Below, in pieces: positions 1 to 64,000 of a stretch of DNA of 64,000 nucleotides (within the stretch, counting starts at the first letter, position 1; each line of letters starts with the position of its first letter). Below the pieces are notes generated by a model that saw only the letters and a program-made list of their open reading frames with translations, ran no database searches and was not told where the DNA came from. Location: the NCBI RefSeq assembly GCF_030296055.1, contig NZ_AP027370.1, positions 620,001-684,000 of the forward strand, written 5' to 3'. The translations under genes and the position numbers were made by a program. This stretch comes from Hydrogenimonas cancrithermarum (GTDB lineage: Bacteria > Campylobacterota > Campylobacteria > Campylobacterales > Hydrogenimonadaceae).

Positions 1-447
1 GTCGAAGAGAACGACACGCCCGTCGTCGATGAGCTGGTAGAGATCTTTGTCGTGGCTTACGATGCGCACTCTGATCCCCTGTTCTTTGGCACACTTGACC
101 ATCGAAGCGATAACGTCATCCGCTTCGTAACCTTCCAGGCTCAGTTTGCTCAGCCCCATTTTCTCGATCCACTCGATCGCCACGGGAAGCTGCTGTTTCA
201 GCTCAGGCGGCGCTTCGGGACGCTGCGCTTTGTAGTTCGGGTCGATCTTTTGACGGAAACTGGGGCCCGGTGCATCGAGCGCGAAAAGCAGATAGTCGGT
301 CGGGTACTCTTTTTCGAGATTGTGGATCAGATTTGCGAAACCGGTCAACAGGCCGGTGGGAAAACCTTCGGAGTTTTTGAGTGGAGGAAGGGCGTAGAAG
401 CTTCTGAAAAAGAAGCCAAAGGTATCGATAACGGTCAGTGTCTTCAT
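1..447 (-). CDS. polA: DNA polymerase I, N-terminal 5'-nuclease part (truncated by window edge)
   Basis: These are the first 149 codons of a minus-strand gene that runs off the left edge. The product begins MKTLTVIDTFGFFFRSFYAL and contains the FEN/5'-3' exonuclease signatures: the early metal-binding Asp in VIDT, EGYEADDVIA near residue 105 and SHDKDLYQLI near residue 135. This domain removes RNA primers and damaged 5' ends; in PolA it precedes the polymerase domain. A stand-alone exonuclease cannot be excluded because the rest is missing, but PolA is the usual form in this phylum. The ATG lies 4 nt after the stop of the HDOD gene, so the two are probably cotranscribed. Confidence 0.85.
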   Translation of the reverse strand, partial: MKTLTVIDTFGFFFRSFYALPPLKNSEGFPTGLLTGFANLIHNLEKEYPTDYLLFALDAPGPSFRQKIDPNYKAQRPEAPPELKQQLPVAIEWIEKMGLSKLSLEGYEADDVIASMVKCAKEQGIRVRIVSHDKDLYQLIDDGRVVLFD

Positions 448-451
448 ACGG

Positions 452-1270
452 CTATCGGTTCCACCATTCATTCAAGTCGTTCAGTATGGAAGCGAGTTCC
501 GCTTCGGGCAATCCCGCCTTGAGCGCCAGGTTCAAAGCCCGCTTTCGGCTTTTCTCACCCAGCGGATCCCGTACATTGACAGCTTCCGATGCGATCCGCA
601 ATACCCACGTGTCCTCTTTCGCATCCCCATCGGCCTGGTTCGGCATATCGGACCACCGGATAAGATCGGAGAAGTACGGATCGAAATCCCAATGCAGAAG
701 CATCGCCGCACTCACTTCGGCAGTCGTCGCATCGATATAGTTTCTTTCGATTTCGCGAATATCCCAACCCGCTTCCAGTTCGGCCTTGAATGGGGCATCT
801 TCCCCTTCTCTGAGCAATTCGTCGGAAATGACGATCTTCCCGATCTCCTGCAAAAGCGCCAGGAGTCTGATACGTTCCGCTTTGGAAGGATTGATCCGGG
901 TCATCCATCGTTCCGCCAGCATGCTTTGGAACTGCGAAATTTTCGCAAACGTTTCGCTGCTCATACCATAGGGGTCGAGATTGGTACGCAGCATATTCCG
1001 TACCGAAAGGTTGATGACGAGATCTTTGACGCTCCGCATGCCCAGAAGAGAGACCGCCTGTTCTACACTGGTGATCTCTTTGCGTAGGCCGTAAAACGCA
1101 GAATTGAGAAGTTTCAACAGATCGGCGACGACCATCGGATCTTTTTCGACGATCGTGGCGATCTTTTTACTGCTTACATTGGGATCGAGATAGGCCTTTT
1201 CGATCTCCACAACCGTCTGGGGAAGCGGAGGAAGCGAACTTATCCGTTGAACCAATTGAGAATTCATCAT
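452..1270 (-). CDS. HDOD domain signalling protein
   Basis: The 272-residue product starts MMNSQLVQRISSLPPLPQTV, the classic HDOD opening. It continues with the helical HDOD pattern: VSSKKIATIVEKDPMVVADL, then LLNSAFYGL and VSLLGMRSVKDLVI. HDOD domains resemble HD hydrolases but usually lack the metal-binding HD residues and act as protein-interaction modules in regulation and motility. No other output domain is visible; the C-terminal 130 residues are the rest of the helical fold. AAGG lies 7 nt before the first of two adjacent ATG codons. It ends 4 nt before polA. The specific role is unknown. Confidence 0.8.
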   Translation of the reverse strand: MMNSQLVQRISSLPPLPQTVVEIEKAYLDPNVSSKKIATIVEKDPMVVADLLKLLNSAFYGLRKEITSVEQAVSLLGMRSVKDLVINLSVRNMLRTNLDPYGMSSETFAKISQFQSMLAERWMTRINPSKAERIRLLALLQEIGKIVISDELLREGEDAPFKAELEAGWDIREIERNYIDATTAEVSAAMLLHWDFDPYFSDLIRWSDMPNQADGDAKEDTWVLRIASEAVNVRDPLGEKSRKRALNLALKAGLPEAELASILNDLNEWWNR

Positions 1271-1344
1271 AGATCTGCCTTAAAAAATTGGGATGTTTTT
1301 GGAAGTGGTTCAGTATAACAAATCGGAGTTTAAACGCCTCCCCC

Positions 1345-1755
1345 TCAGGAGCCGAATTTGACACTTTCCGAACGTGAGCGGCGCTTGGCCTTCTTTTTGG
1401 CCTGTTCACGGTTGAAGGAGAAAATGGCATAGATCGCCCAGGCAAGAAACATCGAAGCGAGTACTTCGTAACCGATCGCCCACATCATGAAAAACCCGAT
1501 CACGTCGCCTTTTGCGATCACGGTGAAAAGATCGCTCAAACTCCCCTTCGCCGTAATTGCAAGCATGACGATCGTCCCGGTGACATAGGGTGCGAAGGTA
1601 AAATAGATTGCGGCTTTGATATAGGCGTATTTCGGATCACCGCCGACAAGATCGGCAACCGTGAGCTGTTGATGCAGAAAATCTCCGTGATTTTCATACA
1701 TCAGCTCTTTGTATTTGGGCATCGATTTGTAAAATTTCGTTCTTTTTGCAGCCAT
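1345..1755 (-). CDS. small membrane protein of unknown function
   Basis: The product is about 136 residues with a basic N-terminus, two hydrophobic segments and a strongly basic tail (KKKAKRRSR). The segments are at residues ~48-68 (AAIYFTFAPYVTGTIVML) and ~85-115 (VIGFFMMWAIGYEVLASM). I do not recognise the family; it is probably an inner-membrane protein with cytoplasmic ends. A GTG three codons upstream could also start it, but the ATG at 1755 is preferred. It stands alone between uvrA and the HDOD gene on the same strand, with a TACAAT hexamer about 70 nt upstream. Confidence 0.6.
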   Translation of the reverse strand: MAAKRTKFYKSMPKYKELMYENHGDFLHQQLTVADLVGGDPKYAYIKAAIYFTFAPYVTGTIVMLAITAKGSLSDLFTVIAKGDVIGFFMMWAIGYEVLASMFLAWAIYAIFSFNREQAKKKAKRRSRSESVKFGS

Positions 1756-1822
1756 AACTTTCACTTTCGTAAGGGTTGACCGGCCCGGAACCCGAAAATT
1801 TTAAATTCTGTATTGTCTTGTT

Positions 1823-1828
1823 ATTGTA
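1823..1828 (-). promoter_or_regulatory. possible -10 element (TACAAT)
   Basis: TACAAT on the minus strand lies about 70 nt before the ATG of the small membrane protein, in the gap after uvrA. There is no clear -35; Campylobacterota sigma-70 promoters often lack one. This is pattern matching only. Confidence 0.3.
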
Positions 1829-1909
1829 GCATAAACAACCAAGATGCCATTGAAACTGTCGCCCGAAAACCATGCTTTGAGGAAAAAACCTCGCCGCTCC
1901 AGTGAATTT

Positions 1910-4762
1910 TCACGATCGCTTCGTCGAGCCGGCTCGAAGCCCAAGCTCCTTGGCGAGAAACTCTCCGGTATAACTACCGCTTTTTTTATGGTTTTTCGCA
2001 ACCTCTTCCGGTGTTCCGGTTGCAACGATCCGACCCCCTTTGTTCCCCCCTTCTGGTCCCATATCGATGATATAGTCGGCATTTTTGACCATATCGAGGT
2101 TATGTTCGATCACCAGCACACTGTTGCCGAGATCGGTCAAATGGTGCAGCACCTTCGTCAGGCGGTCGACATCGGCGAAGTGCAGCCCCGTCGTCGGTTC
2201 GTCGAGAATGTAGAGGGTATTGCCCGTATCGCGGCGGCTTAGCTCTTTGGCGAGCTTGATGCGCTGTGCCTCTCCGCCCGAGAGCGTTACAGCGTTTTGC
2301 CCCAGCGTGATGTAGCCGAGCCCGACATCCTGCAGCGTCTTGAGCTTGGTGAAGATCTTCGGGATATGCTCGAAAAAATGAAGCGCCTCGTCGACGCTCA
2401 TCGCCAGCACGTCGGCGATGTTTTTTCCCTTGTAGGTGATCTCCAGCGTCTGAGGATTGTAGCGCTTGCCCTTGCAGGCGTCGCATTTGACCATGATGTC
2501 GGGCAGAAAGTGCATCTCGATCTTGATCTCCCCTTCCCCCTGGCACTTCTCACAGCGCCCCCCTTTGACATTGAAGCTGAAACGTCCCGGCTTGTAGCCG
2601 CGGATCTGGGCCTCTTTGGTCTTGACGAAGAGCTGACGGATCTCATCCATCACACCGGTATAGGTGGCGGGATTGGAGCGTGGCGTACGGCCAATGGGAC
2701 TCTGGTCGAGGTAGATCACCTTGTCGAGGTTCTCGAGCCCCACAATCTCCACCCCATCGACTTTGTGCACCTTCTTGGCACGGTTGAGAATCTCTTTGGC
2801 CGTCGGCAGGAGTGTCTGCAGAATCAAAGAGCTCTTCCCGCTGCCGCTGACACCCGTGATACAGACGAAGTTGCGCAACGGAATCGACGCCTTGAGGTTT
2901 TCGATATTGTTGATCGTTACGTTTTTGATCTCGAGCCACTCCTTCTGGGGCCTGCGGTGGAAATATTCGATCTTCTTGCGCCCGGTCAGGTACTGTGCCG
3001 TCAGCGTATCGGCTTTTCGCAGCGCTTCGAGCGTCCCGGCGAAGATGATCTCCCCACCGAATTTTCCGGCACCAGGCCCGATGTCGACGATGAAGTCGGC
3101 CGCTTCGATCGTCTCCTTGTCATGCTCGACGACGATAACGCTGTTGCCCTTCTGCTGTAACGACTTGAGCGTACGGATGAGCTTCTGGGTGTCGCGCTCG
3201 TGTAGCCCGATACTCGGTTCGTCCAGCACATACATCACCCCCGTCAGTCCACTTCCGATCTGGCTTGCGATGCGAATACGCTGCGCCTCGCCGCCGCTGA
3301 TGGTCCTGGCATCCCGTCCGAGCGTCAGATACCCGAGCCCGACGTCGTAAAGAAAGAAGAGGCGTTCTTGAATCTCTTTGAGAATCGGTGCGGCGATCAT
3401 CCGCTGCTGCTCGCTCAGGTCGGCGAAACTCGCTTCTTCGTGGAAAAAGTCGTAACACGCTTCAATCGGCATGTCGATGATCTCCGCGATCGTCTTGCCA
3501 CCGACACGAACGGCCAGCGATTCCGGCTTCAAACGGTGGCCGCCACAGCTGTCACACACCTTCTCGGTCATATAGTCGCCAAACTCCTTGTCGTCTTTGA
3601 GCATGTCGTAGGAGATTTTGACGATGCCGGGCCAGACCCGCTCGAGACGGTGGCGTTTCCAGGTGAACTTCACTTTGTCCGGCGTGCCGTAGAGAATCTG
3701 CTTCTGCTGATGCGGCTCGAGCTCCTCGTAAGGGGTGTCGATGTCGATCCCGACCGTTTCGCAGAAGGCTTTGAGAAACCCGAAATAGTATCCCTTGTTG
3801 AAACCGTAGAGCGTCTTGACGGCTCCTTCGCCGATGCTCAGATGCGGATCTATCACACGGCTCAGGTCGAGTGTATAGCGAAGCCCCAGGCCGTCACAGG
3901 TCGGACAGGCTCCCTTGGGGGAGTTGAACGAAAAGCTCAGGGGCTCGAGGGGATCGAAACTCACTTTGCAGTGAAAACATGCCAGATGCTCACTGTAGTG
4001 AATCAGTGGCGGCGTATCCATCTCCTCGTGGTTGAGCACTTCGATCTCGACTTCGCCGTAGCTCTCGTTCAGCGCTTTTTCTATGTCCTGTGCGATCCGC
4101 TCTTTGGACCCCTCCTTGACGGCCACGCGGTCGATCACCGCTTTGATCGTATGTTTTTTGGTTTTGGAAAGTTCCACATCCTCGTCCAGTCGAACCATCA
4201 CACCGTCGATGTGGGCACGCACGTATCCCTTGTGGCGAAGCGACTCGACGAGATCGGCGAAAGTTCCCTTCTTTTCGCGCACCAGCGGTGCCATGATCAC
4301 CAGCTTCGCCCCTTCGGGGAGTTTCAGTACCTGGTCGATAATGTCGCTTGCGCTCATCTGCGAAATGGGACGGCCGCATAGATGGCAGTACTGCTTGCCC
4401 ACACGGGCGAAAAGAAGACGCAGGTAGTCGTAGATTTCGGTGATGGTTCCCACCGTCGAGCGCGGGTTTTTGGAGGTGGTCTTCTGATCGATCGCAATAG
4501 CGGGTGTCAGCCCCTCTATCTTGTCGACGTCCGGCTTGCCGACTCGGTCCAGAAACTGTCTCGCGTACGACGAAAGCGACTCGATGTAGCGACGCTGCCC
4601 TTCGGCATAGAGGGTATCGAACGCCAGCGTACTCTTTCCGCTGCCGCTGAGGCCTGTAAAGACGACCAGTTTGTTTTTCGGTATCTCAAGATTGATTGAT
4701 TTGAGGTTGTTCTCCCTCGCCCCGAAAATTTTTATCTTATCCAATGGCGCATGCTCCTGCAT
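1910..4762 (-). CDS. uvrA: excinuclease ABC subunit A
   Basis: A full-length UvrA (950 residues), the damage-sensing ATPase of nucleotide excision repair that loads UvrB. Both ABC modules are complete. Module one has Walker A GLSGSGKST (~residue 40), zinc fingers CHLC/CFHC..CPTC/CDSC and the signature TISGGEAQRI. Module two has GVSGSGKSS (~640), the zinc finger CEKC..CDAC (~740) and TLSGGEAQRI. ABC switch Asp-Glu pairs occur in VLDEPSIGL and ILDEPTTGL. The first ATG has no clear Shine-Dalgarno (SD) site. An in-frame TTG six codons later (4744) lies 9 nt after AGGAG and would give the usual UvrA N-terminus, so it may be the true start. Confidence 0.97.
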   Translation of the reverse strand: MQEHAPLDKIKIFGARENNLKSINLEIPKNKLVVFTGLSGSGKSTLAFDTLYAEGQRRYIESLSSYARQFLDRVGKPDVDKIEGLTPAIAIDQKTTSKNPRSTVGTITEIYDYLRLLFARVGKQYCHLCGRPISQMSASDIIDQVLKLPEGAKLVIMAPLVREKKGTFADLVESLRHKGYVRAHIDGVMVRLDEDVELSKTKKHTIKAVIDRVAVKEGSKERIAQDIEKALNESYGEVEIEVLNHEEMDTPPLIHYSEHLACFHCKVSFDPLEPLSFSFNSPKGACPTCDGLGLRYTLDLSRVIDPHLSIGEGAVKTLYGFNKGYYFGFLKAFCETVGIDIDTPYEELEPHQQKQILYGTPDKVKFTWKRHRLERVWPGIVKISYDMLKDDKEFGDYMTEKVCDSCGGHRLKPESLAVRVGGKTIAEIIDMPIEACYDFFHEEASFADLSEQQRMIAAPILKEIQERLFFLYDVGLGYLTLGRDARTISGGEAQRIRIASQIGSGLTGVMYVLDEPSIGLHERDTQKLIRTLKSLQQKGNSVIVVEHDKETIEAADFIVDIGPGAGKFGGEIIFAGTLEALRKADTLTAQYLTGRKKIEYFHRRPQKEWLEIKNVTINNIENLKASIPLRNFVCITGVSGSGKSSLILQTLLPTAKEILNRAKKVHKVDGVEIVGLENLDKVIYLDQSPIGRTPRSNPATYTGVMDEIRQLFVKTKEAQIRGYKPGRFSFNVKGGRCEKCQGEGEIKIEMHFLPDIMVKCDACKGKRYNPQTLEITYKGKNIADVLAMSVDEALHFFEHIPKIFTKLKTLQDVGLGYITLGQNAVTLSGGEAQRIKLAKELSRRDTGNTLYILDEPTTGLHFADVDRLTKVLHHLTDLGNSVLVIEHNLDMVKNADYIIDMGPEGGNKGGRIVATGTPEEVAKNHKKSGSYTGEFLAKELGLRAGSTKRS

Positions 4763-4808
4763 TCATTTTTGCGTACGGTATACCATAAGTTTCGTTTAAG
4801 GTCAAGGC

Positions 4809-5552
4809 TCAAAGCCCAAGAAGTTTCTTCATCATCAGTACGAGGATGATCACATAGAGAACGATCAGCGCGTTCTTGTGCTTCTTGTTTCCGGTCTTTC
4901 CGGCCAGCCAGATCCCCGCCTGCACACCGAAAAGAGATGCGACACCGATCAAAAAGCCGTGCCAGTAGTCGATCTGTCCGGCGATGGAGAGGCTGATGAA
5001 ACCGGAGACCGACGAAAAAACGACGAAAAAGAGGCCTGCAGAGACCGCCTTTTTCAGCGGATAGTGTAAAAACCCCACCAGTATCGGCGTCAGAAGGATC
5101 GATCCGCCGATTCCCATCGAGATGGCGAAAAGTCCTATCACGGCACCGACACTCACGAGAATGGAAGGCGAGAGATCGTGCCCGGCTTCGACATCGACAT
5201 GTGCCGGCGCTTTGAAGAAACGGTAGAGCGCAAAGCCCACGACACCGACGAAAGCGACCTCGAGCACGATTTCGGGAACCGTCTTGACGAGCCATCCGCT
5301 TCCGAGCGCTCCTGCAAAACCGCCGAGCCCAAGGACGAGCCCCTCTTTGAGATTGAGATGTCCCTTTTTGTGGTTGAGCCAGGAGCCATAAAGTGAGCTG
5401 AAGACCATCTGCATCACCGAAATTCCGATGGCGGTTTTGATGTCGAACCCAAGCATGATGAGTGCCGGTACGAGCATCGTACCTCCGCCAATACCGAAAA
5501 ATCCGGACATTCCCCCGATGACAACGCCTACAATGACAAGCAAAATCTCCAT
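4809..5552 (-). CDS. TauE/SafE family permease (sulfite/anion exporter-like)
   Basis: An integral membrane protein of 247 residues with about eight hydrophobic segments. The glycine-rich opening GGMSGFFGIGGGTMLVPALI is repeated in the second half as SMGIGGSILLTPILVGFLHY, the duplicated TauE/SafE (DUF81) architecture. Family members are linked to export or uptake of sulfur-containing anions; the substrate here is unknown. The ATG at 5552 follows GAGGG with 5-nt spacing and is preferred over a GTG two codons earlier. The gene has a TATAAT-type -10 just upstream, back to back with the flagellar promoter. Confidence 0.88.
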   Translation of the reverse strand: MEILLVIVGVVIGGMSGFFGIGGGTMLVPALIMLGFDIKTAIGISVMQMVFSSLYGSWLNHKKGHLNLKEGLVLGLGGFAGALGSGWLVKTVPEIVLEVAFVGVVGFALYRFFKAPAHVDVEAGHDLSPSILVSVGAVIGLFAISMGIGGSILLTPILVGFLHYPLKKAVSAGLFFVVFSSVSGFISLSIAGQIDYWHGFLIGVASLFGVQAGIWLAGKTGNKKHKNALIVLYVIILVLMMKKLLGL

Positions 5553-5577
5553 GTGCACCCTCTGGAAAAAGTCGCCT

Positions 5578-5583
5578 ATTATA
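5578..5583 (-). promoter_or_regulatory. -10 element for the TauE/SafE gene (TATAAT)
   Basis: A perfect TATAAT on the minus strand ends about 25 nt before the permease ATG. It forms a divergent pair with the plus-strand TATAAT at 5640. The -35 is not obvious. Confidence 0.55.
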
Positions 5584-5639
5584 CTGAAATCGGCTTGAAT
5601 CGGCTTATACCATTAATGCGTAATTTAAAATTTTTATCC

Positions 5640-5645
5640 TATAAT
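5640..5645 (+). promoter_or_regulatory. -10 element for the cheX-fliN-fliO transcript (TATAAT)
   Basis: A perfect TATAAT on the plus strand lies 31 nt before the ATG of the CheX-like gene, preceded by an A/T-rich tract as expected for Campylobacterota sigma-70 promoters. I saw no sigma-54 (GG-N10-GC) or FliA-type element, so expression may be constitutive. Confidence 0.55.
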
Positions 5646-5676
5646 CAATAGATTTCCTGCGATTATAAACTGACGA

Positions 5677-6111
5677 ATGAAAAGGGCACGCTTGAACGAA
5701 CTATTGCAAACTGCGATGATGGAAGTTTTCAGCCAAACCTTCGGACTCGAGCTTCAGCCTTGCGAAGCTCCACCGGCGGAAGATGGTTATACGGCAGAAA
5801 TACCGTTCAGTGACGGAAGAGAGAGCTTTTCGGCCGCTGTCTGGGTTCAGAAGCCCATCCTGAGAAGATTGGCGAATCTGTTGCTGTTCGAGGAGGATCC
5901 CGATGAAGAGACACTTCGGGACCTCACATCGGAGCTGGCAAATTTCATTGTGGGCCATGCGAAGATGGCCGCCAGTGACAAAAACCTTCCATATTCGATC
6001 GAGACACCCAGATTTTCGGGCATAAAACCATTGGAACAGTCAGATCGTACGCTGCTGTACGAATTCGAAAATCAATGCGTTGCGCTGCAGATAAAGGGTC
6101 TGAATGGGTGA
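5677..6111 (+). CDS. CheX-like domain protein upstream of fliN
   Basis: A 144-residue soluble protein with the alpha/beta layout of the CheX/CheC phosphatase-like domain. It has an early helix (LNELLQTAMMEVFSQTFGLE), a beta-rich middle and the helix LRDLTSELANFIVGHAKMAA near residue 85, which resembles the ELxNxxxGxA core of CheX. In CheX that Glu/Asn pair dephosphorylates CheY-P; here E and N are present in ELANFIVGHAK. Its stop overlaps the fliN start by 8 nt, so it is co-translated with a switch protein. A CheY-P phosphatase or an adaptor at the motor switch is my inference. SD support for the ATG is weak. Confidence 0.65.
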   Translation: MKRARLNELLQTAMMEVFSQTFGLELQPCEAPPAEDGYTAEIPFSDGRESFSAAVWVQKPILRRLANLLLFEEDPDEETLRDLTSELANFIVGHAKMAASDKNLPYSIETPRFSGIKPLEQSDRTLLYEFENQCVALQIKGLNG

Positions 6112-6418
6112 AGCGGAAAAAAATGGAAAAGAGGAGAAAGAGATCAAGCTCTTCGATTTCGAACGGCTTCTCGATATCGAGGTGGAGATCACATCCTATC
6201 TTGGGGAGACGGAACTGACATTGAACGATATTCTCCACCTCAACGTCGGATCGGTCATCGATCTTCAGAAGCCTGCGGGAGAGAGTGTCGAAACCTATGT
6301 CAACGGAAGGATTATCGGAAAAGGGGAAGTGATGGTATACGAACAGAACCTGGCGATCCGAATCAACGAAATTCTCGATGCGGATGCCGTTATCTATTAC
6401 CTTTCGAAAGAGAAGTGA
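6104..6418 (+). CDS. fliN: flagellar motor switch protein FliN
   Basis: A product of 104 residues with a charged N-terminal extension of about 20 residues followed by a SpoA/surface-presentation domain. The key features are LLDIEVEITSYLGETELTL, VGSVIDLQKPAGE, VNGRIIGKGEVMV and the terminal LAIRINEIL. FliN lines the base of the C-ring and helps set rotation direction and export. AAAGGG precedes the ATG. It lies between the CheX-like gene (8-nt overlap) and a FliO-type gene, the arrangement I recall from Campylobacter. Confidence 0.93.
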   Translation: MGEAEKNGKEEKEIKLFDFERLLDIEVEITSYLGETELTLNDILHLNVGSVIDLQKPAGESVETYVNGRIIGKGEVMVYEQNLAIRINEILDADAVIYYLSKEK

Positions 6419-6420
6419 CC

Positions 6421-7296
6421 ATGCGGATCTTTTTACTGATCATTCTTCTCATCCACTCCGCCGTCGGTGCTCTTTTGCTGAACGAAAACCTCTACGAGCG
6501 TAACAACCGTATCGATCTCATGCTTTCGTTCGATACCCCTTTCTCGGGTACTATAAAGAAAAAAAGAGAATCGGACGGAACGATCGATATCCTTCTAAAC
6601 GGAATCGAGGTTCAAAAACCGTTTCGGGAAAATGTTCAAAACAGTTTCGTCGAATCGATCGCACTCATCAAATCGGGCCCGCATACGGCACTGATAAAGA
6701 TCGTTCCTCTGCAGAAGCCTCTTCAAGTCGAGGCATCCAAAACGATCGACGGATTCGGCCTGAGGCTTCGCATAACACCCACAGCCGAATCGTCGAAAAG
6801 TCTCTCCGCTTTGCCGGCCGCAGCGATATCGGATAGGCCCAAAACGGCAAAACCGCTCAACACACTTCAATCTTCACAGACACTTCCCGGTTGGCGATAC
6901 TGGAGTGTTTTGGCCATTCTTTTGCTTCTGCTAATCGTTTTGTGGATCGTCAAAAAACGCAGCACCGGCACACTTTCGGGAAAGAGCGGCTGGCTGATGC
7001 CCAAAGCCGGGCTGCCTGGAAATCTGCCCGAAGAGGCGGTCGTTCGCTATCAAAAAGTACTGGACCCCCACAACAGGCTCCTTCTGCTCGAATTCGGCGG
7101 CAAACAGTATCTGATGGTCGTCGGCAACAGTAACCTGCTTCTCGATACGTTTGTCGAGGGTAAGATCGAAGATGCCGATACATTTTCTCAGATGTTCGAA
7201 GCCAACAAAAAACAGCTCGATAACTTTTTGAAAGAGAACCATCCCGATGCCTACGAAGCGTTCAAAGCCAACGCAAGCAAAGAGGAACACCTCTAA
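6421..7296 (+). CDS. fliO: FliO-type flagellar export protein with large periplasmic domain
   Basis: The 291-residue product has a signal-like hydrophobic N-terminus (MRIFLLIILLIHSAVGALLL) and a beta-rich, presumably periplasmic region of about 140 residues. One transmembrane helix follows near residue 165 (WSVLAILLLLLIVLWIV), then a cytoplasmic domain with LLLLEFGGKQYLMVVGNSNL. That last part is the FliO motif. Campylobacterota FliO proteins are unusual in having the long periplasmic part. FliO helps assemble FliP in the type III export gate. The ATG at 6421 directly follows the fliN stop; a GTG two codons upstream overlaps it. Similarity is from motifs only. Confidence 0.75.
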   Translation: MRIFLLIILLIHSAVGALLLNENLYERNNRIDLMLSFDTPFSGTIKKKRESDGTIDILLNGIEVQKPFRENVQNSFVESIALIKSGPHTALIKIVPLQKPLQVEASKTIDGFGLRLRITPTAESSKSLSALPAAAISDRPKTAKPLNTLQSSQTLPGWRYWSVLAILLLLLIVLWIVKKRSTGTLSGKSGWLMPKAGLPGNLPEEAVVRYQKVLDPHNRLLLLEFGGKQYLMVVGNSNLLLDTFVEGKIEDADTFSQMFEANKKQLDNFLKENHPDAYEAFKANASKEEHL

Positions 7297-7329
7297 ACGA
7301 CGGATGGATGGTGGTGCATCTGCGTACCG

Positions 7330-8289
7330 TCAGTGAATCAGGAGATTTGATGGGTTGAAGAAAGTTTCGACCAGTTCCCGCATTTCGCTTGGCTCCGAAA
7401 TGCGGTTGACTTTGTCTCTGAACTCCGAAGCGCCTTTGTAGCCCGCTTTGGAGTAAGTGTGCAGGTGTTTGCGGAACAGTACGGCACCGTAGTCTCCGTA
7501 AAATTTTATCATCTGGTCGAAATGTTCGAGGATGATCTTGCGCTTCAGCCCTGGATCGATCTCTTTTTCGCCATGTTTGAGCTGATAGAATATCCAAGGA
7601 TTCCCAACGGCTCCACGGCCGATCATCACACCATCGGCTCCGGTGAACTCCAGAACCCACTGCGCCTTTGCATAACTCGTGATATCGCCATTGGCGATAA
7701 CGGGAATCGAAACCGCCTCTTTGATCTGCCGGATCGCGTCGTAATCGACCTCGCTTTTGAATTTTCCTGCACGTGTCCGCCCATGCACGGCGATGAAATC
7801 GGCACCGCTTGCCTCACACACTTTGGCGATTTCGACCGGCCGTTTCTCCTGAAAACCGATTCGTATCTTGACACTCGTAAGCGGCTTGTTCGAAGTCTCC
7901 TTGATCGTCCGGATGATATTCCCCATCTTCTCCAAGTCCTGCAGCAGAGAACTTCCCGACCCATGTGAAACGATCTTGGGGACCGGGCAACCGCAGTTGA
8001 GATCGACGATATCGATCCCGTCAATGGTGTTGAGAATCTCGACAGCCCCTTTGACAATCGACTCCTCCGCTCCAGCGATCTGAACCGAATAGGGTCTCTC
8101 GAGGGGACTCTTTTCGATCATCTTGAGACTCTTTTTGCTGTTGTGCACCAATGCGTTCGAACTGATCATTTCGCTGACGGTCAGATCGGCACCGAACCTT
8201 TTGACCACACTGCGAAACGGAAGGTCGGTCAACCCCGCCAACGGAGCCAGAACGTAGAGAGGCTTTGAAAAATCCAGAAGAGGTTTCAT
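7330..8289 (-). CDS. dusB: tRNA-dihydrouridine synthase
   Basis: A 319-residue TIM-barrel flavoprotein that reduces uridine to dihydrouridine in tRNA using FMN and NADPH. Visible features are LAPLAGLTDLPFRSVVKRFG at the start, the catalytic cysteine region VDLNCGCPVPKI (~residue 100), IAVHGRTRAGKFK (~165), VIANGDITS and MIGRGAVGNPWIF (~230). The small helical C-terminal domain that grips tRNA completes the protein. It converges on the fliO gene across a 33-nt gap. The next gene upstream ends only 7 nt before its start, so it is probably the last gene of a minus-strand run. Confidence 0.93.
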   Translation of the reverse strand: MKPLLDFSKPLYVLAPLAGLTDLPFRSVVKRFGADLTVSEMISSNALVHNSKKSLKMIEKSPLERPYSVQIAGAEESIVKGAVEILNTIDGIDIVDLNCGCPVPKIVSHGSGSSLLQDLEKMGNIIRTIKETSNKPLTSVKIRIGFQEKRPVEIAKVCEASGADFIAVHGRTRAGKFKSEVDYDAIRQIKEAVSIPVIANGDITSYAKAQWVLEFTGADGVMIGRGAVGNPWIFYQLKHGEKEIDPGLKRKIILEHFDQMIKFYGDYGAVLFRKHLHTYSKAGYKGASEFRDKVNRISEPSEMRELVETFFNPSNLLIH

Positions 8290-8296
8290 CCTATCC

Positions 8297-9313
8297 TTAA
8301 CACTGTTGCAGAAGCAAGTCGATCGGATAGTGCTTGCCCGCCCTGCGCAGATCCAGAAAGGCTTTAAAATCCAGATACTCCCCGCGCTGCGTATCTTCGA
8401 GCAGTTCGTTCGCCTTGTCGAGCATTTCGAATTCGATCAATGTAAAGATGTAGGCTTTGAATACTTTTTCATCCTGTGCCACAAGCTTTTCGAATAGAGC
8501 CAGAAGTTCGTGCGGCGTATAGAGTTTGCTGAGTTTGCGAGAAATCAGCAGATAATCGCAATCTGTAGGATTGTTCCGTGTCAACAGTTTTTCAATCATA
8601 TTGAGCGAAATACGCTCTTTCTCTTCCCGAGCCTCCATCGTATCGAGCAGATGCATCAGGACACCCATATCGACAAACTGCGCATACTTCTCGAGCTGCT
8701 GCTCATTCGCCTTTTCGACAAAAAGGCGGATCGCTTCATGGACGACTTTTGGATCGTAAGATTCCGATTTGCGAAGAATCTCTTCGGCCCGCTCCGGCTC
8801 ATGCTTGAGAAAGTTGAGCCAGTTCTGGATGACATACGGATTGGACTTTTCGAGTCCCATCTTTTTGAGGTCCACGAATTCTCCATGCTTGATCGCGATA
8901 ATCAGATCGATCGCATCGCGGATATGCTCATTGCATCTTTTTTTATCCACTTTTGTAAAATCGTCGCATCCCGTATCAAGAACGACTCCGATTTTCCGGA
9001 TCTCTTTGTCGGTATAATTGTGCTTCTTGGGAGATTTGAGAATATCCCAGTAGAGCGCATCGGCGAGTTTGTGGATATCACGGGCGATACGTTTTTTGCT
9101 CAGATAACCCTTGAATCCGTAATAGAGCATATGGAAAAATGATGCCAGATAGAGAAGAATCATCGGTATGACGATCCATACCGCAATCGGCAGCGAGACG
9201 TTCACACCCAGCAACTCGAGGCTGTAGGTACCCGGTGAGACCACTTTGTAGACATAGATGCCCACTGCGGCAATCAAAAAGATAGAAGCCAGCGTGTAAC
9301 GTTTCAGATGCAT
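8297..9313 (-). CDS. membrane-anchored helical repeat protein, unknown function
   Basis: A product of 338 residues with two N-terminal transmembrane helices (~7-25, LASIFLIAAVGIYVYKVV, and ~41-65, AVWIVIPMILLYLASFF). About 270 cytoplasmic, strongly helical, charged residues follow, with an irregular TPR- or HEAT-like pattern (for example LNFLKHEPERAEEILRKSE). I recognise no catalytic motif and no named family; it looks like a lineage-specific scaffold or membrane-linked adaptor. AAGGAG precedes the ATG at 9313. It sits between dusB and a dksA-like gene in the same orientation. Confidence 0.7.
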   Translation of the reverse strand: MHLKRYTLASIFLIAAVGIYVYKVVSPGTYSLELLGVNVSLPIAVWIVIPMILLYLASFFHMLYYGFKGYLSKKRIARDIHKLADALYWDILKSPKKHNYTDKEIRKIGVVLDTGCDDFTKVDKKRCNEHIRDAIDLIIAIKHGEFVDLKKMGLEKSNPYVIQNWLNFLKHEPERAEEILRKSESYDPKVVHEAIRLFVEKANEQQLEKYAQFVDMGVLMHLLDTMEAREEKERISLNMIEKLLTRNNPTDCDYLLISRKLSKLYTPHELLALFEKLVAQDEKVFKAYIFTLIEFEMLDKANELLEDTQRGEYLDFKAFLDLRRAGKHYPIDLLLQQC

Positions 9314-9337
9314 GATTATTCTCCTTCTTATCCTCGC

Positions 9338-9694
9338 TTATGCAGGACTTTTTTCCGCGATTTGCCTGCATGTGATGCAGTACTTCGCAAAAGGCTTGAC
9401 CTTGAGTCTCTGCATACCGATCGGCTCCTCGCACATTTCACAGACGCCGAAGGTGCCGTGCTGGATTTTTGCCAACGCCTCGTCGATCTCTTCCAGCTCT
9501 CTTTGCTGTGCCGAAAGAATCTCCTCGTTGATCATGTTATCCGTCGATACCGAAGCGAAATCGCCTTCATCCATCACGTCGTGATTGCGATGAAGTTCGT
9601 CCAGCTCTTTCGAACTTCCGCTGATATTTTTCAGTATCTGAGCCCGGCGCTCTTCAAGCATATGCTTGAAGTACCTGATATCGTTCTCCCTCAA
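9338..9694 (-). CDS. DksA/TraR family C4 zinc-finger protein
   Basis: A 118-residue protein with a coiled-coil N-terminal half ending in the acidic loop region DEGDFASVSTDNMI. A four-cysteine zinc finger follows: CEMC, 17 residues, CITC, near residues 85-108. DksA-type proteins enter the RNA polymerase secondary channel and, with ppGpp, retune transcription. The coiled-coil tip has DEGDFAS in place of the DxxDxA of DksA, so the key acidic residues are broadly kept. It starts at TTG (9694), which follows AAGGAG with 6-nt spacing; no ATG gives a full domain. Confidence 0.85.
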   Translation of the reverse strand: MRENDIRYFKHMLEERRAQILKNISGSSKELDELHRNHDVMDEGDFASVSTDNMINEEILSAQQRELEEIDEALAKIQHGTFGVCEMCEEPIGMQRLKVKPFAKYCITCRQIAEKSPA

Positions 9695-9762
9695 ACCCTA
9701 CTCCTTGATAAAAATTAATGAATTCTATCGAAATTGCCTTAAATTTTTCATTTATACCGCTT

Positions 9763-10221
9763 TTATTTATGGTAGGGATGATTGTGATTGATCGTCAAGG
9801 CCCGATAGATCTGCTCGAAAAGTACCACTTTGGCGATCTTATGACTCATCGTCAGCTTGGATAGACTGACGACTTTATCGCATTTTTGCAGGAACTCCCT
9901 GCCATGCCCGTAAGCTCCACCGATAAAAAAAGTCGCTTCGGACTTGTCGGCGATCAGTCCGGCGAACTCTTCGCTTGGCATCTCTTTTGCCGAAGGGTCC
10001 AGGGCGATCGTATAGCCGCGTTCCATCCATGGAGAAAAAAGCTCCGCATAGAGTTTCCGGGCAGGATCTTTTCCGCTCTCCTGCGCTCTTGTGACTTTTG
10101 CATTGAAGAGATCGTTTTCGGTCACGACAGCGTAACGTTTCGACATTTTTATAAAATGGTCACAAAGTTCCGAATAACAGTCCCGCTCGGGTTTTGCGAT
10201 CGCGACGACATTAATCTTCAT
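9763..10221 (-). CDS. rlmH: 23S rRNA (pseudouridine-1915-N3) methyltransferase RlmH
   Basis: A 152-residue SPOUT-class methyltransferase. It starts [19 protein letters not shown], has the SAM-binding knot region [13 protein letters not shown] (~residue 105) and ends with the conserved [25 protein letters not shown] motif. RlmH methylates a pseudouridine in helix 69 of 23S rRNA at the subunit interface. A much longer in-frame reading upstream exists but overlaps the thiE-like gene; the ATG at 10221 matches the family length. It overlaps the end of the thiE-like gene by 11 nt. Confidence 0.92.
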   Translation of the reverse strand: [152 protein letters not shown]

Positions 10222-10777
10222 AAAGCGCACTCCCGACCACCAGCCATGTGACATTGGGAAGATAGTCGTCAAGCCGTACACCGCCGATGGCGGCGACCGG
10301 ATGGCGTGAAGAGGCGGCCATTTCCGAAATCTTTTCGCATCCGAGAACGTTGGCGTCGCTTTTGGTGGAGGTGGTGCGGCATGCGCCAAGCCCGATATAG
10401 TCGAGCTCGAGTCGATTGGCGGTTGCAATCTCCTCTTCGTTATGGGTCGAAAGGCCGATCCATCGGTTTTGGCCGAGGATCTCTCTCAATGTTGCGACCG
10501 CCTCTTTCGGGTTGGCGCCATAACGCCGTAGATCTTCCTGTCCAATATGCACACCTTCGCACAAATAGGCCAGTTCGGGATGATCGTTGACGATCAATCT
10601 TCCGTCAAAAAGAGAGGCGATGGTGCGCAGCCGTTTCTCGATCGATCCGATATCGCCCGACTTGTTACGATACTGAATGATATCGGCTCCTGCTGCAATC
10701 GCACGCCGAACAAAACGTTCGACGCTCCAACCGTGCGCCTGCAACGAACTTTCATCCAAAAGCGCGTAAACTCTCAC
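10211..10777 (-). CDS. thiamine-phosphate synthase/TenI-like protein
   Basis: A 188-residue TIM-barrel protein of the ThiE/TenI type. Visible are [10 protein letters not shown] (~residue 35), [19 protein letters not shown] (~65), [10 protein letters not shown] (~110), [13 protein letters not shown] (~130) and AIGGV (~165). ThiE joins the pyrimidine and thiazole moieties to make thiamine phosphate; TenI-like relatives aromatise the thiazole. The phosphate-binding TTSTK segment is present, but the sequence is shorter than typical ThiE (~210), so a TenI role is possible. The GTG start overlaps the accD stop (GTGA). Confidence 0.72.
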
Positions 10778-11622
10778 GCACCTTCTTTATTGAAGAGTTT
10801 GAGCAGATTTCCAACCGTCTCTTTCAGAATGCGCCGGGGAACCACTTTGTCGATGAGCCCGTGTTCGAGAAGAAATTCGGAACGCTGGAATCCTTCCGGA
10901 AGATCGGCACCGATCGTCTGTTTGATGACACGCTGTCCCGCAAAACCGATCAGAGCATCGGGTTCAGCGATGATGACATCACCGAGCATGGCGAATGATG
11001 CCGAGACACCACCCATCGTAGGATCGGTCAAAATCGAGATAAAGGGAAGTTTCGCATCGTCGAGCTTCGCCAGCGCAGCACTCGTTTTCGCCATCTGCAT
11101 CAGCGAATAGGTACTCTCCTGCATTCTCGCCCCACCGCTTGCACTCACGATAACGACACCACACTTTTTTTCAAGCGCACGATTGACGGCACGGACGATC
11201 TTCTCTCCCTCGACGGAACCGAGGCTGCCGCCCATAAAGGCAAAATCGAAAACGACAAGTTCGGCCGGTTCATTCTCGATTCTGCATGAACCGCTTACCA
11301 CGGAAGAGGTGCGGCCCGTCTTCTTTTTCGCATCTTCGAGACGTTTTTTATAACTCTTTTTATCGACAAATTTCAGAGGATCGACCGGCTCGAGCTCTGC
11401 ATCGTGCTCGATAAAGCTATCCTCGTCTGCCAGGAGTTTGATTCGCTGGTCCGCCGAAAGGCGCATATGATAACCGCATTTTGGGCAGACATAATGGTTC
11501 GCTTCGATCTCTTTGTAGTACATCAGTGCATGACATTTGGGACATTTGATCCAGTGGGCCGGTGCTTCGGTCGGTTTGGGGTGTTCTCTGCGTATACTTT
11601 TGAAAATATTGCCAAAATTCAT
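10774..11622 (-). CDS. accD: acetyl-CoA carboxylase carboxyltransferase subunit beta
   Basis: A 282-residue AccD. It has an N-terminal C4 zinc ribbon (CPKC at ~24 and CPKC at ~43) followed by the crotonase-like carboxyltransferase domain with [17 protein letters not shown] (~130), [11 protein letters not shown] (~160), [16 protein letters not shown] (~200) and GFAGQRVI. With AccA it transfers CO2 from biotin to acetyl-CoA, the first step of fatty-acid synthesis. The start overlaps the stop of the upstream IMPase-family gene (ATGA), and the stop overlaps the thiE-like start. Confidence 0.96.
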
Positions 11623-12350
11623 TGTGATTCCTTATTGCCGTAGGCCAGTCGCTGGAGACTTGAGGCCGTTTCAGGATTTTTTGCAATGATCAGAAGTTCA
11701 TCTTCTTCGATTATATCCAATCCTTCGCACATCCAAAGCGCTGCGGCGAAGTCGTAGCGGCGCCTTGAACCTGCGAAGATGACAAAATCGACATAGTGGG
11801 CATAGGCAAGCGAAAGCGCTACGGCACCAGGCGATCTGAATTTTCGTTTCTGCCAAAGAAGTGCCAGTGCCAACTCCGGATTGGCGTATGCCCTTTCGAA
11901 GATGCCGATCGTCGCATCTCTTCTGGTCTCGACGGGAAGATATCCCGGCCGACCCACTTTCCCATGCATCAAAACATTTTCCGTCTTGAAAAAAAGATCG
12001 CCGTTGGCAAGGTTTACGACAACCGCCTCTTCGACCTTCCCTTCTCTTTCGAGTGCAATGGAAGATCCGAAATAGGGAAGTCCGGAGATCGCATTTTCGC
12101 TTCCGTCGATCGGATCGAGAATGACCGTCGCTTCGCCGGAACCCACAACCCCGCACTCCTCCGAATCTATTTTGCCGAATTTCGACAACCTTTCGATATA
12201 GAGATTTTCGGCGAGTGTGTCGATTCCTGCCGTTTTGTCGCCCCCTGCACCGATCGTACCGTATTCGGCGTACTCTGTACGCCAGCCGCCCTGCAACAGA
12301 TCGGAAAGTTCCTTCGCCGCATCGATGGCTGCACGTACAAAATCGGTCAT
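11619..12350 (-). CDS. inositol monophosphatase family protein
   Basis: A 243-residue member of the lithium-sensitive, Mg-dependent phosphatase superfamily. The metal-binding signature [19 protein letters not shown] is near residue 90, with a preceding Glu-Glu in KIDSEECG. The second signature is weak: [20 protein letters not shown] replaces the usual WD-AG-L motif but keeps the Asp. Substrates in the family include inositol phosphates, fructose-1,6-bisphosphate and PAP; none can be assigned here. The ATG at 12350 overlaps the gltD stop (TGATG), and the gene is coupled to accD downstream. Confidence 0.85.
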
Positions 12351-13735
12351 CAATCCCCGATCAGCCGCTTGATCATCGCCTTTGCCGCTTCACGGCCGTC
12401 GTACACCGCCGTAACGACCAGATCGGCTCCGCGCCGGCAGTCACCGCCGGCATAGACCCCTTTTGTCGTCGTTTCGAAATTCTCGTCGATAAGAATCCCT
12501 CCCCACTCGTTGGTTTCGATGCCGTTGGCCGAAAGGAATTCGAACGGAACCGGATCGAAGCCCAAAGCGAAGATCACGACATCGGCATCGACACGGAATT
12601 CACTTCCCTCGATCACCTTGAGACGCTGGCGTCCGCTTTCATCGGGCTCTCCGAGTGCCGTCTTGAGCATCTCTATACCGATCACTTCTCCGTCGTCGTT
12701 GACAAGCACCTGTTTCGGAGCAGCGTTGAAGACAAACTCGACCCCCTCCTCTTTTGCATTGGTATACTCTTTGCGTGATCCGGGCATATTTCTCGCATCA
12801 CGTCGATAGAGACAAGTGACGTTTTTGGCACCTTCGCGAAGAGATGTTCGGACACAGTCCATCGCTGTATCGCCCCCTCCGATAACGACAACACGTTTGT
12901 CTTTCACTTCAATGCTTTTATCATACGGATCACCAAACTGTTTCTTCTGAACATTGACCAGAAGATCCATCGCCATCAGGCACCCTTTGGCACTTTCGTT
13001 CGGTATTCCGGGACGACGCTGTTTCGTAGCTCCGACACCGATAAAGACGGCATCGAAATTGTTTGCCAACTCGTCGAACGGTTTGTTTTTTCCGATCTCC
13101 ACGCCATAGTAGATTTTCAAGCCTGCCTCTTCCATCCACTTGACACGGCGGAAAAGGACATTCTTGTCGAGTTTAAACCCGGGGATTCCATAGGTCAAAA
13201 GGCCTCCGGGGCGATCTGAGCGTTCGAAAACCTCGACATCGATTCCGGCACGCAGCAGGTAGGTCGCAGCCGAAAGGCCTGCCGGTCCCGCACCGATGAC
13301 AGCGACCTTCTTACCCACCTTCTTTTCGGCAAATCTCGGTTTCATTCCCGCTTTGAAACCCTCTTCGTTGATGAAGGTTTCGATCGGCCCGATCGTAATC
13401 GCTCCGTAGCCGTCGTTGAGGGTACAGTCTCCCTCGCAAAGACGGTCATGCGGACAGATGCGTCCCATGATTTCCGGGAACGGCGAAGGCTCGTTCGAGA
13501 GATTGAACGCCAGTTCGAGATCTTTTTCCGCCACCGCTTTGAGCCACTGCGGAATGTAGTTGTGAAGCGGGCACTTGTTGTGGCAGTACGGGTCCCCGCA
13601 CTGAATACAGCGTTCGGACTGGCCGGAAGCTTCGTTCGGGTTATAGACTTCGTAGATCTCGCGGAAATCCTTGATCCGCTCGACCACGTTGCGTTTTTTC
13701 GGGTCGATTCGTTCGACAAATATAAAATTCTGCAT
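12350..13735 (-). CDS. gltD: glutamate synthase (NADPH) small subunit
   Basis: A 461-residue FAD/NADPH oxidoreductase. The N-terminal Fe-S region has CIQCGDPYCHNKCPLHNYIP (~residues 41-60) plus CPHDRLCEGDC (~95). A FAD-binding GAGPAGLSAATYLLRAG (~150) and an NADPH-binding VVIGGGDTAMDCVRTSLR (~285) follow. The C-terminal GGDCRRGADLVVTAVYDGRE closes the FAD site. It passes electrons from NADPH to the large subunit, which makes glutamate from glutamine and 2-oxoglutarate. It lies 5 nt after gltB and is plainly in one operon with it. Confidence 0.97.
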   Translation of the reverse strand: MQNFIFVERIDPKKRNVVERIKDFREIYEVYNPNEASGQSERCIQCGDPYCHNKCPLHNYIPQWLKAVAEKDLELAFNLSNEPSPFPEIMGRICPHDRLCEGDCTLNDGYGAITIGPIETFINEEGFKAGMKPRFAEKKVGKKVAVIGAGPAGLSAATYLLRAGIDVEVFERSDRPGGLLTYGIPGFKLDKNVLFRRVKWMEEAGLKIYYGVEIGKNKPFDELANNFDAVFIGVGATKQRRPGIPNESAKGCLMAMDLLVNVQKKQFGDPYDKSIEVKDKRVVVIGGGDTAMDCVRTSLREGAKNVTCLYRRDARNMPGSRKEYTNAKEEGVEFVFNAAPKQVLVNDDGEVIGIEMLKTALGEPDESGRQRLKVIEGSEFRVDADVVIFALGFDPVPFEFLSANGIETNEWGGILIDENFETTTKGVYAGGDCRRGADLVVTAVYDGREAAKAMIKRLIGD

Positions 13736-13740
13736 CTCTC

Positions 13741-18165
<4,425 letters not shown>

Positions 18166-18196
18166 TCCAAACCCTTTGTCGTTATGAGTTCTTTGG

Positions 18197-18202
18197 TACA
18201 AT
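18197..18202 (+). promoter_or_regulatory. possible -10 element for recO (TACAAT)
   Basis: TACAAT lies 65 nt before the GTG start of recO in the divergent gltB/recO gap. It is A/T-rich downstream and has no convincing -35. The assignment is weak. Confidence 0.3.
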
Positions 18203-18266
18203 ACTCCAAAATTAAGCGATTTTACAAAAAAAGTGGTTACAACTACCTGAAGGGCGGTGTTTCAAG

Positions 18267-18884
18267 GTGCAAGGGTACATTTTAAACGTCAAAAAAGCGA
18301 AGAACGAGGATACGATCGTCTCCATCCTGACACCCGAAAAACTGAAAACTCTCTACAGATTTTACGGCGCAAGGCATCCCATCGTCACCACCGGCTACAA
18401 GATCGACTTTGAAGTCGAACAAGACTCGCTGCAATTCATGCCAAGACTCAGAAACGTCATCCATCTCGGTTTTCAATGGCTCAAGGAGAGTGAACGGCTT
18501 CAGGTGTGGCAACACTTCATCGCACTACTCTACGAACACTTGCGCGACGTCGAACTTCCGGGCCCTTTCTATTTCGGCCTGCTCGAACACTATGCCGCCA
18601 TCTGGCATCTGCAAAACCCCAAGCGCAGTGCCGTCGAGGCATATCTCTCCATTTTGGAACATGAAGGACGCCTGCACGATCCCGACCTTTGCTTCGCCTG
18701 CGGCCGTCCACTCAACGATGAGATTTCACTGATCCGTTCCTTTCTGCCAGCCCACCCCAATTGCGTCATCGCCAGAAGCTATCCTCGTACGACGATTCAA
18801 ACACTCATGGCGACGCAAAAGACGATTCTTCTCGACGACAAGGAAGTGGAGGGACTCTGGCTGACGCTTCTGGAAGGAATGTAG
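18267..18884 (+). CDS. recO: DNA repair protein RecO (short epsilon-type)
   Basis: A 205-residue product with an OB-fold-like N-terminus (MQGYILNVKKAKNEDTIVSI, then TLYRFYGARHP). A helical middle follows, then a C-terminal part with CFACGRPL that may be half of a zinc site. RecO anneals DNA and, with RecR, loads RecA on SSB-coated gaps. Campylobacterota RecO proteins are shorter and more diverged than the E. coli protein, so this call rests on overall layout. The start is GTG at 18267 with AAGG just upstream; there is no nearby ATG. It is divergent from gltB. Confidence 0.7.
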   Translation: MQGYILNVKKAKNEDTIVSILTPEKLKTLYRFYGARHPIVTTGYKIDFEVEQDSLQFMPRLRNVIHLGFQWLKESERLQVWQHFIALLYEHLRDVELPGPFYFGLLEHYAAIWHLQNPKRSAVEAYLSILEHEGRLHDPDLCFACGRPLNDEISLIRSFLPAHPNCVIARSYPRTTIQTLMATQKTILLDDKEVEGLWLTLLEGM

Positions 18885-18972
18885 AAGATGATGGATAGAA
18901 TCCAAGCATACTTCTTGTAGCAGTCTCGAGCCGTTTCGTCCAAACCCGGTTCTCGATCATCCCAAAGGTCAA

Positions 18973-19710
18973 TTATCTTCTCTTCCGATTCCTCACGTAG
19001 ATCGCTTTGGCGCCGCGGTGGGTCACCTGCTCTTCGATATCAAAAAGTCCCGTCGCCTTGACCAGTTCGCCCAGCTTTTTGTAGCCGTAGTTGCGCGGAT
19101 CGAACTCGGGGGACTGTTTGGCGATGATGTTGCCCATCGCTCCCAGATGCGCCCAGCCACTCTCGTCACTGGCGGCATCCACCGCATCGCGCAGCAGTCG
19201 GATCAGCTTACGGTCACGTTTGAGTTCCGCAGCGGAAAGCTTTTTGATCGGTGTCGTCTCCTCATCGCTCTCCTCGGCTCTCAATACTTCAGTATAGATG
19301 AATTTGTCACAGGCCGAGACAAAGGGGACCGGTGTCTTTTTCTCACCGAATCCGTAAACGAGCAGGCCGGACTCACGAATCCTAGCCGCGAGTTTCGTGA
19401 AGTCGCTGTCGCTGCTGACGATACAGAAGCCGTCGAAATTTCCGGTATAGAGAAGATCCATCGCATCGATGATCATCGCGCTGTCGGTGGCGTTCTTTCC
19501 CGTCGTATAGCCAAACTGCTGGATCGGCTGGATCGAGTGGGTCAAAAGCACCTCTTTCCACCCCTTTAGCTGTGGTAGTGTCCAGTCGCCATAGATTCGT
19601 TTGACGCTGGCCGTACCGTACTTCGCGATCTCTGCCAGCAACGAATCGATGATCGAAGGCTGTGCATTGTCCGCATCGATCAATACGGCGAGTTTGTCTG
19701 TTTTTTCCAT
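18973..19710 (-). CDS. NYN-domain protein with C-terminal OST-HTH/LOTUS domain
   Basis: A 245-residue product with two domains. Residues ~1-150 form a NYN (PIN-like) nuclease domain with conserved acidic positions in AVLIDADNAQPS, KNATDSAMIIDAMDLL and FCIVSSDSDFTKLAARIRE. Residues ~170-240 form an OST-HTH/LOTUS RNA-binding domain (LIRLLRDAVDAASDESGW, FDPRNYGYKKLGELVKATGL). The family (LabA/DUF88 group) is thought to cut or bind RNA; the target is unknown. The ATG at 19710 follows AAAAAGG. It is convergent with recO across an 88-nt gap without a clear terminator. Confidence 0.85.
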   Translation of the reverse strand: MEKTDKLAVLIDADNAQPSIIDSLLAEIAKYGTASVKRIYGDWTLPQLKGWKEVLLTHSIQPIQQFGYTTGKNATDSAMIIDAMDLLYTGNFDGFCIVSSDSDFTKLAARIRESGLLVYGFGEKKTPVPFVSACDKFIYTEVLRAEESDEETTPIKKLSAAELKRDRKLIRLLRDAVDAASDESGWAHLGAMGNIIAKQSPEFDPRNYGYKKLGELVKATGLFDIEEQVTHRGAKAIYVRNRKRR

Positions 19711-19844
19711 CGGTTTACCTTTTTTAGTCGCAAATCGTAAGTAGGGCGCCATCGCAGCACCTCAAGTCACCAGACTTTGCAAAAAAGCTATTTGAAACTT
19801 GCAATTCGAGGGCTAGGCCCGTTCTTGAGGAGCAAAGCTCCACT

Positions 19845-20609
19845 CTATCTGTCGAGATAATTTTCATCCATAAAGGAACTTGGCTGCAAATGGCAGAAAG
19901 CCGCTTTGAATCGTTTGAAAAGGTCGGGAAACTTCTCCTCCCACTCTTCGAGCATTATTTTCGTACTCTCTCTGGCGTGCGGCATCTTTACTTTCATCGC
20001 CATCGCCGGGCACGCTTCATCACCGATCGTTGCAATACCGTTCTCTTCCGCGAACGCCGCCGTCTGACGTTCTCTGACCCAGAGCAGTGGGCGGATGACG
20101 TGAAACCCTTTGGAAGTTTTGTAGATCGGTGCCATCGACCGGAGCGTTCCGTTGTAAAGCATGTTCATGAAAAAACTCTCGGCGGCATCGTCGAGATGGT
20201 GCCCCAGTGCCACTTTGTTGTAACCGCCCTCCTGGGCCTTGGTATAGAGCGCACCGCGCCGCATCCGCGAAAAGTAGCTGCAAAAGGAGCTGTTTTCCCT
20301 AATCGTACCCTGTGCCACTTCGAAAATATTCGTTTCATAAATCTCGTGCGGTATGCCATACGCTTCACAATGCTTTTTGAGCGCCTCGTACGATTCGCCG
20401 GGCATGCCGTAGTCGACCGTCACCGCCTTGAATTCGAAATCGAATGGTGCGTGACGCTGCATGTGCTTGAGCAGATGAATCAGCGTGATCGAGTCTTTCC
20501 CGCCGCTGAGACCCACAAGAAGCCTGTCACCCTCTTCGATGAGCCGGTATTTCGCGTTCATCTGCCCGGCGGCACGCAGTATCTTTTTACTAAGCTTGAT
20601 CGAGTTCAT
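19845..20609 (-). CDS. TtcA-family tRNA thiolation protein, missing one cluster cysteine
   Basis: A 254-residue PP-loop ATPase. SGGKDSITLIHLLKH (~residue 35) binds ATP, and VALGHHLDDAAESFFMNML is typical of TtcA. TtcA makes 2-thiocytidine in tRNA through a [4Fe-4S] cluster held by CxxC plus a later Cys. Here the first motif reads FCSYFSRMRRGALY, so the second Cys is Phe, while the late Cys survives in DEACPAMAMKV. The cluster may be bound differently, or this may be a distinct subfamily. It overlaps the mtnN stop by 20 nt and is the last gene of its run. Confidence 0.8.
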   Translation of the reverse strand: MNSIKLSKKILRAAGQMNAKYRLIEEGDRLLVGLSGGKDSITLIHLLKHMQRHAPFDFEFKAVTVDYGMPGESYEALKKHCEAYGIPHEIYETNIFEVAQGTIRENSSFCSYFSRMRRGALYTKAQEGGYNKVALGHHLDDAAESFFMNMLYNGTLRSMAPIYKTSKGFHVIRPLLWVRERQTAAFAEENGIATIGDEACPAMAMKVKMPHARESTKIMLEEWEEKFPDLFKRFKAAFCHLQPSSFMDENYLDR

Positions 20610-21285
20610 CGAGTATCATAAAGATGAAGTCGGCACTTTTGACTGCAGAGCTCTGCAAGAAAGCGTCGAAGTCGAATCCTGCATCCATATCGGCGGCGTC
20701 GCTGATAGCTCGCAACACGAAGAAAGGGACACCCAGGGCATCGCAGACAACGGCCACGGAGGCTCCTTCCATCTCCAGCGCATCCGCATTGAAGGTTTGA
20801 CCGATCCATGCTTTACGCTCGGCATCCGCGACGAACTGATCACCCGTGGCAATGATGCCGCGCTTTAGTTTCACACCCTGTTTATACGCAACGGACGCTG
20901 CGATCTCGAGCAGTCTTGGATCGGCTTCGACATACACCTTTCCTTCCGGGACATATCCGTACGGATGCCCGAATGCAGTGATGTCCAGATCATGCTGGCA
21001 CAGTTTCGTGGCCGCGACGAGATCACCAATATGCAACGCCGGGCTGATTGCGCCCGCGACTCCGGAGAAGAGCATCTTCTGCACGCCAAATTTCTCGATC
21101 ATTGTCGCAGCCGTGAGTGCCGAAAAAACTTTTCCGATTTTGCTGTATGCTACGACGAGATCCAATGAGCCATAGAACGCCGTATAGTAGACATTGTCTG
21201 CAACCTCATGCTTCTTCACATTCTCGAGACGCTTCAGAATCGGATCGATCTCTTCGGGCATCGCCCCCATAACTCCGACGACCAT
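20590..21285 (-). CDS. mtnN: 5'-methylthioadenosine/S-adenosylhomocysteine nucleosidase
   Basis: A 231-residue nucleoside phosphorylase-fold enzyme. It starts VVGVMGAMPEEIDPIL, contains MLFSGVAGAISPALHIGDLV (~residue 75) and has the substrate-binding motif DALEMEGASVAVVCDALGVP (~165) with the catalytic Asp in RAISDAADM. It splits MTA and SAH to adenine and a thioribose or ribosyl-homocysteine. In this phylum it often also works on aminodeoxyfutalosine for menaquinone; which role applies here cannot be told from sequence. The ATG at 21285 overlaps the fabD stop (TGATG). Confidence 0.94.
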   Translation of the reverse strand: MVVGVMGAMPEEIDPILKRLENVKKHEVADNVYYTAFYGSLDLVVAYSKIGKVFSALTAATMIEKFGVQKMLFSGVAGAISPALHIGDLVAATKLCQHDLDITAFGHPYGYVPEGKVYVEADPRLLEIAASVAYKQGVKLKRGIIATGDQFVADAERKAWIGQTFNADALEMEGASVAVVCDALGVPFFVLRAISDAADMDAGFDFDAFLQSSAVKSADFIFMILDELDQA

Positions 21286-22223
21286 CAATCCTCACCCAAC
21301 AATGTGTCGAGGGTCGTATTCAGCGAATTGTAGTCACTGACGACCAGTGTCGTTTTTTTGCTCGAACGACGGTTTAACCCCTTGAGCACGGCCCCATGGC
21401 CAAATTCGATATAGCGGTCGACCAGATCGTCGTTGCCCTGGATGGACTGTTTGTAGAGCACCGGTGAAACGAGCTGTTTACCGAGCAGGTCGAGGGCCTC
21501 GGCTTTGGTATTGTAGGCTTTGGCGGTAACGTTGGAGATAACCGGCGCTGAAAATGTGTCGCTCAAAACCTTGTCGAGGGCCTCGGTCAGCGGCTCGACG
21601 GCGGACTCGAGCAGGGGGCAGTGGCTTGCCACTGACATATTTAGCAGCATGACACGGCGTGCTTTGGCTGCTTTGAGCGCCTCTTCCAGGCTCTGGAGAT
21701 CACTTTTGATCCCGGCAATGACGATCTGTCCGTCCGCATTGTAGTTGGCCGGCCAAACTTTTTTACCGGCTTCTCTTGCATCGTGGCAGATCGCTTCGAC
21801 ATCCTCGTCGGCAACACCCAGTACCACCATCATCCCGGCATCGATCCCTTCACACGCTTTTTGCATCAGATCGCCGCGAAGATGGACCAATTTGACCGCT
21901 TCAAGCCAGTCGAGCGCATCGACGGCGGCGAGTGCGGAAAACTCTCCAAGCGAGTGACCGAGCGCAAAGGCCGGTACATCGGAAATCTTCTCTTTGAAAA
22001 GTCTGTATGCCATCATCGAAACGAGTAGAATCGCGGGCTGGGTATATTTTGTCTGCTCGAGAAGATCGTTGGGCTCGAAGAGCAGATGTGCCATGTCGAG
22101 TTTCAATGCATCCCCTGCGGCTTCGAGCATTTGGGCCGCCATCGGGGAATGTTCGACAAATGATTTACCCATACCGGCTGCCTGTGAACCCTGGCCCGGA
22201 AATAGAAATGCAGTCTTTGTCAT
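21285..22223 (-). CDS. fabD: malonyl-CoA:ACP transacylase
   Basis: A 312-residue acyltransferase. It starts MTKTAFLFPGQGSQAAGMGK and has the active-site serine in FALGHSLGEFSALAA (~residue 90), the catalytic His in SVASHCPLLES (~200) and GHGAVLKGLNRR near the end. It loads malonyl groups onto ACP for fatty-acid elongation. The ATG at 22223 overlaps the stop of the upstream NtrC-like gene (ATGA) and is preceded by GGAAGGA. An upstream ATG five codons earlier lies inside that SD region and is less likely. Confidence 0.96.
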   Translation of the reverse strand: MTKTAFLFPGQGSQAAGMGKSFVEHSPMAAQMLEAAGDALKLDMAHLLFEPNDLLEQTKYTQPAILLVSMMAYRLFKEKISDVPAFALGHSLGEFSALAAVDALDWLEAVKLVHLRGDLMQKACEGIDAGMMVVLGVADEDVEAICHDAREAGKKVWPANYNADGQIVIAGIKSDLQSLEEALKAAKARRVMLLNMSVASHCPLLESAVEPLTEALDKVLSDTFSAPVISNVTAKAYNTKAEALDLLGKQLVSPVLYKQSIQGNDDLVDRYIEFGHGAVLKGLNRRSSKKTTLVVSDYNSLNTTLDTLLGED

Positions 22224-22978
22224 AGATATTCCTTCCATTCATTGATTTTTTTTCTGAGAGTGTTTCGGTTCAGTCCGAACACTTGTGACATCTTGAGCTG
22301 ACTTTTGAATCGTTTGGTTCCCGCTTTGATCAACGGAACTTCATAGAGATAGAGATACCGCCGATAGATCTCCTCCCCTTCGTCAAGGTGGCACGTGATA
22401 TACGCTTCCATCAAGTCCAATATCTCGTCTTTTCCGATTTTCGATGCCAGGTATTGGAGAAACACCGATTTTCGCAGTGAATAGGCGTTCCCACTAATAT
22501 CGAGTTTCTCGTGATCCAGTTCGAATTCGCTCTCTTCATCTTCGCCAAAAAGATGAAGCGCTTCCATTTTGAACTTTTCGGCAAGGGGAATGATGTCTTC
22601 CGGTCGCTCTTTAAGAGGCGGCAATGTGATCCGGACACTGAAAAAAGAGGTGTACTCGCCCAGATTGATCGTTTCGTCGGCAATGGCGATAATCTGGGTA
22701 CCATGTTTTTTCAGTGTTTGAAAAAACTTTGGATAGAGATCGATCTTGCCGATATCGTCCACGATAAGCTGAGGGCTGTTTTCGATAAATGTGTAGAGTT
22801 CCGCGTCGTCGCCGTGCACACAGGGCACGTCGGGCATCATCAAAGATGCGAGAGTATGGCGTCCTGTGCCATGTTCACCGCTGATGAGTGTATTGAACTT
22901 GAGGGTTTTGAGTAGGTTTGCAGACTTCAAAGCCTCCTTGAGAGGCTTTGAAGAAGCTATGAAATTAATGGCAGCCAC
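22220..22978 (-). CDS. shortened NtrC-like protein with Fis-type HTH and no GAFTGA loop
   Basis: About 250 residues. FIASSKPLKEALKSANLL and FNTLISGEHGTGRHTLA align with the start of sigma-54 activator AAA domains, but the Walker A Lys is Arg (GTGRHT). The ELFG-GAFTGA segment that touches sigma-54 is absent. Walker B survives as PQLIVDDIG, and PPLKERPEDIIPLAEKF is typical of the family. A Fis-type helix-turn-helix closes the protein (MSQVFGLNRNTLRKKINEW). No ATG fits. The listed GTG (22978) lies inside the slyD end; an ATT at 22969 overlapping the slyD TAA would start exactly at the conserved N-terminus. It is a probable DNA-binding regulator with a degenerate ATPase, coupled to fabD by ATGA. 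Confidence 0.7.
   Translation of the reverse strand: MAAINFIASSKPLKEALKSANLLKTLKFNTLISGEHGTGRHTLASLMMPDVPCVHGDDAELYTFIENSPQLIVDDIGKIDLYPKFFQTLKKHGTQIIAIADETINLGEYTSFFSVRITLPPLKERPEDIIPLAEKFKMEALHLFGEDEESEFELDHEKLDISGNAYSLRKSVFLQYLASKIGKDEILDLMEAYITCHLDEGEEIYRRYLYLYEVPLIKAGTKRFKSQLKMSQVFGLNRNTLRKKINEWKEYL
22925..22953. other. perfect 12-bp inverted repeat with 5-nt loop
   Basis: Plus-strand arms CTTCAAAGCCTC and GAGGCTTTGAAG enclose CTTGA. The repeat lies 12 nt past the slyD stop on the minus strand, inside the first codons of the NtrC-like gene. The minus-strand loop and 3' arm contain AAGGAGG. There is no T-run, so it is not a standard terminator. Confidence 0.7.
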
Positions 22979-23477
22979 ATCCTGTGCCACACCCGCCGCT
23001 TTCTTGACCAGGCTGTTCGACCTGACCACTGAGCGACTCATTGACAGTCGGTTCGCGTACTTCGGATACAGTTACGCTAAAGAGAAGGTCTTTTCCGGCA
23101 AGTGGATGGTTGAAGTCGATAACGACTTCGTTCTCATCGAAGCTTTTGACGGTAACCTGTACGGTTTGTCCATCTTCACTCTGTCCGTAGAGTGTCATGC
23201 CCTCCTGGAGGTCGATACCTGCGAACTGCTCGCGTGGCATTGTCTGAACCGCTTCCGGATTGTACTCACCGTACGCTTCTGCCGCCGGAACGAGGATGTC
23301 AGCGTTTTCACCAGCACTCATTCCCTTCATCTGGTTCTCCAGGCCGGGAATGATCTGCTGTTTACCTGTAATGAATGAGAGTGGTGCCTGACCCACGTTG
23401 GAGTCAACAACCTCTCCTGTTTTTGCATCTTTCACTTCATAGTTAAATGAAACGACGTTATTGTCTTCGATTGTCAT
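22965..23477 (-). CDS. slyD: FKBP-type peptidyl-prolyl isomerase, SlyD-like
   Basis: A 170-residue protein with an FKBP fold split by the insert-in-flap chaperone domain, as in SlyD. It starts VVSFNYEVKDAKTGEVVDS, has IIPGLENQMKGMSAGENADI (~residue 45) and a central insert rich in acidic residues. The C-terminus (GGCGTGCGCH) is a short metal-binding tail of four Cys and one His, consistent with nickel or other metal handling. ATG at 23477 follows AAGGAG with good spacing; a TTG one codon earlier is unlikely. It lies between cpoB and the NtrC-like gene. Confidence 0.93.
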   Translation of the reverse strand: MTIEDNNVVSFNYEVKDAKTGEVVDSNVGQAPLSFITGKQQIIPGLENQMKGMSAGENADILVPAAEAYGEYNPEAVQTMPREQFAGIDLQEGMTLYGQSEDGQTVQVTVKSFDENEVVIDFNHPLAGKDLLFSVTVSEVREPTVNESLSGQVEQPGQESGGCGTGCGCH

Positions 23478-23549
23478 CAATAATTCTCCTTGAAAAAGTA
23501 GGTGATTTTATCACACCGAATATTTATATTTTCTTAAGTTTTTTGAATA

Positions 23550-24434
23550 TTATCTAAGTTTTGCCAGATTTTTTTTGGCGATTGTGGCCGATTTGCTTTT
23601 TGGATAGAGTTGAATAAGAGATTCATAAAACTGACTAGCCTGCTTTTTATCGCCGATACGTTCGAGAGAAATGGCCGTGTGCAGCAAAAGTGTCGGCATG
23701 AAACTACTTTTGTCGTAAAGCGATGCGCTCTTTTTGTAATAGGCGATCGCATCTTTGTATCGTCCTTCTCTGTATGCAATTTCACCGAGATAGTAGTTCG
23801 ATGTCGCCGGTTTGTAGTGGTTTTTGATCAGGTGTGCGAAATAGATTTTCGCATCGCTGTACTGTTTTTTCCGAAAAAGCTTTTTCGCCTCCGAAAAGAT
23901 CTTCGCATTCGACTTGCCGCTCAAATCACCCTTTTTCAGGAATGTCTCATAGGCATGTTTGAACTCCAGAAATGCCGTCTCGAGTTGATTGAATCTCTCT
24001 TTGTCGACATACTTTTCATTGATCGAATCGATAAGGCTTCCAAGTTCCTGCAGGACCGTACGAAGTTGTTCGAAATTCTCCTCCTGCGTTTTGGCGAGAG
24101 CATCGGTTCTAAGGTGCAGATCGTCGACACTGCGGTTGAGATCGTCGAGGCGCTTGAGGGCTCTGTCGTAGCTGCGTATTTTTCCGTTGAGTCCTTCAAT
24201 AATACTCTGAAGGCCATCGATCCGTTCACGGTTTTCCTGAACGATCTGTTGCTGTTTCAAAAAACTCTTTTGCAGCGCTTCGATCGCGCGCTTGTTTTTG
24301 AGAATATGCTGTTCTTCTTCACTGAGGCCGTAAGGATTGGCACTGTCGAGGTTTCCGGCACCGAAAGCAGAAGGCTCCGGGGTGCCGGCCACGGCACCCA
24401 GAGCGATCAGGAGAGAGAGTGAGAGTTTTCTCAT
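23550..24434 (-). CDS. cpoB: Tol-Pal system protein CpoB/YbgF
   Basis: A 294-residue secreted protein: a signal peptide (LSLSLLIALGAVAGTPEPSA), a long coiled coil (~40-150) and a C-terminal TPR domain (~175-290). The TPR part shows KKLFRKKQYSDAKIYFAHLI, YYLGEIAYREGRYKDAIAYY and AISLERIGDKKQASQFYESL. CpoB coordinates peptidoglycan synthesis with outer-membrane constriction by binding TolA. It lies 12 nt after pal. The ATG has no strong SD and probably relies on coupling to pal. Confidence 0.9.
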   Translation of the reverse strand: MRKLSLSLLIALGAVAGTPEPSAFGAGNLDSANPYGLSEEEQHILKNKRAIEALQKSFLKQQQIVQENRERIDGLQSIIEGLNGKIRSYDRALKRLDDLNRSVDDLHLRTDALAKTQEENFEQLRTVLQELGSLIDSINEKYVDKERFNQLETAFLEFKHAYETFLKKGDLSGKSNAKIFSEAKKLFRKKQYSDAKIYFAHLIKNHYKPATSNYYLGEIAYREGRYKDAIAYYKKSASLYDKSSFMPTLLLHTAISLERIGDKKQASQFYESLIQLYPKSKSATIAKKNLAKLR

Positions 24435-24446
24435 CAATTAAGTCAA

Positions 24447-25016
24447 TTAAGGAAGCAGTTCGAATTCTACTCGGCGGTTTTTGGCCCAACACTCTTTGGT
24501 ATGTTCGGTACAGACAGGATTGCTCTCTCCGTAACTGACCATTACCATGCGGCTGCTGTCGATTCCCTTGAGGGAAAGTGCATCACGGACGGTTTTGGCC
24601 CGCCTGAGGCCGAGTGCGTAGTTGTACTCGTCCGTCCCCCACTCATCGCAGTTTCCTTCGATTTTAACCGTCAAATCTTTCGCGGCATCGGAAGCGAAGA
24701 GTTTTGCATCTTCGTCAACGCGAGGCTCCTGATCCGGTCGGATGTTGTATTTGTCGAAATCGAAATAGATCTTTTTTGCGCTCGCTTCTATCTCTCTGAT
24801 TTTCGCCATACGCTCATCTTCCGGGAGAGTCGTGATATCACTTATCTCTTCCCCTCCAACGACTGCGCTTACACCGCTATCAGCCTCGGTGACAGCAGGG
24901 GTTGTTTCCTGTGTCATCGTCTCCTGTTTAGTCATATCGACTTCAGGCTCTTTCTGAGAACATCCGCTCATAAGCAGTGCTGCAGCGACCGCTGCAATCA
25001 TCAAACTCTTTTTCAT
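24447..25016 (-). CDS. pal: peptidoglycan-associated lipoprotein Pal
   Basis: A 189-residue lipoprotein: the lipobox LMSGC gives the lipidated Cys at ~residue 19, followed by a Thr/Glu-rich linker of about 60 residues. An OmpA-like domain then shows IYFDFDKYNIRP (~88), VKIEGNCDEWGTDEYNYALG (~125) and RRAKTVRDAL, ending in VCTEHTKECWAKNRRVEF. Pal anchors the outer membrane to peptidoglycan by binding diaminopimelate. The gene has a 104-nt gap upstream and AAGGAG before its ATG. Confidence 0.95.
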   Translation of the reverse strand: MKKSLMIAAVAAALLMSGCSQKEPEVDMTKQETMTQETTPAVTEADSGVSAVVGGEEISDITTLPEDERMAKIREIEASAKKIYFDFDKYNIRPDQEPRVDEDAKLFASDAAKDLTVKIEGNCDEWGTDEYNYALGLRRAKTVRDALSLKGIDSSRMVMVSYGESNPVCTEHTKECWAKNRRVEFELLP

Positions 25017-25120
25017 CGATTCGTCTCCTTGAAATTTTGCTTAATCTTACCACTCTTTTTCTTACTTTCGCGTTAAATATCTGTTTTGTTTATACTTGTT
25101 GGCAGGCGGAAACCAAGCTA

Positions 25121-26371
25121 TTACCAATCGATCGATTGTATGCGCCGTCCTTTGAGAGGAAACAAAAATCCCTCATTATAATCCAGGCGTATGATTCCAA
25201 GTGCACTCTGCGCCGCATAGTGTTTGATATACATAACACTCTCTCCGTCGTAAGAAAATTTCGGAAACTGGTTGACACCGCTTGCGGTAAGCCGTCGTAT
25301 GTAATCGGTCTGTGTCGAAATAAGATAGAGGTTGAATGTATTGGCACTGAAAGCATTGTCGGTTTCACGGCTGCTGTAGACGATATATTTTCCATACGCA
25401 TTGCAGGCATTGTTGTTTTTTCCGTGAAAAACCATCTGTTCGACTGCCCTGCTTCCAATTTTCGAGGAGAAAATGTTGGGATATCCCAAACGATCGGAGA
25501 TAAACACGATGCGCTTTTCACCATCGATGTACTGCGCCGAGACATCGATCCCGGAGTAGAATGTCAGTCGCTGTTTTGTCCCGGTCACGGTATTGTATTC
25601 AAAAATATCCGGCTGCCCTTCGGGTGCCATCGTCAGAAGTAGCCGCTTTCCGTCCCGACTCACATCGGAGCATACCAGCATGCCGTCGGAAGTCGCGACT
25701 TTACGCTGCTGGCCGGTATAGATATTGTAGTAATAGAGGGTCGGGCGTCTACCGAGTTTGGTATAGTATATCCCTTTCTGTTTTCTGTCCGCCCACTTGG
25801 GAAAGATGTTGAGCCCGCCGCTTATCACCTTTTTTCGATACGTCAGCGTATAGTCGGCGATGACGATATCGGCATGTTTCGGTTTTGTATATTCGGCAAA
25901 CACCACATAACGTTTCATCCATCCAATCGTCGGCATCTGCAAAAAATCATTGTAATCGATCACCGCCTGATGGATCAGGAATGGGTATCTCGCACGGTTG
26001 GCTACGCGATAACTTCTTTCATAAATCGTACTTCCCGAGGGAAGTTCGAACGCCTTGACATCCAGATACAGTGCCTGCCCGTCACCCTCTTTGAAACGGT
26101 AGCGAAGAAGATAATCATAGGATTTGAGCATCGGGTCGACAAGTGCTTCGTAATCGCTTTTTCGATAGGTGTCGTCGACTTTGAAATGGGCCGATACTTT
26201 CAAATCCCCCATCACCAGCCGGAAAAATTTCTGTTTGACAAGATCGTTTCCGAATGTCGATGCATCCTGAATAGCGATCGATGGTCGGCTGTCTGCGCTT
26301 TTGACTATTTCGAGTGTGGCATCTGATGCATAAAGAAACAGGCCTATGGTCATTAGTAGAATGATTCGCAC
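25121..26371 (-). CDS. tolB: Tol-Pal system protein TolB
   Basis: A 416-residue periplasmic protein: signal peptide (IILLMTIGLFLYASDA), an N-terminal alpha/beta domain (~25-150) and a C-terminal six-bladed beta-propeller. Propeller repeats include SDVSRDGKRLLLTMAPEGQP, YIDGEKRIVFISDRLGYPNI and FPKFSYDGESVMYIKH. TolB links Pal with the TolQRA motor. The start is GTG at 26371, preceded by AAGGAG with 5-nt spacing; that AAGGAG lies within the last codons of tolA, so the two are tightly coupled. Confidence 0.94.
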   Translation of the reverse strand: MRIILLMTIGLFLYASDATLEIVKSADSRPSIAIQDASTFGNDLVKQKFFRLVMGDLKVSAHFKVDDTYRKSDYEALVDPMLKSYDYLLRYRFKEGDGQALYLDVKAFELPSGSTIYERSYRVANRARYPFLIHQAVIDYNDFLQMPTIGWMKRYVVFAEYTKPKHADIVIADYTLTYRKKVISGGLNIFPKWADRKQKGIYYTKLGRRPTLYYYNIYTGQQRKVATSDGMLVCSDVSRDGKRLLLTMAPEGQPDIFEYNTVTGTKQRLTFYSGIDVSAQYIDGEKRIVFISDRLGYPNIFSSKIGSRAVEQMVFHGKNNNACNAYGKYIVYSSRETDNAFSANTFNLYLISTQTDYIRRLTASGVNQFPKFSYDGESVMYIKHYAAQSALGIIRLDYNEGFLFPLKGRRIQSIDW

Positions 26372-26373
26372 AT

Positions 26374-27138
26374 CTACTCCTTCGCTTTGAATTCAACATC
26401 GATGACAAGATTTCTTTTCCGTTTGTGTGGCGGAAACCTCTTTGCCTTGATCTGTTCGAGATATTCTATCAGGCTATGATTGAAAGCTTGATTATCCGAA
26501 GGATAAACGATACGGTAAGCAAACGACCCATCCGGGGCGATATCGAGTCTGACCGTCGCATGAGATCCGGCGAACACCGCTTCCGGATGCCATGATGCGT
26601 AAAGCATTTCATAGAGTTTCGACATGTAGGCATCCACTTCTCCCTGGCCTGAGCTTTTTGAAGAGATATTGATGGTGGGCTTGCTGAGATTGATGTCTCT
26701 GACCAGCTGCTCTGCACGCGGCCGTTCTGTTTCTCTCTTGTCGGAAGATGCCTTGTATTTTATTTTTGGAGCATTCGCCAGCCTCGCGGCTGGCGACGTA
26801 TCGGAAGGCGCTTTGACCTTGACGTTTTTAAACAACGACGCGATCGCTTTGGGGCGTGACGGTTTTGAAGTTTTCAAGGATGCGGAACTCTTTTTTCTAA
26901 CAGCCGGCATTTTTTGTTTTTGTTGCTGCTTTTGGGAGCGTTTGGCAAAAGATTTCGTTTTGGGTCTGGAAAGAGGTGTCTGAAGCACCGAAACTTCGAT
27001 CGATTGCGACGGTTTGGGGACATACCGTTTGGATTTCTTGTAATCGTTGAAAAACAGGAGCAGCAGCAGGATTAAAAGAAAATAGAATCCGAAAGCGGCA
27101 ATGCCGCCGAGAAAAAAATATCTGCGATCTCTATCCAT
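26374..27138 (-). CDS. tolA: TolA/TonB-like energy-transducing protein
   Basis: A 254-residue protein with one N-terminal transmembrane helix (~9-30, FLGGIAAFGFYFLLILLLLL) and a long Lys/Ser/Pro-rich periplasm-spanning region (~35-150). Its C-terminal domain (~160-254) has VDAYMSKLYEMLYASWHP and the TonB/TolA C-type ending YLEQIKAKRFPPHKRK. Its place between tolR/exbD and tolB argues for TolA rather than TonB. It connects the proton-driven TolQR motor to TolB and Pal. The start overlaps the exbD-type gene by 8 nt. Confidence 0.82.
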   Translation of the reverse strand: MDRDRRYFFLGGIAAFGFYFLLILLLLLFFNDYKKSKRYVPKPSQSIEVSVLQTPLSRPKTKSFAKRSQKQQQKQKMPAVRKKSSASLKTSKPSRPKAIASLFKNVKVKAPSDTSPAARLANAPKIKYKASSDKRETERPRAEQLVRDINLSKPTINISSKSSGQGEVDAYMSKLYEMLYASWHPEAVFAGSHATVRLDIAPDGSFAYRIVYPSDNQAFNHSLIEYLEQIKAKRFPPHKRKRNLVIDVEFKAKE

Positions 27139-27523
27139 TTGTTACCAGAGAAACTTTTGAAAAACCTGCCTCTTTTACGGTTTTGAGCAGAAACATGACA
27201 TCTTTGTACGGCAGTCTTTCGTCGGCACGTATATAGACTGGAATTTTTTTGTCTAACGATTGCGTTTTCAACAAGAAGCGGTCCGGGAAAGCGAGTTTTT
27301 CGTACTTCTCTTTCTGAAAGTAGATGATGCCTTTTTTGTCCATACGAATTTCGAGCGATTTCACCTTTTCGAACGTCTTTGTGCGCGAACCCTGCGGCAG
27401 CGTAATGTTCTCTTCATAAATGATCGTCGGTGCCGTGACCATCAATATCGCCATAAGAACCAGCATGATATCGACAAGTGGAGTGATATTCAGATCCGGA
27501 TTCTCATCCCACTGGTATCTCAT
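27131..27523 (-). CDS. tolR: TolR/ExbD family motor protein
   Basis: A 130-residue protein with one transmembrane helix bearing the conserved aspartate (NITPLVDIMLVLMAILMV, ~12-30) and a periplasmic domain ending VMFLLKTVKEAGFSKVSLVT. The membrane Asp carries protons in the TolQR/ExbBD stator. TolR and ExbD are homologous; the tolB-pal context favours TolR. It lies 1 nt after the tolQ/exbB-like gene and overlaps tolA. Confidence 0.88.
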   Translation of the reverse strand: MRYQWDENPDLNITPLVDIMLVLMAILMVTAPTIIYEENITLPQGSRTKTFEKVKSLEIRMDKKGIIYFQKEKYEKLAFPDRFLLKTQSLDKKIPVYIRADERLPYKDVMFLLKTVKEAGFSKVSLVTNG

Positions 27524-27524
27524 A

Positions 27525-28103
27525 TCACTGTTTCTTCAGACTCTGTGCCAAAAGAAGATCCACCTGCATCGCGATGACCGTCGAGAGTTCATACGCTTTT
27601 CTTTTGAGAAGCAGATGAAAAGTATAGGCAAAGATGGCTACGAAAATACCGGCAGCGGTCGCGACAAGTGCTTCGCTGATGGCAGGAGCGACTACACTGA
27701 GCGTAGCACTCTTTTGCGTACCGAGTCCCGCAAACGCCTCAAGAATCGAGATAACCGTACCGAAGAGCCCGATGAAAGGAGAAGTACTTGCAATCAGCGA
27801 GAGAAGTGTCAACCCTTTGGTCGCCTCTTTCGTGGCGGCAAATTGACACATTTCAAGCATATTTGCATTTGGAGAAAGCGTTTTTTTCATACAGCTTTTA
27901 AGGATAGATTTGGGAGAAACGGATGCAGCGCCCATGTGCATCTGTTCCATGGAATCGGTCTCTTTTGAGAGCCATCGGGCAAGCGTCAGATAACGGTAAA
28001 CGAAAGCCCAGAGTGTGAGTAGAAGGTAGAAAGAGAGCAGGCCCAAGACACCAATGGTGATGGGGCTGCTTCGGTCAAGGTAACCGACGACGATGTCGAT
28101 CAT
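27525..28103 (-). CDS. tolQ: TolQ/ExbB family motor protein
   Basis: A 192-residue MotA/TolQ/ExbB-family membrane protein with three transmembrane helices: ~14-35 (SPITIGVLGLLSFYLLLTLW), ~110-130 in the conserved LTLLSLIASTSPFIGLFGTV block, and ~148-172 (ISEALVATAAGIFVAIFAYT). The proton-channel Thr/Ser residues lie in these last two helices. It forms the pentameric core of the stator. It starts 3 nt after atpC, so the Tol operon may be read through from the ATP synthase genes. Confidence 0.9.
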   Translation of the reverse strand: MIDIVVGYLDRSSPITIGVLGLLSFYLLLTLWAFVYRYLTLARWLSKETDSMEQMHMGAASVSPKSILKSCMKKTLSPNANMLEMCQFAATKEATKGLTLLSLIASTSPFIGLFGTVISILEAFAGLGTQKSATLSVVAPAISEALVATAAGIFVAIFAYTFHLLLKRKAYELSTVIAMQVDLLLAQSLKKQ

Positions 28104-28106
28104 TCT

Positions 28107-28499
28107 TTAAAATCTTGTTTTTGCCGCAGCATCCACTTTCGCCTCGACGTTGGCAATGGCAAAATCGGAGTTGCTGGCTTTTTTGACAAGCTCTTTCGCT
28201 TCGGCGATAGCCTTCGCGATTTCGCTCTCCGTTTCACCGATGATCGGCACCGCTCCCTCTACAACCACAAGCGTTTTCTCTTCATCGACCTTGACATAAC
28301 CGGAATCGATGACGATCGACTCTTTCGAACCATCGCTCTTTTCGATTTCGATCACGCCTGCTTCGAGAAGTGAAACAAGAGAAGCGTGTTCCGGCAAAAC
28401 ACCGAACTCGCCTTCTGCGCCGGGAAAAGTCGCAGATTTCACTTCACCTGAAAATATCGGCCCATGAGGTGTGACGATTTCTAATTTCATAGTATCCAT
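28107..28499 (-). CDS. atpC: ATP synthase epsilon subunit
   Basis: A 130-residue product with the N-terminal beta-sandwich signature LEIVTPHGPIFSGEVKSATF and PGAEGEFGVLPEHASLVSLL, then a short helical C-terminal part with alternating Ala/Lys/Glu. The epsilon subunit sits in the central stalk and can inhibit ATP hydrolysis. AAAGGA precedes the ATG at 28499. It is the last of the seven atp genes here and is followed directly by the tolQ-like gene. Confidence 0.95.
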   Translation of the reverse strand: MDTMKLEIVTPHGPIFSGEVKSATFPGAEGEFGVLPEHASLVSLLEAGVIEIEKSDGSKESIVIDSGYVKVDEEKTLVVVEGAVPIIGETESEIAKAIAEAKELVKKASNSDFAIANVEAKVDAAAKTRF

Positions 28500-28547
28500 A
28501 ATTATCCTTTAGTTAGGATAGCGGCATTCTCGACAAGGTTATCCTTG

Positions 28548-30853
<2,306 letters not shown>

Positions 30854-30869
30854 CGTTGATCCTTAATCC

Positions 30870-32381
30870 TTAGGCACTGAATGAAGTTTTGAAATCTTCC
30901 AGCGCTTTCTTCATCAACTCTTCTACTTCATCGTCGATTTTCTTTTTCTCGCGAATCTGCTTAAGAACTTCCGGATGATTCGCTTCGACGAACGGATAGA
31001 GTTCCGCTTCGAATTTTGTGACGGCACTGACATCGATATCATCGAGATACCCATTCGCACCCGCATAGATGATAAGAACCTGTTTTTCAATAGGAAGCGG
31101 TGAATAAGGAGGCTGCTTCAGAATCTCGACCATACGTGCACCACGCTCGAGCTGCGCACGTGTCGCTTCGTCGAGATCACTGGCAAACTGTGCAAACGCT
31201 TCCAGTTCACGATACTGTGCAAGGTCGAGGCGAAGTGTTCCGGAAACCTGCTTCGTCGCCTTGATCTGAGCGGCACCACCGACACGTGAAACGGAAATAC
31301 CGACGTTGATCGCGGGGCGAATACCACTGTTGAAGAGGTTTGTTTCAAGGAAAATCTGACCGTCAGTGATGGAAATGACGTTTGTCGGAATGTATGCAGA
31401 AACGTCACCCGCTTGCGTTTCGATGATCGGAAGTGCAGTCAGAGAACCCGCACCGAGCTCGTCGCTCAGTTTCGCAGCACGCTCGAGCAGACGTGAGTGG
31501 AGATAGAAAACGTCACCAGGGAACGCTTCACGGCCAGGAGGGCGGCGAAGAATCAGAGACATTTCACGGTAGGCGACCGCATGCTTGCTCAGGTCATCAT
31601 AGATGATGAGGCCATGCTGTCCATTGTCTCGGAAGTACTCTCCCATCGTAACCCCGGTATACGGTGCGAGGAACTGCAGTGCAGCAGATTCGGATGCACC
31701 CGCATTGACGACGATGGTGTAATCCATCGCACCATGCTCTTCGAGTTTGCGAACGATGGAAGCGACTGTCGACTGTTTCTGTCCGACTGCGACATAGATA
31801 CAGGTTACACCCTGACCTTTTTGATTGATGATGGCATCGATCGCGACGGTCGTTTTACCCGTCTGACGGTCACCGATGATCAACTCCCGCTGTCCGCGTC
31901 CGATCGGAACCAATGCATCGATCGCTTTGATACCGGTTTGAAGTGGTTCATGGACAGATTTACGTGCCATGATTCCAGGAGCTTTCTCTTCGACAAAGCG
32001 GTACTCTTTCGCTTCGATCGGCCCTTTGCCGTCGATCGGCTCACCCAGAGCGTTTACGACGCGTCCGACAAGTTCAGGCCCGACAGGAACTTTTAGAAGC
32101 TGTCCCAGACGTTTGACACTCATTCCCTCTCGTACGCCGAGGCCTTTTCCGAGAATAACGACACCGACACTCGCCTCTTCGAGGTTGAGGACGATACCGC
32201 GCTCACCGTTTTCGAATTCGACCATTTCACCGGCCATGACATTGTTCAGGCCGAAGACCTGTGCAATTCCGTCAGCAATACTGACAACTTTCCCTGTTTC
32301 ATCGATATCGACGCTCAATTCAAAGTTTTCGATTCGCTCTTTGATGATCGAGCTGATTTCATCTGCTTGAAGTTTAGACAC
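30870..32381 (-). CDS. atpA: ATP synthase alpha subunit
   Basis: A 503-residue F1 subunit. Walker [21 protein letters not shown] is near residue 170, and the family motif [17 protein letters not shown] near 365 includes the arginine finger that completes the beta catalytic site. The N-terminus carries the expected helix that meets delta. The start is GTG at 32381, with AGGAG upstream; no ATG is available. Confidence 0.98.
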
Positions 32382-32402
32382 TACCGATCTCCTTTCTATG
32401 TT

Positions 32403-32936
32403 TTACAATGCTTTTAAAATATGGTTGATCATATCGGATGCGACTCTCTCTTTCGAGAAGCTCGCTTCGATGCCGAGATCTTCAACCACCACTTTGATGC
32501 CGTCACGTTCGCTTTTGACCGGATGCAGGATCACTGTTGCATCGACATACTTGCTGAGCGAGTTTTCGAGTGCTTTGAGCTGTTTCTCGTCGAGAGCTTT
32601 TTTACTCTCCACAAAGCCTTCATAACGGTTTTCGCGGCGCTGGATCTCTTTTTGAAGAAGTTCCACGATCGTCGGGATCAGACCGAATCGGTTATGGATT
32701 CCCAACGTCTTGACGAAATTGAGAAGTCTTTTGTCCGCTTTCTTCCCGAGAAGCGCCAACACCAACTCCTCTTTTTCACTTTTCTTTACTTCCGGCGAAA
32801 TGATCGCATCGGAAAATGCTTTCTCTTCAAATGCCTTCGCGACACCGCCAAGTGCTTTTTCGGCTTCGGCGATCTTCTTCTCACCGAGTGCTTCGATAAG
32901 GGCTTTGACATAACGTTTTGCTACAAGCTGATCCAT
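32403..32936 (-). CDS. atpH: ATP synthase delta subunit
   Basis: A 177-residue helical stator subunit. It starts MDQLVAKRYVKALIEALGEK, has the helix block KRLLNFVKTLGIHNRFGLIP (~75-95), and the C-terminal part ends with VVEDLGIEASFSKERV, the delta/OSCP pattern. It ties the b/b' stalk to the top of F1. It starts 1 nt after the atpF stop. Confidence 0.93.
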   Translation of the reverse strand: MDQLVAKRYVKALIEALGEKKIAEAEKALGGVAKAFEEKAFSDAIISPEVKKSEKEELVLALLGKKADKRLLNFVKTLGIHNRFGLIPTIVELLQKEIQRRENRYEGFVESKKALDEKQLKALENSLSKYVDATVILHPVKSERDGIKVVVEDLGIEASFSKERVASDMINHILKAL

Positions 32937-32937
32937 C

Positions 32938-33459
32938 TTATGCCACCTTTTTCATGATGAGATTGACGAACTTCTTCTCATCCATGCCGATCGCATCGCC
33001 TTTGAAGAGTTCGGAAAGAACCTCGGCAACCGTTTTACGAACCATCTGTCGTTTTTCGACTTCCATCTTTTCCTGCTGAAGTTTCTCCAGGTTGTCCAGT
33101 TCCAGATGAAGCTGTTCATCGAGCTTTTTCGCCAGCAGCTGAGACTCTTTTTTGGCGGATTCGATAATCTCATCCGCTGTCTGCTGTGCGGCCTCGTATG
33201 CGGCACGTGCATCTTCTTTCGCCTTTTTGGTCGCTTTCAGACGATTCTGTACCTCTTCGAGTTTCGATGCGATTTCGCCGCTTCGTCCCGTAAAAAAGTT
33301 CTTGATCGGTTCTGCGACGAAATAGTAGATGATCGCAGCGAAGATGATGAAGTTGACCAGTCTCGGAACGAAATCCGTTCCTCCGCCCGTGGCTTCATGA
33401 CCGGATGCAAAGACAACTGCAGGAAGAAAAAATGCAGCCATCAAAACCAATTTTCGCAC
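32938..33459 (-). CDS. atpF: ATP synthase b subunit
   Basis: A 173-residue protein with a hydrophobic N-terminus (LVLMAAFFLPAVVFASG) that may be a signal peptide and a membrane helix at ~30-50 (FVPRLVNFIIFAAIIYYFVA). A long charged coiled coil follows to the C-terminus. The N-terminal signal-like segment is typical of epsilon-type b subunits. It forms the peripheral stalk with b'. The start is GTG at 33459 with AAGGAG 5 nt upstream. Confidence 0.94.
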   Translation of the reverse strand: MRKLVLMAAFFLPAVVFASGHEATGGGTDFVPRLVNFIIFAAIIYYFVAEPIKNFFTGRSGEIASKLEEVQNRLKATKKAKEDARAAYEAAQQTADEIIESAKKESQLLAKKLDEQLHLELDNLEKLQQEKMEVEKRQMVRKTVAEVLSELFKGDAIGMDEKKFVNLIMKKVA

Positions 33460-33471
33460 ATTTTCTCCTTT

Positions 33472-33894
33472 TTATATTTGACTGAATTTGGCTTTCAAAG
33501 ACTCTTTGAAAAGCGGCATTTGTGAAAGAAGTTCGCTTTTGAGCTGCTCCTCTTCTTTCTTCAGCTCATCAAGAAATCCCTGATATGCCTTCTCCAGCTC
33601 CTCTTTTTTCGCTTCGATTTTGCTCGTTGCGAGTAGCTTGGACTCTTCGATCGTTTTGGCCCGTAATGCGGCGGCTTCGCTTTTCGCTTCCGCAATTATC
33701 GCTTCCGTCTTCGCTTTCAGCTCATCGATTTCCGAGCTGTCTGCGCTGACATTTTCCAGATCTTTACGAATACTCTTGTCACGTTCGTCCATAAAAGCCA
33801 AAAGTGGCCGATAGAGCCAACTGTTAAGCAGCATCAACAGTACGAGAAAGACGACTGCGACAAGAAGCATCAGGGACAGACTTATATCCAGCAT
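33472..33894 (-). CDS. atpF': ATP synthase b' subunit
   Basis: A 140-residue protein with one N-terminal membrane helix (LSLMLLVAVVFLVLLMLLNS) followed by YRPLLAFMDERDKSIRKDLE and a coiled coil rich in Ala, Glu and Lys. Having b' and b as separate genes is known from Campylobacterota, cyanobacteria and some alphaproteobacteria. The ATG at 33894 is preferred: AGGAG lies 7 nt upstream and it removes an implausible 16-residue polar extension. It is the first gene of the atp operon. Confidence 0.92.
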   Translation of the reverse strand: MLDISLSLMLLVAVVFLVLLMLLNSWLYRPLLAFMDERDKSIRKDLENVSADSSEIDELKAKTEAIIAEAKSEAAALRAKTIEESKLLATSKIEAKKEELEKAYQGFLDELKKEEEQLKSELLSQMPLFKESLKAKFSQI

Positions 33895-33927
33895 GCACGC
33901 GCTCCTTTCTAAAAATTGGGCAATGTT

Positions 33928-33933
33928 ATCATA
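33928..33933 (-). promoter_or_regulatory. possible -10 element for the atp operon (TATGAT)
   Basis: TATGAT on the minus strand lies 33 nt before the b' ATG, in an A/T-rich stretch just after the hairpin that follows parB. A TTGAAT upstream is spaced only 10 nt, too close for a -35. Confidence 0.4.
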
Positions 33934-33964
33934 TTTATCCAAAATTCAAAATTAAGGATACTCT

Positions 33965-33989
33965 AAAACCCTGTATGGTTCAGGGCTTT
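33965..33989 (-). terminator. possible terminator after parB
   Basis: On the minus strand AAAGCCCTG and CAGGGTTTT form a 9-bp stem with one G-U pair and a 7-nt loop, ending in TTTT. It lies 17 nt after the parB stop and before the atp -10. The U-run is short, so termination may be partial. Confidence 0.45.
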
Positions 33990-34005
33990 GAAGTGGCCTT
34001 AAGCA

Positions 34006-34884
34006 CTATAAATTCGAGGAAAACCGTTTGATGAAATCCTTCAGTTCGTTTTCGTCGCTGAATCTTATCTCGACTTTTTGCTGTTTTATGTTCACTTTGT
34101 AGGGGATGTGTTCCTTGATCAGATCGGCATAGGCGCTCAAATCAAGCCCGGACGTTTTTTTCGCATGGGGTTTTTTCTTCTCGACAGACTTCATGCCTGC
34201 TACAAGCTGCTCCGTTTCACGTACGCTCAGTTTCTGTCCTACGATGGTATCGCATACGACTTTCTGATCCTTTTCGTCGAGCCCTACGATAACTTTGGCA
34301 TGCCCCTGGGATATGATAGATTTTGAGAGTTTCTCGAGGACATACCCGCTCAACTGCAAAAGCCGCATCGTATTGGCAATCTGGGTTCTGCTTTTGTGGA
34401 TGATTTTGGAAAGTTCGTCCTGGGTAATGCCATACTCGTCGATCAGTTCTTTGTATGATTTGGCCAATTCCACGGGATTGAGAGATTCACGCTGTATATT
34501 TTCGATAAGCGCCAGTTCTCTAAAGCGTGTACGGTCGATATCGGCGACAATCGCACGGATCGTCTCGAGTCCGGCGAGCTTGCTGGCACGAACACGGCGT
34601 TCACCTGCAATCAGAACGTACTCTCCGTTCTGTTCGATCACGACGACTGGCTGTAGAAGCCCATGCCGCTTGATCGACTCGGAAAGTTCTCTGATGGAAG
34701 ATTCGTCGAAATGGGTCCTCGGCTGATAGGGATTGGGAACGATATCGCTCAGCGGCAGTTCGACGATTTGTTCCGCAGCACTCTTTTCATCACTCTTGAA
34801 CTCATTTTCATACGCCTCGGCGACTTCGCCCAAAATGGCTCCGAGACCCCGTCCCAATGATTTGCTCTTTCCTTTTTTTCCCAT
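34006..34884 (-). CDS. parB: chromosome partitioning protein ParB
   Basis: A 292-residue Spo0J-type ParB/CTPase. LPLSDIVPNPYQPRTHFDES is near residue 45, the CTP-binding GERRVRASKLAGL and ENIQRESLNPVELAKSYKEL motifs are at ~95-140, and a helix-turn-helix (ITQDELSKIIHKSRTQIANT) is at ~155. The C-terminal dimerisation domain ends the protein. The N-terminal GRGLGAILG segment contacts ParA. It lies 8 nt after parA. It binds parS sites; I did not find an unambiguous parS in this window. Confidence 0.96.
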   Translation of the reverse strand: MGKKGKSKSLGRGLGAILGEVAEAYENEFKSDEKSAAEQIVELPLSDIVPNPYQPRTHFDESSIRELSESIKRHGLLQPVVVIEQNGEYVLIAGERRVRASKLAGLETIRAIVADIDRTRFRELALIENIQRESLNPVELAKSYKELIDEYGITQDELSKIIHKSRTQIANTMRLLQLSGYVLEKLSKSIISQGHAKVIVGLDEKDQKVVCDTIVGQKLSVRETEQLVAGMKSVEKKKPHAKKTSGLDLSAYADLIKEHIPYKVNIKQQKVEIRFSDENELKDFIKRFSSNL

Positions 34885-34892
34885 TCTCAGCC

Positions 34893-35678
34893 TTAGCTCG
34901 CCAAGATTGCCTGTGCCAGATGCTGGTAGGCCTGCGAGCCGGTCGATTTCACATCGTACAGTATGACCGGCTTGCCGAAACTCGGACTCTCAGCCAGTTT
35001 GACATTTCGTGGAATGACGATGAATTCGTCATCGTTCGACTTGAAAAGCTTGTTTTTGAAATGCTGTGTCAAATCGGCAAATACCTGTTTGGAGAGGTTG
35101 TTTTGCCCGCTGTACATTGTCGGAAGGAAACCTTTGATCTTCAGTTTCGGGTTAATCGTCTTTTTGATCAGACGAATGGTGTTCAAAAGCTGGGCGAGCC
35201 CTTCCAACGCAAAGAATTCGCACTGAATCGGAATAATGACCGAATGGGCCGCACTGAGCGCATTGATCGTGATAGGCCCAAGTGCAGGGGGTGAATCGAT
35301 GATGATGTAGTCATACTCTTTTTTCACCTCATCGATCTTCCGTTTCAGAATGAGTTCGCGCCCTTTTCGCGTCTCACTGTCGTAAAACTCTTTTTCCACA
35401 CCGACCAGGCCGATATTGGAAGGGACGAGATGAAGCGTCGGCAGGGTCGTTTTCAATATCGTGTCCGAAATTTTTTTGGCACCGATCAGGACATGGTAAA
35501 TGTTGTATTCGTAATCGTTTCGGTGGAACCCGAGACTGGTCGTGGCATTGGCCTGAGGATCCGCATCGATCAGGAGAACCTTTTTTTCAGCCACGGCAAG
35601 TGACGCCGCCAGATTGACAGCTGTCGTCGTCTTTCCAACACCGCCTTTTTGGTTGGCTATCGTGATAATTTCGCTCAT
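34893..35678 (-). CDS. parA: chromosome partitioning ATPase ParA (Soj)
   Basis: A 261-residue P-loop ATPase. The deviant Walker A is ANQKGGVGKTTTAVNLAASL (~8-27), Walker A' is LLIDADPQANATTSLG (~36) and Walker B is YIIIDSPPALGPITINALSA (~120). It works with ParB to segregate the origin region. Its ATG overlaps the birA stop (ATGA). The short length without an N-terminal HTH fits the chromosomal type. Confidence 0.96.
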   Translation of the reverse strand: MSEIITIANQKGGVGKTTTAVNLAASLAVAEKKVLLIDADPQANATTSLGFHRNDYEYNIYHVLIGAKKISDTILKTTLPTLHLVPSNIGLVGVEKEFYDSETRKGRELILKRKIDEVKKEYDYIIIDSPPALGPITINALSAAHSVIIPIQCEFFALEGLAQLLNTIRLIKKTINPKLKIKGFLPTMYSGQNNLSKQVFADLTQHFKNKLFKSNDDEFIVIPRNVKLAESPSFGKPVILYDVKSTGSQAYQHLAQAILAS

Positions 35679-36310
35679 CGTAAACTTACTACCCTTCTGT
35701 TTCCTATCATCAACGAACCGTCTTCATTCAAAACGGCATCCGTCAAATCCAATGTTTCATTCCCGACATGAGTATAAAAGTGTTTGCTCTTTTCAAATTC
35801 TAAACTAAAGTTGCTAAAAATCTGCTTCCATGACGGAGAAGTTTCCACGCTCCGCAAAAACGTTTCCAAAAGTTCCAAAGGCGTGATATCGAGATCCAAA
35901 GTCCCGAAATCAAGGGGTGCATCGACAATATTCACTCCAATGCCCGCAATCACGGCATCTCCTTTTTTTGCTGTGATGCAGCCCCCTATTTTACGCCCAT
36001 TGAGGTACAAATCGTTGGGCCATTTGACCCAGGCGCCAGAACCCAGTTTTTCTACCGTTTTTTTCATCAGGAAAGCGAAATAGATGGATGTGGCGCTGAT
36101 GGGGAGGTCATCCGGCAGCATCGTTTGAGGCATCGCCACGGAAGCGAAAAAATTGCCTTTTTTACCGATCCATCTGTTATCCCTGCTTCCGATACCTTCC
36201 GTTTGCATCTGGGCAATCACGGCACATGGAAGGTCGACACGATTCTCCTTTACCTTCTCGATCAGCCAGGCCTGCGTCGACGGGAGCGTTTCAAATGAAT
36301 AGATCGTCAA
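35675..36310 (-). CDS. birA: biotin--protein ligase (no HTH domain)
   Basis: A 211-residue ligase that attaches biotin to the carboxyl-carrier protein of acetyl-CoA carboxylase. Motifs are LPSTQAWL near the start, GIGSRDNRWIGKKGNFFASV (~residue 40), VKWPNDLYLNGRKIGGCI (~100) and GIGVNIVDAP. There is no N-terminal HTH, so it cannot repress bio genes as E. coli BirA does. It starts at TTG (36310) inside the fmt end, 20-nt overlap, with GAGG upstream; no ATG fits. Confidence 0.9.
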   Translation of the reverse strand: MTIYSFETLPSTQAWLIEKVKENRVDLPCAVIAQMQTEGIGSRDNRWIGKKGNFFASVAMPQTMLPDDLPISATSIYFAFLMKKTVEKLGSGAWVKWPNDLYLNGRKIGGCITAKKGDAVIAGIGVNIVDAPLDFGTLDLDITPLELLETFLRSVETSPSWKQIFSNFSLEFEKSKHFYTHVGNETLDLTDAVLNEDGSLMIGNRRVVSLR

Positions 36311-37196
36311 TCTTCAGCCTCTTGCCCCGGATATAACTCAACGCATCCATCGCTTTTTTCGAAGAAGGTTGGACCATTTTGATCTTCAGTGCACCACTTT
36401 TACACGCCACGACGACTCCATCATCGTCGATCGCAAGAATTTTTCCGGCTTCGCCTTCGCCTTCCATCAACGCGAGATCGAGAAGTTTCAAACCGTTTTC
36501 GAGATAGATGCCCGGCCATCCTTCAAATGCGCGAAAACGGTTGTAGATCGTCTCGGCCGGCAAATCGAATGTCACCAATCCATCGCGTCTGGCGATTTTT
36601 TTACAGTAGGTCGCATCGGCATCACACTGAGGCAAAGATCGTATCGACCGATACTTTTTTACCGTCTTCAGTGTCAGGTCGGCTGCCATTTCGGCCAGAC
36701 GCATGAAAAGTTCGTTCTTGCGGTCGTTCAGACCGATAGGCGTAACGTTCCACGCAAGCATCGGGCCGCTGTCGAGCCCCTCCTCCATCAGCATCGCCGT
36801 CACACCCGTCACACGGTCGCCGTTCAGAAGCGCCTGCTGTATCGGACTCGCGCCACGGTATTTCGGAAGCAGCGAGGCATGCAGATTGATGCAGGGTGCA
36901 ATCTCTAGTATCGCTTTGGGAAGCAGCTGCCCGTACGCCGCGACGACGATGAAGTCCGGTTTCTCGCGTTCGATCCGCCCTGCGATTCCATCCTCTTTCA
37001 GGGAGTACGGCTGATAACAGGCGACGCCCGCCGCCTCCGCCGTAACCTTCACCGGCGGCGGTGTCAACACCTTTTTACGTCCAACAGGTTTATCCGGCTG
37101 GGTGTAGACCGAAGTGACGGTGATTTCCTTCTCGGCAAGCAGCCGCTTTAAAATCGTATCGGCATACTCCGGCGTTCCCATAAAAACGATATTCAT
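36291..37196 (-). CDS. fmt: methionyl-tRNA formyltransferase
   Basis: A 301-residue enzyme that formylates initiator Met-tRNA. It starts MNIVFMGTPEYADTILKRLL; the catalytic region is INLHASLLPKYRGASPIQQA (~residues 105-125), and MLMEEGLDSGPML follows at ~135. The C-terminal OB-like domain contacts tRNA (AFEGWPGIYLENGLKLLD). The ATG overlaps the TGA of the small coiled-coil gene (ATGA). Confidence 0.96.
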   Translation of the reverse strand: MNIVFMGTPEYADTILKRLLAEKEITVTSVYTQPDKPVGRKKVLTPPPVKVTAEAAGVACYQPYSLKEDGIAGRIEREKPDFIVVAAYGQLLPKAILEIAPCINLHASLLPKYRGASPIQQALLNGDRVTGVTAMLMEEGLDSGPMLAWNVTPIGLNDRKNELFMRLAEMAADLTLKTVKKYRSIRSLPQCDADATYCKKIARRDGLVTFDLPAETIYNRFRAFEGWPGIYLENGLKLLDLALMEGEGEAGKILAIDDDGVVVACKSGALKIKMVQPSSKKAMDALSYIRGKRLKIDDLFI

Positions 37197-37351
37197 AGTT
37201 TTCTCGCTCCCTCCGCCTGCATCATCTTCTCGAACGATTCGGCCTCTTCCTTCGCTTTGCGTCTCTTTTCCTCCTCCGCCTTTCGCCTCTTTTCGGCTTC
37301 ACTCATTTCGCTTTTGATCGATTTCAGTTTATTCAGAACATTTTCGTCCAC
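37193..37351 (-). CDS. small basic coiled-coil protein
   Basis: A product of 52 residues, almost entirely Lys/Glu/Arg/Ala: VLNKLKSIKSEMSEAEKRRK, then a run of EEEKRRKAKEEAE. It probably forms one long helix. The GTG start at 37351 lies 7 nt after GGAGG and overlaps the end of the 12-heme cytochrome gene by 23 nt; a longer reading starting at 37402 lacks such a site. Its stop overlaps the fmt start. The function is unknown; the placement suggests it is translated with both neighbours. Confidence 0.6.
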   Translation of the reverse strand: MDENVLNKLKSIKSEMSEAEKRRKAEEEKRRKAKEEAESFEKMMQAEGARKL

Positions 37352-39719
37352 GTCGTATCCTCCATATGATGTAAAGTAGTACCAATCCACCAAAAATTCC
37401 ACCCAACACCTGTACCCAGGCGCCGATGCGCATCGTCTTGTTCAAGATATCTCGATGCATCCCGTTGTCGATGCTCACACCAGCCGTCTCCGCGACATGA
37501 TGCATCAGCGAAACCGCGAGATCCTTATCCGGTATCGTTTTGTGGCAGCTCATACATACACCGCGTCGGTCGAGTTTGGCACGCTGTGCATTGTCCAGCG
37601 GGCCGGCGAGGTTCCAATGGTTGTCGATTGTCTGTAGCCATGTACCGTTTTCATCGACGAAGCGGCTCCAGTCGACATTGAAGTTCTCGATCTTCGGTTT
37701 CTGTACCGTATAGCGCGAAGGGATGACTCTGCCGTCGGCCGTTTTGAGATCGACGATAAAATCTTCGCCCATATTGCCCCACACTTTGCCGCCCTGAATC
37801 CCGTAGCCCATCGCGGCGGGGTTGGCATGGCAGCTTTCGCACGCCCTAGCCTCTTTCTGGACCGTATGCGAATGGACCGATGCCATAACGATACCCGGCA
37901 GTCTCTTTTCGCTTTCGGGGTGTTTATAGTCGGGCATCATGAAGACATGGTTTTTCAGCAGCGCTTTGCCCGATTTGCCGATGACGGTGACGACCACCTG
38001 GCATCCCGGCATTGCCGGCGACACGCGCCCTTCCCCGTTTTGTACCAGCGGTGGATTTTCCCAGCGCAGGTAGCTGCGGGTCTCCGTCACATTACCCGGA
38101 ACCAGATGTTCTTTGAGCGTCCCGCGCATCGTCGCCGTCGCCCCGTGAAGATCATGGTCGTGTGCCGCCGCGAGCCAGTCGACCTCTTTATGGTTTTGGC
38201 TGTAGTCGATCTTCACATGGCATCCGTAACACTGCGGCGCCCACGTATCGTGGCAGGTGTAACACTCCATCCTGTCGTTGTGTTTGGTGATCTGGTCCAT
38301 CGCGACAAGCCCTTTTTGGGAGATTTTTCCCTCTTCTTTAAGCTTTTTGAGCGGTTTGAGCCGGATATCTTTTCCGCTGGCCAGATGGACGATGACGTCG
38401 GTGCCATCCTTGACCACATTCTTGTAGGGATTGCCCCGGGCGGTCAGCAAATACCCCTCTTGGGGCGCGAAGGTCGTCCCCTTTTTCAGATAGTCCGCCA
38501 GCCTCTTCGTCACACCGCGTTGTTTGCCCGAAGCGGGTTTGGTATCGAACTCGTCGCTGTAACCGAGCGGCAGCTCCCACGGATACTTTTTCGTCGTTCC
38601 GTGGCAATCCTGGCACTCGATCTCGACAGGCCCCAGCGTCGCACCGGCTAAAAAACCATCGCCGTGCAAATCGCGCGTCGTGTGGCAATCCTGACAAAGC
38701 ATCCCTTTGCGCATATGCACGTCCGATTTGAGATGTAGATAGTGTTTGGTATGGAGTTTGGGCTGGCCGTTCCCTTCCTCGTCGAAGCCCGGTTTATAGG
38801 CGGTCTCCATCAACCCTTCATAACTTACGCCGATCCGTTTCCCTCGGTTATGGCAGGTGGAACAGGTCTCGACCGGCACACCCGTATAGCTTACGCCATG
38901 GACGCTCACCTTCGCATTTCGCGACGACTGGATCTGATGCACCAGCATATGGCCCGGCTCCTCTTTCGGAATCGTCGGGTCGTTTCCTTCATAAAAGCCG
39001 TCGTTGCTGTAGGGGATGTGGCACGAAGAGCAGCCGATCCCGCGGAAATCACCGCGCTTCTGCCGCCCTTTGGAGCCGGTATGGCAGCGCAGACACTCCT
39101 GCCGAAGGTAGGTGTAGGCCGCCAGCTTCGGATTTTTCTCCACCTCTTCGGGAGTCGGTGCCGGCGGAATCTCTTTCATTTCGGCCGGGAAGACCTGCGG
39201 GTTGAGATCATGAAGCTTCTGCATATATTTCTTGTAGGCCACCGTTCCCAAACGTGCATGCGGATCGGAGGGGTTTTTGGTATCGTAATTCCCCTGATTG
39301 TGTTCATACCCTTCCAGTCCACCGAAACTGTAGAGCGTCCCGTGAATTTTTCCCTGCTCCGTCATCATCAGGCTGTTCATCTGTGCCTCGACCTGCTCTT
39401 TGTGGCACATGCCGCAGCTGTTTTGGTTGATCCACGGGCTTCCCGGATCGGGATAGAACGCTTTGGGGCCCTCGTGCTCCATAAAATAGGCAAGTGTCCC
39501 GCTGTGGGCCGCTTCTTTCGTATCAGCCTCCGGATTTCCGCCATGACAGACAACGCAGTTGTTTCCCTTCACCCCTGCCTTTTCGGCTTTTTTGGCGATC
39601 GCTTCGGCCATTTTCGTGTGGGGGTCGCGAATATCTTCGATTCCCTTGTGGCACTCGATACAGCTCTTTCCATAAGCAGCGATCATCATAACTATAATTA
39701 ATACAAAATATCTGATCAC
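37329..39719 (-). CDS. 12-heme c-type cytochrome with C-terminal membrane anchor
   Basis: A 796-residue periplasmic protein. After a signal peptide (IRYFVLIIVMMIAAYG) I count twelve CxxCH heme sites: CIECH, CVVCH, CGMCH, CLRCH, CSSCH, CSTCH, CQDCH twice, CYTCH, CYGCH, CESCH and CMSCH. Ten fall in the first two thirds; a beta-rich insert separates the last two. A C-terminal membrane helix (~770-790, WVQVLGGIFGGLVLLYIIW) anchors it to the inner membrane. Such proteins move electrons between the quinone pool and periplasmic partners or act as reductases; I cannot name the substrate. The GTG start at 39719 follows AAAGGAG. Confidence 0.9.
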   Translation of the reverse strand: MIRYFVLIIVMMIAAYGKSCIECHKGIEDIRDPHTKMAEAIAKKAEKAGVKGNNCVVCHGGNPEADTKEAAHSGTLAYFMEHEGPKAFYPDPGSPWINQNSCGMCHKEQVEAQMNSLMMTEQGKIHGTLYSFGGLEGYEHNQGNYDTKNPSDPHARLGTVAYKKYMQKLHDLNPQVFPAEMKEIPPAPTPEEVEKNPKLAAYTYLRQECLRCHTGSKGRQKRGDFRGIGCSSCHIPYSNDGFYEGNDPTIPKEEPGHMLVHQIQSSRNAKVSVHGVSYTGVPVETCSTCHNRGKRIGVSYEGLMETAYKPGFDEEGNGQPKLHTKHYLHLKSDVHMRKGMLCQDCHTTRDLHGDGFLAGATLGPVEIECQDCHGTTKKYPWELPLGYSDEFDTKPASGKQRGVTKRLADYLKKGTTFAPQEGYLLTARGNPYKNVVKDGTDVIVHLASGKDIRLKPLKKLKEEGKISQKGLVAMDQITKHNDRMECYTCHDTWAPQCYGCHVKIDYSQNHKEVDWLAAAHDHDLHGATATMRGTLKEHLVPGNVTETRSYLRWENPPLVQNGEGRVSPAMPGCQVVVTVIGKSGKALLKNHVFMMPDYKHPESEKRLPGIVMASVHSHTVQKEARACESCHANPAAMGYGIQGGKVWGNMGEDFIVDLKTADGRVIPSRYTVQKPKIENFNVDWSRFVDENGTWLQTIDNHWNLAGPLDNAQRAKLDRRGVCMSCHKTIPDKDLAVSLMHHVAETAGVSIDNGMHRDILNKTMRIGAWVQVLGGIFGGLVLLYIIWRIRRGRKCSE

Positions 39720-39856
39720 GAGGGCTCCTTTCAGAATGAAGAATGGTAACATACCGGGGATGAGAGGCCGCTAAAAAACAGGATCCGAAGCCCTCAAAGA
39801 GAATTACACACGGATTGCACACAAACGGAGTATAATAGATTTAAAAGGAGGTTATC

Positions 39857-40048
39857 ATGTGTATGTCCCATGCTCCAGCCAAAGCACACCAGCCCGGCGG
39901 TTGGAAGAAGAAAGAGAAAGCGGCGAAAAAGCATACGCCGTTCGATGAAAGCCTGATGAAACCCGACCCGGATTTTGTCGACGAGCGGATCGAAAAACGA
40001 GAAAAACCGAAAGGCTTCCTCGACAGGCTCGCGAATATATTCGACTAA
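39857..40048 (+). CDS. small basic protein of unknown function
   Basis: A 63-residue protein, MCMSHAPAKAHQPGGWKKKE at the start, then Lys-rich, with a PDPDFVDERIEKREKPKGF middle and a short amphipathic end (LDRLANIFD). A strong SD (AAAAGGAGG, 5 nt before the ATG) supports it as a real gene. It is the only plus-strand gene between the cytochrome and the Sel1 gene, which converges on it 7 nt away. The function is unknown. Confidence 0.6.
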   Translation: MCMSHAPAKAHQPGGWKKKEKAAKKHTPFDESLMKPDPDFVDERIEKREKPKGFLDRLANIFD

Positions 40049-40055
40049 AACCCGA

Positions 40056-40523
40056 TTACGCTTTCCAGAGTTCGTAGCGGCTCCAGATGTCGTGTGCCTC
40101 TTCACCCGCACCGGCATCGATAGCCGATTTGATCAGATCGGCCGCCATTTCGCGCGTACCGCCCGCTTCCCCTTTGGCATAGATCTCTCCAAGTGTGATA
40201 CGCGCAGCGATATCGCCCGCATCACTGGCCATCTTCAGATATTTTGCAGCTTTTTCAAAATTTTCCGGTACACCCACGGCATTGGCATAGGCGAATCCGA
40301 TGGCCGATTGTGCCGGTACGATCCCGCCATCGGCCGCTTTCTCGTACCACTTCGCCGCCTCCTTGAAACTGCGTTCGGCACCCTGGCCGTTATAGTGGAG
40401 CACACCCAGTGCATATTGACACTTCGGATTCTCCTCATCTTTCATGAACCACGCATATGCCTCTTCGAATCTCTGTTGCGCATACGCGTTCATTCCGGCA
40501 TTGTAACAGTCGATCTCTTCCAT
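40056..40523 (-). CDS. Sel1-repeat protein
   Basis: A 155-residue protein made of about three to four Sel1-like (TPR-type) helical repeats: CQYALGVLHYNGQGAERSFK, AAKWYEKAADGG, AQSAIGFAYANAVGVPENFE, AAKYLKMASDAGD and ITLGEIYAKGEAGG. No signal peptide is visible, so it is probably cytoplasmic, unlike many Campylobacterota Sel1 proteins that are secreted. Sel1 repeats mediate protein contacts. ATG at 40523 follows GAGGAG. The partner is unknown. Confidence 0.8.
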   Translation of the reverse strand: MEEIDCYNAGMNAYAQQRFEEAYAWFMKDEENPKCQYALGVLHYNGQGAERSFKEAAKWYEKAADGGIVPAQSAIGFAYANAVGVPENFEKAAKYLKMASDAGDIAARITLGEIYAKGEAGGTREMAADLIKSAIDAGAGEEAHDIWSRYELWKA

Positions 40524-40582
40524 CAACACTCCTCTTTTTTACCTGAATTGTATCGGACGAGACTTTCGAACGATTGAAAAGG

Positions 40583-41308
40583 TCACTTTAAAAACCGTGC
40601 GATCCTCTCCTCCAACTCTGCAGCCGCTTCACCCGCCTTTTTTCGAATATACGTTTCGAAATATTCGTCGATATAACGCTCATGCGACCCGAACATCGTC
40701 ACATACATCTCCCGGTTGGGATTGACGAGGATGGAGTTGGCGAACTCGGTAGCGATGGAGACGATGTCGATCACCTGGCCGCTGGTACCGATGGCGACAA
40801 AGAGATCACTCTCGTCGATCGCCTTTTGAATGAAGCGGTAGGCAGGGGCCGGCTCGCCGAACATTACGACATTGTGACGCACGTTTCGGCCGCCACACGA
40901 GGGGCAGCTCTCGTCCTCTCTCTGGGCACGGAAGCCGATATCCCAGACATGGCCGCACGCTTCACACCGCAGATCGCGCAACGTTCCGTGCAGATGGATG
41001 ACGTTTTCGCATCCGGCACGCTCCAAAAGATCGTCGACATTCTGGGTCAGATTCCAAATTTGTCCCGGAAAACGCTTCTCGAGCCTGGCAAGGGCGAAAT
41101 GCGCGGGGTTGGGTTTTTTGTCAGCCAGATCCTTACGACGGTCGTTGTAAAACTGTGTCACGAGCTTCCGGTCTTCCTCCCATCCCTGTACGGAGCAGAC
41201 TTTCATCACGTCATACTCCTCCCACAGGCCGTCATTGTCGCGAAAAGTCCTTATGCCGCTTTCGGCACTCAGCCCCGCCCCGCTTAGAATCATCGCTTTC
41301 TTCATCAT
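40583..41308 (-). CDS. cobB: NAD-dependent protein deacylase (sirtuin, CobB type)
   Basis: A 241-residue sirtuin. The NAD-binding GAGLSAESGIRTFRDNDGLW is near residue 11, TQNVDDLLERAG at ~95, catalytic His in VIHLHGTLRDL (~115), and the zinc site is CEAC (~125) plus CPSC (~145). A Tyr/Arg pair in QFYNDRRKDL resembles the class III pocket that favours succinyl or malonyl lysine. It removes acyl groups from lysines using NAD. It lies 31 nt after a CopD-like membrane gene. Confidence 0.93.
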   Translation of the reverse strand: MMKKAMILSGAGLSAESGIRTFRDNDGLWEEYDVMKVCSVQGWEEDRKLVTQFYNDRRKDLADKKPNPAHFALARLEKRFPGQIWNLTQNVDDLLERAGCENVIHLHGTLRDLRCEACGHVWDIGFRAQREDESCPSCGGRNVRHNVVMFGEPAPAYRFIQKAIDESDLFVAIGTSGQVIDIVSIATEFANSILVNPNREMYVTMFGSHERYIDEYFETYIRKKAGEAAAELEERIARFLK

Positions 41309-41339
41309 TTTCTACCTGCGCACCCATCTCTTGAACACA

Positions 41340-41759
41340 TTACACCGCCCACATTATTTGAGAAAGGATGATAATGATGACGACCAGCGTAAAAGGAAAG
41401 TAGTGGCTTTTGAAAAGCCACGGGTCGATTTTGAAAATCTTCTGGTTGAAACCGCGAATACCGAGCCACAACCCCAAAAATGCCTTGATCAGCAGTACCA
41501 TCTGCATATGGTTCAATCCATCCTCTCCGACATGGCCGAATACGTGTGGAAACATGTAGATGCCGGTACCGACGACGACAAAGAGCGCATACGGCACGAC
41601 CTTGCGTACATGTGCCATGATCGCCTCTCGGCACTTCGCGCCATCTTCGGCCGGAAGGGATTTTTGCATCTTCTGCAAAAAGAGAATGTCGACAAACAGA
41701 AAACCGCCGTAAACGAAAGCGGCCAGGAGGTGAACGGTATGTATCAAAGTGAACATCAT
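41340..41759 (-). CDS. small membrane protein, CopD/cytochrome-b561-like
   Basis: A 139-residue membrane protein with four hydrophobic helices (~2-25, ~50-72, ~82-100, ~118-138). It carries conserved-looking histidines in the first and second helices (LIHTVHLLAAFVYGG, FPHVFGHVG) that could bind heme or copper, as in CopD-like proteins. I am not sure of the family. It has AAGGA upstream of the ATG. Nearest neighbours are the sirtuin (same strand, downstream) and a divergent Cys-rich small gene. Confidence 0.6.
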   Translation of the reverse strand: MMFTLIHTVHLLAAFVYGGFLFVDILFLQKMQKSLPAEDGAKCREAIMAHVRKVVPYALFVVVGTGIYMFPHVFGHVGEDGLNHMQMVLLIKAFLGLWLGIRGFNQKIFKIDPWLFKSHYFPFTLVVIIIILSQIMWAV

Positions 41760-41814
41760 AATACTAATTCCTTATGAAAAGTTGCTATAATTGCGCAAAA
41801 ACTTGGAGGTTATT

Positions 41815-41973
41815 ATGCCAAAAGTACCTGAAGATGTCGGATGCCGAAACGAAGAGTGTGTCAAAAAAGATGAGTGCAAACGCCAGGAGATCGCGAAAAA
41901 CGGGACAGCCCGCGAAGTCAGAAGTTTCGGCGGAACCCCTGAAAAAGGGTGCGGCAAGTTTATCCAGAAATAA
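41815..41973 (+). CDS. small cysteine-containing protein
   Basis: A 52-residue protein: MPKVPEDVGCRNEECVKKDE, then CKRQEIA and, near the end, EKGCGKFIQK. The four cysteines (~10, 15, 22, 48) could bind a metal. A strong SD (TTGGAGG, 5 nt before the ATG) supports translation; an in-frame ATG eight codons upstream lacks one. It converges on trpB 12 nt away. Unknown function; I recognise no named family. Confidence 0.6.
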   Translation: MPKVPEDVGCRNEECVKKDECKRQEIAKNGTAREVRSFGGTPEKGCGKFIQK

Positions 41974-41985
41974 TACCGGAAGCCG

Positions 41986-43206
41986 CTACGCCTCCGGTCT
42001 CCACTCCCTCACGCCAAACGTATCCACCACATAGTCGATATCTTTGTCGCCCCGCCCCGAAAGATTGACCAAAATCGCATCGTGCGGCACATCTTTGGCC
42101 AGTTTCATCGCATAGGCGATCGCGTGCGAACTTTCCAGTGCAGGAATGATCCCTTCGTACTGGCTGATCGCATAGAAAGCATCGACCGTCTCCTCGTCCG
42201 TCGCACTACGGACATGGACGCGGCCGATATCGTGCAAGTAGGCGTGTTCGGGGCCGACCCCCGGATAGTCCAGCCCGCTGGCGATCGAGTGGACCGGCGC
42301 CGGATCCCCCGCCTCGGTCTGCAGAAGAATCGATTTGAAGCCGTGAAGAACACCCTCTTTGCCATACTCCAGCGTCGCCGCATGGTCGCCGAGGCGCGTC
42401 CCTTTGCCCAGTGGCTCGACGGCGTAGAGTTCGACCGGATCGTCGATGAAACCGCTGAAAATCCCCATCGCATTGGAGCCGCCGCCGACACAGGCGACGA
42501 CATGGTCGGGAAGCTCGCCCGTCATCTCTTCGAACTGCTCACGCGCCTCGAGGCCGACAACACTCTGAAAGTCGCGTACCATCAGAGGAAACGGATGCGG
42601 TCCGACCACCGAACCGATGGCGTACATCGCCGTATCGAGCTGGCCGAGATAGGCTTCGAACGCCGAATCGACCGCCTCTTTCAGCGTTCGCAATCCATGG
42701 GTCGCCGGAACGACCTTGGCTCCAAGGATTTTCATCCGTACGACATTCGGGTGCTCTTTTTCGATGTCGACCTCTCCCATATGGATCTCGCACTCGAGTC
42801 CGAAATAGGCACACGCCGTCGCCAGCGCCACGCCATGCTGCCCCGCACCGGTTTCGGCAATGAGCTTGGTTTTTCCCATGCTCTTCGCTAGCAGCGCTTC
42901 TGCCATGCAGTGGTTGAGTTTGTGCGCGCCGGTATGGTTCAGATCTTCACGCTTGAAGTAGAGCTGCGCCCCGCCGATCGCGTCGCTGAGGCGCTTGGCA
43001 TGGTAGACGGGTGTCGGACGTCCCTGATAATGTTTCCGGATACGGCGAAGTTCGGAGAGAAACTCATGCGATTTGCGCAGTTTCAAATAGGCTTCGGTAA
43101 TGCGTTCGAACTCTTCGACAAGCTGCGGCGGCAGAAAGGCACCGCCATATTCGCCGAAATAACCTTTTTCGTCGGGCTGGGTTTTAAGATAGGCATGCTT
43201 CATCAT
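41986..43206 (-). CDS. trpB: tryptophan synthase beta chain, divergent stand-alone copy
   Basis: A 406-residue PLP enzyme with the TrpB landmarks: [13 protein letters not shown] near the start, the PLP lysine in [20 protein letters not shown] (~90), the catalytic Glu in [14 protein letters not shown] (~115) and the phosphate cup GGGSNAMG (~235). It is clearly TrpB but diverges from the usual trpAB copy ([29 protein letters not shown]), and no trpA or other trp gene is nearby. It joins indole and serine; a salvage role or another substrate is possible. AGGAG precedes two adjacent ATG codons; the second (43203) is better spaced. Confidence 0.88.
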
Positions 43207-43301
43207 AGACTCCTGAAAAAAGTATTGCCCAGTTTATAACGAAGTGGTTTAAGGGTTTGTTAGACACGAAGCGGATTTTGCCGCTCCGATGAAGAGAGCG
43301 G

Positions 43302-43511
43302 TTAGATCAGACCGAGTTCGGCGAAGACCGGTTTGAGTTCGGCAAATTTTTCGATAAGTGCTTCGATAAGCGTTCCGAAGGCTTTGTCCTCTTCGTACCA
43401 CTCTTCGATGTGTGCCAATGCATTACTCTTCTGTTCTTCCGTCAGCTTGTCGGAATTTCGAATCGCCTCTTTGAGAGATTCGAGTTTTTCGTGATCTTTA
43501 TGATGCGGCAT
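43302..43511 (-). CDS. small helical protein of unknown function
   Basis: A 69-residue acidic, all-helical protein: MPHHKDHEKLESLKEAIRNS, KLTEEQKSNALAHIEEWYEE, then an amphipathic stretch IEALIEKFAELKPVFAELGL. The ATG has AAAGGAG just upstream. It stands alone between trpB and the monoheme cytochrome gene. I do not recognise the family; the regular heptads suggest a helical bundle. Confidence 0.6.
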   Translation of the reverse strand: MPHHKDHEKLESLKEAIRNSDKLTEEQKSNALAHIEEWYEEDKAFGTLIEALIEKFAELKPVFAELGLI

Positions 43512-43550
43512 AAATACTCCTTTTTCTTTTAATCATAACGCTTTTTAGGT

Positions 43551-43889
43551 TCAACTTCCCTTTTTCACCATCCACTTTTTAAACGGCTGCAGCGAATCGA
43601 TGAAGTCCGCGACATCGTCCATTTCGTCTCCAGTCAGCGGCAGTGTCGGCATCGCGTTGGCATTGTAGCCGAATTTTCTGTACTGTCGGTCCGGACTCTC
43701 GATATAATCCACGATTTCCTCTTTTGTGCGTGTATAGGAGACGAGGTTGAAATCCCTGCCGAGCCCGCCGGTCATGCGAATACTGTGGCACTGTGCACAA
43801 TTGGCTTCATACACCTTTTTCCCCCGTTCGATATCGGCGGACAAAAGTGTGGCATAAAGTATTGTCATTGCAAAAACGATCTGTTTCAT
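43551..43889 (-). CDS. monoheme class I cytochrome c
   Basis: A 112-residue secreted cytochrome: signal peptide (KQIVFAMTILYATLLSA), heme site NCAQCHSI (~residue 30), a Met ligand candidate in NANAMPTLPLTGDEMDD (~80) and the closing helix VADFIDSL. It is a small soluble electron carrier of the periplasm. The ATG at 43889 follows GGAG with 6-nt spacing; the longer reading adds a polar extension before the signal peptide. It lies just downstream of feoB on the same strand. Confidence 0.9.
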   Translation of the reverse strand: MKQIVFAMTILYATLLSADIERGKKVYEANCAQCHSIRMTGGLGRDFNLVSYTRTKEEIVDYIESPDRQYRKFGYNANAMPTLPLTGDEMDDVADFIDSLQPFKKWMVKKGS

Positions 43890-43952
43890 AGGTGACTCCG
43901 AATCTTTTTCCGGAATCATATTTAAATCGGACAAATTTTGTCTTGATTAGAA

Positions 43953-46085
43953 TCAAGTCAAAAAGATGCTCCCAACTTGGTAGATCAAGACGCTGGCACC
44001 GTACGCTAGAAGCGGTAGAAAAAGAATCTCGAAAAGTGCCGGTTTCCATCCGAACTCCTCTTTGATCGCGGCGATGGTCGAGACGCACGGAATGTAGAGC
44101 AGAACGAAGACCATGTAGCTATAGGCAGCCAAGGGCCCGTCGAACTGGCTTTTCAGCCGGGCCTGAAGTGTACCGGGTGCAGGCATATCCTCCCCACTGT
44201 CGCCGCCAAGAAAAAAGAGGCTTCCAACCGATGCGATCAGTGCATCTTTCAGTGCCGCCGCCTGCCGTTTCGTATCTTCCCACAGATCACGAGGAGGTGG
44301 TTCCCTCCGGACCGACTCGACCCCGTAGATCGTTCCCAGCGATCCGATTACCACCTCTTTGGCGAGCGTTCCGGGAATCAGTGCCGCCACCGGCTCCCAG
44401 TGCCCACCGAAACCTGCCGGCTCGAAAAGCGGTGTGACGATTTTGGCCCCTTTGGCGAGATAGGAGTCGTGAATATCCGCATCCGGCGGAAGATGGATGA
44501 CGCCCCACAAAATGATGGACGCGGCGACGATGACGGTCCCCGCACGCACGATGAAATCTTTCAACCTCGGCCACATCAATACCCAAATCGCCCTGAACGT
44601 CGGCATATGGTAGGCAGGAAGCTCCAGAAAGAAGGGCTTCTCTCCGCTTTTTGGCAGTATCCGGTTCGCGACCCAGGCGATAAGAAGTGCGATGACGACA
44701 CCGAGAATATAGAGGGAGATGATGATCTCCGCCCGGTTCTCTTCGAAAAAGAGTGCCGTGAAGAGGACATAGATCGGCAGTCTCGCGCTGCAGCTCATCA
44801 GAGGAATCGTCAAAACGGTAATGATACGCTCCCTAAGACTCGTCATCGTGCGGGTGGCGTAGATCGCTGGAACGTTGCAGCCGAATCCCATGATCATCGC
44901 GATGAAGGCATTGCCCTTGATCCCAAGCGAGCGAGCGAGCCGATCGAGAAGAAAACTGACACGCGCCATGTAGCCGCTCTCCTCCAGAAGCGCCATGAAA
45001 AAGTAGAGAAAAAAGAGCAGCGGAAGAAACGAGAGTACCAGCCCGACGCCGTTGACGACGCCGTCGACGAGCAGCGAATCGAACCAGGGGGGCAGATGGA
45101 CACCCAAAAGCGCGTGCAGATGGGGCACAGTGTAGGACTCGAAAAAATCTCCCGTCCACTCCACCAGCGGCGCACTGGCATCGAAGGTGATTCTGAAAAG
45201 AAGATAGAGGATCACGAAGAGAATCGGGAACGAATAGAACCTGTGCAGAACCACCGCGTCGATACGTTCGCTGAGTACGGCCCTGTCGACCACGGGCTTT
45301 GTCAAAACCTCTTCGAGGATTCTGTCGATCACTTCGTAACGGGAACGGGTGATGATCGTTCTGATCGGAAGGTTCATATGACACTCCAGCCGTTCTCTCG
45401 CACCTTCTGCGAAACGGAGAATCTCTTCGGCACACGCTTTTTGTGCCAATTCGACGGCGAAGGCATCGTTTTCGATCAGTTTGATGGCGAAGAGCCGTTT
45501 CGGATAGGGAAACACTCCGGCCTGTTCGATTTTTCGCATCAAAAACGCGACCTCTTTTTCGATATGCTCCTGGAGAGGCTGAATCCGGGGCCTTCTCCCC
45601 TCTCTGATCGTTTCGACCGCCCGTGCGATCACCTCTTTGGCCCCCAGGCCGGCCGAGGCGACGGTGGGCACGGCGTAGGTCCCCAAAATCTCCTCCAGCC
45701 GTTTCAGATCGAGCGTATAGCCATGCCGCGTGAAGTCGTCGAACATATTGAGTGCGAGAACCATCGGTTTTTGCATATCGATCAGTTCGAGCGTGAGATA
45801 GAGGTTTCTGCGAAGATTGGTCGTCTCGATGACATCGACAATCCCGTCCGGCGACTCGTACGCGAGCACGTTTCGGGTGATCTTCTCTTCCAGGGAATAG
45901 GGGCTCAGCGTGTAGGCACCCGGCAGATCGACGAGCGAAACGGATTCACCTTCGTATCGGAATGTCGCCTCTTTTTTCTCGACCGTCACGCCGGGCCAGT
46001 TACCGACCTCCAGGTCGCTTCCGGCGATAGCGTTGATCAAGGCCGTTTTTCCCGTATTCGGATTGCCCACGAATGCGATTCTCAC
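43953..46085 (-). CDS. feoB: ferrous iron transporter FeoB
   Basis: A 710-residue protein with an N-terminal G domain: G1 GNPNTGKTALINAI (~7-20), G2 around VTVEKKEA, and G3 DLPGAYTLSPYSLEE (~55). A helical GDI region follows, and two Gate domains with about ten membrane helices contain GFGCNVPAIYATRTM (~400) and the CSARLPIYVLF motif. It imports Fe2+ across the inner membrane. It starts at GTG (46085), overlapping the feoA stop (GTGA). It is complete and typical in length. Confidence 0.96.
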   Translation of the reverse strand: MRIAFVGNPNTGKTALINAIAGSDLEVGNWPGVTVEKKEATFRYEGESVSLVDLPGAYTLSPYSLEEKITRNVLAYESPDGIVDVIETTNLRRNLYLTLELIDMQKPMVLALNMFDDFTRHGYTLDLKRLEEILGTYAVPTVASAGLGAKEVIARAVETIREGRRPRIQPLQEHIEKEVAFLMRKIEQAGVFPYPKRLFAIKLIENDAFAVELAQKACAEEILRFAEGARERLECHMNLPIRTIITRSRYEVIDRILEEVLTKPVVDRAVLSERIDAVVLHRFYSFPILFVILYLLFRITFDASAPLVEWTGDFFESYTVPHLHALLGVHLPPWFDSLLVDGVVNGVGLVLSFLPLLFFLYFFMALLEESGYMARVSFLLDRLARSLGIKGNAFIAMIMGFGCNVPAIYATRTMTSLRERIITVLTIPLMSCSARLPIYVLFTALFFEENRAEIIISLYILGVVIALLIAWVANRILPKSGEKPFFLELPAYHMPTFRAIWVLMWPRLKDFIVRAGTVIVAASIILWGVIHLPPDADIHDSYLAKGAKIVTPLFEPAGFGGHWEPVAALIPGTLAKEVVIGSLGTIYGVESVRREPPPRDLWEDTKRQAAALKDALIASVGSLFFLGGDSGEDMPAPGTLQARLKSQFDGPLAAYSYMVFVLLYIPCVSTIAAIKEEFGWKPALFEILFLPLLAYGASVLIYQVGSIFLT

Positions 46086-46342
46086 ACGCTTCCCTTCCCT
46101 TCCTCTCTATGTATCCGAGAAATCGGTTCCACATCGATCTTTCGGGCATCCTCTTCGCGTAAAGCGATCTTTTCATTCCCGAAACGCAACTCCAGCGGGT
46201 CGCCGAGCGGTGCCCTGCGCAGAAGCTGCACCGTCTCGCCACAGAGCAGCCCAAGCTCCATCAGCCGGTCTTTTAGTTCACCAAGGTCGCCGATCGCTTT
46301 GACGATCGCCTTCTGTCCGGGTTGGAGATCCGCCAATCTCAT
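46082..46342 (-). CDS. feoA: ferrous iron transport accessory protein FeoA
   Basis: An 86-residue SH3-like protein starting MRLADLQPGQKAIVKAIGDL. It has LKDRLMELGLLCGETVQLLR, the canonical FeoA core, and LGDPLELRFGNEKIALREED near the end. FeoA binds the FeoB complex. It overlaps feoB by 4 nt. A 72-nt gap separates it from the GshB-like gene upstream on the same strand, with no clear promoter in it. Confidence 0.93.
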   Translation of the reverse strand: MRLADLQPGQKAIVKAIGDLGELKDRLMELGLLCGETVQLLRRAPLGDPLELRFGNEKIALREEDARKIDVEPISRIHREEGKGSV

Positions 46343-46414
46343 CGTTTACCACCTTGCCGTACGTGAATGGAAGCGAAAACGACCGGGACTTTCCACAGAG
46401 CCACTCAAAGAGTT

Positions 46415-47458
46415 CTACAGTGTGTTCATTTCAATATTGTCGAAATTTCGACGGTAGTATTGCATATAGAGAACCTTCTTTTCGAGCGCTTCTATGACCG
46501 TCTGGCTAAAATCCACATCTTTGAAAAGATGGGCGTGATGCAGCCCTCCGGGACTGAATACATTGATCTCGAGTAGCTTGTCGCCAACGATGTCGAGCCC
46601 CACCAGAAACATGCCGTCCTGGACAAGTTTCGGACGGACGATCTCCGCGATCCTCAACATTTCATCGGTCACCTCCACCGCTGCCGCCCGCCCACCGGCA
46701 TGGATATTCGACCGGATATCCTTTTCGGCGGGAATTCTCCTGAAAGCGCAATAGCGTCCATTCGACTGCAAAGGGGCCCCGTTCATCAGAAACAAGCGTA
46801 CATCACCGTTGAGGGCTTCCGGCAGAAACGCTTCGGCGATGGCATACCCGTCGCGAAAGACGGCATCGGCCATCTGGTGAAGGTTGGCCGCATCGGTAGG
46901 TTGCACGAAAAAGACATTGCGCCCTGCCGAACCCATCAGCGGTTTGATAATGATGTTGCGGTCGTGCGCTTCGTAAAAACGCTCGATCTCGGACACATTT
47001 CTTGCGATCACCTTTTCGACACGTACCTCTTTCGGAAAATGTTGAAAATACATCTTGTTGATCGCTTTTGAAAGCCCGTCCGGATCGTTGAGAACGATCA
47101 CACCATGCCGCAGTGCAGTGCGTCCGAAGACGATCGCCGCATGCTGGGCCCATGAGGATTGAATATCCTGGGCCGGATCGTTGCGAAGCATCAAAATATC
47201 GAGATCATCTACCGTGATCCGTTTCTGTATTGCATCATCCGCACAGAGCGCCCCGTAATAACTCTTCTGATCCGAATAGTTTCCGGTTTCGACACTTCTG
47301 GCATGGGCATGAACCATCTCATCACAGTTGTAGACGAAATCACCCACACCCATCAGCCAGACTTCATGGCCCATCTTCGTCGCCGTCAATGCCAGCTGGA
47401 TCGTGGAGCTAGGCAAGGGCTCGTGAAGAAGGTCGTTAATGACAAATCCGATTTTCAT
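46415..47458 (-). CDS. glutathione-synthetase-like ATP-grasp ligase
   Basis: A 347-residue protein with the GshB layout: N-terminal Rossmann part MKIGFVINDLLHEPLPSSTI with LMLRNDPAQD (~90), ATP-grasp loop IIIKPLMGSAGRNVFFVQ (~170), and SNIHAGGRAAAVEVT with the metal/ATP site VGLDIVGDKLLEINVFSPGG (~295). GshB joins gamma-glutamylcysteine and glycine. Here no gshA is nearby, and the gene is the last of a cluster with a QEGLA peptidase and formylglutamate amidohydrolase, so another amide-forming reaction is likely. The ATG overlaps the stop of the QEGLA gene (ATGA). Confidence 0.85.
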   Translation of the reverse strand: MKIGFVINDLLHEPLPSSTIQLALTATKMGHEVWLMGVGDFVYNCDEMVHAHARSVETGNYSDQKSYYGALCADDAIQKRITVDDLDILMLRNDPAQDIQSSWAQHAAIVFGRTALRHGVIVLNDPDGLSKAINKMYFQHFPKEVRVEKVIARNVSEIERFYEAHDRNIIIKPLMGSAGRNVFFVQPTDAANLHQMADAVFRDGYAIAEAFLPEALNGDVRLFLMNGAPLQSNGRYCAFRRIPAEKDIRSNIHAGGRAAAVEVTDEMLRIAEIVRPKLVQDGMFLVGLDIVGDKLLEINVFSPGGLHHAHLFKDVDFSQTVIEALEKKVLYMQYYRRNFDNIEMNTL

Positions 47459-49362
47459 ATGTATCCTTTTTCGATCAAATCCAGAATACTCAGTCTCTTA
47501 TTCCGTATCTCTTCAAGTCTCGCTTTTGCGGACTTTTCGTCAAGCCAGCGCGGCCAGAGCGGCGGTTTTTTCAAAATCTCTCTCCACTGTAGCTCTTCGA
47601 TCAGAGGGATGTGTTCGGCCGCGATCTTCCCGACAAACAGAGGCTCCAACGCACCGCCATCGTGCAGATAGTCGAACAGTCCGACCAACCCGCGCAGATA
47701 GACCGCATCTTTCGTCAGCCCGCCCCCTCTGAAGACACGTGTCGTGATCGTGAAGGCGCTCTTCTCGCCAAATCGGTAGCGTTCATGCAGCTGCCGAAAC
47801 GTCTCCTCGAAAGAGCTTCCTTCACAAAGCATATGCACGGCGACCACCCGTGCCGCCAGAATTCTTAGGCGCGCTTTGCTGATACCTCCGCTGAGATATT
47901 CGGAGAGAACGGCAATCCCCTCCTGCATCTCGTCATAACCGCTGAGCCCCGTATGGAGCTGTTTGAAAGGCTGAGCGAGGCCGTTCGTGTAGGTCAGGAT
48001 ATGGGTGCCGATCTCGTGATGAAGCAGTGCTTCGACTCTCTTTTTGGGAAAATGTGCCCATTTGGAGATGAAGAAGTCTCCACCGGAGACCATCGCACCG
48101 GAGACGATATCTTCACGAATCTGCACAGAAGAACGCATCGACGGATAGAACGTTTTGTAGTATGCGATCTCGTCATTCGCATACTCGGCAAACGTTTCGG
48201 CATCCACGGTATCTGTTTCGGCATCGGCTTCGAGATTCCGCTGTTCATGGGGAAGATGTTCGAGCATCGTTTCCGCTGTTTCAAGCAGCGCGCTTTCGAC
48301 CTTTCCGTAGGCGGGAATGCTTCCATAGAGAAAATTCGGTGTGTCGCGGTCTGAAAGCATCGTCAATTTACGATCGAGCTCTTCACGCTTCTGGCAGAAA
48401 AGCTCCATCAGTGTCGGATCTTCGATCTTTCCGATGGGAATGTCGTAGAGCGCACGTTTCATCTGCGGAATGTCGAAGGGCCTGGGCCGGTAGAGGAAAT
48501 GGGGCGTTCCCGTATATCCTTTCGCTTTGAAGCTCTCCCATGCCTCCTCCGTATTGACAGGGGTGACCTGCAGAAGAAAGTCGAACGCATCGTCGATTTC
48601 GGCCAAGGCGTTGTCCACATCCCAAACGACTTTCGTGACAAGCCGCCGTCCCATCATTGCATAGTGGGTGGGACAGCTACCGGTCAATGCCACGGAAAAG
48701 CGGTAAAAGGCGTTTTTAAGCGCTTTCGCAACCCCCTTTCGGATTCCTTCGAGTTCGATAGGATAGAGTGTCTCGCCCGTCTCGTCCTGATAGGCGGGTG
48801 CGACGCCGAGTCCGAGGAGATAGGTATTGCAGCGTTGCAATACATCTTTTTCCAAAAGCGGAGGAAGCGCTGCGGGGGCGACGCTTTCACAACGCGCAAT
48901 CTGCACATGGGCGCGAAGCCGGTGAAGCGTGACCCTTTTCAGCCAGTTCCGAAGTGTTTCGACGGTGGAAAGGAGTTCCTCCGGCTGATCCGAACAAATC
49001 CTGAACGCCGGTGACCGCTTCGTTTTTGTTTCATCGCAAAAGGCTTCGTACGGCAGCGTCCAGAGCTCGACGATCAAAAAATGTCCAAAGATTTTCGACA
49101 TGGTTTCGGCAACGGCTTCGAGCAAGGAGGTGACATTCTCGCCTCCCAAAACCGTCAGATAGGAAGCCTCGCCATAGACGAGACGTTCGGTACCCACATC
49201 CGCCTTCTCTTTCGGCTTTCGGTAGACGCAAAGAAATGGAAGCTGCCGGTCGATATGAATTCGACCGCCGCCGGGAAGTTTTTTTCTGACAGCCCGATTG
49301 GCCTGAAGATCCGCCGTTACACTCTCGATGAAATCTTGACCGATTTCCGCCGGTCCGTTCAT
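47455..49362 (-). CDS. DUF1704/QEGLA-motif zinc carboxypeptidase
   Basis: A 635-residue protein. The C-terminal half holds the DUF1704 metallopeptidase core: HHEIGTHILTYTNG (~445, an HExxxH zinc motif), then SGYDEMQEGIAVLSEYLSG (~475), the QEGLA-type motif that supplies a further zinc ligand. Bacterial members are annotated as flavohemoglobin expression modulators; eukaryotic relatives remove C-terminal tyrosine from tubulin. The N-terminal 300 residues are helical and less conserved. Substrate unknown. ATG at 49362 is chosen because it overlaps the upstream stop (ATGA) and a longer reading lies inside the neighbour. Confidence 0.88.
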   Translation of the reverse strand: MNGPAEIGQDFIESVTADLQANRAVRKKLPGGGRIHIDRQLPFLCVYRKPKEKADVGTERLVYGEASYLTVLGGENVTSLLEAVAETMSKIFGHFLIVELWTLPYEAFCDETKTKRSPAFRICSDQPEELLSTVETLRNWLKRVTLHRLRAHVQIARCESVAPAALPPLLEKDVLQRCNTYLLGLGVAPAYQDETGETLYPIELEGIRKGVAKALKNAFYRFSVALTGSCPTHYAMMGRRLVTKVVWDVDNALAEIDDAFDFLLQVTPVNTEEAWESFKAKGYTGTPHFLYRPRPFDIPQMKRALYDIPIGKIEDPTLMELFCQKREELDRKLTMLSDRDTPNFLYGSIPAYGKVESALLETAETMLEHLPHEQRNLEADAETDTVDAETFAEYANDEIAYYKTFYPSMRSSVQIREDIVSGAMVSGGDFFISKWAHFPKKRVEALLHHEIGTHILTYTNGLAQPFKQLHTGLSGYDEMQEGIAVLSEYLSGGISKARLRILAARVVAVHMLCEGSSFEETFRQLHERYRFGEKSAFTITTRVFRGGGLTKDAVYLRGLVGLFDYLHDGGALEPLFVGKIAAEHIPLIEELQWREILKKPPLWPRWLDEKSAKARLEEIRNKRLSILDLIEKGYI

Positions 49363-50204
49363 AGCTTCACCCCCATCTTTTTCAATGAGGACTCGATACC
49401 CGGCATGGCGGACTTCAGAAGGGTATGGATTTTTTCGACCTGCAGAAGATCGATATGCCCGCTCCACTCATCCATGAAAATTTTTTTGATTTCGATCGAA
49501 AGTACACATCCCGACTCTTTGAAATTGCGGTGAATCCATTCGGCCATATAGCCTCCCTGGAACTTGACGTTTTCACGCACATCCAGCGTTCGGCCGAAAT
49601 AGTCGAACCTCTGCAAATCGCTCATAAACGTTTCGATGAGCGGTTCCCAGAGCGTCCGGTCTGAAAGCGTTGCGGTTCCGACATTGATATCGGGATTCAT
49701 CCGCGGATCTTCCGGTGGGGCATCGGGCCCCTTCCGCCGATGGTTGTAGCTGTGCAGATCCAGAACGACGAAAAATCCATGTCTCTCTTTCAGCTCCGAC
49801 AAAAATTCGTAAAGCTCTTCGTAAAAGAGATCGTAGAGCCCCAATGCATGCGCGATCATCTTGTCGTTCGGCAGGCACTTCCACACATCGAGCCCCCATG
49901 CATCCTCGGGCTTCAGATAGACCGCCTTCTCCCGGGGCCTGTTCAGATCGACAAGAAAACGGGAAGCCGAAACCGTCAGGCGGTTGTCCGCGATCGACGT
50001 CATACGATAGGTACACGGATCCTCCTCACGAAGCCGCGTCGCTTCGTCGATCGCGATAAATGCGGCGACTTCTTCCGATAAATCGTGCCCGTCATGAATC
50101 GCGGCCGCGACGATCGGGCCTTCTGCCCGGCATATCGTCCACTGCCGCCGGCTCATCGAAAATTTCCGGGCAATCGACTCCGGATCGCAAATCGGCTTAT
50201 CCAT
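49359..50204 (-). CDS. N-formylglutamate amidohydrolase family protein
   Basis: A 281-residue member of the FGase family, a zinc hydrolase fold. Visible are IVAAAIHDGHDLSEEVAAFI (~residue 30), a DLHSYNHRRKGP motif (~145) and a GGYMAEWIHR segment (~225). FGases cleave N-formyl or N-acyl glutamate in histidine breakdown, but no hut genes are here. The gene lies between a pseudo-ArsC gene and the QEGLA peptidase with 1- and 4-nt overlaps. ATG at 50204 (TGATG overlap) has AGGAGG just upstream. Confidence 0.87.
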   Translation of the reverse strand: MDKPICDPESIARKFSMSRRQWTICRAEGPIVAAAIHDGHDLSEEVAAFIAIDEATRLREEDPCTYRMTSIADNRLTVSASRFLVDLNRPREKAVYLKPEDAWGLDVWKCLPNDKMIAHALGLYDLFYEELYEFLSELKERHGFFVVLDLHSYNHRRKGPDAPPEDPRMNPDINVGTATLSDRTLWEPLIETFMSDLQRFDYFGRTLDVRENVKFQGGYMAEWIHRNFKESGCVLSIEIKKIFMDEWSGHIDLLQVEKIHTLLKSAMPGIESSLKKMGVKL

Positions 50205-50620
50205 CACTCCTCCTCACAAAGTTCCTCCTCGATTCGAGGCAGAAGAAGTCGTTTGAGTTGGTGGATCGTCCGCTCGTACGCTTCGAAAGGCTTTCCGTCG
50301 GGATCCTCGAAACCGATATGGATCACCTTTCTCGCACCTGGTAAGACTGGACACGCCTCTTTGAGGTTGTCGCATACAGTTACCACCAGGTCGAAATCGC
50401 TACGCTTCAAATCATCCAGACTCTTCGACCACAAATGCTCGGTTTCGATTCCGTCTTCCGCCAACACCTGTATCGTTTCGTGATCGATACTCCCTTTCGG
50501 AACGATACCGGCACTCTCGGCATGCAGGTTACACGAACGTTTCAGATGGTGGTTGACCAGTGCCTCGGCCATAATGGAGCGGGCCGCATTGCCCATATCC
50601 AATATCAAAATTCTCTTCAT
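50204..50620 (-). CDS. ArsC/low-MW phosphatase paralogue with lost catalytic cysteine
   Basis: A 138-residue protein of the thioredoxin-type ArsC/LMW-phosphatase fold, closely similar to the ArsC encoded 1.7 kb upstream. The P-loop that should read CTGNSCRS reads DMGNAARS: the nucleophile is Asp, and the second Cys is Ala, while Arg is kept. The later TVCDNLKEACPVLPG and GFEDPDGKPFEAYE blocks are intact. It should not be able to reduce arsenate or hydrolyse phosphotyrosine by the usual route and may bind a ligand. It is coupled to the FGase gene and has its own -10 element. Confidence 0.82.
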   Translation of the reverse strand: MKRILILDMGNAARSIMAEALVNHHLKRSCNLHAESAGIVPKGSIDHETIQVLAEDGIETEHLWSKSLDDLKRSDFDLVVTVCDNLKEACPVLPGARKVIHIGFEDPDGKPFEAYERTIHQLKRLLLPRIEEELCEEE

Positions 50621-50644
50621 CGATTCACTTCTTTTTTTCTTCAT

Positions 50645-50650
50645 ATCATA
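50645..50650 (-). promoter_or_regulatory. possible -10 element for the pseudo-ArsC/FGase/QEGLA/GshB cluster (TATGAT)
   Basis: TATGAT on the minus strand lies 24 nt before the ATG at 50620, preceded by an A/T-rich tract (TTTTTTAAAAC). The 116-nt gap after arsB suggests the cluster can be transcribed apart from the ars genes. Confidence 0.45.
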
Positions 50651-50769
50651 CACTGATAAAGTTTTAAAAAAGATTTTTATGGTGAAATCGAAGAGTTTTC
50701 GTCATAAAGTCATACAGAGTAACGGGGAGAGGAAGCGATCGGCACCGATAGAGGAGAGAAAGGATCGCC

Positions 50770-52023
50770 TCATATCAGTCCCAAAAGTGCTACGAGGAGT
50801 ACCGGTGGCGTCACGACAAGCCCGACCTTCATATAGTCGCCCCATCCTATCTTCACACCTTTTTTGGCCAGCACATGCAGCCAAAGCAGCGTCGCGAGCG
50901 ACCCGATCGGCGTCATCTTGGGTCCGAGGTTGCAGCCAAGGATGTTGGCGTAGGCCAAAAAGGTGTCACCCGTCTTCTCGATCGCGATATCCATTACCAT
51001 GATCGTCGGCATGTTGTTCATGACGGAACTCAAAAGCGCCGACAAAAAGCCCGTCCCGATTATATAGGTTTCATGCCCGTACGTTTTGAATAGTAGCAGC
51101 CATTCGGCGATCCGATCGGTCAGGCCCGCGTTTTTAAGCCCGAAAACGACGACATAGAGGCCGATGCTGAACCAGACGACCTGCCAGGGCGCCGTTTTGA
51201 TCGTCATGATCGGTTTGGTCGCTTTGAATCGCGCAGCGATCCAGAGGAAAAGGAGTGCACCGCCGAGTGCGAAGAACGAAACCGGCACATGATAGAGATC
51301 GCCGATGAAGTAGCCTAGCAAAAGCAGCCCCAGAAACCACCAGCTCACCTTGAACATCACCTGGTTTTTGATGACGCTCGAGGCTTCCGGAAGCGTGTCG
51401 ATATCGACACGCGTGGGAATCGACTTCCTGAAAAAGAGCCAAAGCACGACGATCGACGCTGCGATCGACAAGAGGTTGGGCAGAAACATCGCTTTGAGAT
51501 ATTCCCAGAAACCGATACCGAAATAGTCGGCTGTGACGATGTTGGTGAGGTTGGAGATCACGAGCGGATTGGAAGCACTGTCACCAATGAAACCACCCGC
51601 CAGCAGAAAGGCGAAGATCGCTTTGGGGTCCATCTGCAGATACCGCATTTTCGCCAGCAGAATCGGCGTGAGAATCAGTGCCGCGCCGTCGTTCGCGAAA
51701 AAAGCAGCCACCAATGCTCCCAGTAGCAGGATGTTGACGAACATCAGATGCCCACTGCCGCGGCTGAGTCTGGCCATCTTCACCGCCGCCCATTCGAAAA
51801 AGCCGATCTCGTCGAGTACCATCGAAAGCAGAATGATTCCGATGAATGCCAGCGTCGCATCCCATACGATGGAAGTGACCGTGACGACATCGCCGACCGT
51901 AACGACACCGAGTAAAAGTGCGACGACGGCACCGGCTACCGCACTCGTTCCGATCTGCAGGCCACGGGGCTGCCAAATGACAAGTACAAGTGTGACGATA
52001 AAAATCGAAACAGCCGGCAGCAT
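50770..52023 (-). CDS. arsB: arsenite efflux permease ArsB
   Basis: A 417-residue polytopic membrane protein of the ArsB/NhaD superfamily with about eleven hydrophobic helices. The conserved blocks are ALVAAFFANDGAALILTPIL (~110), FIGDSASNPLVISNLTNIVT (~145), LSSVMNNMPTIMVMDIAIEK (~335) and LGCNLGPKMTPIGSLATLLW (~370). It expels arsenite and antimonite using the proton gradient or with ArsA. It follows the small Cys protein by 1 nt in the ars operon. Confidence 0.95.
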   Translation of the reverse strand: MLPAVSIFIVTLVLVIWQPRGLQIGTSAVAGAVVALLLGVVTVGDVVTVTSIVWDATLAFIGIILLSMVLDEIGFFEWAAVKMARLSRGSGHLMFVNILLLGALVAAFFANDGAALILTPILLAKMRYLQMDPKAIFAFLLAGGFIGDSASNPLVISNLTNIVTADYFGIGFWEYLKAMFLPNLLSIAASIVVLWLFFRKSIPTRVDIDTLPEASSVIKNQVMFKVSWWFLGLLLLGYFIGDLYHVPVSFFALGGALLFLWIAARFKATKPIMTIKTAPWQVVWFSIGLYVVVFGLKNAGLTDRIAEWLLLFKTYGHETYIIGTGFLSALLSSVMNNMPTIMVMDIAIEKTGDTFLAYANILGCNLGPKMTPIGSLATLLWLHVLAKKGVKIGWGDYMKVGLVVTPPVLLVALLGLI

Positions 52024-52024
52024 G

Positions 52025-52282
52025 TTACGGGTTCAATACTTTGGAGCGTGCCAGTGCCGCTTCGATCTCCTCTTTGGCGATATCGCCGGTGAGCTCCAGC
52101 TCGACGGCACCGTCTTCACCCCTGACTTCCATGTTCCGGATCTTCTTCTTCGTCGCATCGCTCATACATTCGCACTGTCCCGTCGCACAGTTTTCGACCA
52201 TTTTGACGATATTTTCCTTTTTCACTTCGCCCGTAAAGGCGATTTTGACACCCTTTTGTGTCCTGTTCACAATCTTGTTCAT
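52025..52282 (-). CDS. small duplicated cysteine-bearing protein in the ars operon
   Basis: An 85-residue protein with an internal repeat: GVKIAFTGEVKKENIVKMV (~11-29) and AVELELTGDIAKEEIEAAL (~59-77) share the pattern V-x-[IL]-x-[FL]-TG-[ED]-[VI]-x-K-E-x-I. The linker between them holds ENCATGQCECMS, three cysteines in C-x4-C-x-C spacing. It overlaps the arsC stop (ATGA) and ends 1 nt before arsB. An arsenic-binding or delivery role is my inference; it does not resemble ArsD or ArsA. Confidence 0.75.
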   Translation of the reverse strand: MNKIVNRTQKGVKIAFTGEVKKENIVKMVENCATGQCECMSDATKKKIRNMEVRGEDGAVELELTGDIAKEEIEAALARSKVLNP

Positions 52283-52692
52283 CCGTTTAATTCCTTTTCA
52301 ATGATTGGCAATAGTTGCTGTTTGATCAGATTCTTCGTTTCGACAAACGCATCGTAGGGTTTGCCGTCGGGGTCTTCGAAACCGACATGAATCGTTTTGA
52401 CGCCCCCGGGAAACACCGGGCAACTCTCTTTGGCGTTGTCGCATACCGTCACGACCAGGTCGAAAGGCCCCGCTTTCATCGCCTCGTCGATCGTTTTGGA
52501 CCGGTAACGATCGTCCCACGCGCCCTCTTCTTCGAGCACCTTTTTTGCGTTCGGGTTGACCCGTCCACTGGGATCGCTCCCGGCACTGCAGGCTTGAACC
52601 CCTTTGAATCCGAGGTATCGGTTCACCAGCGCTTCGCCGATGATCGAACGGCAGCTGTTGCCGGTACACAAAATCAACACCTTTTTCATCAT
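52279..52692 (-). CDS. arsC: arsenate reductase, thioredoxin-coupled ArsC
   Basis: A 137-residue enzyme that reduces arsenate to arsenite. The P-loop CTGNSCRSIIGEALVNRY (~8-25) has the nucleophilic Cys8 and Arg14, VTVCDNAKESCPVFPGG (~80) supplies the resolving cysteines, and GFEDPDGKPYDAF follows (~100). It is the thioredoxin-coupled type. The ATG at 52692 overlaps the arsR stop (ATGA) and has CGGAG upstream; a longer in-frame reading runs through arsR and is rejected. Confidence 0.95.
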   Translation of the reverse strand: MMKKVLILCTGNSCRSIIGEALVNRYLGFKGVQACSAGSDPSGRVNPNAKKVLEEEGAWDDRYRSKTIDEAMKAGPFDLVVTVCDNAKESCPVFPGGVKTIHVGFEDPDGKPYDAFVETKNLIKQQLLPIIEKELNG

Positions 52693-53012
52693 GAACACGC
52701 TCCGGAAATTTTTTTCAATTCGGGAAGGTCGATCGGCAACGTTCGAATCTCTTCGAGTGTCTCCTGCCTGAACCTGTCGATCGGCGATCGGATCGCATAG
52801 TATGTCCATCGCCCGCACCGATCCGCTTTCAGGAAACCGGCATCTTTGAGAATCTTCAAATGGCGTGACAGTCGCGACTGGATCATCCCGAACGACGCCT
52901 CGAGATCACAGACACACAACGGCCCATGCATGTCGATGAACTTCAGGAGTTTCACGCGCGTCTCGTCATAGAGTGCACCGACGCTCTTTAAAAAATCTTC
53001 TATCGCTTCCAT
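52689..53012 (-). CDS. arsR: ArsR-family arsenite-responsive repressor
   Basis: A 107-residue winged-helix regulator. The metalloid site is in LCVCDLEASFGM (~31-42, Cys-x-Cys in helix 3), the recognition helix is QSRLSRHLKILKDAGFL (~45-61), and a wing follows (RCGRWTYYAI). A further Cys occurs near the end (SGACS). It should leave its operator when it binds As(III) or Sb(III). GGAGG lies before the ATG. It is the first gene of the operon, 38 nt downstream of a 32-bp palindrome overlapping its promoter. Confidence 0.94.
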   Translation of the reverse strand: MEAIEDFLKSVGALYDETRVKLLKFIDMHGPLCVCDLEASFGMIQSRLSRHLKILKDAGFLKADRCGRWTYYAIRSPIDRFRQETLEEIRTLPIDLPELKKISGACS

Positions 53013-53034
53013 TCTCCCTCCAAGTCAGAGACAG

Positions 53035-53063
53035 ATCATAGCGGAAATAGAGTTACATATCAA
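53035..53063 (-). promoter_or_regulatory. arsR promoter (-35 TTGATA, -10 TATGAT)
   Basis: On the minus strand TTGATA (53063-53058) and TATGAT (53040-53035) are separated by 17 nt, the best sigma-70 match in the window. The -35 lies inside the palindrome, so bound ArsR would block RNA polymerase. Confidence 0.75.
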
Positions 53064-53082
53064 GATATCTTGATATGTAACT
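53051..53082. promoter_or_regulatory. ArsR operator: perfect 32-bp palindrome
   Basis: The left half AGTTACATATCAAGAT is followed directly by its exact reverse complement. The core ATCAA-N6-TTGAT matches the known pattern of ArsR/SmtB operators. It lies between divergent arsR and modD and could affect both. The next base pair outward (53050/53083) does not match. Confidence 0.85.
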
Positions 53083-53188
53083 TTTTAAACTTTTTTCTTT
53101 CGATCTTCCGATATACTACGGCCTGATAAGATATTTCCTCCTGCAATGGACAATGAAAAAGCCTACTATATCCAGGGGTGTTTGAAGA

Positions 53189-54031
53189 GTGAAAACGATG
53201 TTTTTCAAAGAGAGTGAGATAGAATTTTTTATCGAGGAAGATCTGCCCTATTTCGATCTGACAACCGATGCACTCGGCATCTCGAAAGAGGAGGGTCGGA
53301 TCGACTTCATTGCCAGAGAGAAGAGTATCGTCTCCTGCAGCGAAGAGGCGGCAAGGATTTTGGAGAAGCTCGGTGCTTCAGTGATCGATACGATCCCATC
53401 CGGCTCGGAAGCCGATCCCAACAGCGTAATTCTCCGTGCCGAAGGGAGTGCAGAAAGCCTTCACAAAGCGTGGAAAGTGTGCCAGAATCTCCTCGAGTAC
53501 GCCGGAGGCATCGCGACCTATACACGAAACATGCATGCTCTGGCGTGGCCGATTCCGATCTTTGTGACACGCAAATCGCAGCCCGGATTCAAGAAAATCG
53601 CGATGAAATCGGTTCTCAACGGCGGCGGCCATCCTCATCGCCTCGGCCTTTCGGAAACCTTTCTACTCTTTCGAAACCACAGGGCTTTTCTGGAAGACGA
53701 TAAACTTTTGGACCGTATCGAAGCGCTGCAGAAAGCGGCGATGCTCGAAAAAACGATGGCGGTGGAAACCGATGCGCTCGACGATGCCATACAATTCGCC
53801 GAACGTGGCATTCGACTCTTTCAACTCGAAAAATTCCCTCCCGCCCTACTTGCAGAGACGGTAAAAACGCTGAAAAAAAGATACCCCGACATCCGCCTGC
53901 TTGCAACGGGTGGCATACGACTCGAAAATGTCGAAGCATACGCCAAAACGGGCGTGGACGGGCTCATTACGACAGCTCCCTACTACTATGCTGCACCCGC
54001 CGATATAGGAGTGAGAATCGAAAAAATCTAG
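53189..54031 (+). CDS. modD: ModD-like pyrophosphorylase (NadC paralogue)
   Basis: A 280-residue protein of the quinolinate phosphoribosyltransferase fold. IEEDLPYFDLTTDALGI opens it, with LLEYAGGIATYTRNM (~100), TRKSQPGFKKIAMKSVLNGG (~125), HRLGLSETFLLFRNH and EVETDALDDA-type residues, then LLATGGIRLENVEAYAKTGV near the end. It matches ModD, the NadC paralogue found with molybdate transporters, but no mod genes are here. GTG at 53189 is given; an ATG at 53198 is equally possible. Its TAG shares CTAG with the convergent RND gene. Confidence 0.8.
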   Translation: MKTMFFKESEIEFFIEEDLPYFDLTTDALGISKEEGRIDFIAREKSIVSCSEEAARILEKLGASVIDTIPSGSEADPNSVILRAEGSAESLHKAWKVCQNLLEYAGGIATYTRNMHALAWPIPIFVTRKSQPGFKKIAMKSVLNGGGHPHRLGLSETFLLFRNHRAFLEDDKLLDRIEALQKAAMLEKTMAVETDALDDAIQFAERGIRLFQLEKFPPALLAETVKTLKKRYPDIRLLATGGIRLENVEAYAKTGVDGLITTAPYYYAAPADIGVRIEKI

Positions 54032-57000
54032 CAAATCCTCTTTTCGATACCCTCCCCGGTCGAATCATTGAATTGCGTTTTAACCGAATCGATCTTTTTA
54101 TTGTTCGGATCGGTCGCGTAGGCGAACATCGGCACATAGACCAGTGTAAGCAACGTTCCAATCAGCAAACCACCAATGGCGACATCGGCAAGCGGACTGA
54201 GACGCTCCAGCCCCACCGCCTGTTCGAGTGCGATCGGGATCATCCCGGCGATCGTTCCGAACGCCGTCATCATCACCGGACGGAAACGGACACGGACGCT
54301 CTGAGCGGCGGCTTTGAACGGTGTCTCCCCCTCCGCTTCGTATGTTTTGTAAAAATCGATCAGTAGAACCGCATTTTTTATGATGATACCGAAAAGCAAA
54401 AGTATGCCTACCATACTCGGCATACAGCTCGGCTTGTCGAAAAGCAGCATCCCCCATGCGCCGCCGATCATCGAGAGCGGCAGTACGACGATCATGACAA
54501 GTGCCAGTCGCACCGACTGGTAGATCGCAACAAGCGTCATCAGCAGTATGACGACCCCAAGTGCGATCGCCTTGACCATACGTTCAAAACTGTCGTTCAG
54601 CTGGACGATATCCCCCTCCTGCGTCACGACGAAACCTCTCGTATCGAGATCTTGCAGGACTTTATCCGCATCTTCCGTAAGATGGGTCACCGGACGTTTG
54701 GCCCGGTATGCCCCTACATCGATACTGTAGAGCATCTTGTCCCGCTCGATTTTCGCCGGCGTGAGACGGTAGTGAACACGTGCGATCTGTTCAAGTGGAA
54801 TTTCGCCGAATTTCGTCGTGATCGGAAGCAGACGGATCGTCTGGATATCGGTGGCGAATTTGCCTTTCAGATAGAGGCGTACCATCTGGGTGTTCATCGA
54901 GGCGAAGCCGGCGGCCAGCGAGACGATCTCCCCCTTCAGCGGCATCTGCATCGCGATCTGCCAGGGGGTCAATCCGTAACCGAGCGCTCTGTTCGTATCG
55001 ATTTCGACGGCTATTTCGGCAAAATTGTTGTCCCAGCTCTGTGAGAGCGACGTCAAACCTCTGATCTCCTTCATCGCGGCGAGCACCTCTTTCGCCTTGT
55101 CGGGCAGCCCCTCCCAATCCGCACTTTTGATGCGCACATCGAGCGGGGCTTTGATGGTCGACAATGCCGTGGCACCGAAATCGAAAACATCGTTACGGGT
55201 CACACCTTCCAGGTGTGAAAGTTTGTCGCGGATGATCTCTTCCAACTCCCAGATCGACGCTTTACGCGCGAATCGGTTGACCGTGTTGATCGTGATCGTC
55301 GCTTCCGCCGGCAGGTTTCCGCTGCCCAGGCTGAGCACGCCTGGCTCGGTACCGAAAGCGACCGAGCTCATGCGCACCCAGTTCTGGTCGTGCAGCCACG
55401 ACAAGAAGGGTTCGAGACGCTTTTCGCCCGTGTCGACCGTATCGTTGGTGCTGAAAGCGACCTGAACCTTGATAATCCCGGTGTCCATCGGCGGCATCAC
55501 ATCCTTGCCGATAAGCGGCAAAATATTTTTGACACTCAACACCAGTATCGCCAGCACGGCAACGGTCAGCACGATACGCCGCAACACCCCCGACCCGCCA
55601 TTGGAGAATTTCAGTATACCGATATAGGGGGCGACAAGCCGTCCGATCGTATTCTGATAGAACCATTCGAACCATTTCTCGATCTTTGTCTTCCGTGTCC
55701 CGTTTCTATAGAGCCAGGCCGAAAGTTTCGGAATGAAGGTGATAGAAAGGAAGTAACTCACCAGCAGTGCGATGATCAGCGTCTCGATGAGCGGCCGGAA
55801 AATGTGTTGCGGAAAATCACCGACGAACATTAGGGGGAAGATGATGGCGATGGTCGCGACGGTTCCTGCAAAAACCGGCATAAGTACCTCTTTGGTTCCC
55901 TTCCTGATCGCCGTCTGCAGATCTTCATGCTTCTCGTTCAAATGCCGTTCTATGTTCTCGAGAACGACGACCGCATCGTCGACCAACATACCGAGTGCCA
56001 GAATGATGCCCGTGTACACGACGATATTCAGTTCTCCTCCCATAAGCCATATGACGGCCATTGTCGCAAAAAAGACCATCGGGATCGAAAGGCCCGCCGC
56101 GATGATCGCCCGGAAGTTTCCCAAAAAGATCATGATGACAAGCAATGTAAAGATGATGGCATCCCGAAGCGCTTCGAGCATATTCGTATTGGCTGTTTCG
56201 ATCAGATCCCTCTGGGTGTCCGCGATCTGAAAATCGATATTCGGATAACGCTGCTGCAGCTTCTTCATTTCGGCCCGTGCCGTATCGGAAACGGCGAGCA
56301 CCGACCCACCGGGAGAGCGCTGGATACTCAACGCGATGGCCTGCTTGCCGTTGCCCATGTAACCGCACATCCGTTTTCTGTAGCTCCAGCGCACATCGGC
56401 AATCTTCCCCAGCATGACATTGGGAAGAATATGGAGCTGTTTCAGTCTGCTCACCTCATCCTTTTCGCCATAGTATGTCAACGTATAAAAACCATTTTCC
56501 CCTTTCATGAAACCCAGCGGCATATCTCTGTTGAGTTCGCCGAGCACTTTCGCGAGCCGGTCGAAACTCACACCGTACTTCTTGGCTTTGAAGGGGTCGA
56601 CATCGATACGGATGCTGCTCTCGAAACCACCGAATACTTCAACGTTGCCGATGGCCGGGTTGCCCAGAAGATAAGGTTTGATAAAGCTGTCGGCAACCTT
56701 CCGTATTTCCGCCAAAGAGATCTGGTCGTTTTTTGGCGTAAGAGAGACGACATCCACAGGTAATGTGAAATCACCTGCCGTGTAGATTGTCGGATTGGCG
56801 CTCGAGGGAAGTTTTCCGCGGGCGACGGAAAGGGCGTTCGCCACATCGACGGCCGCCGATTCAAGCCCCTTTTCATACTCGAACTCCGCCTTGACGATAG
56901 AGAAATTGGCGACATTGACGGAGCTGACATCACGCACCAACCCCAAACGCGAAATCTCCTCCTCGATCGGTTTCGAGACCGTATTGGCAGCCACCTGTGC

Positions 57001-57159
57001 CGTGGCACCCGGAACCTGGGTAATGACGATGACCTGGGGACGGTTGGCATCCGGAAAAAGATTTTTAGGCAGCGTCACAAGCCCCACGATCCCCATAAAG
57101 AAAAACGCGGCGATGATGCTGTAGAGCAGATAGGGCCTTTTATAAAAAAAATCGAACAT
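54028..57159 (-). CDS. RND-family multidrug efflux inner-membrane transporter
   Basis: A 1,043-residue AcrB/HAE-type RND pump with twelve membrane helices and two large periplasmic loops. The start is FFYKRPYLLYSIIAAFFFMG; helix 4 carries the proton-relay aspartates in ALGMLVDDAVVVLENIERH (~395), and PTIYTAGDFTLPVDVV lies in the pore domain. It exports drugs, dyes or detergents out of the envelope with the adaptor and TolC-type protein upstream. GGGGAAGG precedes the ATG. Substrate unknown; the VDD motif argues against the heavy-metal subgroup. Confidence 0.95.
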   Translation of the reverse strand: MFDFFYKRPYLLYSIIAAFFFMGIVGLVTLPKNLFPDANRPQVIVITQVPGATAQVAANTVSKPIEEEISRLGLVRDVSSVNVANFSIVKAEFEYEKGLESAAVDVANALSVARGKLPSSANPTIYTAGDFTLPVDVVSLTPKNDQISLAEIRKVADSFIKPYLLGNPAIGNVEVFGGFESSIRIDVDPFKAKKYGVSFDRLAKVLGELNRDMPLGFMKGENGFYTLTYYGEKDEVSRLKQLHILPNVMLGKIADVRWSYRKRMCGYMGNGKQAIALSIQRSPGGSVLAVSDTARAEMKKLQQRYPNIDFQIADTQRDLIETANTNMLEALRDAIIFTLLVIMIFLGNFRAIIAAGLSIPMVFFATMAVIWLMGGELNIVVYTGIILALGMLVDDAVVVLENIERHLNEKHEDLQTAIRKGTKEVLMPVFAGTVATIAIIFPLMFVGDFPQHIFRPLIETLIIALLVSYFLSITFIPKLSAWLYRNGTRKTKIEKWFEWFYQNTIGRLVAPYIGILKFSNGGSGVLRRIVLTVAVLAILVLSVKNILPLIGKDVMPPMDTGIIKVQVAFSTNDTVDTGEKRLEPFLSWLHDQNWVRMSSVAFGTEPGVLSLGSGNLPAEATITINTVNRFARKASIWELEEIIRDKLSHLEGVTRNDVFDFGATALSTIKAPLDVRIKSADWEGLPDKAKEVLAAMKEIRGLTSLSQSWDNNFAEIAVEIDTNRALGYGLTPWQIAMQMPLKGEIVSLAAGFASMNTQMVRLYLKGKFATDIQTIRLLPITTKFGEIPLEQIARVHYRLTPAKIERDKMLYSIDVGAYRAKRPVTHLTEDADKVLQDLDTRGFVVTQEGDIVQLNDSFERMVKAIALGVVILLMTLVAIYQSVRLALVMIVVLPLSMIGGAWGMLLFDKPSCMPSMVGILLLFGIIIKNAVLLIDFYKTYEAEGETPFKAAAQSVRVRFRPVMMTAFGTIAGMIPIALEQAVGLERLSPLADVAIGGLLIGTLLTLVYVPMFAYATDPNNKKIDSVKTQFNDSTGEGIEKRIC

Positions 57160-57173
57160 TGTTTAACCTTCCC

Positions 57174-58268
57174 CTACTTCTTCACGACAACGGCGATACC
57201 CGTAAGCAGTTTCAACAGGAGATCGGGTTTGGCGACAACAACAGGTTTGCCCACGATACCCTCCTCTGCTACGACAATCCCCTGTTCGCCCTCCGCTACG
57301 ATTTTCGTATCATGCGCTACGGCATGGCCATGCTCGACCGTGAGGACCAGATGCTTTCCGTTTTTGTTCAGCAACGCATCGACCGGAAGCATCACCCCCC
57401 GCCCCTTGTAGACTACGATGTCGACATCTCTCTTCTCTCCCGTTTGAAGGCCGCTGTTGAGCGGCAGACTCCGGTACTCTTTCAAGCCGTTGTAGGTATG
57501 GTTCAAAGGGTAAAGCCTGTAGGTTTTGCCGTTGTAGATCATCTGTTCGGCCGGCAGATTGTCGGGAAGGCGCACCATCAGATAGTCTCCTGCCTTTGCG
57601 GAAATTTCGAGAAGGGGTTTGCCCGGCATCGCCAGATCGCCGGGATTGACGAAGGCTTTGCCGACCGTACCGCTGACAGGTGCTTCGATAACGGCATAAT
57701 CGATCAGGTTGGCCACCTCTTTGGCACTGGAGACCAGTAGCTCCATCTTCGCCTTCACCCCTGCAATCGCCGCTTTTGCCGCAGCGATCTTGCTGACTTC
57801 GGCATCGAACTCTTCCTGCGACGCCCCCTGGACTTCCAACAGCTTGCGGGTACGTTCATGCACGGTTTCCAGGTTTGCAAGCGACGTTTTCCGTGCCGCC
57901 ATCTCCTCTTTTGCCGCAATCATCTGGGCTTTGATGCCCTGAAGTTTCGCAAACAGATCTGTCGTATCGAGTTTGGCGACCACCTCCCCTTTTTTCACAT
58001 GGGCACCGGCCTTGTCGATCATGACGACACGTGCAGAGAGTTTGGAAGCGACCACCGTATCGTTCTCGTTTTGCACCACGGCGATAAAAGGCAGCGTGAG
58101 TGTCACCTCCTCCATCTTCGGCGTAACGCTCGAAACCACTACGGCATACTCTTTTGCCGGCGGTATCATCGCCTCTTCCGCCTTTTTGTGCTTCACCGCA
58201 CGTACCGCCAACATAACGATCATCGCAACCACAACGATTCCGGCAACTATCTTTACATTTTTTTTCAT
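57174..58268 (-). CDS. RND efflux periplasmic adaptor (MFP)
   Basis: A 364-residue membrane fusion protein: an N-terminal anchor helix (VKIVAGIVVVAMIVMLAV), a lipoyl half (DKAGAHVKKGEVVAKLDTTD, ~85-105), an alpha-hairpin coiled coil (~115-190) and the second lipoyl half (IEAPVSGTVGKAFVNPGDLA, ~200). A beta barrel with MLPVDALLNKNGKHLVLTVE follows. It bridges the pump and outer-membrane channel. It lies 14 nt before the transporter gene. Confidence 0.93.
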   Translation of the reverse strand: MKKNVKIVAGIVVVAMIVMLAVRAVKHKKAEEAMIPPAKEYAVVVSSVTPKMEEVTLTLPFIAVVQNENDTVVASKLSARVVMIDKAGAHVKKGEVVAKLDTTDLFAKLQGIKAQMIAAKEEMAARKTSLANLETVHERTRKLLEVQGASQEEFDAEVSKIAAAKAAIAGVKAKMELLVSSAKEVANLIDYAVIEAPVSGTVGKAFVNPGDLAMPGKPLLEISAKAGDYLMVRLPDNLPAEQMIYNGKTYRLYPLNHTYNGLKEYRSLPLNSGLQTGEKRDVDIVVYKGRGVMLPVDALLNKNGKHLVLTVEHGHAVAHDTKIVAEGEQGIVVAEEGIVGKPVVVAKPDLLLKLLTGIAVVVKK

Positions 58269-58296
58269 TTTCTACACTCCCATCCTTGTAACCTGA

Positions 58297-59568
58297 TTAC
58301 CGAACGATCTCGGAGAGATCCTGGCCATAAATCACCGCCAACTGTGCCAGTGCCTGCCAATGGTTCGCTTCCGCTTCATAAAGCCTGCTCTGTGCATCGA
58401 GCAGCGCCTCTTCATAACGCAGGTACTCCTCTTCGCTCATCCGTCCCGTCTCATACGCCACTTTGGCATAGGCCAGCAGCTTCTCCCGGTTTCCTATACT
58501 CTTTTTCGCCAGTTCTGCGGAGCGTTCATAAAGACGCAGCGACCGATGCAGCGCTTTGGCCCTGGCTTCGAACTCCTGCGCCGTTTTCGACAGACGAAAC
58601 CGCGCTTTGCGAAGATCGATCTTTGCCTGCTGAATGGCGGTGTAATCGCTCTTTTCAAACAGTGGCATAGAGATGCCGACCATATAGTTTCCGTATCCAC
58701 GGTGGACGTCCTCACCGGTAAAGACATCGTGCTGTGCATAGTTCTCGCTCCACATGGCACTGGCCGTCACTTTCGGATAGAGTACGTCATAGGCCGCCTG
58801 CACATCATGTCTGCCGGCTTCGACTTCATACTGCAGAGGCTTGAGGACAAAGAGTTCTCCTCGCCTTACGGAACCGGTTTTTTTCAATGGCACCGGGCCA
58901 TCCAAAGCGAGTCCCGTCAGCGACTCGATCACACTTTCGATCTCCGCCTCCTCGATTTCGGCACTGTTCATCGCCGTATCGATCCGGTTGATCGACTCCT
59001 CCATCTTCTCCAGAGCGATACCGGCCGCCCTTCCGCTTTCGACTTTTATCTTTGTATCTTCATATATTTTCCGTATCGATTTTTTACGCGCATCCAACGC
59101 CTTTTTGAGTGCAGTGAGATAGCGCCACTTCGCATCGCTTCCAAGAATTATCGCCTCGTTTTGCAGCCTGCCCAGCCGCTTTCTGGCTTTCGCACTCCCC
59201 GCCATCGCCATCGCTTTGTCATGCAGACTGAAAAGCTCCTTGACAAAGATCGGAACGTTTACCTTCCCCCCGATACGCTCGATCGTCTGTGCAAACGGAA
59301 TCGGCTCACGATCGGCGGTCAGCCGGTTAATCTCCGTCGGTGGTACCGGGCGCAGATTCGTCGCCGAATTGTAGTGTTCGTAACTTGCAAAAAGCGTAGC
59401 ACTCGGATAAAGCTTCTCCTTCACTCGCTGTGCCGTCAGTTCGGCATACTCGGCCTGCATCGCATCGAGCCTGGTCTGCGGCTGTCTCTTAAGCGCGTCG
59501 AACAACTCCCCGATCGTCGCCGCCTGCAGACTCATTGCCACCGCGACGCATAGAACCAGACGTTTCAT
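58297..59568 (-). CDS. TolC-family outer-membrane efflux protein
   Basis: A 423-residue protein: signal peptide (LVLCVAVAMSLQAATIGELF), then the duplicated helical pattern of TolC proteins, with ALKKALDARKKSIRKIYEDT (~150) and AQEFEARAKALHRSLRLYER (~335). The sequence is shorter than E. coli TolC. It forms the trimeric channel for the RND pump. Its ATG overlaps the tetR stop (ATGA), so repressor and pump genes are in one transcript. Confidence 0.9.
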   Translation of the reverse strand: MKRLVLCVAVAMSLQAATIGELFDALKRQPQTRLDAMQAEYAELTAQRVKEKLYPSATLFASYEHYNSATNLRPVPPTEINRLTADREPIPFAQTIERIGGKVNVPIFVKELFSLHDKAMAMAGSAKARKRLGRLQNEAIILGSDAKWRYLTALKKALDARKKSIRKIYEDTKIKVESGRAAGIALEKMEESINRIDTAMNSAEIEEAEIESVIESLTGLALDGPVPLKKTGSVRRGELFVLKPLQYEVEAGRHDVQAAYDVLYPKVTASAMWSENYAQHDVFTGEDVHRGYGNYMVGISMPLFEKSDYTAIQQAKIDLRKARFRLSKTAQEFEARAKALHRSLRLYERSAELAKKSIGNREKLLAYAKVAYETGRMSEEEYLRYEEALLDAQSRLYEAEANHWQALAQLAVIYGQDLSEIVR

Positions 59569-60188
59569 GACTTCTCCTCTTTTTTGATCGCTTTGAGAAT
59601 CTTCTGGGCAAGAATTCTGGAGAGATCTTCGAGATCGGGCTCCGGGATCACTCTAAAATCGCCTCGCACGTGCGACGTCACCCGCTTTCGAAGGTTTTCG
59701 GTGGTCTGGTGCATAATGAGTGTCGAAACGATCATCATCTGAACCACCATCGGGTTCTCCATCTCGAAAACTCCCCCCTCAATCCCTTCGTTGAGTATCG
59801 CCGTCACGATCCCCAGGGTACGCGCGAGTTCGGCTGCTACGGAATCGGGCATATGGCTTCCGTTGTCGGCAAACGCGTGTGCCAAAATCGCGGCGAAGCA
59901 GCTGTTTCGTTTCAAAAATGCACCGAACGTTTCGATGTAACGCGCCAGCTGGCTTTCACTCGTCATCTCTTCCGACACAGCGGACTCCAATGCATCCGCC
60001 AGCCTGCCCAGCCGCTGCAAAAGCACCGCCTCGTAGAGCGCCGCTTTGTCTTTGAAATGGTAGTATATGGCCGGTTTGGTCACACCGACCTCCGCCGCAA
60101 TCTCCTCCAGCGAAGCCGCGCCGAAACCGTACAGGGAAAAGTGTTTCGCCGCGACATCGAGGATCTTCTCTTTTTTGCTCTCCCGCAC
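59565..60188 (-). CDS. TetR-family repressor of the efflux operon
   Basis: A 207-residue regulator with the N-terminal HTH KEKILDVAAKHFSLYGFGAA and SLEEIAAEVGVTKPAIYYHF-KDK (~10-50), the canonical TetR pattern, and a helical ligand-binding domain after it. It starts at GTG (60188) with AAGGAG upstream. A 20-bp inverted repeat overlaps its own -10 and RBS, so autoregulation is likely, and it is first in the operon with the TolC, adaptor and RND genes. The inducer is unknown. Confidence 0.93.
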   Translation of the reverse strand: MRESKKEKILDVAAKHFSLYGFGAASLEEIAAEVGVTKPAIYYHFKDKAALYEAVLLQRLGRLADALESAVSEEMTSESQLARYIETFGAFLKRNSCFAAILAHAFADNGSHMPDSVAAELARTLGIVTAILNEGIEGGVFEMENPMVVQMMIVSTLIMHQTTENLRKRVTSHVRGDFRVIPEPDLEDLSRILAQKILKAIKKEEKS

Positions 60189-60196
60189 AACTTCTC

Positions 60197-60216
60197 CTTA
60201 CTTATCGTTAAGTAAG
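60197..60216. promoter_or_regulatory. probable TetR operator (8-4-8 inverted repeat)
   Basis: CTTACTTA-TCGT-TAAGTAAG is an exact 8-bp inverted repeat with a 4-bp spacer, just before the tetR GTG. It overlaps a TATACT -10 (60220-60215, minus) and the tetR ribosome site. The plus-strand CpxP-like gene starts 86 nt away and may also be affected. Confidence 0.75.
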
Positions 60217-60301
60217 TATAACCAACTATCCTTAAACCATTCACAATACGTTTATTGATCTATGCTAAGATACTCACGACAATCATCCCAAGGAGAAAGA
60301 C

Positions 60302-60802
60302 ATGATTAAAAAATCCCTTCCGTTTCTGGCAGCTGTTTCTCTCATCTTCACAACAGTCCAGGCGCAGCCAAACAAACCACAGATGCAGCAGCAAAAACAG
60401 ATGCAGGGCAAAAAAAAGTCCAAAAGCAACAAAGCGATCTTCCTGATCCAACGCGGCCTTCCCCACTACACGATGATCCTGATGAAACTGTGGGACAACC
60501 CAAAACTTGCCCTGACTCCCGAGCAGAAAACAAAGTTCGAAATCGTTCGAAACAGAACGATTCAGGGCATCATGGAGCTCAAGCCGCAGATTCAGCAGCT
60601 TGGAAAAAAGATCGTCCAAGCGGCAAGAAACGGTACGGAACCAAAAACACTCTATGCCGATATCGACAGATTGGCCAAATTGAAAGCGGCGGCGACCAAA
60701 GTACATCTGAACTGTATCTATGAAACACAGCGTATTCTGACACCGGAACAGATCGCTTTCATCGACAACTTTCTCAAACAAAAACGTAAAAAACGTCAGT
60801 AA
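60302..60802 (+). CDS. periplasmic CpxP/Spy-like LTxxQ protein
   Basis: A 166-residue secreted protein: signal peptide (LPFLAAVSLIFTTVQAQ), a Gln/Lys-rich linker, and an all-helical domain with two LTPEQ motifs (ALTPEQKTKFEIVRNRT, ~70, and RILTPEQIAFIDNFL, ~145). That is the LTxxQ signature of CpxP/Spy-type chaperones and metal-resistance proteins. The C-terminus is very basic (KQKRKKRQ). AAGGAG precedes the ATG. It is divergent from the tetR-efflux operon and may respond to the same stress. Confidence 0.82.
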   Translation: MIKKSLPFLAAVSLIFTTVQAQPNKPQMQQQKQMQGKKKSKSNKAIFLIQRGLPHYTMILMKLWDNPKLALTPEQKTKFEIVRNRTIQGIMELKPQIQQLGKKIVQAARNGTEPKTLYADIDRLAKLKAAATKVHLNCIYETQRILTPEQIAFIDNFLKQKRKKRQ

Positions 60803-60831
60803 AAAACTCCCCCCATCCTCTTCGGAGGGGG
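60803..60831 (-). terminator. minus-strand hairpin with T-run
   Basis: On the minus strand CCCCCTCC pairs with GG-A-T-GGGGG around a 5-nt loop (one bulged T), followed by GAGTTTTTT, the layout of a rho-independent terminator. No minus-strand gene ends here; it lies 1 nt after the plus-strand CpxP-like stop. On the plus strand the hairpin has no T-run. Confidence 0.45.
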
Positions 60832-60871
60832 ATTAACCCCTGCTTAACACTCCTTCGATACCATTACAGGT

Positions 60872-61378
60872 ATGAAAAAGGCACTTATCGTTATCGGATT
60901 CATCCTTCTTGTCGTCGCCCTCTTTCTCTCATTGGCCGACAAGCCGCACCCCAAAATCGTTTTGACAGGCAATACCGGGCACGAGCCGATCGACTTCACT
61001 CCCAAAGCCTACCAGTGCAGTGCCTGCAAAATGCCGATCGAGGGTAAAAAATATGCCGGTGAAGTCGTCGCTCCCGATGGCAAAACGTGGTTTTTCGACG
61101 ATGTCGGATGCCTCGGTGCATGGATCGCCGACCAGAGATTCAAAGCCAAAGCCGTCATCTGGGTCTTTACGATCGATTCAAAACGGTGGCTGGATGGAAG
61201 AGTGGCGTGGTATTCGGTTTTCGAGAGCACGCCGATGGGGTACGGCTTTGGAGCTTATGAAAAAAAAGGGGAGGGAATGATCGACTTCGACACGATGGTA
61301 GAGCGGATGGTGAGGGGAGAGAACCTGACCAACCGTGATTATGCACAAAAACTGACGAAGCAGCATGGAAGCGATTAA
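60872..61378 (+). CDS. NosL-family copper-binding protein
   Basis: A 168-residue protein with an N-terminal membrane anchor (ALIVIGFILLVVALFLSLAD) and the NosL motif QCSACKMPI (~50), whose Cys and Met residues bind Cu(I). A C-terminal region with WFFDDVGCLGAWI (~75) and MGYGFGAYEKKGEGMIDFD (~125) is typical of NosL. NosL delivers copper to nitrous-oxide reductase, and relatives serve other copper enzymes. The stop overlaps the next gene by 14 nt, suggesting joint function in copper supply to a periplasmic oxidase or reductase. Confidence 0.82.
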   Translation: MKKALIVIGFILLVVALFLSLADKPHPKIVLTGNTGHEPIDFTPKAYQCSACKMPIEGKKYAGEVVAPDGKTWFFDDVGCLGAWIADQRFKAKAVIWVFTIDSKRWLDGRVAWYSVFESTPMGYGFGAYEKKGEGMIDFDTMVERMVRGENLTNRDYAQKLTKQHGSD

Positions 61379-62075
61379 TTTTCTCTCGATCGCCACGATC
61401 GCCTTCCTCGGATCGTTCGGCCATTGTGTCGGCATGTGCGGCGGTATCGTCCTCGCCTATACGGGCGCAAAGGTCGATCCGAAATGGAACCGGACACATC
61501 AGGCGACGGCCCATCTGCTCTATTCGCTCGGACGCATCACTACCTACACCGTCATGGGCGCGCTTTTCGGTTATCTAGGAAGCGTCGCAACCTTCAGCGG
61601 CTACACCGTCGCTGCACTCTTTCTCTTCGCGGGTTTCGTGATGATCCTCACCGGCCTCTCCATCATGGGCAAACTGAAATTTCTGACCATCATCGAACAC
61701 TCCATCATGAAAAGCGGATGGTACCAAAAGAGTTTCCGCGCCCTGATGGGCAACCGAACCCTCTTCAGCTTCTACCTTCTCGGCATGATCAACGGCCTGC
61801 TGCCGTGCGGTTTCGTCTACTTCTTCGCCGTCACCGCCGCCAGCACGATGAGCCCCTTCTGGGGTGCTATCGTCATGCTGGTCTTTGGCCTCAGCACCAT
61901 CCCGGCACTTTTTAGCCTCGGCTTTTTCACCGGCCTGATGCAAAAAGGAAAACTGCGAAAAACGATGATCACGATCGCCTCGATCGCCGTCATCATCTAT
62001 GGCCTCTTTATGGTTTACGATGCGACGAAGTTTATTTTGCATCCAGAGAGAAGTTTATTGCACTGTTGTGATTGA
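61365..62075 (+). CDS. TauE/SafE-DsbD-like membrane protein linked to NosL
   Basis: A 236-residue membrane protein with six hydrophobic helices. FGHCVGMCGGIVLAY (~19-33) and INGLLPCGFVYFFAV (~137-151) are the paired Cys-containing signatures of the sulfite-exporter/UreH-like family related to DsbD. Such proteins act in copper or heme protein maturation. It overlaps the NosL-like gene by 14 nt. The last residues, HCCD, could bind a metal. Role inferred from context. Confidence 0.8.
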   Translation: MEAINFLSIATIAFLGSFGHCVGMCGGIVLAYTGAKVDPKWNRTHQATAHLLYSLGRITTYTVMGALFGYLGSVATFSGYTVAALFLFAGFVMILTGLSIMGKLKFLTIIEHSIMKSGWYQKSFRALMGNRTLFSFYLLGMINGLLPCGFVYFFAVTAASTMSPFWGAIVMLVFGLSTIPALFSLGFFTGLMQKGKLRKTMITIASIAVIIYGLFMVYDATKFILHPERSLLHCCD

Positions 62076-62160
62076 GGTTCTCTTTTTATTCCCCTGAGGT
62101 GCGTTAAGAATCGGGTGATCATTCATTTTCGAAACGATAAAAAATGATGGGCTTACGATA

Positions 62161-62532
62161 TCAATACAAAAGCCAAATATCAATATAGAATCTTCCTTTT
62201 TGAATCCATTTCAAGATTATCGATGGCCTAAATGGGTTCTCAACATCTTTTATCTTTTTGGTCGTTTTTTATTTCGCCACCAACTTCAAAGGTTCGACCG
62301 TTCACTAAGAAATCTCCGCTTTTAGAGAGAAGGGCATGTTCATTTAAGAGTGCCGGTTGATTTGAAAAATAGCTGACGATCTGATTGACAAAGAATGTCT
62401 CTCTTTCATTTTCTGCTTTTGTTCATACGCGATTGCACGTATTAGATTTGGATTGGCGCAGGGCCAGCTGATAAATTTGTGTAAAAAGCGGGTTTTTCCC
62501 ACTCCTGTTATGAACTTGATATTTATTATCAT
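62161..62532 (-). pseudogene. decayed AAA/DUF4143 ATPase remnant
   Basis: This is the only stretch over 300 nt without an intact gene (62076-62602), and it is A/T-richer than its surroundings. Pieces in different minus-strand frames line up with the C-terminal half of DUF4143-type ATPases: ANPNLIRAIAYEQ, then ENERETFFVNQIV and KSGDFLVNGRTFEVGG, then IKDVENPF, AIDNLEMDSK and a final IDIWLLY before a TGA. The family ending is normally I-P-L-W-L-F-G-F-L-Y. At least three frame changes break it, and VGKTRFL at its 5' end may be the P-loop brought close by a deletion. The remaining bases at 62076-62160 show no feature. Confidence 0.7.
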
Positions 62533-62536
62533 TTTT
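62518..62536 (+). promoter_or_regulatory. possible Fur box 1
   Basis: GATATTTATTATCATTTTT matches the classical 19-bp Fur consensus at 14 positions by hand count. It lies 67 nt before the outer-membrane protein start and overlaps the 5' end of the ATPase remnant. The A/T-rich context raises the chance of a false match. Confidence 0.3.
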
Positions 62537-62574
62537 ATAATTACTTAAGAAATTCTCCGCTACACTTCCTTATT

Positions 62575-62593
62575 GAAAATGATTATTATTCAA
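62575..62593 (+). promoter_or_regulatory. possible Fur box 2
   Basis: GAAAATGATTATTATTCAA matches the 19-bp Fur consensus at 13 positions by hand count and lies 9 nt before the TTG start of the outer-membrane protein. Together with box 1 it suggests iron control, but the match is modest. Confidence 0.3.
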
Positions 62594-62602
62594 GGAACAG
62601 TT

Positions 62603-63547
62603 TTGCGAAAAATATTCTTGACCTCATTTTGCTGTTGTATGGCGATGCATGCACAGGTGATACCTGGTATCAATTCCAAAGCGGGAGCGATGGTCGTACC
62701 GGAAGGGAAAGTGGTGATAGGTCTCAAGCGTATCTATTTCAAAAGAGAGAGTATGTTTGACGGCACCGATGAAGTGACGAATCGGGAAAATCTCGATGCC
62801 AAAGCCAGTGTCACGCTGCTTGTGCTGCGCTACGGTGTTGCGAAAAATACTGATATCAGGGTCATGATCCCCTACAAGCAGATCGAAGCGACGGCCAAAC
62901 TGGGACCAAACGATGTTGCCATCGACAACAGCGGTGTCGGGGATATCGTCGTGATGGGGAAATATGTCTTGCGGGATATGGCTGCATACGGATATCAGGT
63001 CGCTGTCGAAGCGGGCGTGAAACTGCCTACCGGATCGACTGACAGCGATTTCAAAAAAGCACCTTCTTTCGCACAGGGTGTGCACACACCGATGCCTACC
63101 CAGATGGGAACAGGTGCTGCAGAGTACAAGGCGGGGATCGGATATTCGCAGATGATCGATTCGACCTGGAGAGTCGATGCCCATACGATGTACACCTACC
63201 GTCCCAAAGCCGAGCACGATTATGACTTCGGTGACGAGTGGACAGTGGATCTTGGAACGACAAAAGCGCTGAGCGACAAGTTCAATATCGGAATAGAGTA
63301 CAACTTTAAATACAACTCCAAAACAGATATGGGGAACGATACCAACCCTATGCTGCGTTCAAAGCTTCCGTTCAAAGCTTTCAGCGGAAATGCGGGATAT
63401 ATCACGCCGCAGATCGAGTATCTGCCTTTTGGCAAACCGAAAATCCACGTCGGAGTCGGTGTATCGTTCCTTGCGCATTACAATCTCAAAGAGTATCAAC
63501 CGTTGGAAAAGAGCAGAGTGGTGGCCCGTGTGGGGTACCTTTTTTAA
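62603..63547 (+). CDS. outer-membrane beta-barrel transporter
   Basis: A 314-residue protein with a signal peptide (KIFLTSFCCCMAMHAQ), alternating polar/hydrophobic strands and a terminal Phe (RVVARVGYLF), as in outer-membrane barrels. EAGVKLPTGSTDSDF and GTGAAEYKAGIGYSQ resemble the MetA/phenol-degradation-type channel family. The start is TTG at 62603, 6 nt after AAGGA, which gives a normal signal peptide; an ATG 30 nt upstream overlaps the possible Fur site and lacks an SD. It precedes a substrate-binding protein by 27 nt, suggesting a joint uptake system. Confidence 0.78.
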   Translation: MRKIFLTSFCCCMAMHAQVIPGINSKAGAMVVPEGKVVIGLKRIYFKRESMFDGTDEVTNRENLDAKASVTLLVLRYGVAKNTDIRVMIPYKQIEATAKLGPNDVAIDNSGVGDIVVMGKYVLRDMAAYGYQVAVEAGVKLPTGSTDSDFKKAPSFAQGVHTPMPTQMGTGAAEYKAGIGYSQMIDSTWRVDAHTMYTYRPKAEHDYDFGDEWTVDLGTTKALSDKFNIGIEYNFKYNSKTDMGNDTNPMLRSKLPFKAFSGNAGYITPQIEYLPFGKPKIHVGVGVSFLAHYNLKEYQPLEKSRVVARVGYLF

Positions 63548-63574
63548 TTTAAAATGAAAAACGAGGGGAAAAAT

Positions 63575-64000
63575 ATGTTGAAAAAAATTGTTATGTTGGG
63601 GGCACTGCTGATCGCTACAGCGACTTTCGCTGCCCAGAAACTGGAAAAAATCGTTATTGCCGGTCCTGCGGCGAATGTCTCACATCCGATCTTTCACATG
63701 ATCGAAACGGGTGCACTCAAAGATGTCGCAAAAAAAGTGGAGTTTCGACTCTGGAACAATCCCGACCAGCTGCGGGCGATGATTATCAACAAAGAGGTCG
63801 ATTTTGTCGCGATACCTACCAATGTAGGTGCCATTTTGTACAACAAAAAACAGCCCATTCAGCTGCTCAATGTCTCTGTCTGGGGAATTTTGCAGATTCT
63901 GGTCAGGGACAGAAGCATCGATACGCTCGAAAAGCTCAGAGGCAAATCACTCGTCGTGCCCTGGAGAGGAGATATGCCTGACATCGTACTGCGCTCTATC
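63575..64000 (+). CDS. ABC transporter substrate-binding protein (truncated by window edge)
   Basis: The first 142 codons of a secreted protein: signal peptide (LKKIVMLGALLIATATFA), KIVIAGPAANVSHPIFHMIE, then WNNPDQLRAMIINKEVDFVA and VPTNVGAILY-like stretches typical of NMT1/SsuA-type solute binders. IDTLEKLRGKSLVVPWRGDM follows. The ligand cannot be told from this part. GAGGGG precedes the ATG. It is cotranscribed with the outer-membrane barrel gene; permease and ATPase genes are expected to the right of the window. Confidence 0.82.
   Translation, partial: MLKKIVMLGALLIATATFAAQKLEKIVIAGPAANVSHPIFHMIETGALKDVAKKVEFRLWNNPDQLRAMIINKEVDFVAIPTNVGAILYNKKQPIQLLNVSVWGILQILVRDRSIDTLEKLRGKSLVVPWRGDMPDIVLRSI

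Follow-up and report, generated by a model that had tools for sequence, protein, structure and literature searches.

Animal relatives of the MATCAP zinc peptidases cleave terminal residues next to glutamate, and glutamate itself, and act on acidic protein tails, where they shorten glutamate chains (PMC10499314). In bacteria, this peptidase domain is found in the QEGLA proteins. A QEGLA gene of Photobacterium damselae is reported to be up-regulated 27.5-fold at low salinity (PMC10308900). For the NCBI product name "flavohemoglobin" given to QEGLA no source was found. A search of a literature library also revealed no paper that describes QEGLA together with a formylglutamate amidohydrolase-like protein (FGase) and a GshB-like ligase as a unit, or that joins these families. 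The triplet is a widely conserved and apparently unstudied bacterial operon.

The window analysed here is a stretch of 64,000 nucleotides from Hydrogenimonas cancrithermarum (contig NZ_AP027370.1). It contains four adjacent minus-strand ORFs (46415-50653), as seen in the ORF list and the sequence (Table 1). The stop codon of the first gene, encoding a pseudo-ArsC (psArsC), overlaps the FGase start codon by 1 nt (TGATG, 50204), and the FGase/QEGLA and QEGLA/GshB junctions overlap by 4 nt each (ATGA). Because of this overlap with FGase, 49362 is the best QEGLA start, rather than the longest-ORF start at 49467. Pfam matches were obtained for psArsC (LMWPc, 3e-19), FGase (8e-21), QEGLA (MATCAP, 9.5e-98) and the ligase (GSH-S_ATP, 4.9e-48; GSH-S_N, 1.2e-11). 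Both the gene arrangement and the four family assignments of a first-pass annotation were thus confirmed. That annotation had also assigned the cluster its own TATGAT element. The hexamer is present (50650-50645), but a consensus promoter scan scored no -35/-10 pair there; the scan's best site in this part of the window is upstream of arsR (53063-53035).

Table 1. Features of the locus and of the adjacent ars genes (positions in the window)
Feature	Position	Strand	Remarks
GshB-like ATP-grasp ligase, PRK12458 subfamily	46415..47458	-	347 aa; NF009110 match; catalytic residues kept
QEGLA protein: N-terminal FGase-like domain (predicted dead) and MATCAP zinc peptidase domain	47455..49362	-	635 aa; TIGR02421; model resembles human MATCAP 7z5g
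Degenerate FGase-like domain of QEGLA	48673..49305	-	residues ~20-230, boundaries approximate; hhalign
HHEIGTH zinc motif, MATCAP domain	48001..48021	-	H449, E450, H454, E481 invariant in 32 sequences
FGase-family zinc amidohydrolase	49359..50204	-	281 aa; PF05013; five residues invariant in 20 sequences; model
psArsC, catalytically dead LMWPc/ArsC paralogue	50204..50614	-	DMGNAARS P-loop; genus-restricted clade; dN/dS
TATGAT, -10-like element	50645..50650	-	read in sequence; no scored -35 partner
Neighbouring ars genes, whole block	50770..53012	-	Pfam and NCBIfam matches
arsR	52689-53012	-	Pfam/NCBIfam
arsC, ordinary copy	52279-52689	-	Pfam/NCBIfam
85-aa protein of ars block	52025-52282	-	without family match
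arsB	50770-52023	-	Pfam/NCBIfam

The order FGase-QEGLA-GshB recurs identically in Campylobacterota, Aquificota, Planctomycetota, Actinomycetota, Acidobacteriota and Alphaproteobacteria, including a megaplasmid of Sinorhizobium meliloti, and this recurrence across phyla argues against chance. In all, 38 loci with QEGLA were found, the pattern scan covering the nearest QEGLA subfamily. The GshB-like gene adjoins QEGLA in 37 of them, and FGase is located directly upstream of QEGLA in 25 and is fused to it in one more. QEGLA and the ligase are the most constant pair. Nine QEGLA-GshB loci have no adjoining FGase, which is therefore not always needed nearby. Members of other QEGLA subfamilies are solitary or lack an adjacent ligase. 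The three families have a correlated history (pairwise distance-matrix correlations 0.943-0.948), and natural FGase-MATCAP fusions occur in Thiovulum and Vibrio. Among 150 genomes of the order, MATCAP was found in 12, FGase in 13 and both in 11. We conclude that FGase, QEGLA and the GshB-like ligase are a functional unit, an operon kept as a block across many phyla, and that psArsC lies outside this unit. The first-pass interpretation is thus partly supported: one ATP-grasp ligase and two zinc hydrolases do form a conserved unit. The expectation that all four families keep their order in related genomes was borne out for the triplet, but not for psArsC, which is absent outside the genus.

Comparison of the neighbourhoods revealed no further gene, target gene or small ORF that recurs beside the triplet across unrelated genera; a linked RiPP precursor or carrier was rejected on this basis. 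One ORF group of five loci, common to Ensifer and Planctomycetaceae, looked like low-complexity translation in a wrong frame. Viral contigs contained no relative of QEGLA. Anti-phage defence was discarded, since neither the four proteins nor the 85-aa protein had a PADLOC match.

FGase scored 75.6 bits against PF05013 (cut-off 28.9), and residues H37, H40, E61, H151 and E238 are invariant in 20 sequences. Fold neighbours of the model include poly-gamma-glutamate hydrolases and M14 carboxypeptidases. QEGLA scored 327.9 bits against PF08014 (cut-off 27) and 360.9 bits against TIGR02421 (cut-off 338.65). The HExxxH motif and the downstream Glu are invariant in 32 sequences, and a carboxypeptidase activity of the MATCAP type is predicted. 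The N-terminus of QEGLA aligned with FGase in hhalign (probability 94, E 1.5e-7; controls at most 0.7), and a metal-ligand His is replaced by Trp101. Judged from its sequence, this region is a degenerate and dead FGase-like domain, which is newly noted here.

The ligase belongs to the PRK12458 subfamily (NF009110, 416.6 bits, cut-off 408) and scored below the cut-off of the GshB equivalog family TIGR01380 (197.3 vs 299.05 bits); the phmmer E-value against E. coli GshB (1gsa) was 2.2e-36. In an alignment with GshB, equivalents of K125, K160, R210, R225, R233, D273, E281 and N283 are kept; these are catalytic and arginine positions. Since the GshB N-domain, the substrate arginines and the lid loop are retained, a small enclosed substrate fits the ligase. 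This bears on a tail-editing function, in which the ATP-grasp ligase would extend the C-terminus of a protein by amino acids that the two peptidases would erase again, by analogy with tubulin tails (TTL/TTLL as ATP-grasp ligases, CCP of the M14 type, and MATCAP) or with RimK and ribosomal protein S6. The same three enzyme superfamilies occur together here, and both the action of animal MATCAP relatives on acidic tails and the constancy of the QEGLA-ligase pair speak for such editing. However, the GshB-type pocket and the lack of a recurrent target gene or small ORF beside the triplet speak against it, and we consider it unlikely. Quite unlikely is a further variant, a bacterial writer/eraser built from the three superfamilies of the eukaryotic tubulin tail code. 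Under stress it would add amino acids to the tail of a peptide or protein and remove them again, and the pseudo-FGase domain would have become the docking half of a complex between FGase and QEGLA.

Genome-wide statements for this organism were derived from single-family searches. No gshA was detected with PF04262 or PF04107, FGase is the only PF05013 gene, and no hut neighbour was seen among the genes examined at the locus. The absence of gshA noted from the window thus extends to the genome for these two families, and the earlier view that glutathione or histidine roles are unlikely is supported. Canonical glutathione synthesis was rejected, based on the TIGR01380 score and the missing gshA. 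The suggested tie of the cluster to genomes lacking gshA fails, as a GCS2-family (gshA-family) gene is present in 9 of the 15 genomes of other phyla that carry the module, rhizobia among them. A ligase resembling GshB, in a triplet that lies next to ars genes in four or more Hydrogenimonas genomes, might alternatively make a low-molecular-weight, glutathione-like thiol for use by those ars genes in an arsenic response. This is very unlikely, given the undetected gshA, the GCS2-family genes of triplet-bearing rhizobia, and the lack of both a recurring cysteine-handling gene near the triplet and an ArsC-family gene in the 32 loci scanned outside the genus. A general arsenic role was rejected, because ars genes adjoin the triplet only in Hydrogenimonas.

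The P-loop of psArsC reads LDMGNAARS, compared to LCTGNSCRS in the ordinary ArsC (52279-52689), and the nucleophilic Cys is therefore Asp. The CX5R nucleophile is likewise Asp in the readable P-loops of four relatives, with Cys in genome G195 as the exception. The catalytic loss claimed by the first-pass annotation is thus real. With a dN/dS of 0.06-0.14, psArsC is under purifying selection, which rules out a decaying pseudogene. In the model of that annotation all four proteins cooperate and the dead ArsC binds one of the enzymes. The overlapping genes, the conservation of psArsC under selection and its presence in 5 of 7 sampled genus genomes with MATCAP agree with this model, but the psArsC clade is confined to Hydrogenimonas, and a DUF4282 gene separates psArsC from FGase in three genomes. 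Moreover, psArsC also occurs where no triplet was seen, just upstream of arsR-arsC in G003, whose genome has no MATCAP, and in G195, a short contig. A four-protein complex is accordingly highly improbable, and the role of a general enzyme partner is not supported: psArsC belongs with the neighbouring ars locus, as a dead paralogue of arsenate reductase, and is not a conserved module partner.

Among related rhizobia, which the promoter evidence covers, an EcfG/RpoE2-type motif (GGAAC) was found at 17 of 21 loci (background 5.9%), in agreement with published EcfG sites (PMC3892343, PMC6599016). There, a general-stress sigma factor probably drives the triplet, and we infer that a stress role may extend beyond rhizobia. 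Our preferred reading, which could equally well prove right or wrong, is a stress-linked ligase/hydrolase triplet acting on a small glutamyl peptide. The GshB-like ligase would hold a small gamma- or alpha-glutamyl carboxylate in a closed pocket of the GshB type and couple an amino acid to it at the expense of ATP. The resulting peptide would be trimmed, recycled or degraded by the two zinc enzymes, the M14-like FGase and the MATCAP carboxypeptidase. The dead domain of QEGLA may dock active FGase as a pseudo-dimer. One substrate would be common to the three enzymes; its putative glutamyl nature is argued from fold neighbours and active-site conservation.

That at least six phyla keep these three enzyme genes as an operon in one order points to a widespread, overlooked metabolite or modification, behind misleading annotations as glutathione synthase, N-formylglutamate amidohydrolase and "flavohemoglobin expression-modulating" protein. 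Thanks to the S. meliloti copy, the triplet can be tested directly in a species that is easy to handle in the laboratory. Its function would also inform us about the ancestral role of those MATCAP peptidases that act on tubulin in animals.

Compared with known systems, psArsC shares sequence family and the CDN...CP motif, which the window copy retains, with thioredoxin-coupled arsenate reductases of the pI258 type (1jf8), but differs in the Cys to Asp exchange, a second P-loop Cys replaced by Ala, and a score of 61.8 bits against an ArsC cut-off of 215. FGase has the family match and fold of N-formylglutamate amidohydrolases (the model matches 2q7s and 2odf), whereas it has no NCBIfam match at all and is encoded beside a ligase and a MATCAP peptidase. 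The ligase retains the two Pfam domains of GshB and every catalytic and arginine position that was checked; in contrast, it falls into PRK12458, GshB Thr288 is Gly in every aligned homologue, and the genome has no detected gshA. QEGLA resembles the MATCAP/TMCP tubulin carboxypeptidases in domain, motif and structure (TMt ~0.7 to 7z5g and 7z6s), yet it is bacterial, carries the extra FGase-like domain, is encoded with a ligase and has no tubulin target. Unlike the tubulin tail code, the triplet has a GshB-type instead of a TTL-type ligase and no linked protein target; by analogy, it shares with that code the combination of an ATP-grasp ligase, an M14-like peptidase and MATCAP.

The four minus-strand genes described by the first-pass annotation were recovered in the 2.38 Mb genome carrying the window. 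ORF calls and the sequence bore out their order, strand and overlaps, and Pfam and NCBIfam searches placed all four proteins in the families claimed: a pseudo-ArsC (psArsC), a formylglutamate amidohydrolase (FGase), a QEGLA peptidase with a C-terminal MATCAP zinc peptidase domain and a GshB-like ligase. The preferred QEGLA start is 49362 (635 aa). The TATGAT element ascribed to the cluster is present at 50650-50645, but a promoter scan scored no pair there. The observation is confirmed, while its interpretation is partly supported: the finding worth keeping is the triplet FGase-QEGLA-GshB, not the dead ArsC.

Among 150 genomes of the order, MATCAP was found in 12, FGase in 13 and both in 11. 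The triplet occurs in that order in 9 of the 11 MATCAP genomes besides the window's own. In Thiovulum (G079) an FGase-MATCAP fusion comes after GshB, and the QEGLA relative of G149 lacks HExxxH. When 84,980 species genomes were scanned with a QEGLA alignment, 38 loci were found, in Campylobacterota, Hydrogenothermaceae, Planctomycetes, Actinomycetota, Acidobacteria, Belliella and Rhizobiales; because the scan relied on two conserved motifs, only the nearest QEGLA subfamily was sampled. QEGLA has a GshB-like gene as direct neighbour in 37 of these loci, and in the remaining one (L044) tblastn gave no hit in the last 0.75 kb of the contig. FGase lies directly upstream of QEGLA in 25/38 loci and is fused to it in one; three contigs (L030, L038, L045) are cut or duplicated at the FGase position, and nine loci have QEGLA without adjoining FGase. 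Most gene junctions overlap by 4 nt. Across 24 taxa, the three families had correlated pairwise distances (0.943-0.948, permutation p <= 0.0002), with the genomes' shared descent still included. The same annotated triplet is found on rhizobial plasmids. QEGLA stands alone in Pseudoalteromonas, and Vibrio has an FGase-QEGLA fusion without adjoining ligase. The conserved unit is three genes, kept as one operon. At a Belliella locus without adjacent FGase, a gene of the succinylglutamate desuccinylase/aspartoacylase family is a possible functional replacement.

Features at the triplet and ars loci
Feature	Location	Remark
psArsC, copies showing stepwise Cys loss	L104:1035-1451; L103:7282-7695; window 50204-50614 (-)	
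DUF4282 gene	L022 about 10423-10800; L017 about 9760-10150; L023 about 6176-6480	absent from window and from G129
85-aa protein	window 52025-52282; L104:2321-2578	between arsC and arsB; conserved; CxC motif (QCECM)
LapD-like GGDEF/EAL protein	L022:12219-14144	upstream of locus
Divergent QEGLA relative, G149	L024:2003-3730	no FGase/GshB homologues on its short contig
Natural FGase-MATCAP fusion, Thiovulum	L059:4945-6951	
Natural FGase-MATCAP fusion, Vibrio plasmid	L068:7599-9590	no adjacent ligase
Tandem QEGLA-GshB-QEGLA-GshB	L038:2-4301	metagenome-assembled bacterium
Desuccinylase/aspartoacylase-family gene, Belliella	L047:12879-13871	convergent, just past ligase gene

The dead ArsC had been proposed as binding partner in a complex of all four proteins. 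A psArsC model searched against 399 genomes separated a tight clade (240-291 bits) from other LMWPc hits (<=144). This clade was present in only seven genomes, all of this genus, five of them with the triplet. psArsC lies just upstream of arsR-arsC in two genomes: G003, where MATCAP is missing, and G195, with no triplet on its 5-kb contig. The triplet of G067 sits between psArsC and arsR, a gap of only about 50 bp in G003, and three genomes have a small membrane gene (DUF4282, 1.4e-15) lying between psArsC and FGase. From these placements, psArsC belongs, as a conserved dead enzyme, with the ars locus and not with the module, and the four-part complex is very improbable. Its P-loop reads CTGNSARS in G195 (Cys kept), DTGNAARS in G003 and DMGNAARS in the window, and dN/dS is 0.06-0.14, indicating purifying selection. 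On the simplest account, psArsC is an ars-locus paralogue whose nucleophile was lost stepwise under continued purifying selection. The 85-aa protein of the ars region had no Pfam or NCBIfam match. Upstream of the locus are LapD-like genes (L020, L021, L022, L023, L103), joined in some genomes by a large adhesin-like gene; this is probably chromosomal synteny.

Family searches found no gshA (PF04262 or PF04107) in the window's genome; the same search detected a clear GCS2 gene in G103. The suggestion that the module marks gshA-less genomes failed, as 9 of 15 module-bearing genomes of other phyla have a GCS2-family gene and six have none. Presence of the module thus does not depend on gshA. A glutathione role is unlikely, and a thiol or arsenic role more broadly is improbable.

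Both hydrolases keep their metal-site motifs and the ligase its GshB-type active site. FGase residues H37, H40, E60, E61, H151 and E238 are invariant across 20 sequences. In structure searches with its AF2 model (pLDDT 88.7), the FGase structures 2q7s and 2odf ranked ahead of poly-gamma-glutamate hydrolases (3a9l, 5onj) and M14 carboxypeptidases. The C-terminal domain of the QEGLA model (pLDDT 91.0) is a match to human MATCAP (7z5g); its HExxxH and Glu are invariant in the sequences aligned. The N-terminal domain aligned with FGase (hhalign probability 94, E 1.5e-7, versus <=0.7 in four control comparisons), and Foldseek independently returned 2q7s, weakly (E 7e-3). A metal-ligand His is replaced in every sequence but the Thiovulum fusion. 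This domain is a degenerate FGase, a dead copy of the partner's fold; short actinobacterial and acidobacterial QEGLAs lack it.

Upstream of FGase, GGAAC-N16-19-TT occurs in 17/21 rhizobial loci (one of the 17, L114, mis-anchored; two loci from the same species; the count inflated by kinship) versus 5.9% of random 300-bp stretches. It agrees with the published EcfG sites GGAAC-N16-CGTT (PMC3892343) and GGAAC-N17-20-GTT (PMC6599016); these data concern rhizobial loci. L040 and L041 have Na+/H+ antiporter genes immediately upstream of FGase; at other loci the module is near genes of the BrkB, PRC-barrel, DUF892 or DJ-1 families. A QEGLA gene of Photobacterium damselae is 27.5-fold up in 1% vs 3% NaCl (PMC10308900).

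The ligase and both hydrolases would work on a single compound. The ligase's GshB N-domain, its arginines and its lid loop point to an acyl donor that is small and enclosed and may resemble a glutamyl dipeptide. Glutamyl peptides would be the hydrolase substrates, favoured by the fold neighbours of FGase and by animal MATCAP relatives, whose preferred tails carry Glu beside the terminus (PMC10499314). On these grounds we chose a stress-linked glutamyl-peptide ligase/hydrolase module, a reading with about an even chance of being right. Protein-tail editing, the main rival, is suggested by the tubulin tail code, which enzymes of these three superfamilies write and remove, but we consider it rather unlikely. 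Compared with E. coli GshB, the ligase keeps the checked catalytic and arginine positions and has Gly for Thr288 in every sequence, but it scores under the GshB equivalog cut-off and belongs to the PRK12458 subfamily.
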